Of a stretch of DNA of 64,000 nucleotides, positions 1 to 64,000 are shown piece after piece. The notes beneath the pieces are model-generated. The model was not told the DNA's origin, did not search any database, and saw only the letters and a list, made by a program, of their open reading frames with translations. This stretch comes from Chlorobiaceae bacterium (lineage in GTDB: Bacteria > Bacteroidota > Chlorobiia > Chlorobiales > Chlorobiaceae): assembly GCA_013334865.1 (NCBI GenBank), contig JAAXWS010000007.1:62001-126000 (forward strand), in the 5' to 3' direction. The number at the start of each line of letters is the position of its first letter. Within the stretch, counting starts at the first letter, position 1. A program made the position numbers and the translations under genes.

Positions 1-351
1 CGCGACCTCTCCCATCGCCGCCACGTCGGCCGCGATGTTCAGGGTGTTGGCGACGAGCAGCAGCAGCACGACGCTTTGCAGCACCACCGGAGGGAATGCC
101 TCCTTGATGTTCGCGGCAAGCCCCCTGCCCGTCACGCGGCCTATGCGGGCGCACAGCGACTGTATGGCCGACATCATGGGGTAGGCGAGCGGCATCGTCC
201 AGAGCATGTCGAGCCCGAAGCGCGCACCGGCCTGCGAATAGGTGGCGATGCCGCTCGGGTCGTCGTCCGCCACGCCGGTGATCAGCCCCGGCCCTATCCG
301 GGCGAGCGGGTGCTCCCTGAGCCTCGATACAAGAAAACGAAATAGCTTCAT
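1..351 (-). CDS. NRAMP-family divalent metal transporter, N-terminal part (runs off the window)
   Basis: The reverse strand reads an open frame from the ATG at 349-351 to base 1, giving 117 residues with no stop. After a basic start the protein has the segment IGPGLITGVADDDPSGI, which matches the first helix of NRAMP proteins, where a D-P-S/G-G motif binds the metal ion. A hydrophobic second segment follows (VVLQSVVLLLLVANTLNIAA). Members are proton-coupled inner-membrane importers of Mn2+/Fe2+, and some branches carry other metals. The DPSGI form rather than DPGN suggests a divergent branch whose substrate cannot be set here. The divergent CDF exporter makes this a small metal-transport locus. 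The C-terminal part lies outside the window. Confidence 0.85.
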   Translation of the reverse strand, partial: MKLFRFLVSRLREHPLARIGPGLITGVADDDPSGIATYSQAGARFGLDMLWTMPLAYPMMSAIQSLCARIGRVTGRGLAANIKEAFPPVVLQSVVLLLLVANTLNIAADVAAMGEVA

Positions 352-525
352 CGGATTCCCTTTATCATAGCCGGAAGTTCCCAGGGGGTTCCGGACCCTC
401 CTGGCGTTTCAATCCAGAACGGCTTTTTACCGGAAATAAGTTGCCTGCGACGATATCGCTTCATGCGGAACGATTCTGGACGTATTTTTCTTTCTGGCAT
501 ATCCTCAACCGAAACCCTGCAGGAG

Positions 526-1461
526 ATGACGGTTCACCACCACCATCACGGCCACGACCATGATCACGCTCATGGCCACGATCATCACCACCATCACCAT
601 GCGGCCGGGAACATCAGGACGGCATTTTTCCTGAACCTTGGGTTCACCGTCGTCGAGATCGTCGGAGGTTTCCTGACCAACAGCACGGCGATCCTTGCCG
701 ACGCGGCCCATGACCTCGGGGACTGCTTCGCCCTCGGACAGGCCTGGTATTTCGAACGGCTTTCCGGAAAACAGGGGAACGAGCGATACACCTATGGTTA
801 CAAACGGTTCTCGATATTCGGGGCATTGATCAGTACGCTGCTGCTTGTCGTCAGTTCGCTGTTCATCCTGACGCGTGCTGTTCCCCGTATCCTTGAACCT
901 ACCCGTCCGGATGCAGGCGGCATGGTCTTCCTCGCCATCGCCGGCGTGGCCGTGAACGGTATTGCCATGTTGCGCCTTTCCAGGGAGCGGGGGGTGAACA
1001 CCCGGGTTGTGGCGCTGCACCTGCTCGAGGATGTGCTCGGCTGGGTTGCCGTACTTGTGGTTTCCGTGGTGATGCTCTTCGTCGACCTTCCGGTGCTCGA
1101 CCCGATCCTTGCCGTGCTGATCACCCTTTACATCCTTGCCAACGTCGTCAGGAACCTCAAATCGATGCTGCCGATCTTCCTGCAGGCGGTGCCCGACGAC
1201 GTCAGCCTCGACACGATCGTTCACGAGATCGAAGGCATGCCGCGGGTGCGGGCCGTGCACCACGCCCACATCTGGTCTCTTGACGGCGAGCACAATGTCT
1301 TTACGGCCCATCTTGAACTCGACTGCCAGCCATCGCCGGAAGAGTACGCGGCAGCAAAGGACGCGATCCGCGGTATCGTCCAGCGGCATGGCCTGTACCA
1401 CTCGACGGTCGAACTCGAATTCCCCGGCGAGGTGTGCCGGAACGTATTGCCGCCGCGGTGA
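526..1461 (+). CDS. Cation diffusion facilitator (CDF) family metal efflux transporter
   Basis: A CzcD/ZitB-type exporter that moves Zn2+ or related ions out of the cytoplasm in exchange for protons. The N-terminus is a long His-rich segment (HHHHHGHDHDHAHGH and on), typical of the CzcD subgroup and probably metal-binding. Next come hydrophobic helices including AILADAAHDLGD, which holds the family's transport-site acidic and His residues, then HLLEDVLGW in the later helices. A cytoplasmic ferredoxin-like C-terminal domain contains HHAHIWSLDGEH. An in-frame ATG also exists at 463, but the extra 21 residues do not look like the family, so the ATG at 526 is preferred even though AGGAG directly abuts it. 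Substrate identity is inferred from the family only. Confidence 0.88.
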   Translation: MTVHHHHHGHDHDHAHGHDHHHHHHAAGNIRTAFFLNLGFTVVEIVGGFLTNSTAILADAAHDLGDCFALGQAWYFERLSGKQGNERYTYGYKRFSIFGALISTLLLVVSSLFILTRAVPRILEPTRPDAGGMVFLAIAGVAVNGIAMLRLSRERGVNTRVVALHLLEDVLGWVAVLVVSVVMLFVDLPVLDPILAVLITLYILANVVRNLKSMLPIFLQAVPDDVSLDTIVHEIEGMPRVRAVHHAHIWSLDGEHNVFTAHLELDCQPSPEEYAAAKDAIRGIVQRHGLYHSTVELEFPGEVCRNVLPPR

Positions 1462-1470
1462 CGAGGAAGT

Positions 1471-1515
1471 GTGGGCGATGTGGACTTGGTGGGCCGTGTG
1501 GACGATGTGGACAGC
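1471..1515. repeat. Five tandem degenerate nonamers, consensus GTGGRCNNN
   Basis: Read in register, the bases give gtgggcgat, gtggacttg, gtgggccgt, gtggacgat and gtggacagc. The array starts ten bases after the CDF stop codon. An inverted counterpart (GTCCACCAAGTCCAC) lies at 1554-1568. The last two units plus the bases after them recur at 2111-2160 behind blc. Confidence 0.85.
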
Positions 1516-1550
1516 GGAGGAACTTTGGCGCCTGAACCTGGTGTTGGTCT

Positions 1551-1584
1551 TTTGTCCACCAAGTCCACTGAACAAAACGGATCA
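1551..1584. repeat. Right arm of blc-flanking repeat, copy 1
   Basis: The sequence GTCCACTGAACAAAACGGAT recurs with one base change as GTCCACTGAACAAACCGGAT at 2141-2160. In both places it is preceded upstream by GTGGAC-type nonamers and ggagga. The blc ribosome site lies directly after this copy. Confidence 0.75.
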
Positions 1585-1597
1585 AGGAGATAACGCC

Positions 1598-2110
1598 ATG
1601 AAGAGAGTCATCCTCTCCCTGCTGCTCCTTGGGCTTGCCGGTTGTGCCGGTGCTCCCGAGGGCATCGTCGCGGTCGACCGTTTCGACCTCAAACGCTACC
1701 TGGGTACCTGGTACGAAGTCGCCAGGATCGAGAACCGTTTCGAAAAGGGCACCGAACAGGTCTCGGCCAACTACTCGCTCAGGGAGGACGGGAAGGTCAA
1801 GGTCCTCAACCGGGGGTACGACCCGGTGCAGAAGAGGTGGAAGAGCGCCGAAGGCAAGGCGAAGTTCGCCGGCGACCCGACGGTCGGGGCGCTCGCGGTC
1901 TCATTCTTCGGCCCTTTCTACGGCGGTTACAACGTCTTCGAGCTTGACCGTGACAACTACTCCTGGGCGATGGTCGCCGGCAGCAGCCGCGACTACCTCT
2001 GGGTCCTGTCGCGGACCCCGCAGATGGACAGGGCGGTCTACTCGAGGCTGATGGCTGAAGCTAACGCCAAGGGCTTCGATACCCTCAGGGTGATCAGGAC
2101 CGGCAAATAG
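1598..2110 (+). CDS. blc: Blc-like outer-membrane lipocalin (lipoprotein)
   Basis: A 170-residue lipocalin. The N-terminus is a short hydrophobic signal ending in the lipobox LAGC, so the mature protein should be lipidated and sorted to the outer membrane. Lipocalin signatures are clear: YLGTWYEVARIENRFEKG (the GTWY signature), a central NRGYD, and a late YLWVLSRTP strand. Family members bind fatty acids or lysophospholipids and are linked to membrane maintenance under stress. The start at 1598 is set by the ribosome site aaggaga just upstream and by the signal peptide. A longer in-frame extension back to 1136 overlaps the CDF gene and has no signal, so it is rejected. The gene sits between two copies of a short repeat. 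Confidence 0.9.
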   Translation: MKRVILSLLLLGLAGCAGAPEGIVAVDRFDLKRYLGTWYEVARIENRFEKGTEQVSANYSLREDGKVKVLNRGYDPVQKRWKSAEGKAKFAGDPTVGALAVSFFGPFYGGYNVFELDRDNYSWAMVAGSSRDYLWVLSRTPQMDRAVYSRLMAEANAKGFDTLRVIRTGK

Positions 2111-2160
2111 TGGACGAAATGGACAGTGGAGGAGCTTCGTCCACTGAACAAACCGGATCA
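2111..2160. repeat. Copy 2 of the blc-flanking repeat
   Basis: The first base follows directly on the blc stop codon. It holds two nonamers (gtggacgaa, atggacagt), then ggaggagctt, then GTCCACTGAACAAACCGGAT. It is a compact version of the arrangement upstream of blc and leads straight into the decayed S23 gene. Confidence 0.8.
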
Positions 2161-2634
2161 TGGCCATGGAACCCCTCATTCCGAAACACGGGGGCTACAG
2201 GAACCTGAAGAGCTTTCAGGTTTCACAACTTGTTTACGATGTTACCGTCCGTTTCTGCGACAGGTTCGCCAGCAGGAAAAGCCGTACCCATGACCAGATG
2301 GTGCAGGCGGCGCGTTCGGGAGTGCAGCATATCGCTGAGGGCACAGGCTTCAGGTACATCGAAGAAAACAGAACTCAAGCTGACCAACGTCGCCCGAGCC
2401 AGCCTTGAAGAGCTGAAGCTCTATGACGAGGATTTTCTCCGCCAGCGGAACCTGCCGGTATGGCGCCGAAACGACAGCCGCCGCCAGCACCTGATCGACC
2501 GGAGGTGCACAACTGTCGACGAGGTGGCTCGATGGGTGCTGGAAGCGCTAAGGGCTGGACAGCATACCCTGAATCCATCCTCTTCGTCCACCTACACATT
2601 CTTTTCATGCTGCAGGCTCCACATGCCGGCGTAG
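2160..2634 (+). pseudogene. Frameshifted four-helix-bundle (S23/IVS-type) protein
   Basis: The first frame reads GYRNLKSFQVSQLVYDVTVR and continues to AARSGVQHIAEG, the conserved N-terminal half of the S23/23S-intervening-sequence four-helix-bundle family (PF05635 type). From about 2340 the family sequence continues in another frame as ASGTSKKTELKLTNVARASL and then DEVARWVLEAL. Family members normally read GSQASG across this junction, so about two bases appear to be lost near 2341-2346. The second frame then runs without a family-like end into the 3' end of cydC. The function of intact members is unknown. The reading is from pattern memory, not an alignment. Confidence 0.75.
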
Positions 2635-4310
2635 AACCCTTTTTGTGCCATAAGCTCCTCATGGGTTCCCGATTCGACGATCCTGCCTTCATGCAGCACG
2701 AGGATCCTGTCGAAGCGCTCCATGCGGTGCAGGCGGTGGGTGATGGCGAGCATGGTCCTTCCTTCGCTGTTGCGGTCGATGGTGTCAAGCACGGCCTGCT
2801 CGGTGACGGCGTCCAGGTTCGCCGTGGCTTCGTCGAGCACGATGAAGGGAGCCTCCTGGAGGATCATGCGCGCGATGGCGAGGCGCTGGCGCTCGCCGCC
2901 GCTGAGGTTCATGCCATGCTGGCCTGCCCACTCGTCGAGCCGTGGCAGGAGGCTGTCGAGCCCTGCGGCTGAAAGTGCCTTTTTCAGCTCCTCATCGGTT
3001 GCGGCAGGATTGGCGAGCAGCAGGTTCTCCCTGATGCTCTGTCCGAAGATCCAGGTTCTCTGGGAGACCACCGCGATGTGGCGGCGCAGCTCCTCAGGGT
3101 CGAATGCCGCGAGCTCCTTTCCGCCGATCGAGAGGTTTCCCGAGGCGGGGTTCCAGAAGCGCACGAGCAGCGAGGCGATGGTCGACTTGCCGGCGCCGCT
3201 CGGACCCACGATGGCAAGGCGTCCACCCTGCGGGATCGTGAAGGAGATGCCGTCGAGCGCCGGCCGTATGCTGCCGGGGTAGGTGAAGCTGAGCCCCCTG
3301 GCCTCGATGCCTCCGCTTGACGGGAAGGGCTCCGGACGGCTCGGAGCCTTGACCTCCGGTTCGGTGTCGATGATCTCGAAGAGCCGCTCGCCTGCACGGA
3401 TGTCCGCCTCGATGTGCTGAACGGCCCCGGTCAGCGGCTGGAAGGCCTCGAAGGAGGCCGTGACGCCGAAGAGGAGGGCCGTGAGGGTGACGGTGCCGAC
3501 GTTGCCGCTCCTGACCATCGGGAGCATCTGCCAGAGGAGCCACACGACGGCCGCGTTCATGAAGAGCCCGGAGAGTGTCTCCTGAATCCCCTCGATGAAC
3601 GCCGCTTTCCGCTCGAGGGCGAGCTTCCGCTCCTCGGCCGAACGCATTCGCTCCAGGTGCGCTTCGAGCCTGCCGAACACCCGGAGCTCCCCGATCCCCT
3701 GCACCATGTCCACGGCGAGCAGCTGCTGCTCGGCCTGCAGTCCGGCGATCCTCCTCGCCGTTCCCCTGGCCATTATGGCCGCCGCGGCGGGCAGGCCTGC
3801 GCCGGCCACCAGCTGGCAGGCGAGCACCCCCGTTGCTGCGCCGGCCGACCATCTGCCGATCAGCATCCACATCAGCGCGGTCACCATCAGGGCGGTGGCG
3901 GGCGGGGCGATCACCCGCGAGTAGATGTTCTCGAGCCCCTGGATGTCGTCGACGATGCGCTTGAGCAGGTCGGCGCTGCGGTAGGATGCCAGCCTTGCCG
4001 GTGCGAGCGGCTCGACCGCCTCGTAGAACCAGAGCCGTAGACGGGTCAGGATCCTGAATGTGGTGTTGTGCGAGACGATGCGTTCGGCGTAGCGAAGGAA
4101 CCCGCGCGCGGCACCGAAGAGCCTCACCCCGGCGATGCCGGACTGCAGGGCCGAGACCGGGAGCAGCATCGCGCCTCTGGAGATCAGCCAGGCGGAGGTC
4201 ATGAGCAGGCCGATGCCGCTGCCGACCGTGGCGAAGCCGATGAGTGCGGCCAGCAGCATCCACCAGGCGAAAGGCCTGGTGAGTCCGAGGAGCCTGAGGA
4301 GGGTCTTCAT
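2592..4310 (-). CDS. cydC: CydC, heterodimeric ABC exporter subunit for cytochrome bd assembly
   Basis: 572 residues. The N-terminal half is a six-helix exporter domain opening with MKTLLRLLGLTRPFAWWMLL and the CydC-typical RYAERIVSHNTTFRILTRLR segment at about 73-92. The C-terminal half is a complete ATPase: Walker A GPSGAGKST at about 369, signature LSGGERQR at about 469, Walker B FIVLDEA at about 489. CydDC exports glutathione/cysteine and is needed for haem insertion into bd oxidase and periplasmic cytochromes. The start overlaps the cydD stop in an ATGA junction, so the two are translationally coupled. No cydAB is seen in this window. The 3' end overlaps the tail of the decayed S23 gene on the other strand. 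Confidence 0.92.
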   Translation of the reverse strand: MKTLLRLLGLTRPFAWWMLLAALIGFATVGSGIGLLMTSAWLISRGAMLLPVSALQSGIAGVRLFGAARGFLRYAERIVSHNTTFRILTRLRLWFYEAVEPLAPARLASYRSADLLKRIVDDIQGLENIYSRVIAPPATALMVTALMWMLIGRWSAGAATGVLACQLVAGAGLPAAAAIMARGTARRIAGLQAEQQLLAVDMVQGIGELRVFGRLEAHLERMRSAEERKLALERKAAFIEGIQETLSGLFMNAAVVWLLWQMLPMVRSGNVGTVTLTALLFGVTASFEAFQPLTGAVQHIEADIRAGERLFEIIDTEPEVKAPSRPEPFPSSGGIEARGLSFTYPGSIRPALDGISFTIPQGGRLAIVGPSGAGKSTIASLLVRFWNPASGNLSIGGKELAAFDPEELRRHIAVVSQRTWIFGQSIRENLLLANPAATDEELKKALSAAGLDSLLPRLDEWAGQHGMNLSGGERQRLAIARMILQEAPFIVLDEATANLDAVTEQAVLDTIDRNSEGRTMLAITHRLHRMERFDRILVLHEGRIVESGTHEELMAQKGFYAGMWSLQHEKNV

Positions 4311-6049
4311 GCGGCCTCCTCCGTCGATGCGAGCAGGGCGCGCCGGAAGAAGCCATCTGTCGACGAGAGCTCTTCGTGCTTGCCCGATTGCGAGATCCTG
4401 CCCTCTTCGAGGACGATGATCGTGTCGGCGTTCCTGAGGCTCTCCAGGCGGTGGGCGATCATGACGACTGTCCGTCCTGCCATGAGCTTTTCAATGGCAG
4501 CCCGCAACTGCGCCTCGAGGATCGGGTCGGTGTTCGATGTCGGTTCGTCCAGCAGCAGGATGGGGGAGTCCTTCAGGAACGCGCGGGCCAGCGAAAGGCG
4601 CTGCGCCTCGCCGCCGCTCAGTCGGGAGCCTTGTTCGCCGATCGCGGTGTCGAGCCCTTCGGGAAGCGAGCGGACCAGATCCAGGAGTCCCGCCTGGCGG
4701 AGCGCTTCGTCGATTTCGGCTCCCGTCGCTCCGGGCCTCGCCATCAGGAGGTTCTCGCGGATGGACGCGTTGAAGAGGAATGGATGCTGCGGCACCCAGG
4801 AGATCCGGCGGTACCACTCATCGGGGGAGATCGCATCGATCGGCGTCCGGCCTAGCGACAGCGTCCCCTCCTGTGGCTCGGCGAAGCGGAGCAGGAGGTT
4901 CAGCAGGGTGCTCTTGCCGGCGCCGCTGGGGCCGGTCAGCGCCGTGACGGTTCCCGGCGCCAGGGTGCAGGAGATGCCGTCGAGGGCCGGGCGTGGGGCT
5001 CCGGGGAAGGTATAGCGGAGGCCTTCGATGACGATCGGCTGCGAACAGGCCTCGTCGGCGGAGAGGGCAGTGATGCCGGAAGCCGTGGCCGATGCGGCTT
5101 CCCGGTCGAGGATCTCATGCATCTCCTTCGAGGCGGTAACCCCCTCCATGCCGGCATGGAACTTCGTGCCGAGCTGGCGGAGGGTCAGGTAGAAGTCCGG
5201 GATGAGCAGCAGGATGAACACGGCAGGCCTGAAGGGCATGGCTCCCGCCGAGAGGCGGAGCCCGATGCTGACAGCCGCGAGCGCGGTGCCGGCGGTGCCG
5301 ACCAGCTCGAGGGCCAGGGAGGAGAGGAAAGCGATCTTCAGCACCTTCATGGTCGAGCGGCGGAAGCTCTCGCTCGCCTCGGTGATGCCCTCCAGGCGGG
5401 CCTTCTCCTGTGCGAAGAGCTTGAGGGTGGTGAGTCCCTGCAGCATGTCGAGGAAGTTGCCGCTCATCCGGCTCATGGTGCCCCACTGCTGCTCGGTCGC
5501 TACCTTGGCCCGTTTGCCGATCACGATCATGAATGCGGGGATCAGCGGGGCGGAGAGGAGCAGGATCGATCCGGCGATCCAGTCCGACGGGAAGACGGCG
5601 GCAAGGATCACGAGCGGAGTCACCAGGGCCGTGAAGAGCTGCGGGATGTACTGGCTGAAGTAGGGGTCGACCGACTCCACCCCCTTGAGCATCGTGGTCA
5701 CGAGCCGCCCGCTCTGTTCAGAGCTTGTGAAGGCCGGGCCGAGGCCGGCGACGGTGCCGGCGAGCCTTTTGGAGAGCAGGCCGCGGATGCCGAGCGTCCC
5801 GCGTTTTGCCGCCTGGTGTCCCGCCTGGTTCGTGAGCAGCCTGAGCAGGCTGAAGATGGCGAAGAGCGAGACGAACGGCATGATCGCCTGCCAGCCGCCC
5901 CCCTCCCTGAAGATCCGCTCCACGACCGTGCTGAGGCTCCAGGACTGCCCGACGAGCAGCAGGGCCCCGGCCGAGCCGGCAATGCCGGACAGTACGAACG
6001 ACCGCTTCTCCTCGTTGAGGAGCCTGATGAGGTTCCTGTCGATGTTCAT
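4307..6049 (-). CDS. cydD: CydD, heterodimeric ABC exporter subunit for cytochrome bd assembly
   Basis: 580 residues, first gene of the cydDC pair. The membrane domain includes the family-typical RGTLGIRGLLSKRLAGTV and the EQSGRLVTTMLKGVESVDPY region, followed by YIPQLFTALVTPLVILAAV. The ATPase domain has Walker A GPSGAGKST, signature LSGGEAQRLSLARAF and Walker B ILLLDEPTSNTD. With CydC it forms the thiol exporter that supports cytochrome maturation in the periplasm. The gene lies next to the cbb3 oxidase locus and is transcribed in the same direction, which suggests the region as a whole serves oxygen respiration or oxygen defence. About 90 bases separate it from the next gene upstream. Confidence 0.92.
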   Translation of the reverse strand: MNIDRNLIRLLNEEKRSFVLSGIAGSAGALLLVGQSWSLSTVVERIFREGGGWQAIMPFVSLFAIFSLLRLLTNQAGHQAAKRGTLGIRGLLSKRLAGTVAGLGPAFTSSEQSGRLVTTMLKGVESVDPYFSQYIPQLFTALVTPLVILAAVFPSDWIAGSILLLSAPLIPAFMIVIGKRAKVATEQQWGTMSRMSGNFLDMLQGLTTLKLFAQEKARLEGITEASESFRRSTMKVLKIAFLSSLALELVGTAGTALAAVSIGLRLSAGAMPFRPAVFILLLIPDFYLTLRQLGTKFHAGMEGVTASKEMHEILDREAASATASGITALSADEACSQPIVIEGLRYTFPGAPRPALDGISCTLAPGTVTALTGPSGAGKSTLLNLLLRFAEPQEGTLSLGRTPIDAISPDEWYRRISWVPQHPFLFNASIRENLLMARPGATGAEIDEALRQAGLLDLVRSLPEGLDTAIGEQGSRLSGGEAQRLSLARAFLKDSPILLLDEPTSNTDPILEAQLRAAIEKLMAGRTVVMIAHRLESLRNADTIIVLEEGRISQSGKHEELSSTDGFFRRALLASTEEAA

Positions 6050-6140
6050 GTGCAGGGGTTCTCCAAAGCCAGAGGCAAGCTGTAGACTGATGCGGATGAC
6101 GTAAACCTAATTCTACCGAATTCCACGGTTTCATGCAACT

Positions 6141-6821
6141 TTACAGCCTGAATGCGCCGTAGACGAACCAGAGGCCGGTGGCGATCATGACGAGGCTCGC
6201 CAGGCGGTAGAAGCGGCGGCGCGCCGTTTCACCGAAAAGGTCGGCCGCCATGCCTGCCAGCAGGAGCGAGGGTGCCGTGCCGATGCCGAAGAGCAGCATC
6301 AGCAGCCCGCCGGTCGCCATGCCGGCGAAGTGGTCGGGTGCCTCCATGGCGGCGCGCACCGCAGTGAGCATCGCGGTGTAGACCAGGCCGCAGGGAAGGA
6401 AGCCCAGGAGCACGCCCATCGGGAACCAGGCGCCGGTCGAGCGGGGCCCGCTGAAAAGCTCCATGAGCTTCCGGATGGCGGGCATGGCCGGCGTGCAGAC
6501 GGGCAGCGCCCTGCCGAAGGGGACCCAGCCTGCCGAGACCAGGCCCATCACCACGATGAAGAGGCCCGAGAAGGCCATGACGGCGGTCTGGAAGGATGAG
6601 ATCGACCTGGCGAGCCCGAGGAATGATCCGGTGAATCCCACCAGCGCGCCGAGAAGCGAATAGGTCATCACCCTGCCGAGGTTGTAGAGCAGGAGGCGGG
6701 TGATTCCCCTGCGGGCATCCCCCAGGGAGAGCGCGGCCACGACCGGCCCGCACATGCCGACGCAGTGGCCGAAGCCTCCGAACAGCCCGGCCGCCAGCAT
6801 GGCCAGGGCTTCACCGCCCAT
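6141..6821 (-). CDS. Sulfite exporter TauE/SafE (DsbD_2-like) membrane protein of the cbb3 locus
   Basis: 226 residues, nearly all hydrophobic, with about six helices. The first helix holds GGFGHCVGMCGPVVAAL, the Cys/Met-bearing motif of the DsbD_2/TauE-like proteins found at the end of cco assembly clusters. A second conserved segment, LLGFLPCGLVYTAM, carries another Cys. Such proteins are thought to take part in copper handling or thiol redox chemistry during oxidase assembly; this role is inferred from gene context. The start overlaps the end of ccoS by 11 bases, which points to translational coupling. It is the last gene of the assembly operon. Confidence 0.85.
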   Translation of the reverse strand: MGGEALAMLAAGLFGGFGHCVGMCGPVVAALSLGDARRGITRLLLYNLGRVMTYSLLGALVGFTGSFLGLARSISSFQTAVMAFSGLFIVVMGLVSAGWVPFGRALPVCTPAMPAIRKLMELFSGPRSTGAWFPMGVLLGFLPCGLVYTAMLTAVRAAMEAPDHFAGMATGGLLMLLFGIGTAPSLLLAGMAADLFGETARRRFYRLASLVMIATGLWFVYGAFRL

Positions 6822-6987
6822 GGTCGCCCTTTTTCGTTACGGGAGGCTCGTCGTCGTCGTCGAGCATGCGGTACTTGGCCGCCTCCACATCGTCGAACTG
6901 CCCGCTGCGCACCGCCCACAGGAAGAGGACCCAGCCGGCGAGGCCGGTGACGAAGCCGATGGCTATCAGGAAGAAGGTGCTTTCCAT
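6811..6987 (-). CDS. ccoS: CcoS, cbb3 oxidase maturation small membrane protein
   Basis: A 58-residue protein. It has one transmembrane segment (FLIAIGFVTGLAGWVLFLWA) followed by the diagnostic CcoS stretch WAVRSGQFDDVEAAKYRML and an acidic tail. CcoS is needed for incorporation of haem and copper into the catalytic subunit. The stop overlaps the start of the TauE-like gene by 11 bases, and the start lies 8 bases after the ccoI stop. This compact packing is normal for a cco assembly operon. Confidence 0.93.
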   Translation of the reverse strand: MESTFFLIAIGFVTGLAGWVLFLWAVRSGQFDDVEAAKYRMLDDDDEPPVTKKGDHGR

Positions 6988-6995
6988 GGTTCGGT

Positions 6996-9419
6996 TCAGA
7001 TGTTTTTAAGCCTGAGCGAGTTGCCTACGACCACCAGCGAGCTCATGGCCATGAGCATGGCGGAGACGATCGGGTGGAGCATCCCGGAGACCGCGAGCGG
7101 TAGGGCTACCAGGTTGTAGCCGAAGGCCCAGGCGAGGTTCTGGCGGATGACCGAGAATGTCCTCCTCGAACCGGAGACCAGCTCGCCGAGCAGCCTGAGG
7201 TCGTCGTTCAGGATCGTGACGCCCGAGCTTTCGATGGCGATGCCGGTCGCCGTGCCGAAGGTGACTCCGGTATCGGCCTCCGTGAGCGCCGGGGCGTCGT
7301 TTATGCCGTCGCCGGCCATCAGCACGCATCCTTTCCGAGCCTTCAGCTCCCTGACCGCCCCGGCCTTCCCGATCGGGTCCAGCCCGGCCCGGAGCTCCCC
7401 GATGCCGCATTTCGAGGCGACATACCCGGCGACCCCTTCGTTGTCCCCCGTCAGCATGACCGGCCGGAGCCCCAGGTCCTTCAGGGAGGAGACCGTTTCC
7501 AGGGCGTCGTCGCGGACGTCGTCGATCAGGCCGTAGAGGCCGGCCACCCGCCCGTCGCAGGCGATGAACACCGAACTCTTGCCCTCCTGCTGGAGCCGTG
7601 CCTCCTGTTCGAGGCAGGCCGGGTCGATGGCGATCCCTTCGCTTTCGAGGTGGGATGCCGTTCCGGCCAGCCACGCCTCGCCGTCGATCATGCCGCAGAC
7701 CCCGCGGCCTGGAACTGACCTGAACCCTTCGACCTCGAGGAGCTTCCCCTTCCATGAAGCGATGATGGCTTTGCCTGCAGGGTGTTCGGACCACTGCTCG
7801 AGGGATGCGCTCGCCTGCCTGAAACGCGTAGACGTGCCGAAGTCGATGGTGTCGACCACCGAGGGGCGTCCCAGGGTGATGGTGCCGGTCTTGTCGAGCG
7901 CCACTACGGTGCTTTTCGAGACCGATTCGAAGATATCCCCACCCTTCACGAGGATGCCTTTCCTGCCGATGGCGCCGGTGCCGACCATGATCGCCAGCGG
8001 CGTTGCGAGCCCGAGTGCGCAGGGGCAGGCGATCACCAGCACCGAGACCGCGTTCATCAGCGCCCTGACCGGAGGGGCCCCGGAGAGTTTCCAGAAGACG
8101 AAGGTGGCGATGGCGAGCATGATGACCGCCGGTACGAACCAGCCGGAGACCCGGTCCGCCAGCCCCTGTATCGGGGCCCTGCGAGCCTGCGCCTCCTCGA
8201 CCGTCCTGATGATCCTCGAGAGCAGCGTCTGCTTCGAGTCGCCGGTTACACGGACAGTCAGGCGTCCGGTAACCGCGCAGGTGCCGGCGAAGATGTCGCT
8301 GCCTTCGGCCTTGGCCACCGGCGCCGACTCTCCGGTCAGCATCGATTCGTCGACGTCGGCGCTTCCTTCGACCACCGTGCCGTCGAGCGGTACCTTGGCG
8401 CCGGGCAGTACCTCGATCAGCTCTCCGGTCCGGACCCGTTCGAGCGGCTGCAGGACGCCCTGGCCAGACTCCCCTATAACCATGGCTTCCTTCGGCTGGA
8501 GTTCGGTGAGGGCTGCTATGGCGCTGCCCGCCTTGAGCCTGGAGCCGGCCTCGAGGAAGCGGCCGAGCAGGATGAAGGTGACGATCATGGCCGCAGTGTC
8601 GAAGAATACCTCGCCGCCGGTGAAGATCGCGGCGATGCTGTAGAGGTAGGCCGAGATCGAGCCCAGCGCCACCAGGACATCCATGTTGAGGCTGCGGTTC
8701 CTGATCGCCCGGAGCGCGTTCGAGATGAAGGGGAAGCCCGAGTAGAGGACAACCGGAGTGGCCAGCGCCCAGGAGATGAGCTGGAATGCGAGTCGGTAGG
8801 TCGTTTCGATCCCCTGGAAAAAGCCGGCGTAGAGCGCGGAGCTGACCAGCATCAGCTGCATGGCGAAGAAGCCTGCGGTACCGAACCGGAGCAGCAGGTC
8901 GCGCATCTCCTCGGCAAAGGGGTCCATGGATGCGGCATGCCTTGCCGGGCGCGGAACGTACCCGAGTCCGGCCATCGCCGCAAGGATGGATTCGAGGCTT
9001 GCCGATCCGGGCTTCCATTCGATGGTGGCCCGGCGTGTGGCGTAGTTGACCCGGGCGGAGAGTACGCCGTCGAGGCGGCCGAGCACCTTCTCGACGAGCC
9101 AGACGCATGAGGCGCAGCGGATGCCGGAGAGCAGGAGGTCGATCCGGCTGCCCGCCGGGCCGTCGACGACGTCAGCGGCGAAATCGGCGGGGTCGGCCAC
9201 CGCGAATGCCGGGCGTCCCGGCTGCCAGTCGCACCTCCGGGTGTAGAATGTGTCGAGCGACTGGCTGTGGATCAGCTCGTAGACCCCGAGGCAGCCTGCA
9301 CAGCAGAAGGTTCGCTCCCGGCCGTCGACGACCGACCTTATCGCCGATGCAGCCGGAACCTCCTGGAGGCAGTGGTCGCAGCGGACGGCGGCCTCTATGG
9401 GGCGGTCAGTTCCGGACAT
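6996..9419 (-). CDS. ccoI: CcoI, copper-translocating P-type ATPase for cbb3 oxidase
   Basis: 807 residues. The N-terminus has a Cys-rich metal-binding segment (CDHC at 14, then FCCAGCLGVYELI) typical of the CcoI/FixI branch, followed by a heavy-metal domain with GIRCASCVWL. The P-type core shows TGES, the copper-site CPC in VIACPCALGLATPLAIM, the phosphorylated Asp in DKTGTITLG, the SEHPAGKAI HP motif and GDGINDAPAL. It supplies copper for the CuB centre by exporting it to the periplasmic side. The start overlaps the end of the YtkA-like gene by 14 bases. Length and motif order are complete, so it should be functional. Confidence 0.94.
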   Translation of the reverse strand: MSGTDRPIEAAVRCDHCLQEVPAASAIRSVVDGRERTFCCAGCLGVYELIHSQSLDTFYTRRCDWQPGRPAFAVADPADFAADVVDGPAGSRIDLLLSGIRCASCVWLVEKVLGRLDGVLSARVNYATRRATIEWKPGSASLESILAAMAGLGYVPRPARHAASMDPFAEEMRDLLLRFGTAGFFAMQLMLVSSALYAGFFQGIETTYRLAFQLISWALATPVVLYSGFPFISNALRAIRNRSLNMDVLVALGSISAYLYSIAAIFTGGEVFFDTAAMIVTFILLGRFLEAGSRLKAGSAIAALTELQPKEAMVIGESGQGVLQPLERVRTGELIEVLPGAKVPLDGTVVEGSADVDESMLTGESAPVAKAEGSDIFAGTCAVTGRLTVRVTGDSKQTLLSRIIRTVEEAQARRAPIQGLADRVSGWFVPAVIMLAIATFVFWKLSGAPPVRALMNAVSVLVIACPCALGLATPLAIMVGTGAIGRKGILVKGGDIFESVSKSTVVALDKTGTITLGRPSVVDTIDFGTSTRFRQASASLEQWSEHPAGKAIIASWKGKLLEVEGFRSVPGRGVCGMIDGEAWLAGTASHLESEGIAIDPACLEQEARLQQEGKSSVFIACDGRVAGLYGLIDDVRDDALETVSSLKDLGLRPVMLTGDNEGVAGYVASKCGIGELRAGLDPIGKAGAVRELKARKGCVLMAGDGINDAPALTEADTGVTFGTATGIAIESSGVTILNDDLRLLGELVSGSRRTFSVIRQNLAWAFGYNLVALPLAVSGMLHPIVSAMLMAMSSLVVVGNSLRLKNI

Positions 9420-9837
9420 TGAAGGTGAATGAGGGGTTGCCCAGTTCGTTGGAGAGCAGCGTGGCTCTCCAGAGTGTCCGGCCGCTCATGCACCGGACGA
9501 TGAGGCCTTTGCCTTCCCATATGCCGGCGTTCATCCTCGTCATCCTGACCTGGTTCCTTCCCATCGCCATGCCCGGCATGCTGAGGTCGAGCAGCAGATT
9601 AGAGGGCAGGCCGTCGGAGGGGGCTATGGTGATCATGAAGGTCAGTTCCTGCATGTGCCTGACCGGTTTCGGGTCAATCTCGAGGGTTACCAGCCTACCT
9701 GCGGCCGGCCTGGAGCAGGGGCCGGCATGGATCGCGTTGCTGTCGGCGGTGAAATCCGCCCTTGCCGGTGCGGCCCGGAATGCGGTCACGGCGAAAAGCA
9801 GCAGGGTTGCCCGGCCTACCTGACGTCGAAGAACCAT
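9406..9837 (-). CDS. YtkA/FixH-like secreted protein with Met-rich segment
   Basis: 143 residues from the ATG at 9835-9837; this start gives a clean signal peptide (VGRATLLLFAVTAFRAAPARA). An ORF start upstream at 9888 lacks one. The mature part matches the YtkA-like fold often paired with FixH: VTLEIDPKPVRHMQELTFMI, then the LSMPGMAMGRNQVRMTRM segment and a final NPSFTFNVRN strand. The Met cluster could bind Cu(I), which would suit the position between fixH and ccoI; this is inference. It overlaps fixH by 22 bases upstream and ccoI by 14 bases downstream. Confidence 0.75.
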   Translation of the reverse strand: MVLRRQVGRATLLLFAVTAFRAAPARADFTADSNAIHAGPCSRPAAGRLVTLEIDPKPVRHMQELTFMITIAPSDGLPSNLLLDLSMPGMAMGRNQVRMTRMNAGIWEGKGLIVRCMSGRTLWRATLLSNELGNPSFTFNVRN

Positions 9838-10253
9838 GATCGGCTGGTTTTGAGTTTCCCTGCCGCCAGGTCCATCCTGAGCAGCCATTTGCCTTTCGAC
9901 GGGACCACGGCGTTCGCTTCGTACACCCCCGGTCCGGTTTCCCGCATGGGGAGCGTAAGGTCATGGGCGGATGATGAGACGTTGCCGATGAAGAGTCGTA
10001 CGTCGGCCTGGCGGAGCGGTCTGCCGTGACCCCTGAGGACGAGCCTGACCCGGTTGTCGCCCAAGGCGAGGGAATCGGGCTTCACGACCTCCAGACCGAT
10101 CCGCCGCTCCTCTTTCTTTGCCTGGAACCAGTTGTTGCCCCGCTCGTAATAGTTGGTCTCGACGAGCCCTTCGGCGTTGCGGTAGGCGAAGAAGATGCCG
10201 CAGCCCATGGCCAGGAGGAAGAGGGCGAACATCCCGGCGATGAAGGTTCTCAT
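9816..10253 (-). CDS. ccoH: FixH/CcoH, cbb3 oxidase assembly protein
   Basis: 145 residues. A single N-terminal membrane anchor (FIAGMFALFLLAMGCGIFFAY) is followed by the family segment GLVETNYYERGNNWFQ and a periplasmic beta domain ending in KTSRSWFFDVR. FixH/CcoH is a membrane-bound accessory protein that stays with the cbb3 complex during assembly. The start overlaps the end of ccoG by four bases (ATGA-type junction), giving the usual order ccoG-ccoH-ccoI-ccoS with a YtkA-like gene inserted. Confidence 0.88.
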   Translation of the reverse strand: MRTFIAGMFALFLLAMGCGIFFAYRNAEGLVETNYYERGNNWFQAKKEERRIGLEVVKPDSLALGDNRVRLVLRGHGRPLRQADVRLFIGNVSSSAHDLTLPMRETGPGVYEANAVVPSKGKWLLRMDLAAGKLKTSRSWFFDVR

Positions 10254-11365
10254 AGGAATCCGGTTTCCCTGGTTAACGATACTCCGCTGCCCCTGAGGTT
10301 CAGCGATACCTTGTCACGGCCGGCCGCCGCCCTGAGCAGCAGTTTGCCCCTGACGACGCCGTACGGCTTGACCGGGATCCTGCTTTCGCCGATCACCGTG
10401 ATGCCTTCAGGCGCAGAAAGCTCGAGTTCGAGCGGCCGGGAGCTGTTGTTGTAGATCGAGTAGGCGTAGCGGTTGAGGCCGGCGGGCAGGGGCTCCTGCA
10501 CGCGGCTTACCATGAAGTCCACCGTGGGGCGCATCGCGATGAGCATCGCGAGCACCAGAGCGGAGGCGACCGTGACGCCGCCAAGCATCCATGCCTTGGG
10601 GCGCATGACTTTGCCCTTGTAGTTCGGGAACGGGGGCAGGTTGCGCCTGCTGCTCTTGGGCCAGCAGGCGTCGATGCACTCCGCGCAGGCGATGCAGCGG
10701 TTGCTGAGGCCGTCCTTGATGTCGATGCCGACCGGGCAGGCCCGCACGCAGTCGTCGCACTTCATGCAGGTGGAGTCACGCGACTGGTCGTATTCGATCA
10801 CGAGGGTGTCCTTGTCGAAGAGGGCGTTCTGCATCATGGCGTAGGGGCAGATCGAGGTGCAGAAGCCCCTGCCGAGCAGGGCCAGTTCGAGGTAGACGCT
10901 GAGCCAGAGCACGAGGAAGAACCCGGAGATGAGGGGTGAGGCCACCAACTGCGCCATGGTTTCGGCCGGAGGCACGAAGTACCAGACCATGGTGATCGCG
11001 ACAAGGGCCGAGACGGGAATCAGGACGAGTTTCTGTATGGTTTTTGAGTGCTTCTTCCCGAAGACGGAGGCCAGGCTTCCGGCGAGGTCGAGCAGGACGG
11101 TCTGCGGGCAGAGCCAACCGCACCAGACCCGACCCAGGATGACGGTTACCGTCCCGATGAAGAGAAGGAGGAACAGGGTGGCCCCGAGGATCAGGTAGAA
11201 CTCGCCGATCCTGATGACGGTGCCGAAGAAATAGAGGTTGAGCTCCCCGATGTCGAACCTCAGGGCGCTCTGGCCGTTGATCTTCAGGAAGGGGAGGCCG
11301 GTCAGGAGAATGGCCTGCAGGATTTCGACCACCCTTCGATAACGCCTCCAGACGATCTGCTTCAT
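10250..11365 (-). CDS. ccoG: CcoG, polyferredoxin-like cbb3 oxidase assembly protein
   Basis: 371 residues. It begins with RRYRRVVEILQAILLTGLPF and several hydrophobic helices, including the GRVWCGWLCPQTVLLDL segment. Two 4Fe-4S clusters follow: CMKCDDCVRACPVG, then CIACAECIDACWPK. The C-terminal part is a periplasmic Ig-like domain (RPLELELSAPEGITVIGES). CcoG is a cupric reductase that supplies Cu(I) to the maturation pathway. It is the first gene of the assembly block, separated from ccoP by about 140 bases that hold hairpins. Confidence 0.93.
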   Translation of the reverse strand: MKQIVWRRYRRVVEILQAILLTGLPFLKINGQSALRFDIGELNLYFFGTVIRIGEFYLILGATLFLLLFIGTVTVILGRVWCGWLCPQTVLLDLAGSLASVFGKKHSKTIQKLVLIPVSALVAITMVWYFVPPAETMAQLVASPLISGFFLVLWLSVYLELALLGRGFCTSICPYAMMQNALFDKDTLVIEYDQSRDSTCMKCDDCVRACPVGIDIKDGLSNRCIACAECIDACWPKSSRRNLPPFPNYKGKVMRPKAWMLGGVTVASALVLAMLIAMRPTVDFMVSRVQEPLPAGLNRYAYSIYNNSSRPLELELSAPEGITVIGESRIPVKPYGVVRGKLLLRAAAGRDKVSLNLRGSGVSLTRETGFL

Positions 11366-11378
11366 GGTACTGCATTAT

Positions 11379-11495
11379 GCTCCCCGGGCTGAACCCCGGG
11401 GCAATTGAGGAGAATGTGAAGACAATAATGTCAGGAGGTTTGAAACCCTCCTGAATACAAGAGCCGTTGCCCCGGTATTGGTTCCCGGGGCAGCG
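11379..11495 (-). terminator. Hairpins between ccoP and ccoG
   Basis: Three inverted repeats lie in the gap: about 11379-11402 (CCCCGGG pairing with CCCCGGGG), about 11431-11454 (CAGGAGG with CCTCCTG) and 11468-11492 (TGCCCCGG with CCGGGGCA). The last is nearest the ccoP stop. None has a strong U-run, so they may attenuate or stabilise the ccoNOQP transcript rather than stop transcription fully. Confidence 0.45.
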
Positions 11496-11505
11496 GTTTT
11501 TCGGG

Positions 11506-11967
11506 TTATCTCCTCAGGCTTTCGATGAATGCGACGACCTTGAGGATCTTGTCGTTGCCGAGCTGCTGCTGGAACGGGGGCATCCCGTTGGGCCTGCCCT
11601 GCGTCACCGACTCGAAGATCTTGTCGGGGCTCGCGCCGTATTTGAGCGCGACCTTAAGGTTCGGCCCGATGCCGCCGCTGGCGTCCGCCATGTGGCATGC
11701 GGCGCAGGTGGTTTCGTACTCGGTCTTGCCTTCGGCAATCGCATCGGCCTTGCCAATGTACTTGCCGGGATCAGCCGTCGCCGATGCCGCGGCCTTCTCT
11801 CCGGCCTTCATTTCGGCTTCGTAGAGCTTGTAGAAGGACCAGCCTGAAATTGCCGGGGTAAAGGATGCGACATACCAGAGCACGAAGGCGATCATCCCGA
11901 CGAAGAACGCCATCCATCCCTTCGGGATCTTGTTGTGGCCCTCCTGCGGTATTCCTGAGTCATTCAT
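11506..11967 (-). CDS. ccoP: CcoP, short single-haem cytochrome c subunit of cbb3 oxidase
   Basis: 153 residues. An N-terminal transmembrane helix (WMAFFVGMIAFVLWYVASF, about 18-36) is followed by one cytochrome c domain. The haem site is CAACH at 88-92 and the probable Met ligand is in PNGMPPF near 128. Classical CcoP has two CxxCH motifs and is about twice this length. Here there is only one, and the frame shows no sign of truncation because it ends normally after the last helix (KILKVVAFIESLRR). Position after ccoNOQ and the membrane anchor support the assignment. The role is electron entry to CcoO/CcoN from periplasmic donors. Confidence 0.85.
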   Translation of the reverse strand: MNDSGIPQEGHNKIPKGWMAFFVGMIAFVLWYVASFTPAISGWSFYKLYEAEMKAGEKAAASATADPGKYIGKADAIAEGKTEYETTCAACHMADASGGIGPNLKVALKYGASPDKIFESVTQGRPNGMPPFQQQLGNDKILKVVAFIESLRR

Positions 11968-12024
11968 GTGAAGCTCCTCCAGATGGTTTCTTGAACTGTT
12001 GACTGTCGTTCCGCCATGCTGCCG

Positions 12025-12171
12025 TCACTCGTCGTCACGGAGCATCCGGTATTTCGGTTCCTCGACATCCTTCCTGCGCGCCGGGTTGAAGTAGTAGGCG
12101 ATGATGCCCGCCATCACGGCCGCAAGGGCGAAGGTGAACGCCGTATAGGCGATGGACTGGAAGTTCATCAT
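12025..12171 (-). CDS. ccoQ: CcoQ/FixQ-like small subunit of cbb3 oxidase
   Basis: 48 residues from the ATG at 12169-12171, which overlaps the ccoO stop (ATGA). A second ATG follows at once. One transmembrane helix (AYTAFTFALAAVMAGIIAYYF) is followed by a short basic and then acidic tail, RRKDVEEPKYRMLRDDE. Position between ccoO and ccoP fits CcoQ, which stabilises the complex. The tail resembles the KYRML end of CcoS, so it could also be viewed as a CcoS-like protein. The position favours CcoQ. Confidence 0.8.
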   Translation of the reverse strand: MMNFQSIAYTAFTFALAAVMAGIIAYYFNPARRKDVEEPKYRMLRDDE

Positions 12172-12845
12172 TTGCCGGCCTCCCTGGCGTTCTCCTTCAC
12201 GTCACGCCCGAGTTTCTGGAGGTAGGCGACCATGGCGTCCATTTCGGTGAGTTCTCCCCTCAGGCTGGCAGGCGTCACCAGGTCGCGGGTATCCTTCGAG
12301 TCGTAGTCTGCCGCGGTAACCTTTGCCTTGTAGTCGGCGATCTGCTGCCTGACCTGCTCCTCGGTATAGCCGTAGCCTAGCACCTTTGTCTTTTTGAAGG
12401 AGATCGAGGTGTCGAGCCTGTTGTCGGCCATCCAGCCGTAAGGGGGCATGTTCGAGAGGGCGAACATGTCCTGCGGCCTGTTCATGTGCTTGTAGTGCCA
12501 GGAGTCCGGGTACTTGCCGCCGACGCGGTTCAGGTCCGGGCCCGTGCGGCGCGATCCCCAGAGGAACGGGCGGTCCCAGGCGAACTCTTCGGCCTTCGAG
12601 TACTCGCCGTACCGCAGCACCTCGGTCCTCAGCGGACGCACGGTCTGGGTGTGGCAGTTGTTGCAGCCTTCGCGCATGTAGAGGTCGCGGCCCTCCTGCT
12701 CGATGGCGGTGTAGGGTTTGACGTAGCCGCTCGGAGGCTGGGTGGACGGCAGGAACATCGGCACGAAGACCGTGACCACCGTCCCGGTAAGGATGACCAG
12801 CGCCGCAACGATCGCGAAGACAACCGGTTTTGAATAGATCCCCAT
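12168..12845 (-). CDS. ccoO: CcoO, mono-haem cytochrome c subunit of cbb3 oxidase
   Basis: 225 residues. A transmembrane anchor (VFAIVAALVILTGTVVTVFV) is followed by GRDLYMREGCNNCHTQTVRP with the haem site CNNCH at 61-65. The downstream motifs FLWGSRRTGPDLNRVGGKY and SNMPPYGWM are typical of CcoO, the latter carrying the probable Met ligand. The C-terminus TEMDAMVAYLQKLGRDVK is also typical. It passes electrons from CcoP to the binuclear centre of CcoN. It lies about 30 bases after ccoN. Confidence 0.94.
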   Translation of the reverse strand: MGIYSKPVVFAIVAALVILTGTVVTVFVPMFLPSTQPPSGYVKPYTAIEQEGRDLYMREGCNNCHTQTVRPLRTEVLRYGEYSKAEEFAWDRPFLWGSRRTGPDLNRVGGKYPDSWHYKHMNRPQDMFALSNMPPYGWMADNRLDTSISFKKTKVLGYGYTEEQVRQQIADYKAKVTAADYDSKDTRDLVTPASLRGELTEMDAMVAYLQKLGRDVKENAREAGK

Positions 12846-12875
12846 GATGCAAGCTCCTGTTTGAGGTTTGGTGGT

Positions 12876-14267
12876 TTACGCTTCGGCTTCCGCTGGCTGC
12901 CTGGCCGTCTGGATGAGGTTCCAGGCGAAGATCAGGATACCGATGAAGTACACGATGCCGGCGGCGAAACGCATCCTGTAATAGGGATAGAGCGAGGTCA
13001 GCCCGTCGAGGAAGTTGTACATCAGCGAGCCGTCGGGGTTGGTGGCCTTCCACATGGCACCTTGCTGGATGCCGCCGATCCACATCGTGATGGTCCAGGC
13101 GAGCTGGCCGAGCAGGATGAGCCAGAAGTGGATGTTTGCCAGCCTGATGCTGTACAGGTCACGTCCGTAGACCTTCGGGATCATGTAATAGAATGAGGCC
13201 GAGATGATCATGGCGACCCAGCCCATCGTGCCCATGTGCACGTGGCCGACCACCCAGTCGGTGTAGTGGAAGAAGGCGTTCAGCGTCCTCAGTCCCTGCA
13301 GCGGTCCCTGGATGGTCTGCAGGCCGTAGAAGGTGATGCCGATGATGAAGAACTTGGTCAGGTAGTTCGAGCGCATCTGGTCCCAGTTGCCCTGCAGGGT
13401 GTAGTAGCCGTTGACCACCGAACCCCAGGAGGGGGCGATCAGGAAGATGCTGAAGGCGATGGCCACCGTCTGGATCCACTCCGGCAGCGGGGTCAGCATG
13501 AGGTGGTGCGCGCCGGTCCAGAGGTAGGCGAAGATGAGCGACCAGAAGGAGACGATCGAGAGGCGGTGGCTGTAGATCGGCAGTCCGGTGGCCTTGGGAA
13601 GGAAGTAGTAGAACATCGCCAGCACCGGGACGGTGAAGATGAATCCCACGATATTGTGCCCGTACCACCACTCGACGTTGGCATCATTGCCGCCGGCGTA
13701 GATGCTGTATGACTTGGTGAGGGTGACCGGGATCTCGAGGTTGTTGACGATGTAGAGCACCGCGACGGTCACGGTCATGGCGACCAGGTACCAGAGGGAG
13801 ATGTACATCTGCTTCTCCTGTCGCCTGATCAGGATGGCGAACACGTTGACGGCGAACATCACCCACATGATCACCACACCGATGTCGAGCGGCCATTCAA
13901 GCTCGGCATACTCCTTGGTGGTGTTCATGCCGGCCATGAGGCTGACGGCGGCTGCGGCTATGGCAAGGTTGAAGACGTAGAGGTGAGCCTTGGCGAGTTT
14001 CGGGAAGGGGAGCGGCGTGCGGGTGAGGCGCTGCAGCATGTAGTACGCCGTCGCGAAGATGCCCGACATGCCGAATCCTACGCCGAGGCCGTTGGTGTGC
14101 ACGACACGCAGCCGGCCGAAGCTGAGCCATGGTGTGATGTTCAGTGCAGGATTGAACATCTCGAACGCGATCCAGAGGCCGATCAGCAGTCCGACGATCA
14201 GCCAGAACAGCGCCGAGAACGCAAACCCCCGAACTATCGAATAATCGTAAACGGAGTCTTCTTTCAT
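12876..14267 (-). CDS. ccoN: CcoN, catalytic haem-copper subunit of cbb3-type cytochrome oxidase
   Basis: 463 residues, about twelve hydrophobic segments. Conserved ligands are visible: HTNGLGVGFG in the second helix for low-spin haem, WWYGHNIVGFIFTVPV, the CuB His pair in WTGAHHLMLTPLPEW, and DWVVGHVHMGTMGWV for the haem irons near the C-terminus. It reduces O2 to water at the inner membrane and pumps protons, usually with high oxygen affinity. It is the first gene of ccoNOQP. The presence of a full oxidase is notable in a green sulfur bacterium, whose energy normally comes from anoxygenic photosynthesis; oxygen removal or microaerobic survival is a likely role (inference). Confidence 0.95.
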   Translation of the reverse strand: MKEDSVYDYSIVRGFAFSALFWLIVGLLIGLWIAFEMFNPALNITPWLSFGRLRVVHTNGLGVGFGMSGIFATAYYMLQRLTRTPLPFPKLAKAHLYVFNLAIAAAAVSLMAGMNTTKEYAELEWPLDIGVVIMWVMFAVNVFAILIRRQEKQMYISLWYLVAMTVTVAVLYIVNNLEIPVTLTKSYSIYAGGNDANVEWWYGHNIVGFIFTVPVLAMFYYFLPKATGLPIYSHRLSIVSFWSLIFAYLWTGAHHLMLTPLPEWIQTVAIAFSIFLIAPSWGSVVNGYYTLQGNWDQMRSNYLTKFFIIGITFYGLQTIQGPLQGLRTLNAFFHYTDWVVGHVHMGTMGWVAMIISASFYYMIPKVYGRDLYSIRLANIHFWLILLGQLAWTITMWIGGIQQGAMWKATNPDGSLMYNFLDGLTSLYPYYRMRFAAGIVYFIGILIFAWNLIQTARQPAEAEA

Positions 14268-14374
14268 GCCCTCCTCCTGGGATGTGATTTTGGGAAAAAA
14301 TGGGTAGAGAGTGGTGCCTGGAGCAGCGATAGGAAGGAACAGCTACGAAGTGGGTGATAATGGCATCTGCCCAT

Positions 14375-14404
14375 AATTTACAAAAGTATTCTCGAGACAG
14401 TCAA
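14375..14404 (-). promoter_or_regulatory. Candidate sigma-70 type promoter of ccoNOQP
   Basis: On the reverse strand TTGACT (14399-14404) is followed after 18 bases by TAAATT (14375-14380), about 110 bases ahead of the ccoN start. The match is moderate and the spacing is within range. Confidence 0.4.
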
Positions 14405-14432
14405 GGACATTGAAATTGTACCGGAAAAGGAA

Positions 14433-14461
14433 ACGGGCCTGCCTGGTTGTCGGCGGCCCGT
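14433..14461 (-). terminator. Hairpin terminator downstream of proS
   Basis: ACGGGCC (14455-14461 side on the reverse strand) pairs with GGCCCGT across a GC-rich loop, and the reverse strand then reads TTCCTTTTCC. It lies about 110 bases after the proS stop. Confidence 0.5.
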
Positions 14462-14573
14462 CTCCGGTCTGACATTAGCGTCCTCACAAAACTTCAGGGA
14501 TGTGGTTCCCTGGAAATTTCCGGTTTTTTGTCGCAACTCCGGCATTTGGCAGTGCCGGAGTGCAGGAATCGGC

Positions 14574-16019
14574 TTAATACGCCTTTGCGAATACCACTTT
14601 CTGTGCCGCCGGGTTGCCCGAGCAGATGCAAATTCCGGGTTCATCCATGGCATAGCGCTCACGATAGTCTTCATCGGTCGGGATCACCCTGATGGTGGCT
14701 TTCGTCTCCTCCTTGATCTTCGCCTCCGTCTCCGACGTTCCGTCCCAGTGCGCGATCACGAAGCCTTTCTCCACGGCGGTTTTGAACTCCTCCCAGGACG
14801 AAGCCTCGACCGTGTTTTCCGTCCTGAACTGCAGGGCGCGGTCGAAGAGGTTCTGCTGGATGCTGTTCAGGATCTCCCCGACGACCGTCGGCAGGGATTC
14901 GTCGAGCAGCAGTTCGGTCTTCTCCAGCGTGTCACGACGCGCGGCGATGCACTTGCCGCTCTCGATGTCCCTCGGCCCGAGCTCGATCCTGACCGGGATG
15001 CCCTGCAGCTCGTACTCGGCGAACTTCCAGCCGGGGGAGTTCTGCTCGCTGTCGTCCACGAAGGTCGGGATGCCGTGGTGGTTCAGCGCCTTGGCGATGA
15101 ACCTCGCGTGCGCCCGCACCGCCTCCTTGTCGCCCTTCAGGATCGGGATGATCACCACCTGGCGGGTGGCGAGCTTCGGCGGGAGCACCAGGCCGCGGTC
15201 GTCGGAGTGCGCCATGATGAGCGCGCCGATGAGTCGCGTCGAGACTCCCCAGCTGGTCGCCCAGACGTAGTCGAGCCCGCTCTCTTTGGTCTGGAACTGG
15301 CAGTCGAAGGCCTTGGCGAAGTTCTGTCCGAGGTTGTGCGAGGTGCCTGCCTGCAGCGCCTTGCCGTCCTGCATCATCGCCTCGATGCAGTAGGTCGCAT
15401 CGGCGCCGGCGAACTTCTCGCTGTCGGTCTTGCGGCCGACGATGACCGGCACGGCCATGTACTCTTCGGCGAAGGTGCGGTAGACGTTGATCATGCGGAT
15501 CACCTCCTCCTGCGCCTCCTCGGGGTCGGCGTGGGCCGTGTGCCCCTCCTGCCAGAGGAACTCGGTCGTCCTCAGGAAGAGGCGGGTGCGCATTTCCCAG
15601 CGGACGACGTTGGCCCACTGGTTGATCAGGATCGGCAGGTCGCGGTAGGACTGGATCCACTTCTTGTACGATGACCAGATGATGGTTTCGGAGGTCGGGC
15701 GGACGTACAGCTTCTCGGCGAGCTCCTCGCCGCCGCCGTGCGTCACCACGGCGCACTCGGGCGCGAATCCCTCGATGTGCTCTGCCTCTTTGGCGATGAA
15801 GCTCTCGGGGATGAACATCGGGAAGTAGGCGTTGACGTGCCCGGTCGCCTTGAACATGCCGTCCAGCGCCGCCTGCATCTTCTCCCAGATGGCATATCCG
15901 TTCGGACGGATAACCATGCAGCCGCGCACGTCCGAATAGTCAGCCAGTTTCGCCGACCGGACCAGGTCGATGTACCATTGTGAGTAGTCCTGCGCTCTCG
16001 TAGTGATTTTTTCAGCCAC
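14574..16019 (-). CDS. proS: Prolyl-tRNA synthetase, archaeal/eukaryotic-type (short form)
   Basis: 481 residues, matching the short archaeal-type ProRS without the bacterial insertion domain. Class II motifs are visible: [19 protein letters not shown] (motif 1 region), [20 protein letters not shown] (motif 2) and [20 protein letters not shown] (motif 3). An anticodon-binding domain follows, and the C-terminal zinc-binding-like domain ends in [20 protein letters not shown]. It charges tRNA-Pro in the cytoplasm. This type of ProRS is known in Bacteroidota/Chlorobiota, which supports the taxonomic reading. Confidence 0.95.
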
Positions 16020-16067
16020 GTTTCCGTCCTGGGTTAATAATTGGGGTAAGGTCCGAAAATATAGCGA

Positions 16068-16805
16068 CTAGCGTTCAAAATCCTTCATTTTTTCCATGAG
16101 CTTCCTCAGCTGCTCCTTCTGTCGGCTGTCGACAGGTTTCTGTGCGGCATCGGCCTTCGAGTATCCCTTCGGTACGGCGAATTCGGCATCCGCCACCGGC
16201 TGGGCCACGGCCCGTTTCAGCTCCATCACATACAGTCCGTTGTCGTTCTTCTGGACGATCTTCACGGGGAATCCCTCAACGCCCGCCTGCGAGATGGTTT
16301 TCGACAGCGACGTGTTCGACAGGCGGGGGTTCTGCGACTGCAGGAGCCTGAAGGTCGAGAAATCGGCAAGCTCCCTCGACATCCAGAGATCGAGCTCTTC
16401 GGTGGTGCTCGTCAGCCTGATGTGCTCGCAACGGTAACCCTTGACCGTCTCGCTCCCGAGGCGGGTCAGGCGGTAGTTGCTGTCGAAATCGATCAGGGTG
16501 GCGCTTTCCGCCGCCGTCCGCAGGTTGACCGCGCTCCAGTTCTTTGTCCGGTGGTTCACGATGGTCGCTTCGTCCGGCCGCGAGGTGCGGGTGATCACGG
16601 TGGTCCTGAGCGGTTCGGGGATGCTCTCGACGCGCATCGCCATGTCCATGCGCTGCGCCCCCCTGCCGAACAGGTAGGTGACCTCCGCCGTTCCGTTCGG
16701 CATCGTCAGGGCCATCTCCATCCGGCCGGTAAAGGCCGCCTCGGCAAGCGAGTTCAGGAGGAGCATGAAGAGCAGGAGGAGAAATGTTCTTATCTGATGT
16801 TTCAT
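16068..16805 (-). CDS. Secreted DUF4412-like protein
   Basis: 245 residues from the ATG at 16803-16805; this start places a signal peptide first (RTFLLLLFMLLLNSLAEAAF). The mature part has alternating beta segments typical of the LolA-like/DUF4412 group: GTAEVTYLFGRGAQRMDMAM, then LRLTSTTEELDLWMSRELA-like strands, ending in a charged helix (RQKEQLRKLMEKMKDFER). These proteins are periplasmic or surface-associated and of unknown function. An upstream ATG at 16844 would bury the signal peptide and is not used. The gene lies about 50 bases after proS on the same strand, reading toward proS from upstream. Confidence 0.6.
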   Translation of the reverse strand: MKHQIRTFLLLLFMLLLNSLAEAAFTGRMEMALTMPNGTAEVTYLFGRGAQRMDMAMRVESIPEPLRTTVITRTSRPDEATIVNHRTKNWSAVNLRTAAESATLIDFDSNYRLTRLGSETVKGYRCEHIRLTSTTEELDLWMSRELADFSTFRLLQSQNPRLSNTSLSKTISQAGVEGFPVKIVQKNDNGLYVMELKRAVAQPVADAEFAVPKGYSKADAAQKPVDSRQKEQLRKLMEKMKDFER

Positions 16806-17147
16806 TGTCAACTGGTCATGATTCTTTTCCGGGATGTAAGTCAATCCATTTGTCCGGCAGTCAGTGAATATCGTAAAAGAACGAACCCTATAAAATAGAG
16901 GTCGTAATGGATGTTTTATTACTTCGGGCGAGAATGAATTTTTCCCCGGTGTAATACGTTTATGATTTTACTGCTAAAAGGGTATATTTTTTACATCATT
17001 TTCGCTTTAAGGAAGTTCACGCCTACTCTATGAAGAGCCGTAGCTGTTTAGAGAATTCTTCATCACCATTACATCAGCATACAATCGCCCTGAACCATAG
17101 TTTGCAGAGCCTGTTCGCTGGCCGCCGGCTTCAAAACGATTCACGTT
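16806..17147. other. AT-rich intergenic region upstream of the giant surface-protein gene
   Basis: No gene is seen. It is clearly richer in A and T than its surroundings and separates two divergent genes. A TATATT at 16983-16988 could be a -10 element for the giant gene but its -35 partner is poor. No clear ribosome site precedes the ATG at 17148. Confidence 0.4.
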
Positions 17148-20100
17148 ATGACATCATTAACATCTCCAGACTACATCAAACCTGGCGTTGCAAGTACGTT
17201 GCCTGATCAGCTATCCTTGACGGTTTTTTCAACCGGGCCTGCTGAATCTGCGACTTTCCAGGAAATTTTGTTCATCGATGCCGCCCTGCCCAATGTGGAT
17301 GTGCTGGTCGCCGATGTGCGCTCGGATGTAGCCGTGGTACTTCTGCAGCCGGGAGAAGATCCGTGGCTGCAGATTTCATCGATACTCGGAATGTACCAGG
17401 GACTGACAGCGGTTCATCTGGTGTCCCATGGTCAGGCTGGTGCTCTTGTGCTGAACGGAAAGATTTATGACGCCTCAGGCATCCTGGCGGAAAGCGATCT
17501 TCTTGCGGGCTGGTCTGCCTCTCTGGCACCTGGTGCGGATTTCCTTCTTTACGGATGCAATGTCGGCAGTGGCCAGGAAGGAGTAAGCCTGCTAGCTACA
17601 TTATCCCGACTCGCTCAGGTGGATGTGGCTGCTTCAGACAACCTTACCGGGGCCAGCGCATCCGGTGGGGATTGGGTGCTGGAGCAAAACACAGGTTCCA
17701 TCGGGGCTTCAAGTGCGTTCAGCAATGCCGTCGCCGTCGATTACACAGAGGTCCTGACCACTGGTATTTACAGCTCGACCACAGGTACCAATGTCGATAC
17801 CGCAGGTGTGACCACCGGCCTTATCGGCGCAGGCAAGCTCATCACCTTCAATCCGATCAATGTCACGGCAACCGATGCGGCGGCCAAGCTGGTAATTCGC
17901 GCCTATGACGTCGATTACGGGCTGAAGAATTCATCAGGTGTGCCTTATGCGGCCGGTGACGCCAACTCGGAATGGGACGGTGTTTACATCCAGAAGCAGG
18001 GGGATGCCAGCTGGAGCTTTGTCGGGTACCTCAATGGCACGAACAACAACTGGAGCTACACAACCTTCGATGTCTCGTCCATCGTCACGAGTACCGGCAA
18101 CTGGATTGTCCGTGTGGTCCCCGACGACAACGGCACGCAGACCCAGGCCAACAATGGTGGCAGATGGGTGGTCGGCACCTCCATAGCTGAACTCTTTATG
18201 GGTTCGGGCTCTTTGATCAGTTCGCTTACAGAGTCTGGCCAGAGCGTTACCAGCCAGTGGCTTGCCCCGATAGGCAACTACACGATCCAGTACCTGTTGC
18301 TGGATGCTACCGGTAGGGCGGTGGCCCAGGTCAACAGCTCGGTTTCTGAAAATGTTGCCAATGCCACCCAGACCAACAGCAACACCCTGGCGGTCAACAC
18401 CAACTTCTACAGCAGCTGGTCGGCCATTCCTACGGGCACCTATACCCTCCAGGCCACACTGTTCGATGCTGCCGGCGTGGTACAGGATGTCAAGACCTCG
18501 ACGACTTCGATCACCGGGTCGAGTTCAAGCTCCTCCTCATCGACGCCGACAACGACCAGCAGCAAGGGCACCAACTACACTATCATCCTCGGTAACACCT
18601 CCTGGACGGGCAGCACTGCCGCCGATCTGGCACATACAGCGACCGCCGATACAACGCCGACGCTCACAGGTTATGTGTATGCCAAAGACAGCAGCAGCAG
18701 TGCCCGTCTTGTTGATATTTACATGGATGGGGTTTTGATAGGTTCCACCTACAGCACAGCGGATGGAACTTCAAACGGTACCAAGACCTATAACAGCGCC
18801 TATCATGGTTATGCCTGGACTTTCACGGTACCAACGGCAATCAGTCTGACAGTACATACCTTCACGGCAAAACGTGACGGCAGCAGTTATGTTCAGAGCT
18901 CACCATACTCCCTGACGATCGATGCGGCAGTGACGCCTGCCATCACCGGGCTGACATCGGCGTCGTGGTCCGGCAATACTGACGCAGATCTGGCCTCCCA
19001 GGCTGACCATGCGGCAACACCGCACACCACCGGCGACCAAACACCTGCCCTTGTTGGTACGGCAGGAAAGCTGAGTTCGCTCGCCATCTACGATGGCTCC
19101 ACTCTTCTGGGCTATACCACCACCGACTCCGGTGGCAACTGGACCTTCCAGGTCGGTGACCTTGCCCCTCTGGCCAACGTTACCCACAGCTTCACCGCCA
19201 GGGACACCAGCACCGGAGGTACCTCATCGGCCTATTCCCTTGCTGTCGATTCGACAGCTCCAGCCCAAGCCGTCAGTATCACCTCGATCAGCGCCGATAC
19301 CGGGGTGTCAGGCGACTTCATCACCGCCACCGCCGGCCAGGCCATTTATGCTACGCTGTCCTCGGTGTTGCAAGCGGGGCAACGGTTGCTGGGTTCGATT
19401 GATGGCGGCGTAACGTGGGGCGATGCCTCGACGGCGGTCAACGGCACGTCTGTTGCCTGGACAGGCAGGACACTCAAAACCGGTTACGCCGATCCGGCCC
19501 AGCTGGTGCCTTGGGCCATCGAGTTCAAGGTAGTGGACGGCAACAACCTGAATGGCCCGATAGCCAAACAGGACTACCAGCTGATCCAGATCGCAGGTTC
19601 GCCGGTTATCAGCACGATTGCCTCGTCATCCTCTTCCAGCGTCACGACCAACTATGTTCGCCCGGTCTTCACCGGCACTGCCGATGCCAACACGGTAGTC
19701 GATGTGTACGCCGGCGCGACACTGCTGGGGTCGGCTGCGGTCGATGCATCCGGCAACTGGACCTTTTCCCCAGTCAGCAATATCAACAGCGGCACCTACA
19801 CCATCAAGGCTGTCGAGCGTGATCCGCTGTCCGGTTACGTTTCGCAGGAGTCCTCCACCAAGACGCTGGTGGTCAACACCTCGCTGCCCCTGATCACGCT
19901 CAACTCGGCCTCGGACAGTGGCACTTACAACAGCGATGCTATCACCAGCAACGCGACACCTTCGGTGCGTGTTGATTTCAGCAGCCTCTGGAACAGCGGA
20001 GTTACCGTCACGACAAGCGATACGGTCCAGATCCTCAAGGGAGGCGTACAGATCGGCTCTTCTTCTACGCTGACATCAGCCAATATCAGCAACAGGTACA

Positions 20101-23100
20101 TCGACATTACCACAGCTTCGCTGGGCTCGGACGCGAATGTGTCGCTGTCAGCGAAGATCGTCCATGGTTCGAGTTCCTACACCACCAACGACCTCGGCCT
20201 GACTCTGGACAAGACGGCACCGTCGCTGTCTTCAGCCACGGTCGATGGCAGCGTCCTGACCTTGAACTACACGGAAGCTGTTGGTGTTGCCCCTAATGAA
20301 CCAACCGATACGCAGTTTGCGGTTACCATTGCCGGAAGCAGTGCAGGTATCGACACCCTTGTGTATGATCCCGTCGCCAAGACCGTTACCATGCTCCTGG
20401 ACACTGCTGCTGCCCCAAGCGATGCGGTCAAGGTCAGCTATACGCAGGGGAGCGGTTCTGCAGTAAAACTGCTGGACCTTGCCGGTAACGCAGCTGCAAA
20501 TTTTTCATTGTATACGGTATCCAATATCACGGATACCACGGCCCCCGTCCTTAGCAGCATCGTGCCGCAAAGCCCGTCGACCCCGACGAATGCAGATGCA
20601 GTGACCTTCCAGGTAACCTTTACCGACGCAAGCGGCGGCGTGGCCAACGTGGACATCTCCGATTTCGTGGCCAAGCTCAACGGCACCGCCGTCAATATCG
20701 CAGCAGTCACGCAGGTCTCCGGACTGGTCTACGACGTTCTGGTCAACGATTCTGCCATAGCTCTCGCCAACGGCAATCTGGTCCTTTCGCTGGCGACGCA
20801 GTCTGCCGGCATGGATATCATCGACGGTTCGAACCAGGCGAACGCATTGGCAAACAACACCGCCACGACAGGCACGTATGTGCTCGACAACACGGCTCCC
20901 GCCGCGGTGTCGATCACGAGTGTCACGGATGATATCTCGCCCGTCATGGGAACACTCGGCAATCCGGGCAGCACAAACGACCTGAACCTGACGGTAAGGG
21001 TAAGCCTTACGGCTTCCGGAGCCCTCGCCGGCGATCACCTCCAGCTGTATAATGGGACAGATACCTCATCCCCCCTTGGCTCCTCATACACGCTGACCTC
21101 TACGGACATCACTCACGGATATGCTGATGTTCCAACCGGCACCCTGGAAAACGGGGTGACCTACACCCTCAGCGCCCGAGTTGCCGATGCCTTGGGCAAT
21201 CAGGGCCCGGTATCCGGCAACAGCTTCGTTGAAACTATAGATAGCACGGCACCGGCGGCACCTGGCGTGGATCTGTTTTCGACCTCCGACAGCGGGACGA
21301 GCCAGAGCGATGACAAGACCAATGTCACCTCACCGGTGCTGCGAGTGGCGTTCAACGGGACGGGGTCGTCGGTACCGGCGGCTGGCGATGTGGTCAAGCT
21401 TTACGATGGAGCTGTGCAGGTTGGGACGGCGACGCTCACGAATGGTGATATTACGGCGGGGTATGTGGATATCAGCAGCAGCACCCTGACAGCTGGCAGC
21501 CTGAGCTTCACGGCGACGGTTACCGATGCGGCAGGGAATATCTCCAATGCCAGCACGGCACTTCCGGTCACGCTCGATACGACAGCGCCGGTTCTTGCAA
21601 ACGCGGCGGTCATCGGAAATACGCTGACCCTGACCTACAGCGAAGCCGGAGTAGGCATGGATGGCACGGCGCCTGCCACGACTGATTTCGCTGTGATGAA
21701 GAATAGCGGCACCACGGTATCGGTGAGCGGTGTTGCCGTTGATGCAAGCAGCAGGACAGTAACGTTGACGCTGGGTTCCTCAGTAACGAATACGGACAGC
21801 AATGTTATCGTCAGCTACACGCCAGGTACCAACAAGATCCAGGATATTGCCGCCAATGCGGCGCTTGCATTGACCGATCAGCCGGTGACGATCACAAGCA
21901 GTGATACCTCGATACCGACGGTGGCCATCACGGACAACGTGAGCGGGACGCTGAACATTGCCGATGGCACTATCACGTATACGTTTACGTTCTCGGAACC
22001 GGTGACGGGGTTCACGGACGCCGACGTGACGGTAACGAACGGGAGTAAGGGGACGATTACTGTCCAGAGTTCGATGATCTGCACGCTGTTGGTGACACCG
22101 ACGGCTGGCTATACTGGTGACGTGACCGTGGACGTTGCTTACGGGGTTGCGAGCGATGGAGCCGGAAACCTGAATCTGGCAGCGACCCAGAGCGTGCAGG
22201 CGGTTGACCTGGTAGCTCCGGCGGTACCGACGGTATCGAGCCTGACGACCAGCGATACGACGCCGACGATCACGGGCACGGCGACGGTGGGATCCGGCGA
22301 GACGCTGGCGGTAACGGTGAACGGAGCGACATACGGCAACGTCAGCGTGGACGGTACCGGACACTGGAGCATAGACACGGGAACGGTGACCCCGGGAAGT
22401 GGTACGTTGGGGACGTTCACGAATGGCCAGGGCTACAGCGTGACGGCGACGGTGACGGATGCGGCGGGCAACGTGTCGACGGATGCGACGAGCAGCGAGC
22501 TGTTGATCGACACGACGGCGCCGCCGACGACGGTGGCGATCAACAGCATCACCGCCGACACCGGCAGTTCGTCGAGCGACTTCATCACCAAAGACAACGA
22601 TGGACTGACGGTCTCGGCAACGCTGAGCACGGCGCTGGCGACTGGAGAGCACCTCGAGTACTCGAGGGACAACGGGACGAGCTGGAGCACGGTATCGTCG
22701 GGAATCAGCGGGACGTCGGTGAGCTTCGCCGACGCATCGCTGACGGGCAGCGCGACGATCAGGTTCCGCGTGGTCGATGCTGCGGGCAATGCCGGTACCG
22801 AGGCAAGCCAGGCGATCGTGATCGACACGACCGCGCCGGCGGTACCGACAGTGACGACGCAAACGACGAACGACACGACGCCGACGATCGTGGGGACGGC
22901 GACGGTGGGATCGGGCGAGACCCTGAGCGTAACGGTGAACGGAGCGACGTACGGTAACGTCAGCGTGGATGGCAGCGCCCACTGGAGCATAGATACGAGT
23001 TCGGTGACGCCAGGCAGCGGCACGTTGGGTACGTTCTCCAACGGTCAGAGTTACAGCGTGACGGCGACGGTGACGGATGCGGCAGGCAACGCGACGTCGG

Positions 23101-24716
23101 ACACGACGGGCAGCGAGTTGGCGATCGACACGACCACCCAGGTTAATCTTCTCGACCACGATGGTATTTCGAGCAGTGTCGAATCTGCCCTTGCCAACCT
23201 TGCCGGAGGGACGGCTGATCAGAATGGCGATGGCGTCGACGATGCGAACCAGAATGCCGTGACGACTCTTGCCTGGATCAATAAAGGCTATTTTGACGAA
23301 GGGCTGGCCGGGACGTTGGCAACATCGGAACCGGTGGTCTCGATAGAAGTATTGCGATCGACGTCAGGTTCGACCGTCGATGGTTCCGCACAGCTTTTCA
23401 ATATCGCTGTTCTCGATCCTGCAAGCGCGGTTACCGGTGGTTCAAAACCGGCAAATGCATTGTGGGATCCGATCAAGTTCTCGGTTGAGTCCCGCGCAGG
23501 GATGAGTATGCAGGATATCGACCCCGCACGAGAGGGCATGCAGATCAGGGTTTACATCGATATCTCGAACTCGGAAACGCCTGCCGGGTATTTCACCGCA
23601 TACCGGAAGTACGTCAGCCTGGACTCCCTTGAGGCTGCACATGCAGCCAATATCGTTCTTCACGACCTTGACGGTGCCGTAGTTTCGGCTCCAGGCTGGT
23701 ATGATTTCACCCAAAGGGAAACGGGAGGTGACGGTGCGCGTTTTGTGGCCAGCGGGGGACATGTCGTCGGCATAGAGCTGATCATCACGGACAATGCTTT
23801 TGGTGACAACGACATGGCTGCGGGGAATATCTGTGATCCGGGCGTACCGGTCGTGGGAGCAACCCCTACGGCATACTACGGTGTCGAACTCGGGTCGGGC
23901 GACCGCAAAATCTTTACGGGGCTAGCCGATGCCGAAGCGCTTGCGGCTACCCGGGGTAATTCACCGACAGTGGAATTCTATGGTGTTGCCGATACCTTGG
24001 GTGACGAGACCGTCTCCCTGAAGGCATGGTACAACACCGTGACGGGGGACTGGCTGTATGCTCCGGAAGGTGTGGCTCCCCCCTATGCATGCTACGTCGA
24101 ACAGAACGGTACAGTCGGACTTGCATTGGTTCCCGGAAAAGGGGCGTTCGATGTTCACCTGTACGAAAACAGCGCCGGAATCACCCAGTCCATGGGCGAA
24201 GCAGAGGCTGCAGCGTTAGGCCTGCTTGACCATGGCTATTCCGATCTTGGGGCGATCTTCGCCTCATCGGCACCGGTCGTGATCGGTTTCAGCCCTGCGG
24301 ACGGGGCTCAGCATGCTTCGGTCGACGGCAATATCGTGCTGGCCTTCAGCGACGATGTCCGGCGTGGAGCCGGTACCATCGCCATACACCAGGATTCGCC
24401 TTCGGGATCCGTGGTTGAAAGCTACAGCGCTGCTACGGATTCGACGCATCTGCTGTTCGACGGCAACAAACTTACCATCGATCCGTCAGGCTCCCTGCTG
24501 GCTGAACATCATTACTATGTCACGCTTGCAGGCGGTACGGTTGTCGACCAGAATGGCAACGAGTACCCGGGTACGACGTCGTTCGATTTCTGGACAAAAT
24601 CCGTGCACGATGCAGAAGCGTCAATTTCGACTGCAGGCAGTTCGGGCGGCAGTGATGCAGGGGTGATTGTCGGCAGTGTGGTCGGCCTGGGCCTTCTGGG
24701 CTGGCTTCTTTTATAA
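17148..24716 (+). CDS. Giant multi-domain surface protein: DUF4347, Ig-like modules, choice-of-anchor-U-like domain, C-terminal tail
   Basis: 2522 residues. Residues about 38-205 form a DUF4347-type domain: EILFIDAALPNVDVL, HLVSHGQAG with His94 and LLYGCNVG with Cys137. A beta-rich region and a Ser/Thr linker (near 463-480) follow, then many Ig-like modules joined by TLDTTAP/VIDTTAP-type linkers up to about residue 1995. A DQNGDGVDD calcium-type loop sits at about 2024. A region near 2060-2240 resembles choice-of-anchor U (KYVSLDS, PGWYDF, DNAFGDNDMAAG, DPGVPV). An SbsA-like Ig domain starts near 2375, and the last 19 residues are hydrophobic. No classical signal peptide is present, which suggests a non-Sec route. 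Likely an adhesin; function unproven. Base composition looks lower in GC than its neighbours. Confidence 0.8.
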   Translation: MTSLTSPDYIKPGVASTLPDQLSLTVFSTGPAESATFQEILFIDAALPNVDVLVADVRSDVAVVLLQPGEDPWLQISSILGMYQGLTAVHLVSHGQAGALVLNGKIYDASGILAESDLLAGWSASLAPGADFLLYGCNVGSGQEGVSLLATLSRLAQVDVAASDNLTGASASGGDWVLEQNTGSIGASSAFSNAVAVDYTEVLTTGIYSSTTGTNVDTAGVTTGLIGAGKLITFNPINVTATDAAAKLVIRAYDVDYGLKNSSGVPYAAGDANSEWDGVYIQKQGDASWSFVGYLNGTNNNWSYTTFDVSSIVTSTGNWIVRVVPDDNGTQTQANNGGRWVVGTSIAELFMGSGSLISSLTESGQSVTSQWLAPIGNYTIQYLLLDATGRAVAQVNSSVSENVANATQTNSNTLAVNTNFYSSWSAIPTGTYTLQATLFDAAGVVQDVKTSTTSITGSSSSSSSSTPTTTSSKGTNYTIILGNTSWTGSTAADLAHTATADTTPTLTGYVYAKDSSSSARLVDIYMDGVLIGSTYSTADGTSNGTKTYNSAYHGYAWTFTVPTAISLTVHTFTAKRDGSSYVQSSPYSLTIDAAVTPAITGLTSASWSGNTDADLASQADHAATPHTTGDQTPALVGTAGKLSSLAIYDGSTLLGYTTTDSGGNWTFQVGDLAPLANVTHSFTARDTSTGGTSSAYSLAVDSTAPAQAVSITSISADTGVSGDFITATAGQAIYATLSSVLQAGQRLLGSIDGGVTWGDASTAVNGTSVAWTGRTLKTGYADPAQLVPWAIEFKVVDGNNLNGPIAKQDYQLIQIAGSPVISTIASSSSSSVTTNYVRPVFTGTADANTVVDVYAGATLLGSAAVDASGNWTFSPVSNINSGTYTIKAVERDPLSGYVSQESSTKTLVVNTSLPLITLNSASDSGTYNSDAITSNATPSVRVDFSSLWNSGVTVTTSDTVQILKGGVQIGSSSTLTSANISNRYIDITTASLGSDANVSLSAKIVHGSSSYTTNDLGLTLDKTAPSLSSATVDGSVLTLNYTEAVGVAPNEPTDTQFAVTIAGSSAGIDTLVYDPVAKTVTMLLDTAAAPSDAVKVSYTQGSGSAVKLLDLAGNAAANFSLYTVSNITDTTAPVLSSIVPQSPSTPTNADAVTFQVTFTDASGGVANVDISDFVAKLNGTAVNIAAVTQVSGLVYDVLVNDSAIALANGNLVLSLATQSAGMDIIDGSNQANALANNTATTGTYVLDNTAPAAVSITSVTDDISPVMGTLGNPGSTNDLNLTVRVSLTASGALAGDHLQLYNGTDTSSPLGSSYTLTSTDITHGYADVPTGTLENGVTYTLSARVADALGNQGPVSGNSFVETIDSTAPAAPGVDLFSTSDSGTSQSDDKTNVTSPVLRVAFNGTGSSVPAAGDVVKLYDGAVQVGTATLTNGDITAGYVDISSSTLTAGSLSFTATVTDAAGNISNASTALPVTLDTTAPVLANAAVIGNTLTLTYSEAGVGMDGTAPATTDFAVMKNSGTTVSVSGVAVDASSRTVTLTLGSSVTNTDSNVIVSYTPGTNKIQDIAANAALALTDQPVTITSSDTSIPTVAITDNVSGTLNIADGTITYTFTFSEPVTGFTDADVTVTNGSKGTITVQSSMICTLLVTPTAGYTGDVTVDVAYGVASDGAGNLNLAATQSVQAVDLVAPAVPTVSSLTTSDTTPTITGTATVGSGETLAVTVNGATYGNVSVDGTGHWSIDTGTVTPGSGTLGTFTNGQGYSVTATVTDAAGNVSTDATSSELLIDTTAPPTTVAINSITADTGSSSSDFITKDNDGLTVSATLSTALATGEHLEYSRDNGTSWSTVSSGISGTSVSFADASLTGSATIRFRVVDAAGNAGTEASQAIVIDTTAPAVPTVTTQTTNDTTPTIVGTATVGSGETLSVTVNGATYGNVSVDGSAHWSIDTSSVTPGSGTLGTFSNGQSYSVTATVTDAAGNATSDTTGSELAIDTTTQVNLLDHDGISSSVESALANLAGGTADQNGDGVDDANQNAVTTLAWINKGYFDEGLAGTLATSEPVVSIEVLRSTSGSTVDGSAQLFNIAVLDPASAVTGGSKPANALWDPIKFSVESRAGMSMQDIDPAREGMQIRVYIDISNSETPAGYFTAYRKYVSLDSLEAAHAANIVLHDLDGAVVSAPGWYDFTQRETGGDGARFVASGGHVVGIELIITDNAFGDNDMAAGNICDPGVPVVGATPTAYYGVELGSGDRKIFTGLADAEALAATRGNSPTVEFYGVADTLGDETVSLKAWYNTVTGDWLYAPEGVAPPYACYVEQNGTVGLALVPGKGAFDVHLYENSAGITQSMGEAEAAALGLLDHGYSDLGAIFASSAPVVIGFSPADGAQHASVDGNIVLAFSDDVRRGAGTIAIHQDSPSGSVVESYSAATDSTHLLFDGNKLTIDPSGSLLAEHHYYVTLAGGTVVDQNGNEYPGTTSFDFWTKSVHDAEASISTAGSSGGSDAGVIVGSVVGLGLLGWLLL
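22215..22519 (+). repeat. Ig-like module repeat, copy 1 (in the giant gene)
   Basis: Encodes about 100 residues beginning APAVPTVSSLTTSDTTPTI and containing VGSGETLAVTVNGATYGNVS. It is nearly identical at protein and DNA level to the segment starting at 22833, which suggests recent duplication or gene conversion. Confidence 0.85.
22833..23136 (+). repeat. Ig-like module repeat, copy 2 (in the giant gene)
   Basis: Encodes APAVPTVTTQTTNDTTPTI and VGSGETLSVTVNGATYGNVS, matching copy 1 closely. A different module (residues near 1790-1890) lies between the two copies. Confidence 0.85.
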
Positions 24717-24740
24717 CATTATCAACTCACTGATGTCGTG

Positions 24741-25475
24741 ATGGATAGCGTCAACGTCTTGCATGGGAGGTTTTCCGTTGTCACCCTGATGGCGGCGGCT
24801 TTGCTTGTTTCCGTTTTGTCCGCACTGCCTTTGGCTTCGGTCGAGGCCGTGCAGCGTGAATCTGAAAAAGGGTGCTGGTATGTGGCGGCTTCGGGCCAGC
24901 AAATCGTCAGGGCGGACGGAGAGGGCCCTGATGTGGATCTTGGCGGGGCTGCATTCTTCAAAGGGTCGAGCGATTATCAGGGAGGGGGCATCTGGACTGT
25001 TTCGGCAGGAAAGGAGTTCATCGTTCGGAACGAAGGGCGGAGCCCGACCCGCCTTCGGCTTGAACTGCAGTTACTGGATGGGTATCTGGACAGGGAACGC
25101 GTGCAGTTCGCCGTGGTCAAGCCGGAACTGAACGATCAAATTAAGGTGAGGGGCCTCTACCTGAACTCCCTTGTCCGGTTGCTTTCGGGTGAAACTTCGC
25201 GACTTTGGCTTGGTGGTGGCTTAGGCCTGGGGCAGTCGAAGTTCCCCGATGCGACGCATGCCACCGCTTGCGGTTGTCTTAAAGCCTCGGATTCTTATGG
25301 CATGGTCTGGCAGGCAATGATCCAGGGCGAGAGGAACATTTACTGCCATACCTCCCTCTTCGTGGAGGGAGGCTATCGTCATTTTCCGGGGAGCAGGGCA
25401 TCGGGAGTTCCGACAGCCGGTTATGGGGGGCCGGATGTGATCACCGTCGGAGTCGGTTTCCGAACCATGTTTTGA
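24741..25475 (+). CDS. Predicted small outer-membrane beta-barrel protein
   Basis: 244 residues, starting 24 bases after the giant gene's stop, so probably co-transcribed. A signal peptide (VVTLMAAALLVSVLSALPLASVEA) is followed by alternating amphipathic strands with many aromatic and Gly residues, including LWLGGGLGLGQSK and SLFVEGGYRHFPG, and a terminal strand VITVGVGFRTMF ending in Phe, as expected for a barrel. A Cys-rich loop (ATACGCLKAS) is unusual. Function is unknown; the context suggests a partner in display or export of the giant protein. The GTG at 24738 directly before the ATG is an alternative start. Confidence 0.6.
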   Translation: MDSVNVLHGRFSVVTLMAAALLVSVLSALPLASVEAVQRESEKGCWYVAASGQQIVRADGEGPDVDLGGAAFFKGSSDYQGGGIWTVSAGKEFIVRNEGRSPTRLRLELQLLDGYLDRERVQFAVVKPELNDQIKVRGLYLNSLVRLLSGETSRLWLGGGLGLGQSKFPDATHATACGCLKASDSYGMVWQAMIQGERNIYCHTSLFVEGGYRHFPGSRASGVPTAGYGGPDVITVGVGFRTMF

Positions 25476-25570
25476 AAATAAGCGGTGTATCGGTTCAGGA
25501 TACCAGCTATATTCCGTCAAAGTCGCATGGATAGATGAAACGCCGCCGCCGGCAGGTGAGTGCATAATTT

Positions 25571-26455
25571 ATGCCTGAACAGAAATCGTGGAACGTCGTC
25601 GGGCTGCTGAAGACGACGATCGAATTTTTTACGGAAAAAGGGGTGGACGAGGCGCGGCTGTCGGCCGAGCTCCTTCTCGGGCAGGTGCTCGGCCTGAAGC
25701 GCCTCGACCTCTACCTGAACCACGAACGCCCGGTGATGCCGGGCGAGCTCGAAGCGTTCCGCGATCTTTGCCGTCAGCGCCTACAGGGGCGGCCGGTGCA
25801 GTACATCGCGGGTGAGGCCTTCTTCTACGGTAACCGGTACTCGGTCGACGAGCGGGTGCTGATTCCCCGGCCGGAAACCGAGCTGGTGGTCGAGCATGCC
25901 CTTGAACGCTTCGCGTCAAGCGGTGTATCGGACAGGGCGACCCCATCCATCCTCGATATCGGCACGGGCAGCGGCTGCATCGCGGTCACCGTCGCCCTGC
26001 GGCTTCCCGCTGCCAGGGTCACTGCGGCGGATGTCTCGGCCGATGCGCTTGCGGTCGCGGAGGCGAACGCCAAGGAGCTCGGCGTCGCCGACCGCATCAG
26101 GTTCGTCCGGGCCGACATGCTTGAACCGGCGTTTCCGGAGATTGTCGGGGCGCCCTTCGATATGGTCGTCTCCAATCCGCCCTATATTCCTGAAACGGAG
26201 TGGGCCGGCCTGCAGGAGGAGGTCCGCCGGTACGAGCCCCGTCTCGCCCTGGTCGCACCTCAAGGTTTCGAGTGCTACAAGGCCATTGCCGGGCTGGGGG
26301 CGTCACTCGTGAGGAACGGCGGCGTGCTCTGCTTCGAGCTGCATGCCGATGCGGCCTCCGGAGTGCGGAGCCTCGTCGAGCCGGATTTCAATGTCATCGA
26401 GGTGATGCAGGACTACGCCGGCCTCGACCGGGCGCTGTCGTGTGTGAAGGCGTAA
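25571..26455 (+). CDS. prmC: PrmC (HemK), release factor glutamine methyltransferase
   Basis: 294 residues. The N-terminal helical substrate domain includes LDLYLNHERPVMPGELEAF. The methyltransferase domain has IPRPETELVVEHAL, the SAM-binding ILDIGTGSGCIAVTVAL, and the catalytic NPPY in VVSNPPYIPETEW. It methylates the Gln of the GGQ motif in RF1 and RF2. Length matches the family. It is convergent with the XRE/S24 regulator, from which a 7-mer repeat array separates it. Confidence 0.94.
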   Translation: MPEQKSWNVVGLLKTTIEFFTEKGVDEARLSAELLLGQVLGLKRLDLYLNHERPVMPGELEAFRDLCRQRLQGRPVQYIAGEAFFYGNRYSVDERVLIPRPETELVVEHALERFASSGVSDRATPSILDIGTGSGCIAVTVALRLPAARVTAADVSADALAVAEANAKELGVADRIRFVRADMLEPAFPEIVGAPFDMVVSNPPYIPETEWAGLQEEVRRYEPRLALVAPQGFECYKAIAGLGASLVRNGGVLCFELHADAASGVRSLVEPDFNVIEVMQDYAGLDRALSCVKA

Positions 26456-26458
26456 GCC

Positions 26459-26486
26459 GTGACGCGTAACGTGTCACGCGTCACGG
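26459..26486. repeat. Four tandem heptamers GTNACGN after prmC
   Basis: In register the bases read gtgacgc, gtaacgt, gtcacgc, gtcacgg, starting three bases after the prmC stop codon. The array is also an inverted repeat (CGTGACGCGT with ACGCGTCACG, 26458-26485), so it could fold into a hairpin between the two convergent genes. The same heptamer family recurs after lepA. Confidence 0.8.
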
Positions 26487-26490
26487 TTCT

Positions 26491-27225
26491 TCAGTACTGC
26501 CTCAGCGCGGCCAGCACGACGCCGAGGATCCTGAAGTCCATCTCCGGGGTGATGGCGATCGGTTCGAAGGCGCTGTTCTGGGGCTCGAGCATCACGGAGC
26601 CGTCGCGGGCGATGTTGAGCTTCTTGACGGTCAATTCTCCGTTGACGCTGGCGATCACGATCTGCAGGTCGCGGGCCGTCTGGGTCGCTTCGACCAGCAA
26701 CCGGTCTCCGGGCATTATTCCTGCGTCGAGCATGCTCTCACCCTGCACCCTTACGGCGAAAAGGTTTTTCCTGCCGTGCGACCAGGCGGAAGGGATCTCC
26801 ATCGTATCCTCCACGTCGCATGAGGCGAGGCTCGGGACCCCCGCGGCGACGGCCGACGAGAAGAGCGGCACCTTCAGCAGCGAGTGCTCCTCCTCATCCT
26901 TCCCGCGGATGACCAGGCGGACCTGCCGCTCAAGTTCCCCGATGCGCCGCGACAGTTCGCTCCCTTCTTCAATCGCTCCGGACGACCGGACTTCCGGTTT
27001 CAGCATGGGGCCCTTTCCCGTGAGCATCCATTCGTGGCTCACCGGGAATTCACGGCAGATGGCCACCAGGACGCCGGCTCCTGCGCCCCCTTTATTGTTT
27101 TCGAGTTCGGAAATCCGATTGCCGGACATGCCGATCTTCCTGCCGAATGCATCCTGACGCAGCGAGAAGTGGCGCCTGAGCTGCCTTATCCGGTCGCCGA
27201 CGGGTGCGGACTGTCGTTCGGTCAT
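26491..27225 (-). CDS. XRE-family repressor with S24 (LexA-type) self-cleavage domain
   Basis: 244 residues. An N-terminal helix-turn-helix (about 10-60; SLRQDAFGRKIGMSGNRISE) is followed by a charged linker that may be coiled coil. The S24 peptidase domain has an Ala128-Gly129 cleavage site, catalytic Ser164 in QGESMLDAGI and catalytic Lys201 in GELTVKKL. Such proteins repress DNA-damage or phage-type genes and self-cleave when RecA is activated. The gene has its own strong promoter with a palindrome across the start site, which indicates autoregulation. It is divergent from hrcA. It could be a functional LexA substitute or a relic phage-type repressor; no phage genes are seen nearby. Confidence 0.87.
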   Translation of the reverse strand: MTERQSAPVGDRIRQLRRHFSLRQDAFGRKIGMSGNRISELENNKGGAGAGVLVAICREFPVSHEWMLTGKGPMLKPEVRSSGAIEEGSELSRRIGELERQVRLVIRGKDEEEHSLLKVPLFSSAVAAGVPSLASCDVEDTMEIPSAWSHGRKNLFAVRVQGESMLDAGIMPGDRLLVEATQTARDLQIVIASVNGELTVKKLNIARDGSVMLEPQNSAFEPIAITPEMDFRILGVVLAALRQY

Positions 27226-27252
27226 TGCCTTTGCTGTTGGTTGGGAAAAAAT

Positions 27253-27292
27253 CGGATATCCGAATATTATGAAAAATCCGCATATATGTCAA
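27253..27292 (-). promoter_or_regulatory. Promoter and operator of the XRE/S24 repressor gene
   Basis: The reverse strand has TTGACA (27287-27292), a 17-base spacer and TAATAT (27264-27269), close to the sigma-70 consensus. A perfect palindrome CGGATATCCG (27253-27262) lies just downstream, over the expected start site. A related half-site, ATATGCGGAT on the reverse strand (27276-27285), lies within the spacer. This is a typical autorepression layout. Confidence 0.7.
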
Positions 27293-27299
27293 ACCGGCC

Positions 27300-27327
27300 T
27301 TGAATAGGCTGCTTTTCATTATATTAT
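27300..27327 (+). promoter_or_regulatory. Candidate promoter of hrcA-grpE-dnaJ
   Basis: TTGAAT (27300-27305), 16 bases, then TATTAT (27322-27327). The preceding C gives CTTGAAT, which also resembles a heat-shock sigma -35 element, but no matching heat-shock -10 is seen. It lies back to back with the repressor promoter. Confidence 0.45.
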
Positions 27328-27361
27328 CGGCAGCGATCCCGCCAGAAGCCGGGGGTTCGTG

Positions 27362-27414
27362 CGGCAGACGCTCCTGCCGGAGCCAGGCTCCCGCAACTAA
27401 CGGGAGGCGCCTGG
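27362..27414 (+). promoter_or_regulatory. Two hairpins in the hrcA leader
   Basis: CGGCAG pairs with CTGCCG at 27362-27379. CCAGGCTCCCG (27383-27393) pairs with CGGGA and GCCTGG (27401-27414). They lie between the candidate promoter and the hrcA start. No CIRCE element is present, so they may have a regulatory role of their own; this is inference. Confidence 0.35.
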
Positions 27415-27519
27415 TGTTTACTGATGGAACACATGGACTCCTCCGGAGCGCAATGCAGTGAGGCGTTCTGCGGCACGAGTGCCGCCAAGCATCCAGTTCA
27501 TGAATTTGTCGTTAACCCG

Positions 27520-28593
27520 ATGATCAATCGAGATTTGACCCTGCGTGAGCGGCAGGTGCTGGGGATCATCATCCAGTCCTATGTCGTCACGGCCGCCCCG
27601 GTCGGCTCACGCACCATAGCAAGGAACTACAACCTGGGCCTTTCGGACGCGACCATCCGCAACGTGATGGCTGACCTCGAGGACGCCGGTTTCATCAGCC
27701 AGCCCCACACCTCGGCCGGTCGCGTGCCGACCGACAAGGGATACCGGTACTATGTGGACCTGATCATGAAGGTCAGCCGGATCGACGAGGAAGAAAAGCG
27801 GATGATCGACAGCAATCTTTGGCACCTCGGGCCCGAGCGCACCGGCACCTCCGCCGAAGTGCTGGGTGCGGCAGCCAGGGTCCTCGGGAGCATCTCCCGG
27901 CAGCTCAGCGTCGTGCTTCCACCCAGGCTTTCGAACGCGGTGTTCGAACGGCTCGACATCATGCAGCTCAGCTCGGCCCGTATCATGGTGGTGATCGCGA
28001 TCCAGTCGCTGTTCGTCAAGACCATCGTCATGGAACTGGCCGCCGACGTCTCGAAGCAGAAGATCGACGCCGTGGTGGAGATCCTGAACGAGCGCCTTTC
28101 CGGGCTGACGCTCGACGAGATCCGCAGCACCATCGCCATCCGGCTTTCGGACTGCCAGGGCGAACGGGGGCTCATGCACAGCATCGTCGGTTCGGCTGAT
28201 ACGCTGTTTGACGAATCATCGATCCTTGACCAGCTCTATATTTCGGGTACGGAGTACATCGTCGACCAACCTGAGTTCAACCAGCCGGAGAAGGTGCGCA
28301 ATATCATCACGATGATCGGTGACAAGTTCGGCATGGCCAGGCTTGTCGCCGAAGTCGGCGGCGCCTCGCCGGTCGCGGCCGACGGCCGGGAGGTGCTCAT
28401 CAGCATCGGGGGGGAGAACCGGGGACCCGAGGCGGCGGACCTGACGATCGTCTCATCCCCCTACTATGCGGGGAAGATGGTCGGCAAGATCGGGATCCTC
28501 GGCCCCAAACGCATGGATTACGAACACGCCGTACGCGTGGTGAACTACATGGCAGACCGCCTCTCCGAGGAGCTGTCCGACAACATTCAATAA
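27520..28593 (+). CDS. hrcA: HrcA, heat-inducible transcription repressor
   Basis: 357 residues from the ATG at 27520, where the family begins ([20 protein letters not shown]). An earlier in-frame ATG at 27424 adds residues unlike the family. The winged helix includes [18 protein letters not shown] and the conserved [20 protein letters not shown]. The remainder is the GAF-like dimer domain. HrcA represses chaperone operons by binding CIRCE elements and depends on GroEL for folding. No CIRCE element is visible in front of this operon. The order hrcA-grpE-dnaJ is compact; dnaK is not in the window. Confidence 0.93.
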
Positions 28594-28609
28594 CAACGAA
28601 CGCATTGCA

Positions 28610-29176
28610 ATGACCAGAAAAGCAGCACATCACGAGGAAGAGATACACGAGACGAAAACCGAAGAGGCCGCGGCATCGCAGGAAGCACCCTCCGAAGCAC
28701 CTGCCACCGGCCTTGAAGCAGAGCTCGAGGCGCAGAAGCAGCAGGTCGAGAAGCTTCGCGAAGAGGTGGTCCGTCGTGCCGCCGAGTTCGAGAACTTCAG
28801 GAAGCAGAAGGAGCGCGAGGCCGCCATGGCCGCGTCGCGTTCGCTGGAGAACACGGTCAGGGAGCTGCTGCCGCTGCTCGACGACCTGAAACGGCTCATG
28901 CACCATATCCCCGCCGAACTCCAGTCCATGCCTGAAGCGAAGCCCTTCGTCGAAGGGGTTGAGCTCATCAGGAAGAACTTCACCGGCTGGCTCGAGGGCA
29001 AGGGAGTAAAGGAGATCGAGGCGAAAGGGCAGAAGCTCGACGTCAATTTCCACGAAGCCATCACCCAGATCGACCATCCGGATGCCGAGTCGGATACCGT
29101 CGTCGAGGAGTACCAGACAGGCTACACGCTCGGCGAACGGGTAATCAGGCACGCCAAGGTGATCGTCGCACGATAA
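28610..29176 (+). CDS. grpE: GrpE, nucleotide exchange factor for DnaK
   Basis: 188 residues. A low-complexity Glu/Ala N-terminus (about 1-45) leads into a long coiled coil ([20 protein letters not shown]), then the beta domain with the typical [14 protein letters not shown] and [16 protein letters not shown]. GrpE releases ADP from DnaK. It lies 16 bases after hrcA and 38 bases before dnaJ, so the three genes are one operon. Confidence 0.94.
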
Positions 29177-29214
29177 GTAACAGAGGTTAAAGTTATTCGA
29201 TACAGAGGAAGACC

Positions 29215-30420
29215 ATGAAGAGAGATTATTATGAGGTTCTCGGCGTCGGCCGTTCGGCCGACAAGGACGAGATCAAGAAGGCATACAGGAAGCTTGCCCT
29301 GAAGTACCATCCAGACAAGAACCCCGACAACAAGGAGGCGGAGGAGAAGTTCAAGGAGGTCAACGAGGCCTACGAAGTGCTGAGCAACGACGACAAGCGT
29401 CGCCGGTACGACCAGTTCGGCCATGCGGGCGTCGGCTCGTCCGCAGCTTCAGGAGGCCCGGGCGCCGGCGGCTACGCCGACTTCAACGATATCTTCAGCG
29501 CCTTCAACGACATGTTCGGAGGCGGCGGTGGCCGCCAGAGGGGCGGGGGTTCGCCGTTCGGCGGCTTCGAGGACGTCTTCGGGGGCGGCTTCTCCGGGGG
29601 CGGGCGCCGAACCAGGCAGGCTGGCATCCAGGGGACCGACCTGAAGATCCGCCTCAAGCTCACCCTCGAGGAGATCGCCAAAGGGGTCGAGAAGACCCTG
29701 AAGATCAAGAAGCAGGTCGCGTGCAAGGAGTGCAACGGCAGCGGATCGAAGACGGGCAAGACCGAGACCTGCCAGACCTGCCATGGTGCCGGCGAGGTCC
29801 GGCAGGCCTCCAAGACGATGTTCGGCCAGTTCGTGAACATCGCGGCCTGCCCGACCTGCGGCGGCGAAGGGCATGTGGTGAAGGATCGCTGCCCCTCGTG
29901 CTACGGAGAAGGCATCAAGCAGGGCGAGGTGACCGTGAAGATCAACGTGCCAGCCGGCGTTCATGACAGCAACTACCTGACGCTCAGGGGGCAGGGCAAC
30001 GCCGGTCCGAGAGGCGGCTCGAGCGGCGACCTGATCGTCATCATCGAGGAGCTGCCGCACGAGTTGTTCACCCGAAACGGCGACGACGTGATCCTCGACC
30101 TTGCCCTCGGGTTCCCCGATCTGGTGCTCGGCACGAAGATCGACGTCCCGACCCTCGACGGCACGCTCAAGCTGACCATTCCTGCCGCGACCCAGCCGAA
30201 CACCATGCTGCGCATCTCCGGCAAGGGCATCGGGCACCTTAAGGGTGGCGGTTCGGGTGACCAGTATGTCAGGGTGAACGTCCATGTGCCGAAGGAGCTT
30301 GCCGCCAAGGAGAAGGATCTCCTCAGGGAACTCAGGAAATCCGGATCTATCACCCCCGTTCCCGGGGACCACGAGAACGAGAAGAGCATCTTCGAGAAGG
30401 CAAAAGACCTGTTTACCTGA
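29215..30420 (+). CDS. dnaJ: DnaJ, Hsp40 co-chaperone
   Basis: 401 residues. The J domain (about 1-68) includes the HPD motif in [11 protein letters not shown] Gly/Phe-rich stretch follows. The zinc domain has four Cys motifs: [24 protein letters not shown] and CPSCYGEG. Two beta-sandwich substrate domains complete the protein. It delivers unfolded proteins to DnaK and stimulates its ATPase. Final gene of the hrcA operon, followed by a hexamer repeat array and a strong bidirectional terminator. Confidence 0.95.
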
Positions 30421-30423
30421 CCT

Positions 30424-30495
30424 CGTAATCGGTATCGAAATCGATTACGGTGCCGATTACGATACCGATACCGATTTCGATTTGGATTTGGATGA
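30424..30495. repeat. Twelve tandem degenerate hexamers CGATNN after dnaJ
   Basis: In register: cgtaat, cggtat, cgaaat, cgatta, cggtgc, cgatta, cgatac, cgatac, cgattt, cgattt, ggattt, ggatga. The array begins three bases after the dnaJ stop and ends about 10 bases before the terminator stem. Confidence 0.85.
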
Positions 30496-30501
30496 ATACG
30501 G

Positions 30502-30531
30502 AAAAAGCCGGCATCGACGCCGGCTTTTTTT
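30502..30531. terminator. Bidirectional rho-independent terminator (dnaJ / flavodoxin)
   Basis: GCCGGC (30507-30512), loop atcgac, GCCGGC (30519-30524), flanked by five A on the left and seven T on the right. It serves dnaJ on the plus strand and the flavodoxin pair on the minus strand. Confidence 0.9.
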
Positions 30532-30554
30532 ATCCTGTGTATTTCCTTTCCGGT

Positions 30555-31211
30555 TTATATACCCATCGGGCTCGATCGCGCCTCATCGACCACCTCGGCG
30601 GTGATCACCTTGATGCCGTTCTGCAGGGCGTACTGTTCGAGGGCCGACCTGATCTTGCCGCTGATGAACGACGGCATGGCATTGACCATCTCGGAGGCCT
30701 CGTCGTCCCACTGGACCTGGAGAGAACCGGCGCGGCCCCGGTCGGCTTTTTCGTACTCCTCGAGGATTTCCTCCACGAACTCCCCGACGGTGTCAGGGTC
30801 GTCCATCTGGTGCGGTGCGAAGATCTTCTCGGAGAGGATCCTGTTTGTGAAGAGGTGTACCTTGATCTGTGGCAGGTAGAGGGTCAGGGCCATCGACTCC
30901 GGGCTGCCGCAGGCGAGGAACAGGGCGATCTTCTTGCCTCTGAGGTACTTCTTCAGGTTGCTCTGTACCAGCGCACCAAGGAGACGGGAGCCGACGACCA
31001 GATAGTAGACCGGTGCGCCGAGGATCACCAGGTCGAACTCCCTGAGGAAGCTGTAGTCGGCATTCGCCCGGCACCTGGCCTTTTCGACGTAGGCTCCGGA
31101 CTCAACCAGTTCGTGGCCGATGGCGTCGATGAGCCGGTCGGTCGAACCGCCGCTGCTTCTGCTGTCGTAGAGGATTATCGCCCTCAGGGGCTTTTCTTCG
31201 TTGACGGTCAT
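30555..31211 (-). CDS. Flavodoxin-domain protein fused to a C-terminal PCP_red domain
   Basis: 218 residues. Residues about 9-155 form a flavodoxin fold with a phosphate loop of the form YDSRSSGGSTDRL, a central FDLVILGAPVYYL strand, and KKIALFLACGSPE. Residues about 168-212 (WDDEASEMVNAMPSFISGKI, then the VITAEVVDEAR ending) match the PCP_red helical domain found at the C-terminus of protochlorophyllide reductase subunit B. The combination points to redox work linked to pigment synthesis or photosystem function; that link is inference. It lies 9 bases after a paralogous flavodoxin gene on the same strand. Confidence 0.75.
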   Translation of the reverse strand: MTVNEEKPLRAIILYDSRSSGGSTDRLIDAIGHELVESGAYVEKARCRANADYSFLREFDLVILGAPVYYLVVGSRLLGALVQSNLKKYLRGKKIALFLACGSPESMALTLYLPQIKVHLFTNRILSEKIFAPHQMDDPDTVGEFVEEILEEYEKADRGRAGSLQVQWDDEASEMVNAMPSFISGKIRSALEQYALQNGIKVITAEVVDEARSSPMGI

Positions 31212-31220
31212 GGGTCGTTG

Positions 31221-31700
31221 TCAGGATTTCGGTGCCTTTTCGTAGGAGCGGACGATCTCGACGACAAAGCCGGAGGCCGCTGCCGGGTCATTCAGCTGCT
31301 CGGGCGAGAGCACCCGTTCTGCGAGGATCACCGGGTTTTCAAGGTTCATCTTGAGCTGGGGAAGGTAGAGCAGCTGGGCCATGGGCTCGGGGCTGCCGCA
31401 GGCCACGAAGAGCGCGACCTTCTTCCCTTTGAGGTATTTCTTGAGGTTGCTTCTCGACAGTGCCCCGAAGAGCTGGGACGAGACGAGCAGATAGTAGATC
31501 GGTGCTCCCATGACGACCACGTCGAACTCCTCAATGAATGCGTAGTCGCCGTTCTGCCTGCACCTTGCTTTTTCGACATAGGCGCCGGCCCTGGCCAGCT
31601 CCAGACCGACGGCATCGATGAACCGGTCGGTGGATCCTCCGACGGACATGCTGTCGTAGAGGATGATGGCCTTCATGGGCCTGGCATCGTTCTTGGTCAT
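31221..31700 (-). CDS. Flavodoxin-like protein
   Basis: 159 residues from the ATG at 31698-31700; a longer frame to 31757 adds residues with no counterpart in the neighbour. The phosphate loop YDSMSVGGSTDRF, FDVVVMGAPIYYLL and KKVALFVACGSPEPM parallel the downstream gene, so the pair arose by duplication. This copy lacks the PCP_red domain. The two share the unusual segment SNLKKYLRGKK/SNLKKYLKGKK. Probably binds FMN and carries electrons in the cytoplasm; the partner is unknown. Confidence 0.8.
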   Translation of the reverse strand: MTKNDARPMKAIILYDSMSVGGSTDRFIDAVGLELARAGAYVEKARCRQNGDYAFIEEFDVVVMGAPIYYLLVSSQLFGALSRSNLKKYLKGKKVALFVACGSPEPMAQLLYLPQLKMNLENPVILAERVLSPEQLNDPAAASGFVVEIVRSYEKAPKS

Positions 31701-31810
31701 GGGCATCATGGTAAGGTGGTTGATCCGAACCCGGGAACTGGAAATACCGGAAATCAAGATACCAATATTAACCTGAAAATCTCAAGCGGCCGGTGCCGGG
31801 CTGAAACGGA

Positions 31811-31837
31811 AAGAGGGCGCCTTTCGGGCGCCCTCTT
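31811..31837 (-). terminator. Terminator after gapdh
   Basis: GAGGGCGCC (31813-31821), loop tttcg, GGCGCCCTC (31827-31835). On the reverse strand the stem is followed by TTTCCG. It lies about 25 bases after the gapdh stop. Confidence 0.75.
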
Positions 31838-31860
31838 CGGTCTGGTTCCTGAGGCCTGCC

Positions 31861-32973
<1,113 letters not shown>

Positions 32974-34404
32974 TCATGAAATATTTTGGAAACTTTTGGT
33001 CAGGTGCTCTTTGAGGTTGCCGAAGCTGCCGTTGCTCAGGAGCACCACCACGTCGCCCGGCCGTACCTCGCCCTCCAGGAAGCCGACGATGTCCTCAGGA
33101 TAGCCCTCGCTGCCTGTCCCGGCTGCGAAGATCCGCTTGCCTTTCGCTGCCAGCTCCCCGCACAGCCGTCCGGTGTCCAGCCGCTCCTCCGGCGCATAGC
33201 GCTCCGGGCGGTTCACCTTGCCGAGCACCACGACCGATGCTGCGTCGAAGCACTCCGCCAGCTCCCGCTGGAAGATGTTCCGGCTGGTGGTGTTCGAGCG
33301 GGGCTCGAAGCAGGCCACGATGCGGCGCCCCGGATAGCACGAGGCGATGGCGCCGAGCGTGACGCCGATGGCGGTCGGGTGATGGGCGAAATCCTCCATG
33401 AGGATGATGCCGCCGTGGAACTCGCCGACGACCTCCATCCGGCGCTTCGGGCGGCGGAACGATGCCAGGCCCCGTACGATCGCATCAAACCCGACCCCGG
33501 CGTGCATGGCGGCGCCGGTGGCGGCCAGCACGTTCATGACGTTGTAGTTTCCGAACAGCGGGACGAACAGCCGGCCCAGCGCTTCTCCCTGCCGCAGCAG
33601 GGTGAAGGTGGTTCCTTCGGGTCCGGTTGCGATGTCCGCGGCGCCCCAGTCGGCCTCGTGCGTGAGGCTGAACTTTTCCAGGCGGCAGTGTGCCTTCGAG
33701 GAGACCTCGAGCGAGTTCGGGTCGTCGCCGTTGACCAGAAGCAGCCCGTTCCGCGGCACCAGGTTCACCAGCAGCCTGAAGCTGCGCTTGATTTCGTCGA
33801 GCGAGTTGAAGATGTCGGCATGGTCGAACTCGACGTTGTTCACGATGACGACGTCCGGCCGGTAGAGCAGGAACTTGCTGCGCTTGTCGAAAAAGGCCGA
33901 ATCGTATTCGTCACCCTCGGTTACGAAGTAACCCTGCTCGGTCATGCCGGACGGCCGGCACCCCATGCCGAAGTTCTCCGGGATCCCCCCTATCAGGAAA
34001 CCCGGTTCCAGGCCTCCCGCTTCGAGCAGCCAGGCCGCGATCGAGGTGGTCGAGGTCTTGCCGTGCGTGCCGGCCACCACGATCGAGGTGTTCCGGCCGA
34101 TCAGCTCCCGCCGCACCAGGTCCGGCATGGCTACCAGCTCCATCCGCTTGTCGAGCGCGTACTCCAGCTCCGGGTTTCCCCGGCTGACGGCGTTGCCAAC
34201 CACCACGAAATCGGGCGTGGAGCTTTCGAGGTTGCTTTCCGAAAAACCGTTGAAGTAGCGGATGTTGTGTTCATCCAGGTAGGTGCTCATCGGGGGGTAG
34301 AGCTGCGTGTCCGATCCGGTGACGGCGTGGCCCATGTGGGAGAGCGCCACGGCCACCGAGGCCATTGCCGTACCACCGATGCCGATGAAGTAGATTGAGC
34401 TCAT
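32974..34404 (-). CDS. mpl: Mpl, UDP-N-acetylmuramate:L-alanyl-gamma-D-glutamyl-meso-DAP ligase
   Basis: 476 residues from the ATG at 34402-34404, where the Mur-ligase Rossmann start SSIYFIGIGGTAMASVAVAL begins. The ATP loop is VVAGTHGKTSTTSIAAWLL and the central domain has FDHADIFNSLDEIKRSF. The MSDxxLYPPMSxxL-like early segment (SDTQLYPPMSTYLDEHNI) marks Mpl rather than MurC. Mpl reattaches recycled tripeptide to UDP-MurNAc, returning it to peptidoglycan synthesis. An ORF start upstream at 34497 is not family-like. Confidence 0.92.
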   Translation of the reverse strand: MSSIYFIGIGGTAMASVAVALSHMGHAVTGSDTQLYPPMSTYLDEHNIRYFNGFSESNLESSTPDFVVVGNAVSRGNPELEYALDKRMELVAMPDLVRRELIGRNTSIVVAGTHGKTSTTSIAAWLLEAGGLEPGFLIGGIPENFGMGCRPSGMTEQGYFVTEGDEYDSAFFDKRSKFLLYRPDVVIVNNVEFDHADIFNSLDEIKRSFRLLVNLVPRNGLLLVNGDDPNSLEVSSKAHCRLEKFSLTHEADWGAADIATGPEGTTFTLLRQGEALGRLFVPLFGNYNVMNVLAATGAAMHAGVGFDAIVRGLASFRRPKRRMEVVGEFHGGIILMEDFAHHPTAIGVTLGAIASCYPGRRIVACFEPRSNTTSRNIFQRELAECFDAASVVVLGKVNRPERYAPEERLDTGRLCGELAAKGKRIFAAGTGSEGYPEDIVGFLEGEVRPGDVVVLLSNGSFGNLKEHLTKSFQNIS

Positions 34405-34587
34405 GAAGGCAGGACGAGGTTGGTTAGGGCGCATGGGTCGAAGCGCCGGGTAAACTGTTCCGTTCAGCAATAGTAAGCAAAAACGGCCGGCGGGCAAAGC
34501 CGTACGGTCTCGTCCATGCGGTAATCATGGCCGGAATATGTATTTTGATCCAGGCAATTCCACCAATTTCACCTTCTCCAGCCACCA

Positions 34588-35709
34588 ATGCAGTTCATAG
34601 ACCTGACCACCCAGAAGGACCGAATCCGCGAACGAGTCCTGCAGCGGCTCGAAGCGATCGTCGACCACGGCCAGTACGTCATGGGGCCCGAAGTGCCCGA
34701 ACTCGAAAAGCAGCTCGCGGCCTACGTCGGCACGAAGCACTGCGTCTCCTGCTCCTCCGGCACCGACGCACTCCTCATGCCGCTCATGGCGATGGGGGTC
34801 GGCCCTGGCGATGCCGTCCTGACCACTCCCTTCACCTTCGTCGCCACGGCCGAGGTGATCAGCCTCGTCGGTGCGACCCCGGTCTTCGTCGACGCTGAGC
34901 CCGGTACCTTCAATATCGATCCCGACAAAGTCGGGGCGGCCGTCCTGAAGGCGAAAGCCAAAGGCCTGAACCCCAAGGCGCTCATTCCTGTGGACCTCTT
35001 CGGCCTTCCGGCGGACTACGGCCGCCTTGAGCAGGTCGCGGCCGAGAACGGCCTCTGGATCATCGAGGACGCCTGCCAGGGCTTCGGCGGTACTTTCAAC
35101 GGCCAGCGGGCGGGCAGCTTCGGGCTCGTCGGCGCAACATCCTTCTTCCCGGCCAAGCCGCTCGGCTGCTACGGGGACGGCGGCGCGATCTTTACCGACG
35201 ACGACGAACTCGACCGCCGCCTCCGTTCGGTCCGCGTGCACGGGCAGGGGGACGGGGACGACAAGTACTTCAATGTCCGCATCGGCATCAACGGGCGCCT
35301 CGACACGATGCAGGCCGCCGTGCTGCTTGAAAAACTGGCTATTTTCGATGACGAACTCGTTGAACGCCAGCGCGTGGCCGACGCCTATTCCTGCCGCCTC
35401 AGGGGCAGGGTCGATGTTCCCGAGGTGCCTGAAGGCTACACCTCCTGCTGGGCGCAGTACTCGCTGCTCGCAGCTTCCCGCGCCGATCGCGAAAAGATCA
35501 TGGGAGCCCTCCAGCAGGCTGGCATCCCTTCGGTCATCTACTACCGCATCCCGCTGCACCTCCAGAAAGCCTACGCCGGGCTGGGCTACGCCAAAGGGGA
35601 TTTCCCTGTGTCGGAGGATTTCAGCTCGAGGGTCTTTTCGCTGCCGATGCACCCCTACCTGAAGGATGAGGAGATCCAGAAGATCTGCGACGTGATCGTG
35701 AAGGCGTAA
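34588..35709 (+). CDS. DegT/DnrJ/EryC1/StrS family sugar aminotransferase
   Basis: 373 residues. A PLP-dependent fold with ISL..GATPVFVDAEPGTFNID, IIEDACQGFGGTFNG and the cofactor Lys near 190 in FFPAKPLGCYGDGGAIF, followed by VRVHGQGDGDDKYFNVRIGI and NGRLDTMQAAVLL. These motifs fit the WbpE/VioA-type branch, which transaminates UDP- or dTDP-keto sugars for surface polysaccharide. The exact sugar cannot be assigned. No other polysaccharide genes are nearby. It is followed by a long palindrome. Confidence 0.88.
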   Translation: MQFIDLTTQKDRIRERVLQRLEAIVDHGQYVMGPEVPELEKQLAAYVGTKHCVSCSSGTDALLMPLMAMGVGPGDAVLTTPFTFVATAEVISLVGATPVFVDAEPGTFNIDPDKVGAAVLKAKAKGLNPKALIPVDLFGLPADYGRLEQVAAENGLWIIEDACQGFGGTFNGQRAGSFGLVGATSFFPAKPLGCYGDGGAIFTDDDELDRRLRSVRVHGQGDGDDKYFNVRIGINGRLDTMQAAVLLEKLAIFDDELVERQRVADAYSCRLRGRVDVPEVPEGYTSCWAQYSLLAASRADREKIMGALQQAGIPSVIYYRIPLHLQKAYAGLGYAKGDFPVSEDFSSRVFSLPMHPYLKDEEIQKICDVIVKA

Positions 35710-35716
35710 AGCTCTG

Positions 35717-35777
35717 GGGTCAGGTCTTGTATTTTGACTTTTCGTTGGAAAAGTCAAAATACAAGACCTGACCCCAG
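35717..35777. repeat. REP/RAYT-type palindrome
   Basis: A near-perfect inverted repeat: GGGGTCAGGTCTTGTATTTT at about 35717, a short centre near CGTTGG, and its complement ending at about 35775. The motif GGTCAGGTCTTGTATTTTGA is one I recognise from palindromes associated with Y1/TnpA_REP (RAYT) transposases across many bacteria. No transposase gene is present here. It separates two convergent genes and could also end transcription. Confidence 0.75.
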
Positions 35778-35778
35778 C

Positions 35779-37074
35779 TCACTCCTCTTTCCCTTCCTTC
35801 ACCTTCAGCAGCACGCCTGCGGCCATCACGAGCAGGTTGATCGCACCAACGATCAGGAACGGCGCCTTGGGGCTCATGCCGTCGAACATGCGCCCACCCG
35901 CCATGGTGATCAGCAGGATGCCGACCGCACCGCTGATGTTGAACGCCCCCATCACCGATCCCCGGGCCTCCCTCGGGGCCTCCTGCCCGATCAGCGACTG
36001 CGAACCGAGGAACGCGCTGATCTGGCCGATGCCGAGCAGTACGAAGAAGACCAGGGACAGCGGTTCCAGCGGGTTGCCGATCAGCACCAGCGACAGGTAG
36101 CCGATCGCGGCAAGTCCCATGCTCACCGTCAGGGCCGTCACCCGGTTCCAGCGGTCGATCAGGGGGCCGATCACCGGCGCCCACAGGAGGGCCGCACCCT
36201 GGGAGACGATGAACAGTATGGTTCCCCGCTTGACCGCCTCTGCCGGAGGCATACCCATGGCAATGCCCGCGGTCGTGCCCCACAACGGCACGAAGGTGCC
36301 GATGATCGACTGGTCGCCACGCGCCACGAAAGCCGCCGCGTAGGAGAGCAGGATCCTCGGATTCCTCGCATGGCTGATGCCGCTCACCAGCAGCTTGCCG
36401 AGGGGTGGACGCTCCTCGTGGCGCACCGGCGTCCCTCCTTTGAGCCCTGCGGTGACGAACACGGCGACCACGACGCAGGTGACTGCGACCGACGCATGCG
36501 TCCAGAAGGCAGCTTCGGCGCCGCTATGGCCATTCGTGACGAGCCGGTGCGGGAGGCTGCCGAAGAACTGGTTCAGCACCACGATGCCGAGTCCGTTGAG
36601 GAATCCGACGATCGCGATCAGCTTGCCCCTTGACCGTTCGGCGGGGTAGTCGACCAGCACGGTCGCCAGGCCGCTGGTCACGGCTACAACCCCCACCGCA
36701 TAGATCATCCGGTATGCCGTCAGTTCAGCCACGCTCCTGGCGAAGGGGTAGAGGATGTAGGCGAGCGCAAGCACGATGAACCCGGCGGCGTATACCGGCT
36801 TGCGCCCGACACGGTCCATGAGCGCCCCGGCCGGGCCGAACAGCAGCAGCGTCACGATCTCGGTCCAGAAAACCAGGTCGCCGCTGATGGTTCCCTGCAG
36901 GTGCGGCGGTATGCCGAGGTTCTGGTTCAGGATGTAGGCCTGCCCGATCGACACGAAGGTGATCATGCTGATCGAGAAGAATGCTATGACCAGGAAGCTC
37001 CAGCCCTGTTTCGGCTGGACCGTCGGTGCCAGCTCAACGGGCCCGATGCGGTGCGTTGTCGTTATTTCGGGCAT
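35779..37074 (-). CDS. Major facilitator superfamily transporter
   Basis: 431 residues from the ATG at 37072-37074 (an upstream ATG at 37152 lies inside the spacer after lolD and adds non-hydrophobic residues). About twelve transmembrane segments. The MFS loop motif appears as GPAGALMDRVGRKPVY between helices 2 and 3 and as a degenerate GPLIDRWNRV in the second half. The substrate is unknown. It is the last gene of the proA-lolD-MFS unit. Confidence 0.85.
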   Translation of the reverse strand: MPEITTTHRIGPVELAPTVQPKQGWSFLVIAFFSISMITFVSIGQAYILNQNLGIPPHLQGTISGDLVFWTEIVTLLLFGPAGALMDRVGRKPVYAAGFIVLALAYILYPFARSVAELTAYRMIYAVGVVAVTSGLATVLVDYPAERSRGKLIAIVGFLNGLGIVVLNQFFGSLPHRLVTNGHSGAEAAFWTHASVAVTCVVVAVFVTAGLKGGTPVRHEERPPLGKLLVSGISHARNPRILLSYAAAFVARGDQSIIGTFVPLWGTTAGIAMGMPPAEAVKRGTILFIVSQGAALLWAPVIGPLIDRWNRVTALTVSMGLAAIGYLSLVLIGNPLEPLSLVFFVLLGIGQISAFLGSQSLIGQEAPREARGSVMGAFNISGAVGILLITMAGGRMFDGMSPKAPFLIVGAINLLVMAAGVLLKVKEGKEE

Positions 37075-37106
37075 GGCGAAGGGGAAGGGATGTTTAGGTC
37101 GTTGAT

Positions 37107-37799
37107 TCAGTTGCCGATGGTGCGCAGGAACCCGTCCTGCATGTGCAGGCATCGGTCGGCCGTGGCGGCGAACTCCTCGTTGTGCGTCACGATGACGAAC
37201 GAGGTCTTGCGCTCCCTGCAGAGCGATGCCATCAGCTCGTAGAGCAACCGGCTGTTCTCGCTGTCGAGGTTGCCGCTGGGTTCGTCGGCGAGTACCAGCA
37301 CCGGGTCGTTCATCAGCGCCCTTGCGATGGCCACGCGTTGCTGTTCGCCGCCGGAAAGCTCGGAGGGCAGATGGTCGAGGCGCGCCTTCAGGCCGAGGTT
37401 TTCGAGCAGGCCAGCCGCCCGCTCTTTTGCGGGCTTCAGTTTCCCGGTGGCGATGAACTCAGCCATGGCGACGTTCTCCAGCGCCGTGAAATCCGACAGC
37501 AGGTGATGGAACTGGAATACGAAGCCGATTTTCCGGTTCCTGAATCGTGCCAGCTCTTTCTTCGAGAGCCGGCACTTGTTTCCGCTGAAGATGCTCTTTC
37601 CCTCGAACAGCAGTTCACCGCCATCGGGCATGTCGAGTGTGCCCAGGAGGTTCAGCAGGGTGGTTTTCCCGCTGCCCGACGCACCGACGATGGTCACCAG
37701 CTCGCCGGCTCTCACCGTGAGGTCGATCCCTTTCAGGATCTGCAGCGGCTGCTGGCCAGGCAGCGCATAGGATTTGACGAGCTTCCTCGCTTCGAGCAT
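37107..37799 (-). CDS. lolD: LolD-type ABC transporter ATP-binding protein
   Basis: 230 residues. Walker A GASGSGKTTLLNLLG, the Q-loop region FVFQFHHLLSDFTALENV (typical LolD/MacB), signature LSGGEQQRVAIARAL, Walker B VLVLADEPSGNLD and the H-loop VIVTHNEEF. LolD powers release of lipoproteins from the inner membrane by LolCE. No LolC or LolE gene is adjacent, as often in Chlorobiota. The start lies one base after the proA stop, so the two are coupled. Confidence 0.88.
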   Translation of the reverse strand: MLEARKLVKSYALPGQQPLQILKGIDLTVRAGELVTIVGASGSGKTTLLNLLGTLDMPDGGELLFEGKSIFSGNKCRLSKKELARFRNRKIGFVFQFHHLLSDFTALENVAMAEFIATGKLKPAKERAAGLLENLGLKARLDHLPSELSGGEQQRVAIARALMNDPVLVLADEPSGNLDSENSRLLYELMASLCRERKTSFVIVTHNEEFAATADRCLHMQDGFLRTIGN

Positions 37800-37800
37800 C

Positions 37801-39063
37801 TCAGACGGGCCTCACCTGACCGTTGCCCGTGATCAGCCACTTGTAGCTGCACAGCTCCTTGAGGGCCATCGGACCACGGGCGTGCAGCTTCTGTGTGCTG
37901 ATGCCGATCTCCGCACCGAGGCCGAACTGCGCCCCGTCGGTGAAAGCCGTCGAGGTGTTCGCGTACACGGCTGCCGCATCCACCCGCTTCATGAAGGTGT
38001 CGATCACCGCCTGGTCACCGGCGATCACGGCCTCGCTGTGCTTCGAGCTGTGGTGGGCGATGTGGTCCAGCGCCTCTTCGAGGCTGTCTACGGTTTTGAC
38101 CGACATCTTCAGCGACAGGAACTCCGTGCCGAAATGCTCAGGGCTGGCCATGTCGAGCAGCTCCTCGGGATAGATTCCCGAAAGCTTGAAGTAAGCCGGC
38201 TCGTCGGCGTAGATCCGCACCATCTTCTCGCTGAGCGGTGCCACCAGAGCAGGCAGCTCCTTGAGCCGATCGCTGTGTAAGAGCAGGGTGTCGAGGGCGT
38301 TGCAGACGCTCGGGCGCCTCGTCTTGGCGTTGAAGACGACCGCTTTGCCGATCTCGATGTCGCCGCTCCTGTCGAAGTAGGTGTGCACGATGCCTGCGCC
38401 CGTTTCGATCACCGGTACCGTGGAGTGCTTGCGCGCAAAGTCGATGAGCTGCTGGCTTCCTCTCGGGATGATCACGTCGATGAACCCGACTGCGTTGAGC
38501 ATCGCGTTTGCCGCCTCGCGCTCAGCCGGGAGCAGGTAGATCATGTCCGGATCGAGCCTCCGGTCGGCGAGCACCTGCCGGATCAGCTCGACGATGGCGA
38601 TGTTCGAGAAGGCCGCGTCACTGCCTCCTTTCAGCACGGTGGCGTTGCCTGATTTCAGGCAGAGCGAGAAGACGTCGAAAGTTACGTTGGGACGCGACTC
38701 GTAGATGATGCCGACCACCCCGAGCGGCACGGTCACCTTCTTCAGGCCGAGGCCGTTCGGCAGCGTCCGCTCCTCGAGCACCTGGTCGAGCGGGGAGGGG
38801 AGCGCCGCGACGTTCCTGATGTCCGAAGCGATCGAGTCCAGCCGCGCCTCGTTGAGCAGCAGGCGGTCATAGCGCGGATCGGCCGGGTCCATCCGCTCGA
38901 GGTCCTGACGGTTGGCGGCGAGTATCGCTCCGGCGGCGGCGGGGATCCTGTCGGCAAGCTCGCGAAGCATCCCGTTGATCGCCTCGGTGTCGAGGGCGAC
39001 GATGCTCCGGCTGGCTTTCTGGACGGCTTTCAGGCGTTCGACGATGGCTTCGTGGTCGGTCAT
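37801..39063 (-). CDS. proA: ProA, gamma-glutamyl phosphate reductase
   Basis: 420 residues from the ATG at 39061-39063, which has a good ribosome site (AAGGAG) and begins where the family does; the longer frame to 39174 is not needed. The aldehyde-dehydrogenase fold shows [35 protein letters not shown] and the catalytic Cys in [15 protein letters not shown]. It reduces gamma-glutamyl phosphate to glutamate semialdehyde in proline synthesis. The partner kinase proB is about 10 kb away at 48619. Confidence 0.95.
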
Positions 39064-39272
39064 TGCGTGCAACTCCTTCGATGAGAATTGGTTATCGATA
39101 ATGATCTTGAAGATAGTCATAATTACCGCACTGCCACAATCGCGAAAGTCCGGGAAAAGCGCCGTGGCCGGCATTGAGCGGTCGATGGGAAATATGATTG
39201 CATTGTGCCGACCCCGTCGGCTGTTATCCCCGAACCCGAATCATTGAGGATTCAGGCTCGTAAAGTGTTTCA

Positions 39273-39722
39273 TTGATGCCCCTGCCGACCCTTCAGAGAA
39301 CGCATGGCCATGAGTTGCAGTTCTTTACCAACCATATCGGGCACTTCATGCTTGTCACCGGCCAGCTCGACAAACTTGCCGATGAAGGGCATGTCGTCGT
39401 GGTGAGCAGTGCGTACCATACCCTGGCCCCCCGCGAAGGAATACGGTTCGACAACCTCATAGGCGAGCAGGGCTATAACGGCTGGGTTGCCTGTGGCCAG
39501 TCGAAGCTCGCCAACATCCTGTTTGCAAAAGAGCTCCAGCGACGCTTCTCCTCCCGCCATCCCGCCGCCAGGGCGGTCGTCGGGCAATACTTCGCCGATT
39601 GCAATGTCGCCAGGCCGAACAGGAAAACTGAAGATCCTGACCTTGCGGGGAGGCTTTGGGATGCCTCCGAACGGATCGTTCAGGAATTGATGCCGCGTCC
39701 TACCACTGGTAACCGATCTTGA
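39273..39722 (+). pseudogene. Truncated short-chain dehydrogenase (retinol-dehydrogenase-like) remnant
   Basis: The frame holds the centre of an SDR: ELQFFTNHIGHFMLVTGQLD, then VVVVSSAYHTLAPREGIRF and GQSKLANILFAKELQRRFS. The NAD-binding N-terminus is missing. The active-site YxxxK is changed: the residue before GQSK is Cys instead of Tyr. After RRFS about 60 residues of the family are absent and the frame jumps to a C-terminal end, GQYFADCNVARPNRKTEDPD. These losses mean it cannot work as an oxidoreductase. Its 3' end overlaps the DUF481 gene on the other strand. Confidence 0.75.
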
Positions 39723-40716
39723 TACGATAGGTGGTATCCCATGCTGCGGCTTCGGGAGGGGCGTCTCCGCTGAAGGCGGTCTTGACTTCGGCGCTGGTGT
39801 ACATGCCGCTGGCGACCGGAAGCTTCAGGCCGGTCCACGTGTCGAAGGAGAATCCCGCTGTGGAGGTCAGGCTGAGCAGTCCGTTGTCGCGGTGGTAGAT
39901 TTCGAGCTTCTCGGGAATGAGGAAATGGCTGAAATCGATCCTCCATGATCCGGCCAGGAATGTATCAATGGTCTTCGAGCGGTAGTTGTCCGATGCGTAT
40001 TCGAGACCGGTTTCAGCGTTGAACCTGGTCAGATGCGTGTCGATGAGGTGCAGGCCTGCATAAGGACCGGCCGTCCAGCGCAGGATCAGGTTGCTCATCC
40101 TGTCGGATTTGAAGGAGGTTCCCTCTCCGAAATAGAAGCGTTTCGAGGCGTTGTTGTCGTAGGTGGTTTCGACCGACCAGCGGTCGGCGGTCACATCCTG
40201 GCCGCTCTGGTTATACTGGAATTCCCCGCCCAGTCGGATCCTGTGGCTGCTTTTTTTCCATTCGAGCCTGGTGATGAGGTCGGTCAGGTCGTCGTGCGTG
40301 TTGCCACGCTCCATCTTGAGTGCCACGTCCATCTCTCCGCTGATCTTGGATGCCTTTCCCAGTTCCCAGTCCGCAGGGTTCAGCTGTGTTACGTTCGCTC
40401 CCGGTTCGCGCCTGCTGTCCAGCAGGACAAATTCTTCCTGTTTCCTGAGAGACCGGATCCCGACAACCTCGTTGCCGGTCAGGCGGACGCATACGGTTCC
40501 GTCAGAAGCGATCTCCCGAACGTTTTTCCATTCGGCATTGACCGTTCCTGCATAACCGGTCTCGAGTTCGAGGATTCCTCCGCTCATGCGGACGAGTCGG
40601 CCGGTGAGCCTGTCGCCGTTGTCCATGACGATCGTTTCAGCTGCCTGTGAAGCTGGCGGCGCGATGGGCAGTAAGGCAATTGCCGCGATGATGCTCCGGT
40701 ATATGTGGCGAGGCAT
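39700..40716 (-). CDS. DUF481-family secreted/outer-membrane protein
   Basis: 338 residues from the ATG at 40714-40716, giving a signal peptide (IIAAIALLPIAPPASQAAE). An SH3-like N-terminal part (VMDNGDRLTGRLVRMSGGIL, then YAGTVNAEWKNVREI) is followed by a series of beta strands with frequent aromatics and a closing strand TTYRIKIGYQW. This layout is typical of DUF481 proteins, thought to be outer-membrane barrels of unknown function. The start fits the signal peptide better than the upstream ATG at 40785. Confidence 0.7.
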   Translation of the reverse strand: MPRHIYRSIIAAIALLPIAPPASQAAETIVMDNGDRLTGRLVRMSGGILELETGYAGTVNAEWKNVREIASDGTVCVRLTGNEVVGIRSLRKQEEFVLLDSRREPGANVTQLNPADWELGKASKISGEMDVALKMERGNTHDDLTDLITRLEWKKSSHRIRLGGEFQYNQSGQDVTADRWSVETTYDNNASKRFYFGEGTSFKSDRMSNLILRWTAGPYAGLHLIDTHLTRFNAETGLEYASDNYRSKTIDTFLAGSWRIDFSHFLIPEKLEIYHRDNGLLSLTSTAGFSFDTWTGLKLPVASGMYTSAEVKTAFSGDAPPEAAAWDTTYRIKIGYQW

Positions 40717-40806
40717 GGTTTGCGGGGATGATTGGCTGATTCCGAAAAAGCGCTGAAATATAGCCGTTACGCTCTGGAGTGCCAACTTCGCAAAGCCCCC
40801 TCAGCG

Positions 40807-41214
40807 TTATTCCGGTGGTGATGTGGCTTTTGCTGTATCGAGCATTGTCGAGACGGCATCGCAGAGAACATGGAGGGACAGTGGTTTATGGAGCAGGACC
40901 GTTCCTTCATCGATGCAGTGCGTCCCTTCGATGTATCCCGACATGAAAAGCACTTTCAGTCCTGGCCGCATGGCCTTTAGCCTCCTGGCGAGTTCGAATC
41001 CGTTCATTTCCGGCATCGTTACGTCGGACAGCAGGAGGTCGATATCCTCTGTGGCCTGTTCGGCGATATCCAGCGCTTGCGCCGGCTCGGTTGACGGGAG
41101 TACGCGGTGCCCGGCCTTTTCAAGCACCTCCGTGAAAATCGTGACGATGTCCGGTTCGTCATCGACGAGGAGGATGGTGGCGGCGTTCCGGCAGGCTTGC
41201 ATGGGTTTGGTCAT
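40807..41214 (-). CDS. Stand-alone response-regulator receiver protein
   Basis: 135 residues, a single receiver domain. ILLVDDEPDIVTIFTEVLEK supplies the acidic pocket, Asp64 in LLLSDVTMPEMNGFELA is the phosphorylation site, and Lys near 109 in LLHKPLSLHVL completes the set. The sequence style resembles receiver domains of hybrid histidine kinases. There is no output domain and no kinase gene nearby, so the partner is unknown. Confidence 0.85.
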   Translation of the reverse strand: MTKPMQACRNAATILLVDDEPDIVTIFTEVLEKAGHRVLPSTEPAQALDIAEQATEDIDLLLSDVTMPEMNGFELARRLKAMRPGLKVLFMSGYIEGTHCIDEGTVLLHKPLSLHVLCDAVSTMLDTAKATSPPE

Positions 41215-41282
41215 GTTCGTAGCGTTATGGGTAACTGAGGCCTGTTCTTTTTCCCTGGCCGGTTACTCCTATGCTACGTACG

Positions 41283-41309
41283 GCACCCGGACAAAAAGTG
41301 TCCGGGTGC
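41283..41309. terminator. Strong hairpin between the receiver and WYL genes
   Basis: GCACCCGGACA (41283-41293), loop aaaag, TGTCCGGGTGC (41299-41309): eleven paired bases. On the reverse strand it follows the WYL gene stop at 41321. There is no U-run on that strand, so it may need a factor, or serve as an RNA-stability element. Confidence 0.5.
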
Positions 41310-41320
41310 GGGGGGATTTT

Positions 41321-42334
41321 TCAGAAGAGGGAGAGGGATTCCAGCTTGACCGCCCGGACATCCTCGTACATTCGTTCCATCGTCAGCAGTTCGTATTTGA
41401 TCATTTCGCGGAGTTCCTGAGGTTCGAGCACTTCCGCCTCGCTGCCGTAACGCATGATCCAGCGCTTGATCGCTTCCAGCGCGCCGACTTTCATCGTGAG
41501 GGTCAGGCCTCCGTGCTCGTGCTCGATGATGGACTGGGTCGGGTGCCAGCGGTGTTCCCGGATCCATTGGGCCTGGTAAGGCGTGAACCGGATGGAGACG
41601 ACATGCAGCTCGTTCTCATGGATCTGGTCGAAGGTTTTGTCCAGGTAGGTTTCGAGGGAAAAGCCCTCGGTCACGGTGAAGTGCCTCGAAGTCAGGGAGA
41701 TGGTCCTGATCCGGCCAAGGGCGAAGGTCCTGATATCGTTCCGCAGTTCGCAGAAGGCGATCAGGTACCAGGTATCCCTGACGGGTGAATAGCGCAGCGT
41801 GTAGGGGTGCACCGTACGCTCGCTCACCTCCTGGTTCCACGAGGCCCGGTAGGTCATGGAGATCTTCAGCCTGCTGCGGATGGCGTTCTCGATGGTGGCG
41901 AAGATCCTCGGTTCGATGGCCAGCGAGGTTGACTGCTCGATGGAATAGATCCTGAAGAACTCGTCGGCGGCGGAATGTTCCGGAAGGTATTGCCGGACCT
42001 TGTCGAGCGCCCTGCAGACCTCTGCATGGTAAGGCGTTCCCTGGTACTGTGCAAGCACCTTCTTGGTCGCCATGAGCGCCTCGGCCTCCTTCTGCTCCCA
42101 AATCGCGGAGGGCAGGAACCCCCATCCCGGGCTTTCGTAGAAATACCCCCGATTTTTCTGGTCGTAGGCGATCGGCGCATGCAGCACGTCCCGCATGTAC
42201 TCGATATCCCGCTGGATGCTTTTGGTCGACACCTCGAAATAGCCTGCGACCCGGCTGCAGTTCGGATAGCGGTTCTCCTTGAGCTGCTGGTCGATGTACT
42301 GGATCCGGACCAGCGGGGGCCTCGACTGTTTCAT
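41321..42334 (-). CDS. WYL-domain transcriptional regulator (YafY-like)
   Basis: 337 residues. The N-terminal helix-turn-helix spans about 20-70 (YFEVSTKSIQRDIEYMRDVL), followed by a linker and the WYL ligand domain with the signature SPVRDTWYLIAFCELRNDIR and RIRTISLTSRHF. A WCX-like C-terminal domain includes GALEAIKRWIMRYGSEAEVL. WYL regulators respond to nucleic-acid or nucleotide ligands; many control defence or repair loci. It is divergent from the NmrA-type SDR gene. Confidence 0.87.
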   Translation of the reverse strand: MKQSRPPLVRIQYIDQQLKENRYPNCSRVAGYFEVSTKSIQRDIEYMRDVLHAPIAYDQKNRGYFYESPGWGFLPSAIWEQKEAEALMATKKVLAQYQGTPYHAEVCRALDKVRQYLPEHSAADEFFRIYSIEQSTSLAIEPRIFATIENAIRSRLKISMTYRASWNQEVSERTVHPYTLRYSPVRDTWYLIAFCELRNDIRTFALGRIRTISLTSRHFTVTEGFSLETYLDKTFDQIHENELHVVSIRFTPYQAQWIREHRWHPTQSIIEHEHGGLTLTMKVGALEAIKRWIMRYGSEAEVLEPQELREMIKYELLTMERMYEDVRAVKLESLSLF

Positions 42335-42486
42335 CGCTTCTCCTTTGTTGCTTTATGGAGGATGCTGTCGTAGAGTTCTATTTACGTCTATTTTTCGAAA
42401 TCCGGTAGATAAGGGCATCTGAAAGAGTGGGGTGATTTGCTACATTTTGTTGTATGGTTCGCTTGCAAACGTCAAAACCAACAGGG

Positions 42487-43371
42487 ATGGCACAGCAGAA
42501 GGTTCTGGTTGCGGGAGCTTCGGGATATCTGGGACGGTACGTCGTCAGTGAGTTTGCCGGACGGGGATATGCCGTTCGGGCCCTGGTCAGGGACAGGAAT
42601 CGGCTTTCGGGAGTCGGGCCGAACTTCGAACCCGATGTATCGGCGCTCGCGGCGGAGGTCCATGTGGGCGATGCGGCCGACAGGCAATCCCTCAGGGGCG
42701 TATGCGAGGGCGTCGATGTCGTGTTCTCCTGCATGGGGCTCACCAAGCCTCAGCATGGCGTCACGAACGAACAGGTCGACCACCTCGGCAACCGGGCGCT
42801 CCTGGAGGAGGCCCTCAAGAGCGGCGTGAGGCGCTTCATCTACGTCTCCGTCTTCAATTCCGACAAGATGCAGGATTCGGACATGGTCCATGCGCACGAG
42901 CTTTTCGTGGCTGACCTGCGGGCTTCGGGCATGGCCTACACCGTCATCCGCCCGACCGCCTACTTCAACGACATGGGCATGTTCTTCGGCTTCGCACGAA
43001 AGGGGCATGTTTTCCTCCTCGGCGACGGAAAAAACCGCTTCAACCCGATCCACGGCGCCGACCTGGCAATGTTCTGCGCCGATGCTGCAACCGATGCGGG
43101 GAACCGGGAGGCCGCCGTCGGCGGACCGGACATCTTCACCTATGACCAGACCAACATCATGGCGTTCGAAGCGCTCGGCCTCCCACCGAAGATCACGCAT
43201 TTGCCCATGTGGATCGGCGACGCAGCCCTGTTTGTCATCGGGCTATTCAACAAGCCGCTCGGGAGCATCATCTCCTTCGCGCTCTCCGTCAGCCGCATGG
43301 ACAACGTCGCCCCGGCATTCGGGACGAGGCGACTGAAGGAGTTCTACCGCGACCTCGCCTTGAGAGGGTGA
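42487..43371 (+). CDS. NmrA-like atypical SDR, NAD(P)-binding protein
   Basis: 294 residues from the ATG at 42487 (the ATG at 42454 adds residues before the Rossmann start). The dinucleotide loop is VLVAGASGYLGRYVV, followed by VDVVFSCMGLTKPQHGVTNE and a central RRFIYVSVFNSDK. A C-terminal segment with two hydrophobic stretches (WIGDAALFVIGLFNKPLGSI) may touch a membrane. It resembles the SDR group that includes the vinyl reductase BciA and photosystem assembly factors, but no specific function can be assigned. It opens the block of SDR and chlorosome genes. Confidence 0.78.
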   Translation: MAQQKVLVAGASGYLGRYVVSEFAGRGYAVRALVRDRNRLSGVGPNFEPDVSALAAEVHVGDAADRQSLRGVCEGVDVVFSCMGLTKPQHGVTNEQVDHLGNRALLEEALKSGVRRFIYVSVFNSDKMQDSDMVHAHELFVADLRASGMAYTVIRPTAYFNDMGMFFGFARKGHVFLLGDGKNRFNPIHGADLAMFCADAATDAGNREAAVGGPDIFTYDQTNIMAFEALGLPPKITHLPMWIGDAALFVIGLFNKPLGSIISFALSVSRMDNVAPAFGTRRLKEFYRDLALRG

Positions 43372-43447
43372 ACCGCACAACCGTGGAGACGGCCCGGTAT
43401 TTTATGGTTTCAACGTTATTTCCACATTCATGGAGGGCTTGCCTGAT

Positions 43448-44067
43448 ATGAAAGGCAAGGTTGCATTGGTCACCGGCGCAAGCAGGGGCATCGGTCGGGC
43501 TACGGCCAGACTTCTCGCCGCCGAGGGTGCCGCCGTCGCGGTGAACTGGTTCCGGAGCGAAAGTGCGGCAAACGGGGTTGTGGCGGAGATCATGGAGGCC
43601 GGCGGCCAGGCTATGGCCGTCAGGGCGGATGTCCGCGACGGTGCGCAGGTTCGTTCGATGGTCGCGGAGTTTGAGAACAGCCTCGGCCCGCTCGGCCTCC
43701 TGGTAAGCAACGCGGCGGTCCGGGAGCATCATCGCCATCTCGAGCACCCTTTCACGTCACCCGTCACCGGGGTTCATCGCCCACTGCACTGCGAAGTCGG
43801 GACTCAACGCCTTCGTCCGCTCGCTGGCCGAGGAGGTCGGCCCATTCGGCATTCGCGTCAATGTTGTCGCTCCTGGCCTGACGCTGACCGACGCCACGGC
43901 ATGGCTGCCCGGGGAGCAGAAGGCGATGATGGCGGACATGGCCCCCCTGAAGCGTGTCGCCCTCCCGGAAGACGTGGCCGGCGAGGTGCTTGCGGTGGCA
44001 TCAGATCACAGCCGTTTTCCTGACCGGCTGCTACATCCCGGTTTCGGGAGGCTTGCTGATGCTGTGA
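43448..44067 (+). pseudogene. FabG-like SDR, broken by internal deletion and frameshifts
   Basis: The first frame gives a normal SDR start (MKGKVALVTGASRGIGRATA) through the NAA motif (LVSNAAV) at about 43717. The middle of the fold is then missing. The C-terminal half appears in another frame as CTAKSGLNAFVRSLAEEVGP and FGIRVNVVAPGLTLTDAT, with the catalytic Tyr replaced by His just before CTAK. Near 44020 a further shift is needed to read LTGCYIPVSGGLLML and the stop at 44065-44067. At least two frameshifts, one deletion and loss of the catalytic residue mark a pseudogene. Confidence 0.8.
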
Positions 44068-44114
44068 AGCGCCAGATGACCCAATGATTACTGCTGATAC
44101 AGTGATCAGCTTCA

Positions 44115-44650
44115 TCAGCCGCAAGGCGCCTGCAGAGCTTCTTCTTCCATCGGAGCCCTGCCTGCCGGGTTGCCAGACCATCCCTGAACCAGCAGTTCGA
44201 CAAACCCCATCGAACAGGCAAGCTCGGCGATGATCAACGGCGTGAACTGCAAGCCAGGCCCGCCGCAAAGACGCATGGTCCGCCAGGCGGGGCGGAACTG
44301 GTTCTTGAAGAAATAGAGTCCCCGGTAGTCGTAGGCGTGCCTGCAGAACGTCACGGCGGAAACGATCAGGCTTTCCATGATGTTCAGCGGTTGGGAGAGG
44401 CATTCCATGATATCCCCTGGAGCCATTCCCTCTTGAGGCCCGCAAGGAGCTTTTGTCCGTTGAAGCGTGACCCGTCGGAAAGATCGAGCACCGCCTCGAT
44501 GCCGGTCCGGAGCGTATCGTGCCGTAACGAAACGAACCGGTCGCTGGTCTCGGGCGGTCACCCCCTGATGACGAACCCCTCGGGAAACGTGTTCCTGAGG
44601 TCGGCATACAGGGCCGGTGTCATAGGTGACCGGTATGTCGGCAAACGGCA
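44115..44650 (-). pseudogene. Decayed gene, probably DUF2156 (MprF C-terminal-like) protein
   Basis: Between the broken SDR and the next gene no open frame is intact, yet protein-like stretches appear on the reverse strand in different frames. One near 44560-44610 reads ALYADLRNTFPEGFVIRG and then a stop. The same frame continues as RFVSLRHDTLRTGIEAVLDL before another stop. A second frame, about 44150-44340, reads YRGLYFFKNQFRPAWRTMRL and TPLIIAELACSMGFVELL. These resemble the C-terminal part of DUF2156/phosphatidylglycerol lysyltransferase-like proteins. The family call is from memory of the motif and is tentative; decay is the firmer conclusion. Confidence 0.45.
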
Positions 44651-44772
44651 GCCAGGTGTGGCCTGAAAACAGCAGGTTAACCTGGTGGTGCCGTGGACTT
44701 GAGGTCTCTACCCTGAGCCAGCTTGATGGCAGGTGTGCACCCAACCTGTCTCGGCAGTATCCGTCTCTGTTG

Positions 44773-45066
44773 TCAGCGTTTGAACGGGATCTCTTTGACC
44801 GGGGGCTTTGGCTTGGGTTTCGAAAGAATGGTTCCCTGCAGGAATTCCATGGCCATCGCGCTGTCATTGAACAGTTCGGAGGCTTTGCTGTTGATGAAGC
44901 CGGCCGTGTTCATAACGGCAGATCCGGCGGCATACGCGCCAAGGCCGACGACGGCGATGCCGGCAATTCCATGGAGAGCTGGTGCAGCGACAGGGGCAAG
45001 CAGGGCAGTTCCTCCCGCGATCCCTACGGCCGTGACTAAAGAATTCTGGCTCATGTTGGTACTCAT
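44773..45066 (-). CDS. Small hydrophobic protein of the chlorosome cluster (possible CsmC/CsmD-type)
   Basis: 97 residues from the ATG at 45064-45066, preceded by GAAGAGAACC. Hydrophobic centre with Gly/Ala helices (PALHGIAGIAVVGLGAYAAG) and a basic Pro/Lys C-terminus (SKPKPKPPVKEIPFKR). The core resembles that of the protein at 45701, which has PALLHAVTGLIVGGIGL: both show PAL-H-x-x-x-G-x-x-V-x-G-x-G. The two are therefore probably paralogues. Location beside a CsmB/F-family gene, with a strong divergent promoter, suggests a chlorosome envelope protein. That function is inferred. The longer frame to 45177 overlaps the promoter leader. Confidence 0.55.
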   Translation of the reverse strand: MSTNMSQNSLVTAVGIAGGTALLAPVAAPALHGIAGIAVVGLGAYAAGSAVMNTAGFINSKASELFNDSAMAMEFLQGTILSKPKPKPPVKEIPFKR

Positions 45067-45276
45067 GGTTCTCTTCGTGGTGATGGCAGTTGATGAGGTG
45101 TCAGCTTGTGGCCCCGGCGGCCATAAGCCGCTTCCGCTGGAATGCTCTGCCGCTGTTTGGTTTGGGGCTTGCTGCATGGTTTCCGTTCACCCGGCTTGAG
45201 CACCCGTGAAGGAACAATTCCACAGGGCGGTGCCGAATCATTTTGCATGGGCTGATCCCATGTTGAATTTGCCAAG

Positions 45277-45304
45277 ATTATAATAAAAGTAAGGAATAGG
45301 TCAA
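45277..45304 (-). promoter_or_regulatory. Promoter of the 44773-45066 gene
   Basis: The reverse strand reads TTGACC (45299-45304), a 16-base spacer, then TATAAT (45277-45282), an almost ideal sigma-70 pair. It is back to back with the promoter of the CsmB/F-family gene. Confidence 0.65.
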
Positions 45305-45330
45305 TGGCTTATTGATTTGCCGCTATAGGC

Positions 45331-45372
45331 TTGACTTTTGGGTGCAAAAATTATAATATTTATAGTAATTGG
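45331..45372 (+). promoter_or_regulatory. Promoter of the CsmB/CsmF-family gene, with conserved start-site sequence
   Basis: TTGACT (45331-45336), 17 bases, TAATAT (45354-45359). The -10 and the following bases, TAATATTTATAGTAATTGG (45354-45372), match the csmE region at 48131-48149 at 15 of 19 positions. Confidence 0.65.
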
Positions 45373-45401
45373 ATTGACCGAATAACCAAAATTTCACGCA
45401 A

Positions 45402-45629
45402 ATGGCAAACGAAATGCAAACTCAGGAGACAGCAGGCATCAACACGATTTCTGATGCAGTGGGAAAGGTTGCCCAGATGCAGATGGATCTTGTATCCAAT
45501 GTGATGACGACCTCGCTGGAAGCGTTCAAATCCGTCAACAAATTCTCGATGGATCTGGCAGTCAATGCGGCAAATGCACTGAATCAGGTGTTGGAGGGAA
45601 TCTCCGCTGCAGTGGCACCCAAAAAGTAA
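45402..45629 (+). CDS. CsmB/CsmF-family chlorosome envelope protein
   Basis: 75 residues. The pattern (polar start, two amphipathic helices, and a final QVLEGISAAVAPKK) matches the CsmB/CsmF family of small chlorosome envelope proteins, which end in the same ..SAVAPKK-type tail. The protein would lie in the single-layer lipid envelope of the chlorosome. Which of CsmB or CsmF it is cannot be fixed without alignment. A strong promoter sits about 45 bases upstream; no clear ribosome site precedes the ATG. The next gene, 71 bases downstream, is likely co-transcribed. Confidence 0.75.
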   Translation: MANEMQTQETAGINTISDAVGKVAQMQMDLVSNVMTTSLEAFKSVNKFSMDLAVNAANALNQVLEGISAAVAPKK

Positions 45630-45700
45630 GCCAACCGGAAACGCAGGGAGGGCTTCGTCTTCCGGCGTGGAGGATTTCCAACATCTTAATCTGGCGTATC

Positions 45701-46018
45701 ATGCCTGATACAACCGCGGCTACGCAAACCGCCATCGGGAGTTCTGTTCCCGATGGCGTCAGAGGACTTGCCATGGCTGCACCCGTGGTGGGGATGCCGG
45801 CACTGCTCCACGCCGTGACCGGGTTGATCGTTGGCGGGATCGGGTTGGCCCCGATATTGCTGGCGTCGGGGGTTGTGGCAAAGCAGTTCCTGCCGGCTGG
45901 CATGAGCTTCGGGGATATTTTCCAGTCCATCAGCCAGACTCCCGCCCGGAAACCCGCGACAACGGCTTCCGAAACCCCGAAAGAGGAGCAGAAGCCGGCG
46001 GAGGGCTCTTCCTGCTGA
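45701..46018 (+). CDS. Small hydrophobic protein of the chlorosome cluster (possible CsmC/CsmD-type)
   Basis: 105 residues. Two hydrophobic helices (PALLHAVTGLIVGGIGLAPI, then LLASGVVAKQFLPAGM) are followed by a polar Pro/Thr/Lys tail ending SSC. The first helix parallels that of the protein at 44773. Length and layout fit the CsmC/CsmD group of chlorosome envelope proteins, but this is a resemblance only. It follows the CsmB/F-family gene on the same strand. The nearest ribosome-like sequence (GGAGGA) is about 27 bases upstream, too far for a normal start. Confidence 0.55.
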   Translation: MPDTTAATQTAIGSSVPDGVRGLAMAAPVVGMPALLHAVTGLIVGGIGLAPILLASGVVAKQFLPAGMSFGDIFQSISQTPARKPATTASETPKEEQKPAEGSSC

Positions 46019-46560
46019 TCAATCCGATGCCCATGCATCGATGTGGGGCCATCGAACGGTTGGGATTCCGTCAGTCATCGGGAGGAGATGGAAAATTCCT
46101 GCGCAACGCCGATCCTCGGATGCCGGTGTCAGATGCTTCCGGATATTGCGATGTTGCCGAATCCTTGACTGCCGTCATGGATGATGTGGTTCCTCGTGAC
46201 TTTTGCCCAACCGGATGTTTTGATCAGGCACGGTCTCGCGACGGATCCGTCCAGCTCTGCGGTGCCGGTCAGTCCTTTGTTGTTTCTTCAGCATTGATGG
46301 TGCCCGGGAAAGCCCGGCCCAATAGTTATCCGGTTATTCCTCCGATGAGTTGCCTCCCTGCTGTCATCTCCTTTTTGCCATGAACTGCCTTGCCATGTCA
46401 TATCGGCCATCCTGCCGAGGCAATGATTCCCGGCGTGAGGAACTCGCTTGCGAATCCGGAATGGGCCTCCGGGAGGTGGCATGGCTTATGGAGGACGCGC
46501 GGCCATGCTTGGAGAGACGCTGCTTGTTTTGGTGATTCAACAACCCTTTATCAGTTTATC
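46019..46560. other. Intergenic region with no recognised gene
   Basis: Open frames here (for example plus-strand 46027-46383 and minus-strand 46288-46482) show no domain, signal or membrane pattern I can recognise, and their composition looks random. It may hold remnants of decayed genes, as does the region at 43448-44650, but no specific one can be named. Confidence 0.4.
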
Positions 46561-47262
46561 ATGGGTACTCAGGATTTTTCAGGCATGGTTCTGGTCGCCG
46601 GGGCAACAGGACGGACCGGAGTGTGGGTGGTCCGCAGGCTCCAGGCGTACGGTATCGATTATCGCCTTTTTGTCCGTTCGGAGTCGAAAGCGATCGCCTG
46701 TTTCGGGCCGCTCCCTCCGGAACGACTGGTGGTGGGATCGATCGAATCTCCTGCCGACCTGGAGAATGCCGTTGCCGGCTGCAGCGCCGTTATTTCAGCG
46801 ATAGGTGCGTATGTGACCGACCCAGATGCCCCGCCGCCCTCCGTCATCGACAGGGACGGGATGTCGACTTTCGCAAAAGTGGCCAGGGAAAACGGGGTCA
46901 GGCAGTTCATCCAGATCACCTCCCTGGCCGTGACCAGGCCGGAGCATCCGATGAACAGGTACGGGGGAGTGCTGAACATGAAGCTACAGGGGGAGGCGGC
47001 AATCCGCTCGGCCTTTTCCGATACAGGTGGATCCCATACGATCCTTCGGCCAGGCGGCCTTCAGGACGGTGAGCCATTCCAGAACCGGCTGCAGTTCGGT
47101 ACCGGGGACACGTTGATGGGCGTCATCAACAGAAGCGACCTTGCCGAGTGTGCCGTCATATCTCTTTGGCATCCGAAAGCGGTCAACAGGACCTTCGAGC
47201 TGATCAATGGCGAGCCTGGCGTCCAGACCGGTCTTGAACCATTTTTCGGACAGCTGCCCTGA
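46561..47262 (+). CDS. NAD(P)-binding SDR (NmrA-like, SDR_a5 type)
   Basis: 233 residues from the ATG at 46561; a longer frame to 46390 exists but has no family match upstream. Rossmann start MVLVAGATGRTGVWVVRRLQ, the second-strand segment DYRLFVRSESKA, CSAVISAIGAY, and QFIQITSLAV in place of the classical YxxxK. These proteins often act as assembly or redox-sensing factors rather than true dehydrogenases. Position between chlorosome genes suggests a link to pigment or chlorosome work (inference only). It converges with the 2Fe-2S protein gene. Confidence 0.7.
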   Translation: MGTQDFSGMVLVAGATGRTGVWVVRRLQAYGIDYRLFVRSESKAIACFGPLPPERLVVGSIESPADLENAVAGCSAVISAIGAYVTDPDAPPPSVIDRDGMSTFAKVARENGVRQFIQITSLAVTRPEHPMNRYGGVLNMKLQGEAAIRSAFSDTGGSHTILRPGGLQDGEPFQNRLQFGTGDTLMGVINRSDLAECAVISLWHPKAVNRTFELINGEPGVQTGLEPFFGQLP

Positions 47263-47372
47263 CCTGTTCTGTCCGGCGCGTGCGGTTGTGGCACGTGCCG
47301 GCACTCCTCCATCGGCCGGGGGCGTTCGCCCTCAGTTCACCCCCGGATTCCCATCCCCGCCTGGCGGGTTGA

Positions 47373-48068
47373 TCATGTGGCGGGCTGATCTCCGCTGTTT
47401 TTCCTTGGTGTGTACTTGATCGGGATCGCCTTGCCTGACTTTTTATTGGATTTGTTGGCCATGAACGGCAGGTCGACGGGCAGTTGCAGGGTCGGCAGTT
47501 GAACCGGGAGGCTCCGCGGCAGTTCAACAGGCAGTCTGCTGATGGCCTCCATCACCTGATCCTTGAACGGCAGGTATTCCGGGAGGGTTTCGACGGTGAG
47601 CCCTATAAGTCCTTCCACTGAATCCTTGAAATCCTCCAGTTCGTTTTCATTGAGGATATCCCCTTTTACCACACGGCCTACGAGGTTGCCGATACCGGGG
47701 ATGAGCTGGCTGGCTACCCCCCTTCCGATTTCCGCCCCGTAGCTGAACAGCGGCAATGGATTGGTGAGGAACGTCCGGCGCACCATCTCGGGCCTGGAGA
47801 GCACCTTTATGGTGCCGTCCTGAACAATGGTAGCGCGGCAGGCCATCCGGTAGCCGAAAGCGATCTGATCGGCTGTCAGGAATGCCTGTTCGACATCGTT
47901 GGCCGGTGAAAGGCACTCGGCACCCTCCAGCACGACTACCTGGCAAGTCTGGCATACCCCATGTCCGCCGCAGAGATAGCCTACATGGCTATGGTTTATC
48001 CTGGCGGCCTTTGAAAGGGTTTGCCCGATTGAGGCGTTACAGGTTTTGTCGTTGATGATGAGGTTCAT
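47373..48068 (-). CDS. CsmI/CsmJ/CsmX-type chlorosome envelope 2Fe-2S protein
   Basis: 231 residues from the ATG at 48066-48068. The N-terminal ferredoxin domain (about 1-90) has adrenodoxin-type cysteines: CGGHGVCQTC and a fourth Cys in YRMACRATI. The rest (about 105-205) is the chlorosome-specific part with NPLPLFSYGAEIGRG and GIGNLVGRVVKGDI. It has a C-terminal Pro/Leu repeat (LPVELPRSLPVQLPTLQLP). Known relatives in Chlorobaculum quench or restore chlorosome energy transfer in response to oxygen by redox change of the cluster. Length is close to CsmJ and CsmX. It is divergent from csmE. A longer frame to 48191 overlaps the csmE start and is not used. Confidence 0.85.
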   Translation of the reverse strand: MNLIINDKTCNASIGQTLSKAARINHSHVGYLCGGHGVCQTCQVVVLEGAECLSPANDVEQAFLTADQIAFGYRMACRATIVQDGTIKVLSRPEMVRRTFLTNPLPLFSYGAEIGRGVASQLIPGIGNLVGRVVKGDILNENELEDFKDSVEGLIGLTVETLPEYLPFKDQVMEAISRLPVELPRSLPVQLPTLQLPVDLPFMANKSNKKSGKAIPIKYTPRKNSGDQPAT

Positions 48069-48108
48069 GGCTTTGCTGCTTGGCCTTGATTGAGGTTGGT
48101 ATCTGTTT

Positions 48109-48149
48109 TTGAAAAAATAGGCAATTAATATACTATTTGTAGTAATCGC
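48109..48149 (+). promoter_or_regulatory. csmE promoter with conserved start-site sequence
   Basis: TTGAAA (48109-48114), 16 bases, TACTAT (48131-48136). The bases TACTATTTGTAGTAATCGC (48131-48149) match 45354-45372 at 15 of 19 positions, so the two chlorosome genes share their -10/+1 region. Confidence 0.6.
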
Positions 48150-48181
48150 ATCTGATCCCGACAACCTAACCATCCTTGAGT

Positions 48182-48433
48182 ATGATGTCAAACCGAATGG
48201 CTGGGGCCTTTACCCGTGGTGCGGAAGCATACGGACGCATTCTCGAAGTGTTTATAGACGGCCACTGGTGGGTGGTTGGTGATTATCTGGAGAATGTGGG
48301 CAAGTGCACCAAGCGGCTCGGGGCAAATGCTTACCCGCAACTCTACGGCGGGAGCGGATTGCGGGGCTCTTCGCCCGAAATCTCAGGCAAGGCTGTTCCG
48401 TCAAAGGATATAGAGAGCAGGTTCTGCAACTGA
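48182..48433 (+). CDS. csmE: CsmE, CsmA-like chlorosome envelope protein
   Basis: 83 residues from the ATG at 48182 (a second ATG follows at once, and a TTG at 48176 could also serve). The core YGRILEVFIDGHWWVVGDYL carries the His in GHW that binds bacteriochlorophyll a in CsmA, followed by LGANAYPQLYGGSG and GLRGSSPEISGKAVPSKDIE, the CsmA/CsmE tail. It differs from CsmA in having WW after GH and a Cys-bearing segment (VGKCTKR), which fits CsmE. It would sit in the baseplate or envelope facing the FMO protein. A clear terminator follows. Confidence 0.85.
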   Translation: MMSNRMAGAFTRGAEAYGRILEVFIDGHWWVVGDYLENVGKCTKRLGANAYPQLYGGSGLRGSSPEISGKAVPSKDIESRFCN

Positions 48434-48472
48434 GCCGGCCGCAAGGGCTTCAGATGCTCTGCAGGTCAAGGT

Positions 48473-48498
48473 GAGGGGGCTTTCGTGCCCCCTTTTAC
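48473..48498 (+). terminator. Rho-independent terminator after csmE
   Basis: GGGGGC (48475-48480), loop tttcgt, GCCCCC (48487-48492), then TTTTACTTT, about 40 bases after the csmE stop. Confidence 0.8.
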
Positions 48499-48618
48499 TT
48501 TGTGCGCCCAGCATGGGCGGAATCGGATCCGGATTCTGTCGCGACGGCCGTGGTCAGGAACATTTCTTTTCCGAACCGGAAATATCGGGAGTCTTTTGTG
48601 TTCGGGGGGTGGGAGGGC

Positions 48619-49704
48619 TTACGGTACGATATACAGGTAATCGTAATGGATGACCGGCTTGTGGCCTTTCTGGCCGAGGGTGGCGCGGGCTTTTTCGTCA
48701 TTGCATGTGGCCATGCCGTAGCCGACGACCGAGCCGTCCTCTGCGCAGACCCGGATTATATCGCCTTTCGAGAAACTGCCCTGGACGGCGGTGATGCCGA
48801 CGGGCAGGAGGCTGCTGGCGTGGTCGGTGGCGGAAAGGGCTGCAATGGCGCCCTCGTTGATGACGACCGCGCCTTTCTCGAGCCCTTCGCTGTGGGCGAT
48901 CCAGCGCTTGATGCCGTGCTTGGATTTCTGAGGCAGGAACCTGGTGCCGACCGGTTCGCCGGCGACGATGGACTGCAGGATGCCGGGGGTCATGCCGTTG
49001 GCAATGTGGACGGTGATGCCGAGACGCGAGAGCTTGTGGGCGATGTTGCACTTGGTGAGCATGCCGCCGCGGCCGAACTCGGACTTGGTCGGACGGATGT
49101 ACTGGCTGAAGTTCTTCGATGAGGGATCTACCTCGGAGATGACCCTCCTGGTTTCGCCCGAAAGGTCGAAGAGCCCGTCGATGTTGGAGAGGATGATATG
49201 GGCGTCTACCTGCATCATGGAGGCGATGAGCCCGGAGAGCTCGTCGTTGTCGGTGAACATGAGTTCGGTGACGGCGACGGCGTCGTTCTCGTTGACGATG
49301 GGCACGATCTTCTGCTGGAGAAGGGCCCTGAAGCAGGTGCGCATGTTCAGGTAGTGCTGGCGGTCGCGGAAATCCCCCTTGGTGACGAGGATCTGCGCGG
49401 CGAGCATGCCGTGCTTTTCGAACCGGTCGCTGTAGGCGTTGATGAGCCGGATCTGCCCGGTGGCTGCCATGACCTGCCGGGTCTCGACTGGGGTGAGGCT
49501 GCCGGTGAGCTGCACGATGCCTCGTCCCGCACCGACCGCGCCCGAGGAGACGAGGATCACTTCAATGCCTCGGGCCGACAGTGCCGCGATCTGTCCGGTG
49601 AGGCTGTCGAGGATCGCGGGGTCGAGCCGGCCATCGCGTCCGGTGATGACGTTGGTGCCGACCTTGACGACGATTTTTCTGTAGACGGGGTGTTGCTGCG
49701 TCAT
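48619..49704 (-). CDS. proB: ProB, glutamate 5-kinase
   Basis: 361 residues. The amino-acid kinase fold has KIVVKVGTNVITGRDGRLD, VILVSSGAVGAGRGIV, PIVNENDAVAV and the substrate segment DELSGLIASMMQVDAHI. A C-terminal PUA domain follows (GAVVINEGAIAAL, then GDIIRVCAEDG), as in E. coli-type ProB. It phosphorylates glutamate for proline synthesis and works with ProA encoded at 37801. It lies just after an SMR transporter on the same strand with a four-base gap. Confidence 0.95.
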   Translation of the reverse strand: MTQQHPVYRKIVVKVGTNVITGRDGRLDPAILDSLTGQIAALSARGIEVILVSSGAVGAGRGIVQLTGSLTPVETRQVMAATGQIRLINAYSDRFEKHGMLAAQILVTKGDFRDRQHYLNMRTCFRALLQQKIVPIVNENDAVAVTELMFTDNDELSGLIASMMQVDAHIILSNIDGLFDLSGETRRVISEVDPSSKNFSQYIRPTKSEFGRGGMLTKCNIAHKLSRLGITVHIANGMTPGILQSIVAGEPVGTRFLPQKSKHGIKRWIAHSEGLEKGAVVINEGAIAALSATDHASSLLPVGITAVQGSFSKGDIIRVCAEDGSVVGYGMATCNDEKARATLGQKGHKPVIHYDYLYIVP

Positions 49705-49707
49705 GCC

Positions 49708-50034
49708 TTACTTCAGATGTTCCTGGCTGTACTGGAGCCCTGCGACACCGAGGATGATGAGCAGCAGGGAGACGGCCTTGATGGTGTTCATGCCTTCGCC
49801 GAACCAGAAGACGCCGATGAGGGTGATGAGCGCCGTGCCGATCGCCGACCAGACGGCGTAGGTCATCCCCACGGGCAGCACCTTGAGGGCCAACGTCACA
49901 AAGGTAAAGCTCATGGCGTAAAAAACGAAAATAAAAACCGATGGCAGCGTTCGGGTGAAGCCTTCCGAGAGCTTCATGCTCGTCGTTCCGCAGACCTCGG
50001 CGACGATGGCAAGCAGAAGATAGATCCAGTGCAT
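49708..50034 (-). CDS. SMR-family small multidrug/compound exporter
   Basis: 108 residues starting MHWIYLLLAIVAEVCGTTSM, with the membrane-buried Glu at 13 that carries protons and substrate in EmrE. Four hydrophobic helices, including GMTYAVWSAIGTALITLIGV, which contains the family signature. It could be a QacE/EmrE-type drug exporter or a guanidinium exporter (SugE/Gdx); the sequence seen does not decide. It sits between fur and proB, on the same strand, with small gaps. Confidence 0.9.
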   Translation of the reverse strand: MHWIYLLLAIVAEVCGTTSMKLSEGFTRTLPSVFIFVFYAMSFTFVTLALKVLPVGMTYAVWSAIGTALITLIGVFWFGEGMNTIKAVSLLLIILGVAGLQYSQEHLK

Positions 50035-50063
50035 ACGGGTGTGGTTTGAGCTGTTTTCGATTG

Positions 50064-50555
50064 CTATGGCCGACCGTCTCTGCCGTGAGCCGCCCTGGCC
50101 TCGCACTCCCCGCGGTCGCGGCACTCTCCGAAGACCTGCAGGCTGAAACTGCCGAGGGTGAACCCCTGCTCGGCGCAGAGCTTCTCGACCATGCCGGCGA
50201 GCCGGCTGCTCGCGGCCTCCTCGACCTTGCCGCATCGGTGGCAGACGATGTGCAGGTGGTTGGCCACGCCGTGTGCCTTCTCGTAATGGGTGTGGTGGTG
50301 GCCGAGGTCGATCCGGTTGACGAGGTTGAGCCTGAAGAGCAGGTCGAGGGTGTGGTAGACCGTGGCGCGCGAAATGCCGGTGCCCTTTTCCTTGAGGCGG
50401 CTGAAGAGCCCGTCGGCGTCGAGGTGGGTGTCGGAGCGGTAGATCTCTCGCAGGACATCGATGCGCTCGGAGGTGCACCGGAGCCCTTCGGCCTTCATGA
50501 AGGCCCTGAACAGGGACTCGGCCTGCGCTGTCTGTTCGCTGTCCTGTTGCTGCAC
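50064..50555 (-). CDS. Fur-family metalloregulator
   Basis: About 163 residues if the GTG at 50553-50555 is used; a longer frame to 50732 would run through the probable promoter. The winged helix has ERIDVLREIYRSDTHLDADG and the recognition region GISRATVYHTLDLLFRLNLV. Metal-site residues appear in HHHTHYEKAHG and HLHIVCHRCGKVEEA, with a second Cys pair in GECRDRGEC. These fit Fur or PerR; Fe/Mn or peroxide sensing cannot be separated. Nearby is an SMR exporter, 29 bases downstream. The start codon is uncertain. Confidence 0.87.
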   Translation of the reverse strand: MQQQDSEQTAQAESLFRAFMKAEGLRCTSERIDVLREIYRSDTHLDADGLFSRLKEKGTGISRATVYHTLDLLFRLNLVNRIDLGHHHTHYEKAHGVANHLHIVCHRCGKVEEAASSRLAGMVEKLCAEQGFTLGSFSLQVFGECRDRGECEARAAHGRDGRP

Positions 50556-50849
50556 GTTGTCCGGGATTTTTCGAGGGATTGACCGCCCAAAAGAAAAATA
50601 TACGCTTTTATGTACAAAGCGCCCCGCAGGCAAGGGGAGCTGGGTTTTGCATCCGGGTTCAGGAAATTGCCACGGGAATCGGTAAATTCCTGCTCCCGGC
50701 GTCATCTCCCGGCATTGCCTGAGGCGTGCCATTGCAGGCCGGGGGCAACTTTTTTGGTGCCCCGGGGGTTATCCGGGGTAGAGTTCCGACAGTTCATCCC
50801 GGCGTCCGCAACGCCCGTTTCCGGCCGCCGACAGAAGTTCGATATCCGT

Positions 50850-51410
50850 ATGATCCTACCCATCAATACCTATAGCGATCCCGTGCTCTCGATGAAGGCC
50901 AAGCCCCTCAAGGGCATCGACCCATCGGTCGAGGAGCTGATCGGCAACATGTTCGAGTCGATGCGCAATGCGTCGGGCATCGGCCTGGCGGCCCCGCAGA
51001 TCGGCAGTTCGCTGCGCCTGCTCGTCATCGATATCTCGTGCATGGACAACTACAAGGGTGCAGAGCCGATGGTGGTGATCAACCCCCGCATCCTCTCGAT
51101 CAAGGGTCGCAACGCCATGGACGAGGGGTGCCTGAGCGTGCCGGGCGTCATGGGCGAGGTGCTCCGTCCTTCGGCCATCAACCTGCACTACCGCGACGAG
51201 CATTTCGAGGAGCACACCGTCGAGTTCAACGGCATGATGGCCCGGGTGCTGCAGCATGAGATCGACCATCTCGACGGCACGCTGTTCGTGGACCGCATGG
51301 ACAAGCGAGACCGCCGGAAGGTCCAGCAGGAGCTCGAGGCGATCGCCGAAGGCCGGGTGACGGCCGAGTACCCGCTGGCCCGGAACGCCGTCGTTCAGGA
51401 GGCAAGGTGA
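50850..51410 (+). CDS. def: Def, peptide deformylase
   Basis: 186 residues. The three deformylase motifs are present: [10 protein letters not shown] at about 43-52, EGCLSVPG near 92, and the metal-binding QHEIDHLDG near 136. It removes the formyl group from new proteins. The C-terminus overlaps the fmt start by one base (TGATG), so the pair is coupled. Confidence 0.96.
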
Positions 51411-52354
51411 TGCGGGTCGTGTTCATGGGCACGCCGGAGTTCGCCGTGCCGTCGCTCCGCCGGATCGCCGCCGAAGCGACGAAGTTCGAGGTTGTGCTGG
51501 TTGTCACCGGCTGCGACAAGCCGAGGCGCAACAGCCACGCCGATCCCGAACCTACCCCGGTCAAGCGGGCGGCCATGGAGCTGGGCCTGCCGGTTTACGA
51601 GACGGACGACGTCAAAAGCGCGGAATTCGCGGCGAAGGTGGCCGACAGCCGCCCCGACGTGATCGTGGTGGCCGCATTCCGCATCCTGCCTCCCGAGGTC
51701 TTCGAGCTGCCAAGGCTCGGCACCTTCAACCTGCACGGCTCGCTGCTGCCCGCCTACCGTGGAGCCGCCCCGGTCAACTGGGCGATCATGAACGGCGACC
51801 CCAGGAGCGGCGTGACCACCTTTTTCCTGCAGAAATCGGTCGACACGGGCAACGTCATCACCTTCGACGAGACACCCGTCGGACCTGATGAGAATGCCTC
51901 GGAGCTGCTTTCGCGCCTTTCGGAGATCGGGGCCGGCACCGTGGCGCGGACCCTGTCGATGATCGCCGAAGGCCCCGTGGTGCCGCAGAAGCAGGACGAC
52001 CGCCTGGCTACCAGGGCACCCAAGCTCACCCGTGAGAACACCCGCATCGAGTGGGCGCGCACGGTGCGGCAGCTGCACGACTTCGTCCGGGGCCTGGCCA
52101 TGAAGCCGGCCGCCTGGACGACCCTCGGCGGGAAGATGGTGAAGATCTACCGCACACGGCCCTTTGCCGGCAACCCGGGAGGCGGGGAGACGGCGCCAGG
52201 GACGATCCGGATCGAGAGCGGCCACCTGCTGGCCCGCGGCACTGACGGTTGGCTCGAGGTGCTCAGCCTGCAGCCGGAGGGCAAGAAGGCGATGGACGGG
52301 GACTCCTTCGTCCGCGGCTTCCGGGCGGGAGAGGGGCCGGTCCGCTTTTCATGA
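51410..52354 (+). CDS. fmt: Fmt, methionyl-tRNA formyltransferase
   Basis: 314 residues from the ATG at 51410 (a GTG directly before it is also in frame). The start [19 protein letters not shown] is typical. The catalytic region is [20 protein letters not shown] and the formyl-donor segment follows as [20 protein letters not shown]. The C-terminal tRNA-binding domain has [20 protein letters not shown]. It formylates initiator methionyl-tRNA. The def-fmt order is common in bacteria. Confidence 0.96.
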
Positions 52355-52474
52355 CCGGCACGGCACCGATACACCATTATTTTCTTATATTCCTCGACCT
52401 GTATTCCGACTGTTCCAGAGCGGGCCGGCCGGTATGCATCGAAACCATTTTCATCAGTTAGAACACGATTCGTT

Positions 52475-54292
52475 ATGCCACCGACCGGAACTGAAGTCGG
52501 CATGATCAGAAATTTCTGCATTATCGCCCATATCGACCACGGGAAATCGACGCTGGCCGACCGGCTGCTCGAAGCGACCAAGACCCTTGAACGCAACCAG
52601 ATGTCCACCGCCCAGGTGCTGGACGACATGGACCTCGAACGGGAGCGCGGCATCACCATCAAGAGCCATGCGGTGCAGATGCGCCACAAGGCGAAGGACG
52701 GCAGGGAGTACGTGCTGAACCTGATCGATACCCCCGGCCACGTCGACTTCAGCTACGAGGTGTCGCGCTCGCTGGCCGCATGCGAGGGCGCGCTGCTGGT
52801 GGTGGACGCCACCCAGGGCGTGGAGGCGCAGACCATCGCCAACCTCTACCTGGCCATCGAGGCCGGGCTGGAGATCATCCCGGTGATCAACAAGATCGAC
52901 CTGCCATCGTCGGACGTCGAGGGGGTCTCCCGTCAGATCATCGACCTTATCGGCGTGAAGCAGGAGGAGATCCTGCAGGTGTCCGCGAAGGCCGGCATCG
53001 GCATCGACGACCTGCTCGAAGCGATCATCGCCCGGGTGCCCGCACCGGCGGACAACCGCGAGCAGCCGCTCAGGGCGCTCATCTTCGACTCGGTGTTCGA
53101 CGCCTACCGCGGCGCGATCGCCTACGTCCGGATTGTGGACGGTATCCTCAGGAAGGGGGATCGGGTGCGGTTCTTCGCCAACGACAAGGTTTTCCAGGCC
53201 GACGAGATCGGCAACATGAGCCTGAAGCGCAACCCGAAGGAGGTGCTCGAAGCTGGCGACGTAGGTTACCTCATCTGCTCGATCAAGGACGTCAAGGATG
53301 CCAAGGTCGGCGATACCGTGACTCTGGCTGAAAACCCTGCAAGCGAGCCTCTTGCCGGTTACAAGGATGTGAAGCCGATGGTCTTCAGCGGCCTCTATCC
53401 GGTTGAATCGAACGAGTTCGAGGACCTTCGCGAGTCGCTCGAAAAGCTCTCGCTGAACGACGCATCGCTCATCTACACTCCTGAAACCTCGGTGGCGCTC
53501 GGATTCGGCTTCCGCTGCGGATTCCTCGGGTTGCTGCACATGGAGATCATCCAGGAGCGCCTCGAACGCGAGTACAACGTGAACATCATCACGACGGTGC
53601 CGAACGTGGAGTACCGGGTGATCCAGAGCGACGGGGAGACGATCGAGGTCGACAACCCCTCGAAGATGCCCGATACGACCAAGATCAACTGGGTCGAGGA
53701 GCCGTACGTCTCGATGCAGATCATCACCATGTCGGAATACATCGGCAATATCATGAAGCTCGGCATGGAGCGCCGCGGCGAGTACAAGAACACCGACTAT
53801 CTCGATACGCAGAGGGTGAACATGCACTTCGAGTTCCCGCTGGGTGAGGTGGTGTTCGACTTCCACGACAGGCTGAAGTCGATCTCCAAGGGGTATGCCT
53901 CCATGGACTACGAATACATCGGCTACCGCCGTTCGGACCTGGTGAAGCTCGACGTGCTGCTCAACGGCGAGCCGGTCGACGCGCTCTCATCCATCGTGCA
54001 CCGCTCCAAATCCTATGAGTGGGGCCGCAAGCTCTGCCAGAAGCTGAAAGGGATCATTCCACGCCAGATGTACGAGGTTGCCATCCAGGCGGCAATCGGC
54101 AGCAGGGTGATTTCGAGGGAGACCATCTCGGCCATGCGCAAGAACGTGCTCGCCAAGTGCTATGGCGGTGACATCAGCCGCAAGCGCAAGCTGCTCGAGA
54201 AGCAGAAGGAGGGCAAGAAGCGCATGAAGCAGGTCGGCCGTGTCGAAATTCCCCAGGAGGCGTTCCTCGCGGTGCTGAACATTGACGAATAG
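52475..54292 (+). CDS. lepA: LepA, elongation factor 4
   Basis: 605 residues. GTPase motifs: [15 protein letters not shown] (G1), [18 protein letters not shown] (G2), [12 protein letters not shown] (G3), NKIDLPS (G4). Domain II, an EF-G-like domain with [20 protein letters not shown], and the LepA-specific C-terminal domain follow, ending [18 protein letters not shown]. It binds ribosomes and helps ribosome biogenesis or back-translocation under stress. A seven-unit heptamer array begins on the last base of the stop codon. The neighbour lepB is a common partner. Confidence 0.96.
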
Positions 54293-54340
54293 TGACGAGT
54301 GACGGGTAACTCGTGGTACGTGACGCGTAACGCGTGACGA
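54292..54340. repeat. Seven tandem heptamers GTNACNN after lepA
   Basis: In register: gtgacga, gtgacgg, gtaactc, gtggtac, gtgacgc, gtaacgc, gtgacga. The first base is the last base of the lepA stop codon. Same unit family as 26459-26486. Confidence 0.85.
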
Positions 54341-54386
54341 TGGAAGAAGATGCTGCTGGAGGTCATTCTTTGATCTTCACACATAC

Positions 54387-54422
54387 GACCCATAGGACCT
54401 ATCCGACCTATTGGACCCATAG
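54387..54422. repeat. Four tandem nonamers GACCYATNN between lepA and lepB
   Basis: In register: gacccatag, gacctatcc, gacctattg, gacccatag. The reverse complement of this unit forms the array at 60615-60641. Confidence 0.85.
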
Positions 54423-54504
54423 CTTTTTGACTGCCGAAGGAATCGGACGTCAGTGACGTCCTACGAAAAGGCAAAAAGAACAAACAGAACCGTTTGAACT
54501 GGAT

Positions 54505-55335
54505 ATGAACAAACCCAAAGGAACAACAGATAAAGGCAAGTCGAGGGAGTGGTTCGAAGCCCTCATCATCGCGGCCCTGGTGGCGACGGTGCTGAGGCTT
54601 TTTGTCGTCGAGTCATACCGGATCCCCACCGGGTCGATGGAGCGCACGCTGCTGGCCGGTGATTTCCTGTTCGTGAACAAGTACGTCTACGGCCCCAAGG
54701 TGCCGTTCACCGAAATCAGGCTCCCGAAGGTCCACGATGTCCGGCGTGGCGACATCATCGTGTTCAAGTTCCCGAAGGACCGCAGCCTGAACTACATCAA
54801 GCGTTGCGTCGCCCTGCCGGGTGACATGCTCGAGATCAGGCAGCGCCGGCTCTTCATCAACGGAGAACAGGTACGGCTACCGCAGCAGGCCCAGTTCATC
54901 GGCAACGAAATGCCTCCGGGCCTTGCCGACTTCCAGATCTTTCCGAGCCTTTCCGACTACAACAAGGACAACTACGGCCCGATCAGGGTGCCGCGCAAGG
55001 GTGATGTCGTCAGGCTGAACCAGGCGACCTTTCCGCTCTACCGCGACCTGATCGCCGACGAAGGACACGAGGTCAGCATGATCGGGGCTCGGGTGTACGT
55101 GGACGGCATGTCGCAGTCGACCTACACGGTGGGGAAGAACTACTACTTCGCGATGGGCGACAACCGCGACAACAGCCTTGACAGTCGCTACTGGGGTTTC
55201 CTCCCTGAGAGCGACGTGGTCGGCCAGGCGCTCATGGTCTACTGGTCATGGGATCCGGACATGTCCCTGCTCACCGACCCGGTAGGCAAGGTCACCTCGA
55301 TACGCTGGGGCAGGACGGGCCTTCTTGTCCATTGA
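54505..55335 (+). CDS. lepB: LepB, signal peptidase I
   Basis: 276 residues. One membrane anchor (EALIIAALVATVLRLFVVES) then the catalytic Ser44 in YRIPTGSMERTLL and the general-base Lys99 in NYIKRCVALPGDML. A late box GDNRDNSLDSRYWGF completes the S26 family pattern. It cleaves signal peptides of secreted proteins on the periplasmic side. The 3' end overlaps the convergent minus-strand gene by about 90 bases. Confidence 0.94.
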   Translation: MNKPKGTTDKGKSREWFEALIIAALVATVLRLFVVESYRIPTGSMERTLLAGDFLFVNKYVYGPKVPFTEIRLPKVHDVRRGDIIVFKFPKDRSLNYIKRCVALPGDMLEIRQRRLFINGEQVRLPQQAQFIGNEMPPGLADFQIFPSLSDYNKDNYGPIRVPRKGDVVRLNQATFPLYRDLIADEGHEVSMIGARVYVDGMSQSTYTVGKNYYFAMGDNRDNSLDSRYWGFLPESDVVGQALMVYWSWDPDMSLLTDPVGKVTSIRWGRTGLLVH

Positions 55336-55833
55336 AGTGACCCCTTCTTCGCATCGGAGCAGCAGCGTTTTCGACACCTGCATGGTCGCGGCTTCTGCAC
55401 TGGATGGCCTGACCATGAAGAGGCCGATGTCCGGGCAGGAGATGTCGAGCTGGTCGAGCCTGATGCGGCGGGGCTGCTGCGGGCTGCCGGAGCCGACGGC
55501 GACCAGTTCGAGACCTTCCAGGGTCAGTGTGCTTAAATCAGGGCTGGTTTCCAGGGAGCCGATCGTGAGTTGGTAACGGTTTCCGGCAACGGAGCTGAAT
55601 GCCCGGCCGAGTTTTGCCCTGAATGTATGGTCGAGGTAGAGGTTGGTCGCGCTCCAGAGGGCGAGGTAGGCGAGCGTGAACAGGACTCCCGGGGAGAGCA
55701 TGAGCGCCTTGAGCCATTTCAGGCCGAAGCCGGGTACAGGTTGCATGAAGTCACGGGCCTTGTTTACTTGGAGGAGTGCCTGTTGAATCAATTTATAAGA
55801 TTTTTTCCCTTTATCGAAGCAGTCAATATTCAT
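55246..55833 (-). CDS. Membrane-anchored protein of unknown function (AsmA/DUF748-like start), possibly truncated
   Basis: 195 residues from the ATG at 55831-55833. One transmembrane segment (LSPGVLFTLAYLALWSATNL) precedes a start like that of AsmA/DUF748 proteins: AFSSVAGNRYQLTIGSLETS, TLTLEGLELVA. The final ~30 residues are read from the antisense of lepB, and the protein is much shorter than DUF748 proteins, so it may be a truncated relic. Its start codon overlaps that of trpE on the other strand (CATG, 55831-55834). I do not recognise a specific function. Confidence 0.5.
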   Translation of the reverse strand: MNIDCFDKGKKSYKLIQQALLQVNKARDFMQPVPGFGLKWLKALMLSPGVLFTLAYLALWSATNLYLDHTFRAKLGRAFSSVAGNRYQLTIGSLETSPDLSTLTLEGLELVAVGSGSPQQPRRIRLDQLDISCPDIGLFMVRPSSAEAATMQVSKTLLLRCEEGVTSMDKKARPAPAYRGDLAYRVGEQGHVRIP

Positions 55834-57346
55834 GACCATCACTCTTTCATCGGGCCCCAACGGTGAGGCGGCAGCGCCGGCGTTCATGCTCACCCCCCTT
55901 GTCAGGACCTTCCAGGCGGATACCGAAACCCCGGTTTCGGTCTACCTGAAGATGCAGCGACCTTTCTCCTGCCTCCTCGAATCGGTCGAGGGTGAGGAGC
56001 TGCTTGCCCGTTTCTCCTATATTGCCGTCGACCCTGTGGCGGTGCTGAAGGGCACGGTCGGCGGTGAGGTTTCGATCGATATCCGTGATGAGCGGTTCCG
56101 CAGCCTCGAATCCACCGTCCGTGATGGACAGGATCTCCGCGGAATCGTCGACCGCTGCCTTGAAGCCTTCTCCTCAGCCGAGATGCCCCGCAGCAAGAGC
56201 GGCTCGCCGTCCATGACCACCTCCGGCGTGTTCGGCTATTTCGGTTACGACACCATGCACCTCATCGAGAAGATCCCGGCCGCCGAACTTCCCGACCCGG
56301 CCGCCCTTCCCGACCTCTGCCTGCTCTTCTGCGATACGCTGGTCGTATTCGACAACGTGATGCGCAAGCTGTTCGTCGTGGCCAACTACCTCGACGAGGC
56401 GGACCGGCTACGAGCCGAGCGGAAGATCGAGGAGCTTGCCGCCCTCGTGTTCGAGCCGCTCGACCGCGACCTGGTGCCGCTCCGCCCCGAGATTCCCGAG
56501 CCGGTGGTGTCGAACACCACCCGCGAGGAGTACTACGGCAAGGTGCTCAAGGCCAAGGAGTACATCCTCAGCGGCGACATCTTCCAGGTGCAGGTCTCCC
56601 AGCGCCTGCAGCGGAAACTGCATACCCGTCCGTTCGACGTCTACCGCGTGCTGCGTACCATCAACCCGTCGCCCTACCTCTACTTCTTCGATTTCGATGA
56701 TTTCCAGGTAGTCGGCTCCTCGCCCGAACTTCTCGTGAAGGTCGAACGCGACCACTCCGGGCGACGCATGGTCGATACCCGGCCGATCGCCGGGACCCGC
56801 CGCCGCGGGGAGAGCTTCGAGGATGACGAACGCATCGCCCGCGAGCTGCTCTCCGACGAGAAGGAGTGCGCCGAGCACCTGATGCTCATCGACCTCAGCC
56901 GCAACGACATCGGCAGGATCGCCAGGATAGGAACTGTCGAGACCAACGAAATGATGGTGATCGAGAAGTATTCGCACGTCATGCACATCGTCAGCAACGT
57001 CAGGGGCGAGCTGCAGGAGGGCCTGAGCGCCATGGATGCCTTCTGGTCGTGCTTCCCGGCCGGGACGCTGACCGGTGCGCCGAAGGTTCGTTCCATGGAG
57101 ATCATCTACGAACTCGAAAAAGAGAAGCGCGGCCTTTACGGCGGGGCGGTGGGGTACCTCGATTTCCGTGGGACCCTCACCACGGCCATCGCCATCCGCA
57201 CCATGGTCATCCGTGACGGTATCATCTATTTCCAGGCGGCCGGCGGCATCGTTGCCGACTCGACGCCGGAAAACGAATACGAAGAGACCATGAACAAAAT
57301 GAGGGCCGGGCTGACCGCCCTCGAAAGCATCGAGACAGCATCCTGA
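55832..57346 (+). CDS. trpE: TrpE, anthranilate synthase component I
   Basis: 504 residues. The N-terminal part carries the tryptophan-feedback segment LLESVEGEELLARFSYIAVD. The chorismate-binding domain has GDIFQVQVSQRL, RTINPSPYLYFFDFDDFQVV, RPIAGTRRRG, LLSDEKECAEHLMLIDLSRN and the C-terminal AAGGIVADSTPENEY. It makes anthranilate from chorismate with glutamine amidotransferase TrpG, which is not in this window. Its start codon overlaps that of the minus-strand gene, so its promoter must lie within that gene. Confidence 0.94.
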   Translation: MTITLSSGPNGEAAAPAFMLTPLVRTFQADTETPVSVYLKMQRPFSCLLESVEGEELLARFSYIAVDPVAVLKGTVGGEVSIDIRDERFRSLESTVRDGQDLRGIVDRCLEAFSSAEMPRSKSGSPSMTTSGVFGYFGYDTMHLIEKIPAAELPDPAALPDLCLLFCDTLVVFDNVMRKLFVVANYLDEADRLRAERKIEELAALVFEPLDRDLVPLRPEIPEPVVSNTTREEYYGKVLKAKEYILSGDIFQVQVSQRLQRKLHTRPFDVYRVLRTINPSPYLYFFDFDDFQVVGSSPELLVKVERDHSGRRMVDTRPIAGTRRRGESFEDDERIARELLSDEKECAEHLMLIDLSRNDIGRIARIGTVETNEMMVIEKYSHVMHIVSNVRGELQEGLSAMDAFWSCFPAGTLTGAPKVRSMEIIYELEKEKRGLYGGAVGYLDFRGTLTTAIAIRTMVIRDGIIYFQAAGGIVADSTPENEYEETMNKMRAGLTALESIETAS

Positions 57347-57368
57347 CCAACCCCAATCCGGAGAAGCC

Positions 57369-58853
57369 ATGAGCAGCATACGCAGGAAGTTCAGATCCCT
57401 CGTCATCCTGTCGGCGGGCGTTGTCGCCGGCACCTGTGCCTTGTCAGAACCCGGGCTTCCGGGCTATGGCATGCGTATCGCCATGGGCCCGCCTGAGGCC
57501 GTCGCCGCCGAATTTCCCGGAAGCCAGACCCTGGTCGACCTGAACCAGGCATTCGTGCGGATCTCGGAAAGCGCGACTCCGTCGGTGGTAACCATTTACA
57601 CCGAAACCAGGATCGACCGTCCGTCGCCCTTCTTCAGCGGCCCCTTCGCCGAGTTCTTCAACATGCCGAAGCAGCAGGGAGGCAACGGGCTCAAAGAGGT
57701 CCGCCACGGTCTCGGTTCAGGCGTGATCGTCAGCGCCGACGGATACATCCTCACCAACAACCACGTGATCGACGGAGCTGACACCATTTCGATCACGACC
57801 TCGGACAATCGCAGGATCCCGGCCAAGGTCGTGGGCACCGATCCTCGCACCGACATCGCGGTCATCAAGGTCCAGGCGACCGGCCTGAAGCCGATCGCCA
57901 TCGGTGACAGCGACCGGCTCAAGGTCGGCGAATGGGTGCTGGCCATCGGAAGTCCGATGCGCGAGAATCTTGCCCGTACGGTCACCCACGGCATCGTGAG
58001 CGCGAAGGGGCGCGCCAACGTCGGCCTTGCGGACTATGAGGATTTCATCCAGACTGACGCGGCGATCAATCCCGGAAACTCGGGAGGCGCGCTGATCAAC
58101 ATCAACGGCGAGCTGGTGGGCATCAACACAGCCATCGCCAGCCGGACCGGCGGGTTCGAAGGCATCGGCTTCGCTGTCCCGTCCAATATGGCCAGCAAGG
58201 TGCTCAACGCGCTGGTGAAGAGCGGCAGGGTGACCCGGGGCTACCTTGGCATCACCATCCAGGATATCGACGAAAACCTCGCCAAGGGCCTGAACGTCCG
58301 GGAGCGTGAAGGGGTGCTGGTCGGCACGGTCATCGACCGGGGCCCGGCCGCGAAAGCCGGCATCAGGACCGGCGACGTGATCCTCGAGTTCAACGGGCGC
58401 AAGGTATCGGGCTCGGTCGAGCTGCGCAACGCCATCGCGATCCAGGAACCAGGTTCAACCGCGACCCTCGTGATCAATCGTGATGGTGCGACAAGGACGG
58501 TGCCGGTCCGTCTGGAGCCACAGCCCGACAAGCCCGGAGCCACGACCGAGCAGACCTCCAGGTCGGAAGGCAGCGTATTGGGTTTCACCGCCTCGGCGCT
58601 CGACGCCCAGACCGCCGAGCAGATGCAGAAAAAGGCCGATTCGAGAAGGGTGGTCGTGACGGCAGTGCTCGGCTCGAGCCAGGCGGACCGTGCAGGGCTC
58701 AAGCCGGGAGACATGATCATTTCCGTCGACAAGAAGCAGGTGACCTCGTATGCGGCATTCAGCGAGGCGATCAAGGGCAAGAAGCGCGGCGACATGCTGC
58801 TCCTGCTGGTCGAACGGGGATGGAGCCGCATCTATTTGGCCTTTAATCTCTGA
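57369..58853 (+). CDS. HtrA/DegP-type periplasmic serine protease with two PDZ domains
   Basis: 494 residues. A hydrophobic N-terminus (VILSAGVVAGTCALS) suggests export. The trypsin-like domain has catalytic His in TNNHVIDGAD, Asp in DPRTDIAVIK and Ser in INPGNSGGALININ. PDZ1 follows near 290-380 (RGYLGITIQDIDE, then VLVGTVIDRGPAAKAGIRTG) and PDZ2 near 400-490 (GSSQADRAGLKPGDMIISVD). It degrades or refolds misfolded envelope proteins. The call Do/DegQ-like is safe; the exact orthologue is not. It is followed by a strong terminator. Confidence 0.93.
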   Translation: MSSIRRKFRSLVILSAGVVAGTCALSEPGLPGYGMRIAMGPPEAVAAEFPGSQTLVDLNQAFVRISESATPSVVTIYTETRIDRPSPFFSGPFAEFFNMPKQQGGNGLKEVRHGLGSGVIVSADGYILTNNHVIDGADTISITTSDNRRIPAKVVGTDPRTDIAVIKVQATGLKPIAIGDSDRLKVGEWVLAIGSPMRENLARTVTHGIVSAKGRANVGLADYEDFIQTDAAINPGNSGGALININGELVGINTAIASRTGGFEGIGFAVPSNMASKVLNALVKSGRVTRGYLGITIQDIDENLAKGLNVREREGVLVGTVIDRGPAAKAGIRTGDVILEFNGRKVSGSVELRNAIAIQEPGSTATLVINRDGATRTVPVRLEPQPDKPGATTEQTSRSEGSVLGFTASALDAQTAEQMQKKADSRRVVVTAVLGSSQADRAGLKPGDMIISVDKKQVTSYAAFSEAIKGKKRGDMLLLLVERGWSRIYLAFNL

Positions 58854-58895
58854 TGCCGTTTTGCCCTGAGGAGAAAGATGCGTACATTCTGACAG

Positions 58896-58937
58896 GAAGT
58901 AAAGTCAGCCCGGTTGCTGACTTTACTTCTTTTTTGT
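58896..58937 (+). terminator. Rho-independent terminator after the HtrA gene
   Basis: A perfect 14-base stem: GAAGTAAAGTCAGC (58896-58909), loop ccggtt, GCTGACTTTACTTC (58916-58929), followed by TTTTTTGTT. Confidence 0.92.
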
Positions 58938-59066
58938 TAGCCAGCTGTGTGACACAGGAGCTTCGGATTTCGGGCCGTGCTGCCTGTCCGGAGCCGGATG
59001 ACGAATGTTATGACCGAGAGGTGACTGTGATGCCCTTTCGTATTGCAAACCAAAACCAGTATCGCC

Positions 59067-59546
59067 ATGAGTGATCGCATTTATCTGACCAGGGATGGCT
59101 ACAACCGGCTCAAGGAGGATCTTCATGTGCTGACCACGCAGACCCGCAAGGAGGTGCTCGAAAAGATCGCCGAAGCGCGTTCCCACGGTGACCTCAGCGA
59201 AAACGCGGAATATGATGCGGCGCGTGAGGAGCAGTCCCAGCTCGAATCGCGGATCGTCGATCTCGAAAACAAGCTTGCCGCGGCCACTATCCTCGATCCG
59301 AAGCAGATCAAGACCGACCGGGTCTATATCCTTACCTCCGTCAAGCTTCGCGACCTCCAGGGCGAAAACGGGATCATCGAATACACCCTTGTCTCTTCGG
59401 AAGAGTCCGACGCCGATCTCGGCAAAATCTCGGTCCGTTCTCCCGTCGGAAAGTCACTGATCGGCAAGTCGGTCGGCGACAAGGTCCGCATCAGCGTACC
59501 CAAGGGGGAACTCCATTATGAGATATTGGAGATTTTCGTTAAATAA
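59067..59546 (+). CDS. greA: GreA, transcript cleavage factor
   Basis: 159 residues from the ATG at 59067. The N-terminal coiled coil includes [19 protein letters not shown] and the acidic tip region [20 protein letters not shown], diagnostic for GreA. The FKBP-like C-terminal domain has [20 protein letters not shown] and [13 protein letters not shown]. It enters the RNA polymerase channel and stimulates cleavage of backtracked RNA. The next gene starts 26 bases after its stop. Confidence 0.95.
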
Positions 59547-59571
59547 CGAAACTAATTCTAATTCGACTTCC

Positions 59572-59796
59572 ATGGGAAAACGACAGATCATCTACACCAC
59601 GAAGCAGATCGGCGGGAGCCGCGAACTGCTCGACAAGGAGATCAACCTGGTCACCAAAGCGCAGCGAGTCTGGCACGGCCGCATCACGGCTCTCGACAAC
59701 GACAAGCTCGAACTCAAGGACTCCCGTTCTGGAAAGCATACCTTCCAGATCTCCGAAATTGACAAAATCTACCGTGAGGTAGTAACCGATTACTGA
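59572..59796 (+). CDS. Small conserved-looking protein between greA and tpiA
   Basis: 74 residues from the ATG at 59572 (in frame with an ATG at 59518 that lies inside greA). It starts [20 protein letters not shown] and contains [20 protein letters not shown] with [15 protein letters not shown] at the end. Predicted beta-rich and charged, with no membrane segment. It lies 26 bases after greA and one base before tpiA, so it is almost surely translated from the same message. I do not recognise a family; the short gene spacing argues against a random frame. Confidence 0.65.
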
Positions 59797-59797
59797 C

Positions 59798-60550
59798 ATG
59801 CGCACAAAAATCATTGTTGGCAACTGGAAGATGAACAATACCGTTGCCGAATCCCTCGAGCTGGCTACCGAGATCGCCGAAAAGGTTGGCAAAGGCATCC
59901 ATTGCTGCGAGGTTGGCATCGCCCCGACGTTCCTTGCCCTTCATGAGGTCGGCAAGGTGATCGAGTGGAGCGACATCGCCCTTTCCGCCCAGAACTGCCA
60001 TTACGAGAACGACGGCGCCTTCACGGGCGAAGTCTCTGCGGGCATGCTGGCCGCAGCCGGTTGCCGTTACGTCATCCTCGGGCACTCCGAGCGCCGGCAG
60101 CTTTTCGGGGAGACCAGCGCTATCGTCAACCGCAAGGTGAAGAAGGCCATCGAAGAGGGGCTGCGCGTCATCCTGTGCGTCGGCGAGACGCTTCAGGAGC
60201 GTGAGCTTGGCATTACCGAAAGCGTCATTACCGGACAGGTTGTCGAGGGGCTCGACGGTGTCAGCGACATCAGCAACCTGGTTATCGCCTATGAACCCGT
60301 CTGGGCCATCGGCACCGGCAAGACCGCCACGAGTGCCCAGGCCGAAGAGGTCCACGCCTCGATCCGCGCGACGGTCGCCGGCCTTTACGGCCAGACGGCT
60401 GCAGACCACCTCCGCATCCAGTACGGCGGCAGCATGAAGCCCTCAAACGCAGCCGAACTTCTCTCCATGCCCAACATCGACGGCGGGCTGATCGGCGGGG
60501 CAAGTCTGAACGCAGCAGATTTCATGGCCATCGTCCAGGCCGCCTGCTGA
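59798..60550 (+). CDS. tpiA: TpiA, triosephosphate isomerase
   Basis: 250 residues. [19 protein letters not shown] carries the Asn and Lys of the active site. The catalytic His is in [15 protein letters not shown], and the catalytic Glu in [16 protein letters not shown]. The phosphate loop is near [15 protein letters not shown]. It interconverts dihydroxyacetone phosphate and glyceraldehyde-3-phosphate, the step next to Gap. Confidence 0.96.
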
Positions 60551-60568
60551 AGAAGGGGGGGGTTAGTT

Positions 60569-60611
60569 TTACAATGCAAAAGGCTGCCATCGGCAGCCTT
60601 TTGCATTGTAA
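60569..60611. terminator. 20-bp perfect palindrome between tpiA and thiC
   Basis: The stem TTACAATGCAAAAGGCTGCC (60569-60588) pairs fully with 60592-60611 across the loop atc. A CCTTTTGC stretch lies inside the arm. It can act on both strands, ending tpiA and the convergent thiC. Confidence 0.8.
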
Positions 60612-60614
60612 GGA

Positions 60615-60641
60615 ATGGGTCGGATGGGTCGAATAGGTCAG
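60615..60641. repeat. Three tandem nonamers ATRGGTCNN after the tpiA terminator
   Basis: In register: atgggtcgg, atgggtcga, ataggtcag, then acccat. The unit is the reverse complement of the GACCYATNN unit at 54387-54422. The array lies a few bases from the stop of thiC on the other strand. Confidence 0.8.
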
Positions 60642-60649
60642 ACCCATGC

Positions 60650-62431
<1,782 letters not shown>

Positions 62432-62577
62432 TCACGATAACCAAAATAGCCATGATTTCCAAGCCGGGCGGGCATCCCCCGGGCCTTCGCATCCAGCGGA
62501 AGGCTTGTGAAATCGCGGCGGATTTACTAAGATAGGCGAATGCTCATATCGCAGCGACCAACAACAACAGACTATTC

Positions 62578-63021
62578 ATGAAGCATTTCGCACTGTTTGC
62601 GGCGACGGGCCTTCTGGTTCTCGGCGCATGCAGCCCACAGAAAACCGAAACCATGGCGCCGGCGGCACCGGAACAGGCCGTGCCGACGCAGGCCGCAAAT
62701 GAAAACGCCGAGCTCGCCAACGGCGAGAAGCCTTCGGAGTTCGACCAGCATATCACCGATCCCAAGGTCGCGGCCGGCGAGGAGATCTACGAACGAAGCT
62801 GCGCCGGCTGCCACGACAGCGGCACCGGCGGGGCGCCGAAACCGGGCAACAGGGAGGAGTGGACGGCACGAATCCCTCTGGGCCTGGAGGCCTTGACGCA
62901 GAAGTCGATCGACGGTTACGAAGGCAAGAAGGGCGCCATGCCTCCGAAAGGCGGCAACGAAGAGCTCAGCAGGCAAGAGGTTGCCAACGCGGTGCTGTAT
63001 ATGGTGGAGCGCTCGAAGTAA
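62578..63021 (+). CDS. Lipoprotein cytochrome c (c5-like)
   Basis: 147 residues. A signal peptide ends in the lipobox VLGAC with Cys18, so the mature protein is membrane-anchored. A Pro/Ala/Glu linker (about 19-55) precedes the haem site CAGCH at 75-79; the probable Met ligand is in GAMPPKGGNEELS near 120. The last helix QEVANAVLYMVERSK is typical of small class I cytochromes c5/c-555. It could carry electrons to the cbb3 oxidase or the photosynthetic reaction centre; the partner is not shown by the sequence. Confidence 0.85.
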   Translation: MKHFALFAATGLLVLGACSPQKTETMAPAAPEQAVPTQAANENAELANGEKPSEFDQHITDPKVAAGEEIYERSCAGCHDSGTGGAPKPGNREEWTARIPLGLEALTQKSIDGYEGKKGAMPPKGGNEELSRQEVANAVLYMVERSK

Positions 63022-63060
63022 GCCCGAATCTCTCAGCCCGAGCAGATCAGCGAGTTTGGA

Positions 63061-63086
63061 AGCCAGGCCCCGGCCTGGCTTTTTCC
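63061..63086 (+). terminator. Terminator after the cytochrome c gene
   Basis: GCCAGGCC (63062-63069) pairs with GGCCTGGC (63072-63079), effectively a 7-bp stem with a small loop, followed by TTTTTTCC. Confidence 0.7.
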
Positions 63087-63184
63087 ATGCATGGAAGAGG
63101 TGCTTCAGGCTGTTTCAGAACGACCGCCTTTTATGTAAATTGCGTGCCTTGTTCCTGTTTACCACCCAACAGCTTCGGAGGCCC

Positions 63185-64000
63185 ATGAAAAGGTTCAATC
63201 TTGTCCGGCTCGCATTTTTCCAGATGGGCTTCGGCATCATGCTTGGTTTCGTCCAGGACATCCTGAACCGGGTCATGATCAAGGAGCTGCATCTGCCGGC
63301 GACCATCGCGCTCGGGCTCATCAGCCTCAAGGAGCTGCTGGCGATCATGGGGGTCAAGGTGTGGGCGGGCAACCTGTCGGACCGCTTCAGCATCTTCGGC
63401 TACCGCAGGACCCCCTACGTGTTGCTTGGCCTGTTCAGCTGCGTCTTCTCCTTTGTCCTTTCGCCCTCGACGGCCTATGAGGTACATATGGTCGCCGGTA
63501 CCTTTTCGGAGACCGTGGTGTCGGCCCTGACCGACATCGGGCTCTGGAAGCTCTGCGTGATCTTCCTGATGTTCGGCTTCGGCCTGCAGGTGGCGACCAC
63601 CGCCTACTATTCTCTGATCGCCGACATGCTCGACGAGAAGGATATCGGCAAGATCGCCGGCGCAAGCTGGACGCTGATGGTGCTGACGGCGATCATCTCC
63701 AACTGGACGATCGGCTCCTATCTCAAGGTATTCACTCCGGAGCGGCTTACCTATGTTGCCGAGATCGGTGCGCTCGTCGCCCTCGGCGTCGGCATCCTGG
63801 CGGTGATCGGCGTCGAGCCCCGGAACGCCGGAACCGGCCCGGCCAAGGAGAAGCACGGCATCACCTTCGCCAAATCCGTGCAGCTGCTCTCATCGTCGCC
63901 GAAGACCCTGCAGTTTGCGCTCTACATCTTCATCTCGATCTTCGCCCTGTTCGCCAACGAGGTGGTCATGGACCCGTTCGGCGCCGAGGTTTTCCACATG
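63185..64000 (+). CDS. PucC-family transporter-like protein (C-terminus outside the window)
   Basis: The first 272 residues are seen. Start MKRFNLVRLAFFQMGFGIML, then LLAIMGVKVWAGNLSDRFSI, which is the MFS/PucC loop, and FGYRRTPYVLLGLFSCVF. The hydrophobic helix pattern and RRTPYVLLG segment match the BCD/PucC family that includes LhaA, thought to help assemble or deliver pigments for light-harvesting complexes in the membrane. In a green sulfur bacterium this links to bacteriochlorophyll handling. The C-terminal half is beyond the window. Confidence 0.85.
   Translation, partial: MKRFNLVRLAFFQMGFGIMLGFVQDILNRVMIKELHLPATIALGLISLKELLAIMGVKVWAGNLSDRFSIFGYRRTPYVLLGLFSCVFSFVLSPSTAYEVHMVAGTFSETVVSALTDIGLWKLCVIFLMFGFGLQVATTAYYSLIADMLDEKDIGKIAGASWTLMVLTAIISNWTIGSYLKVFTPERLTYVAEIGALVALGVGILAVIGVEPRNAGTGPAKEKHGITFAKSVQLLSSSPKTLQFALYIFISIFALFANEVVMDPFGAEVFHM

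Follow-up and report, generated by a model that had tools for sequence, protein, structure and literature searches.

Six genes at positions 44773-48433 of the window, the whole 64,000-nucleotide stretch of Chlorobiaceae DNA analyzed here, probably form a rearranged and partly decayed second copy of the envelope half of an accessory gene module, a judgment made jointly with the mechanism proposed below for that module. The module itself is tentatively read as a mobile, two-component-regulated set of envelope and baseplate paralogs, a bacteriochlorophyll (BChl) synthase, a methyltransferase and a family of small proteins, which may rebuild the antenna on a signal. No description of the regulator-linked module was found in the open papers that were searched, and earlier notice in subscription papers is possible.

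Gene Content of the Locus

All six genes are open and intact. A sequence-only reading of this DNA had described a compact chlorosome envelope cluster of several protein families with two short-chain dehydrogenases (SDRs). The families were borne out, but only one SDR lies inside 44773-48433. The features of the locus and its flank are:

44773..45066, minus strand: small1, a PALHG-family hydrophobic protein of 97 aa
45402..45629, plus strand: CsmB-type protein, 75 aa; slot the same in relatives
45701..46018, plus strand: small2, a hydrophobic protein of 105 aa and distant member of the small1 family
46561..47262, plus strand: atypical NAD(P)-binding SDR (NAD_binding_10)
47373..48068, minus strand: CsmX-type [2Fe-2S] envelope protein, an extra paralog (Fer2)
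48182..48433, plus strand: CsmE-type protein (CsmA/CsmE; PF02043)
44151..44744, minus strand: decayed LPG_synthase_C (DUF2156) gene, located by tblastn (PF09924 on the intact homolog)
43430-44087, plus strand: FabG-like short-chain dehydrogenase, now a pseudogene that is frameshifted and has probably lost a segment
42454-43371, plus strand: second NmrA-like SDR, 305 aa, outside 44773-48433

The calls of CsmE- and CsmI/J/X-type proteins made in the same reading stand, that of a CsmB-type protein is probable, and the clustering goes beyond chance, the gene set being recurrent across many genomes. The CsmE-type protein matches PF02043 (Bac_chlorC) at E=1.7e-33 (114.9 bits, cut-off 25) and the solved CsmA structures 2K37/5LCB at 1.3e-10. 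Its DGHWW aligns with the EGHWE of these structures; the histidine of the GHW motif, a BChl a ligand in CsmA, is kept and is by this alignment a putative BChl a-binding residue. The genome from which the window comes (G000) holds four PF02043 copies, the fourth being an apparently solitary CsmE-like gene on another contig (C16; L046:12354-12596) that the tree places close to the copy in the window. The CsmX-type protein carries an N-terminal Fer2 domain (E=7.2e-12) and, beyond it, a C-terminal extension of the chlorosome type, and its homologs align over most of their length in Chlorobiaceae, most of which have two to four CsmX/I/J-type paralogs per genome. It is 57% identical to a lone copy in genome G052, presumably csmX, as against 42-49% to a tandem pair there, presumably csmIJ. 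The CsmB-type protein has no Pfam model and, set against the ORFs of relatives only, is alike to their CsmB-type ORFs at the same position. Measured against the Chlorobaculum tepidum envelope set (CsmA/E, CsmB/F, CsmC/D, CsmH, CsmI/J/X), these three proteins are recognizable paralogs, new members of known families, the CsmB-type one probably so. They are encoded together in the window, whereas ordinary csm loci are scattered, with csmE, csmAC, csmB and csmIJ spread over four contigs in one published case (PMC8302410).

A Family of Small Hydrophobic Proteins

The two small proteins share a P-A-L-x-H stretch, as the sequence-only reading had noticed, and are hydrophobic over roughly 40-50 residues within their first two thirds. 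Members of the small1 family bear a near-invariant A-P-x-A-x-P-x-x-H-G-x-A-G motif followed by a glycine-rich stretch. The mutual kinship that had been claimed for the pair is weak in a head-to-head comparison (hhalign E=1.3e-3, probability 19%) and firmer by way of a universal (core) family member, which small1 matches at E=1.7e-23 and small2, less strongly, at E=1.7e-5 (probability 79%). This universal form seems to be the member that adjoins a methionine sulfoxide reductase gene (msrAB) in G052 and in the window's own genome. In a profile search of 394 genomes of the phylum, 84 of the 86 from Chlorobiaceae had a match; the 12 from other families of the order had none, and of the 296 others a single one matched, weakly (1e-4). 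A PF02043 gene is present in all six genomes sampled for it from those other families. No clear occurrence in non-phototrophs was thus seen that would tell against the earlier suggestion of a new envelope family.

For neither small protein did Pfam or NCBIfam give a notable match, a PDB profile search with small1 returned nothing, and AlphaFold models of both are poor (pLDDT 53). The alternative that these are CsmC/CsmD-type proteins, also raised in the earlier reading, had to be abandoned. With true CsmC and CsmD genes, located next to csmA and csmE in the genomes of relatives, as references, neither small protein matches PF11098 (2.1e-69 for the true CsmC of a related genome), and small1 shows no relation to CsmC (hhalign E=0.6) or to CsmD (0.18); the pair departs here from the C. 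tepidum envelope set. As judged by profile comparison, small1 and small2 belong to one unnamed family that is essentially confined to Chlorobiaceae within the phylum, and a name for it was found neither in Pfam or NCBIfam nor in the literature searched. It is called the PALHG family here.

On the present reading, small1 is a candidate chlorosome-associated membrane protein. The PALHG proteins might instead belong to the cytoplasmic membrane or to a stress response and have no link with chlorosomes, their clustering with csm genes reflecting co-regulation only; the msrAB neighbor of the core copy and the strong hydrophobicity would both suit such a role. This is nonetheless unlikely, given that two PALHG genes adjoin csm genes in module after module, that further ones lie near bchQ-type genes, and that the family is essentially absent from the genomes tested outside Chlorobiaceae. 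Pairs of a PALHG and a bchQ-type gene, within a few kb of each other and outside the module, occur in Chlorobium-group genomes (e.g., G141 C89, G164 C1, and G180 C71), and of 78 BchQ-type genes at least 15 lie no more than 6 kb from a PALHG gene. Another short PALHG-like ORF (L044:2459-2680) is present in G052, a genome without the accessory module.

The Accessory Module

In relatives, the genes of the locus recur in a longer and conserved array. A response regulator and a multi-PAS histidine kinase are followed by a BchK paralog, a B12 radical-SAM gene and a csmE-type gene, and then, on the opposite strand, by a csmB-type gene, small2, small1 and a gene for an LPG_synthase_C protein. About 30 Chlorobiaceae have the full module, both green ones and brown ones (bciD+), with synteny in loci L045/L137, L078, L080, L081, L083-L086, L092, and L134-L142. 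Wherever the flanks extend far enough to tell, in 14 loci, the kinase and regulator adjoin the BchK paralog. A CsmX-type gene and an SDR of the window type lie within the module neighborhood of G067 (L007) and G194, and in G110 and G090 a gene of the CsmX type comes after the module, at a distance of no more than a few kb. The genome of the window carries the full module on contig C37, the window locus being on C36. The latter best matches a second envelope set of G067 (contig C85: CsmE, small2, CsmB, small1, LPG; 69% identity for small1), to which CsmX and the SDR are added, and retains only envelope proteins, CsmX and the SDR.

A PALHG gene lies within 6 kb of at least 22 of the 25 radical-SAM genes that have BchK no more than 4 kb away, and of at least 10 of the 77 that do not, five of these ten being at further likely module copies; the chance expectation is about 1%. 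In trees of both BchK and the radical-SAM protein, the module copies of C. limnaeum, G110, and G121 join those of C. luteolum, G060, and G090 (support 100/99 and 100/100), while core copies mostly follow genus. Because module copies group across genera in this way, the trees suggest that the module moved between genera as a unit. The module copies make up two or three groups and no single supported clade, which is compatible with one origin as well as with several. Dispersed copies are also seen, for example in G154.

The BchK of the module scores above the PRK12392 cut-off, as a second BChl c synthase, and its copies group apart from the core copies. BchK2 paralogs have been known, with their roles stated to be unknown, and every BChl e producer has one (PMC7242693); esterification of BChl e/f has been assigned to BchK2 (PMC9066304). 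The module enzyme, encoded on C37 and so outside the window, resembles the published BchK2 in being a second synthase and may belong to that clade. No account of such a bchK paralog linked to a histidine kinase and response regulator, csm paralogs or PALHG genes turned up in the literature searched. The accompanying radical-SAM protein, 69-83% identical to other Chlorobiaceae copies, has radical SAM and B12-binding domains, the latter below the gathering score. It is probably a second B12-dependent radical-SAM methyltransferase of the BchR type, a designation reached by exclusion because BchQ could be recognized beside a bchF/bchV homolog, an adjacency that also holds in C. tepidum. Methylation by BchQ and BchR tunes chlorosome absorption (PMC7242693), and Gomez Maqueo Chew (2007), as cited in that review, is reported by its title to have found this methylation needed for low-light adaptation.

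Selection and Decay

Compared with their orthologs in G067 (AM_0510), at dS > 1, the genes of the locus have dN/dS values of 0.17 (small1), 0.20 (CsmB-type), 0.28 (small2), 0.16 (SDR), 0.16 (CsmX-type), and 0.02 (CsmE-type). All six are under purifying selection. Decay is seen in the flank. The LPG-synthase-like gene, whose intact LPG_synthase_C homolog comes after small1 in relatives, has a frameshift, an in-frame stop and internal deletions, and the FabG-like pseudogene sits beside it. With this gene dead and the regulator, BchK paralog and radical-SAM gene absent, the window copy could be fading.

The two pseudogenes would fit an alternative in which the paralogs are redundant, extra copies of ordinary envelope genes that arose by duplication and transfer, raise dosage or act as spares without a special role, and are decaying in this genome. 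The four PF02043 copies in this genome fit that explanation, as does the dispensability of csmC, by which at least one envelope protein is dispensable (PMC12214013). The explanation is nevertheless a doubtful one: the remaining genes are under strong purifying selection, their order with the two-component and pigment genes is conserved across genera, and the cluster-specific groups in the trees argue for a kept function.

Short-Chain Dehydrogenases

The SDR at 46561-47262 matches NAD_binding_10 at E=3.5e-27, is 78% identical to the copy within the accessory module of G067/L007, and has At5g02240 and biliverdin IX-beta/flavin reductase as relatives in the PDB. It is a paralog of an SDR that adjoins csmE-csmD. 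Whether SDRs co-occur with csm genes had been posed as a check by the sequence-only reading, and they do: window-type genes lie within the accessory modules of G067 and G194, and in at least 11 genomes, drawn from both genera, the paralog stands next to a csmE-type gene (L043:7945-9532 and equivalents). The paralog is convergent with the csmE-type gene, csmD lying between the two in Chlorobaculum, and is apparently an undescribed conserved neighbor of the classical csmED locus. The NmrA-like SDR at 42454-43371 is about 30% identical to the csmE-linked SDR; in relatives, no copy of it turned up at the module loci.

A Proposed Mechanism

In the best model at present, the paralogs of the module would be inducible as a set and would alter, along with the make-up of the envelope, how BChl is alkylated or esterified. 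The kinase and regulator pair would sense a light-, redox- or energy-linked cue and switch on the set; PAS domains are not specific to light, and none of the regulators whose Pfam domains were determined (three kinases and one regulator) has a phytochrome domain. The radical-SAM enzyme and BchK variant could then alter alkylation or esterification of BChl, shifting the absorption of the aggregates, while a baseplate and envelope to match would be built from the CsmE, CsmB, and CsmX paralogs and the two small helical proteins. A lipid of the envelope may be the substrate of the LPG-like enzyme. The SDR may assist in pigment hand-over, by analogy with Ycf39, which acts beside ChlG in the Ycf39-ChlG-Hlip complex of cyanobacteria (PMC6175206). 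The likeness is one of gene position, an atypical SDR adjoining the (bacterio)chlorophyll synthase gene in G067/L007, and unlike that complex the module shows no Hlip-like proteins.

If the model is correct, a module of this kind would be the green sulfur counterpart of the cyanobacterial far-red and low-light acclimation clusters. In far-red light photoacclimation (FaRLiP) clusters, regulator genes stand beside paralogous antenna and pigment-enzyme genes. The module has the same layout, although the antenna and the regulators are different, and the comparison is an analogy only, the module being known from its genes. The roles of the second BChl c synthases of green sulfur bacteria were stated to be unknown in a 2020 review (PMC7242693), and one such gene is now placed in a conserved, regulator-linked module. 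The question of their role becomes directly testable, C. limnaeum being genetically tractable and a carrier of the module.

Relation to BChl e Synthesis

The assignment of BChlide e/f esterification to BchK2 (PMC9066304), and the presence of both the module and bciD in the brown C. limnaeum, raise the alternative that the module is part of the gene set for brown color, its paralogs serving BChl e chlorosomes. The phyletic pattern largely refutes this, and it is now highly improbable. BciD was recognized by reference to L093:6121-7329, beside cruB in C. limnaeum, where a cruB/bciD cluster has been described (PMC3613366). The gene is present in only 9 of 98 genomes and absent from that of the window, which like C. 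luteolum carries the module without it, as do most module carriers. Among the nine bciD+ genomes, the full module is found in G148 and G060 and a partial one in G171, with none seen in the other six. In C. limnaeum itself, the module maps to 0.48 Mb of the chromosome (about 476-485 kb, with small2 and small1 at 483.4-484.4 kb), and bciD and cruB map to 2.44 Mb. Since it is found both with and without bciD, and without it in the genome of the window, the module is not the BChl e gene set.

A radical-SAM gene near a bchF homolog is of the BchQ type and is not bciD, the real BciD being the protein encoded beside cruB. The 2.44 Mb region of C. limnaeum (L093:4001-10142) holds cruB, bciD, a bchF homolog and a second bchQ-type gene together, and adjoins genes found in G052 on the flanks of csmE-csmD.
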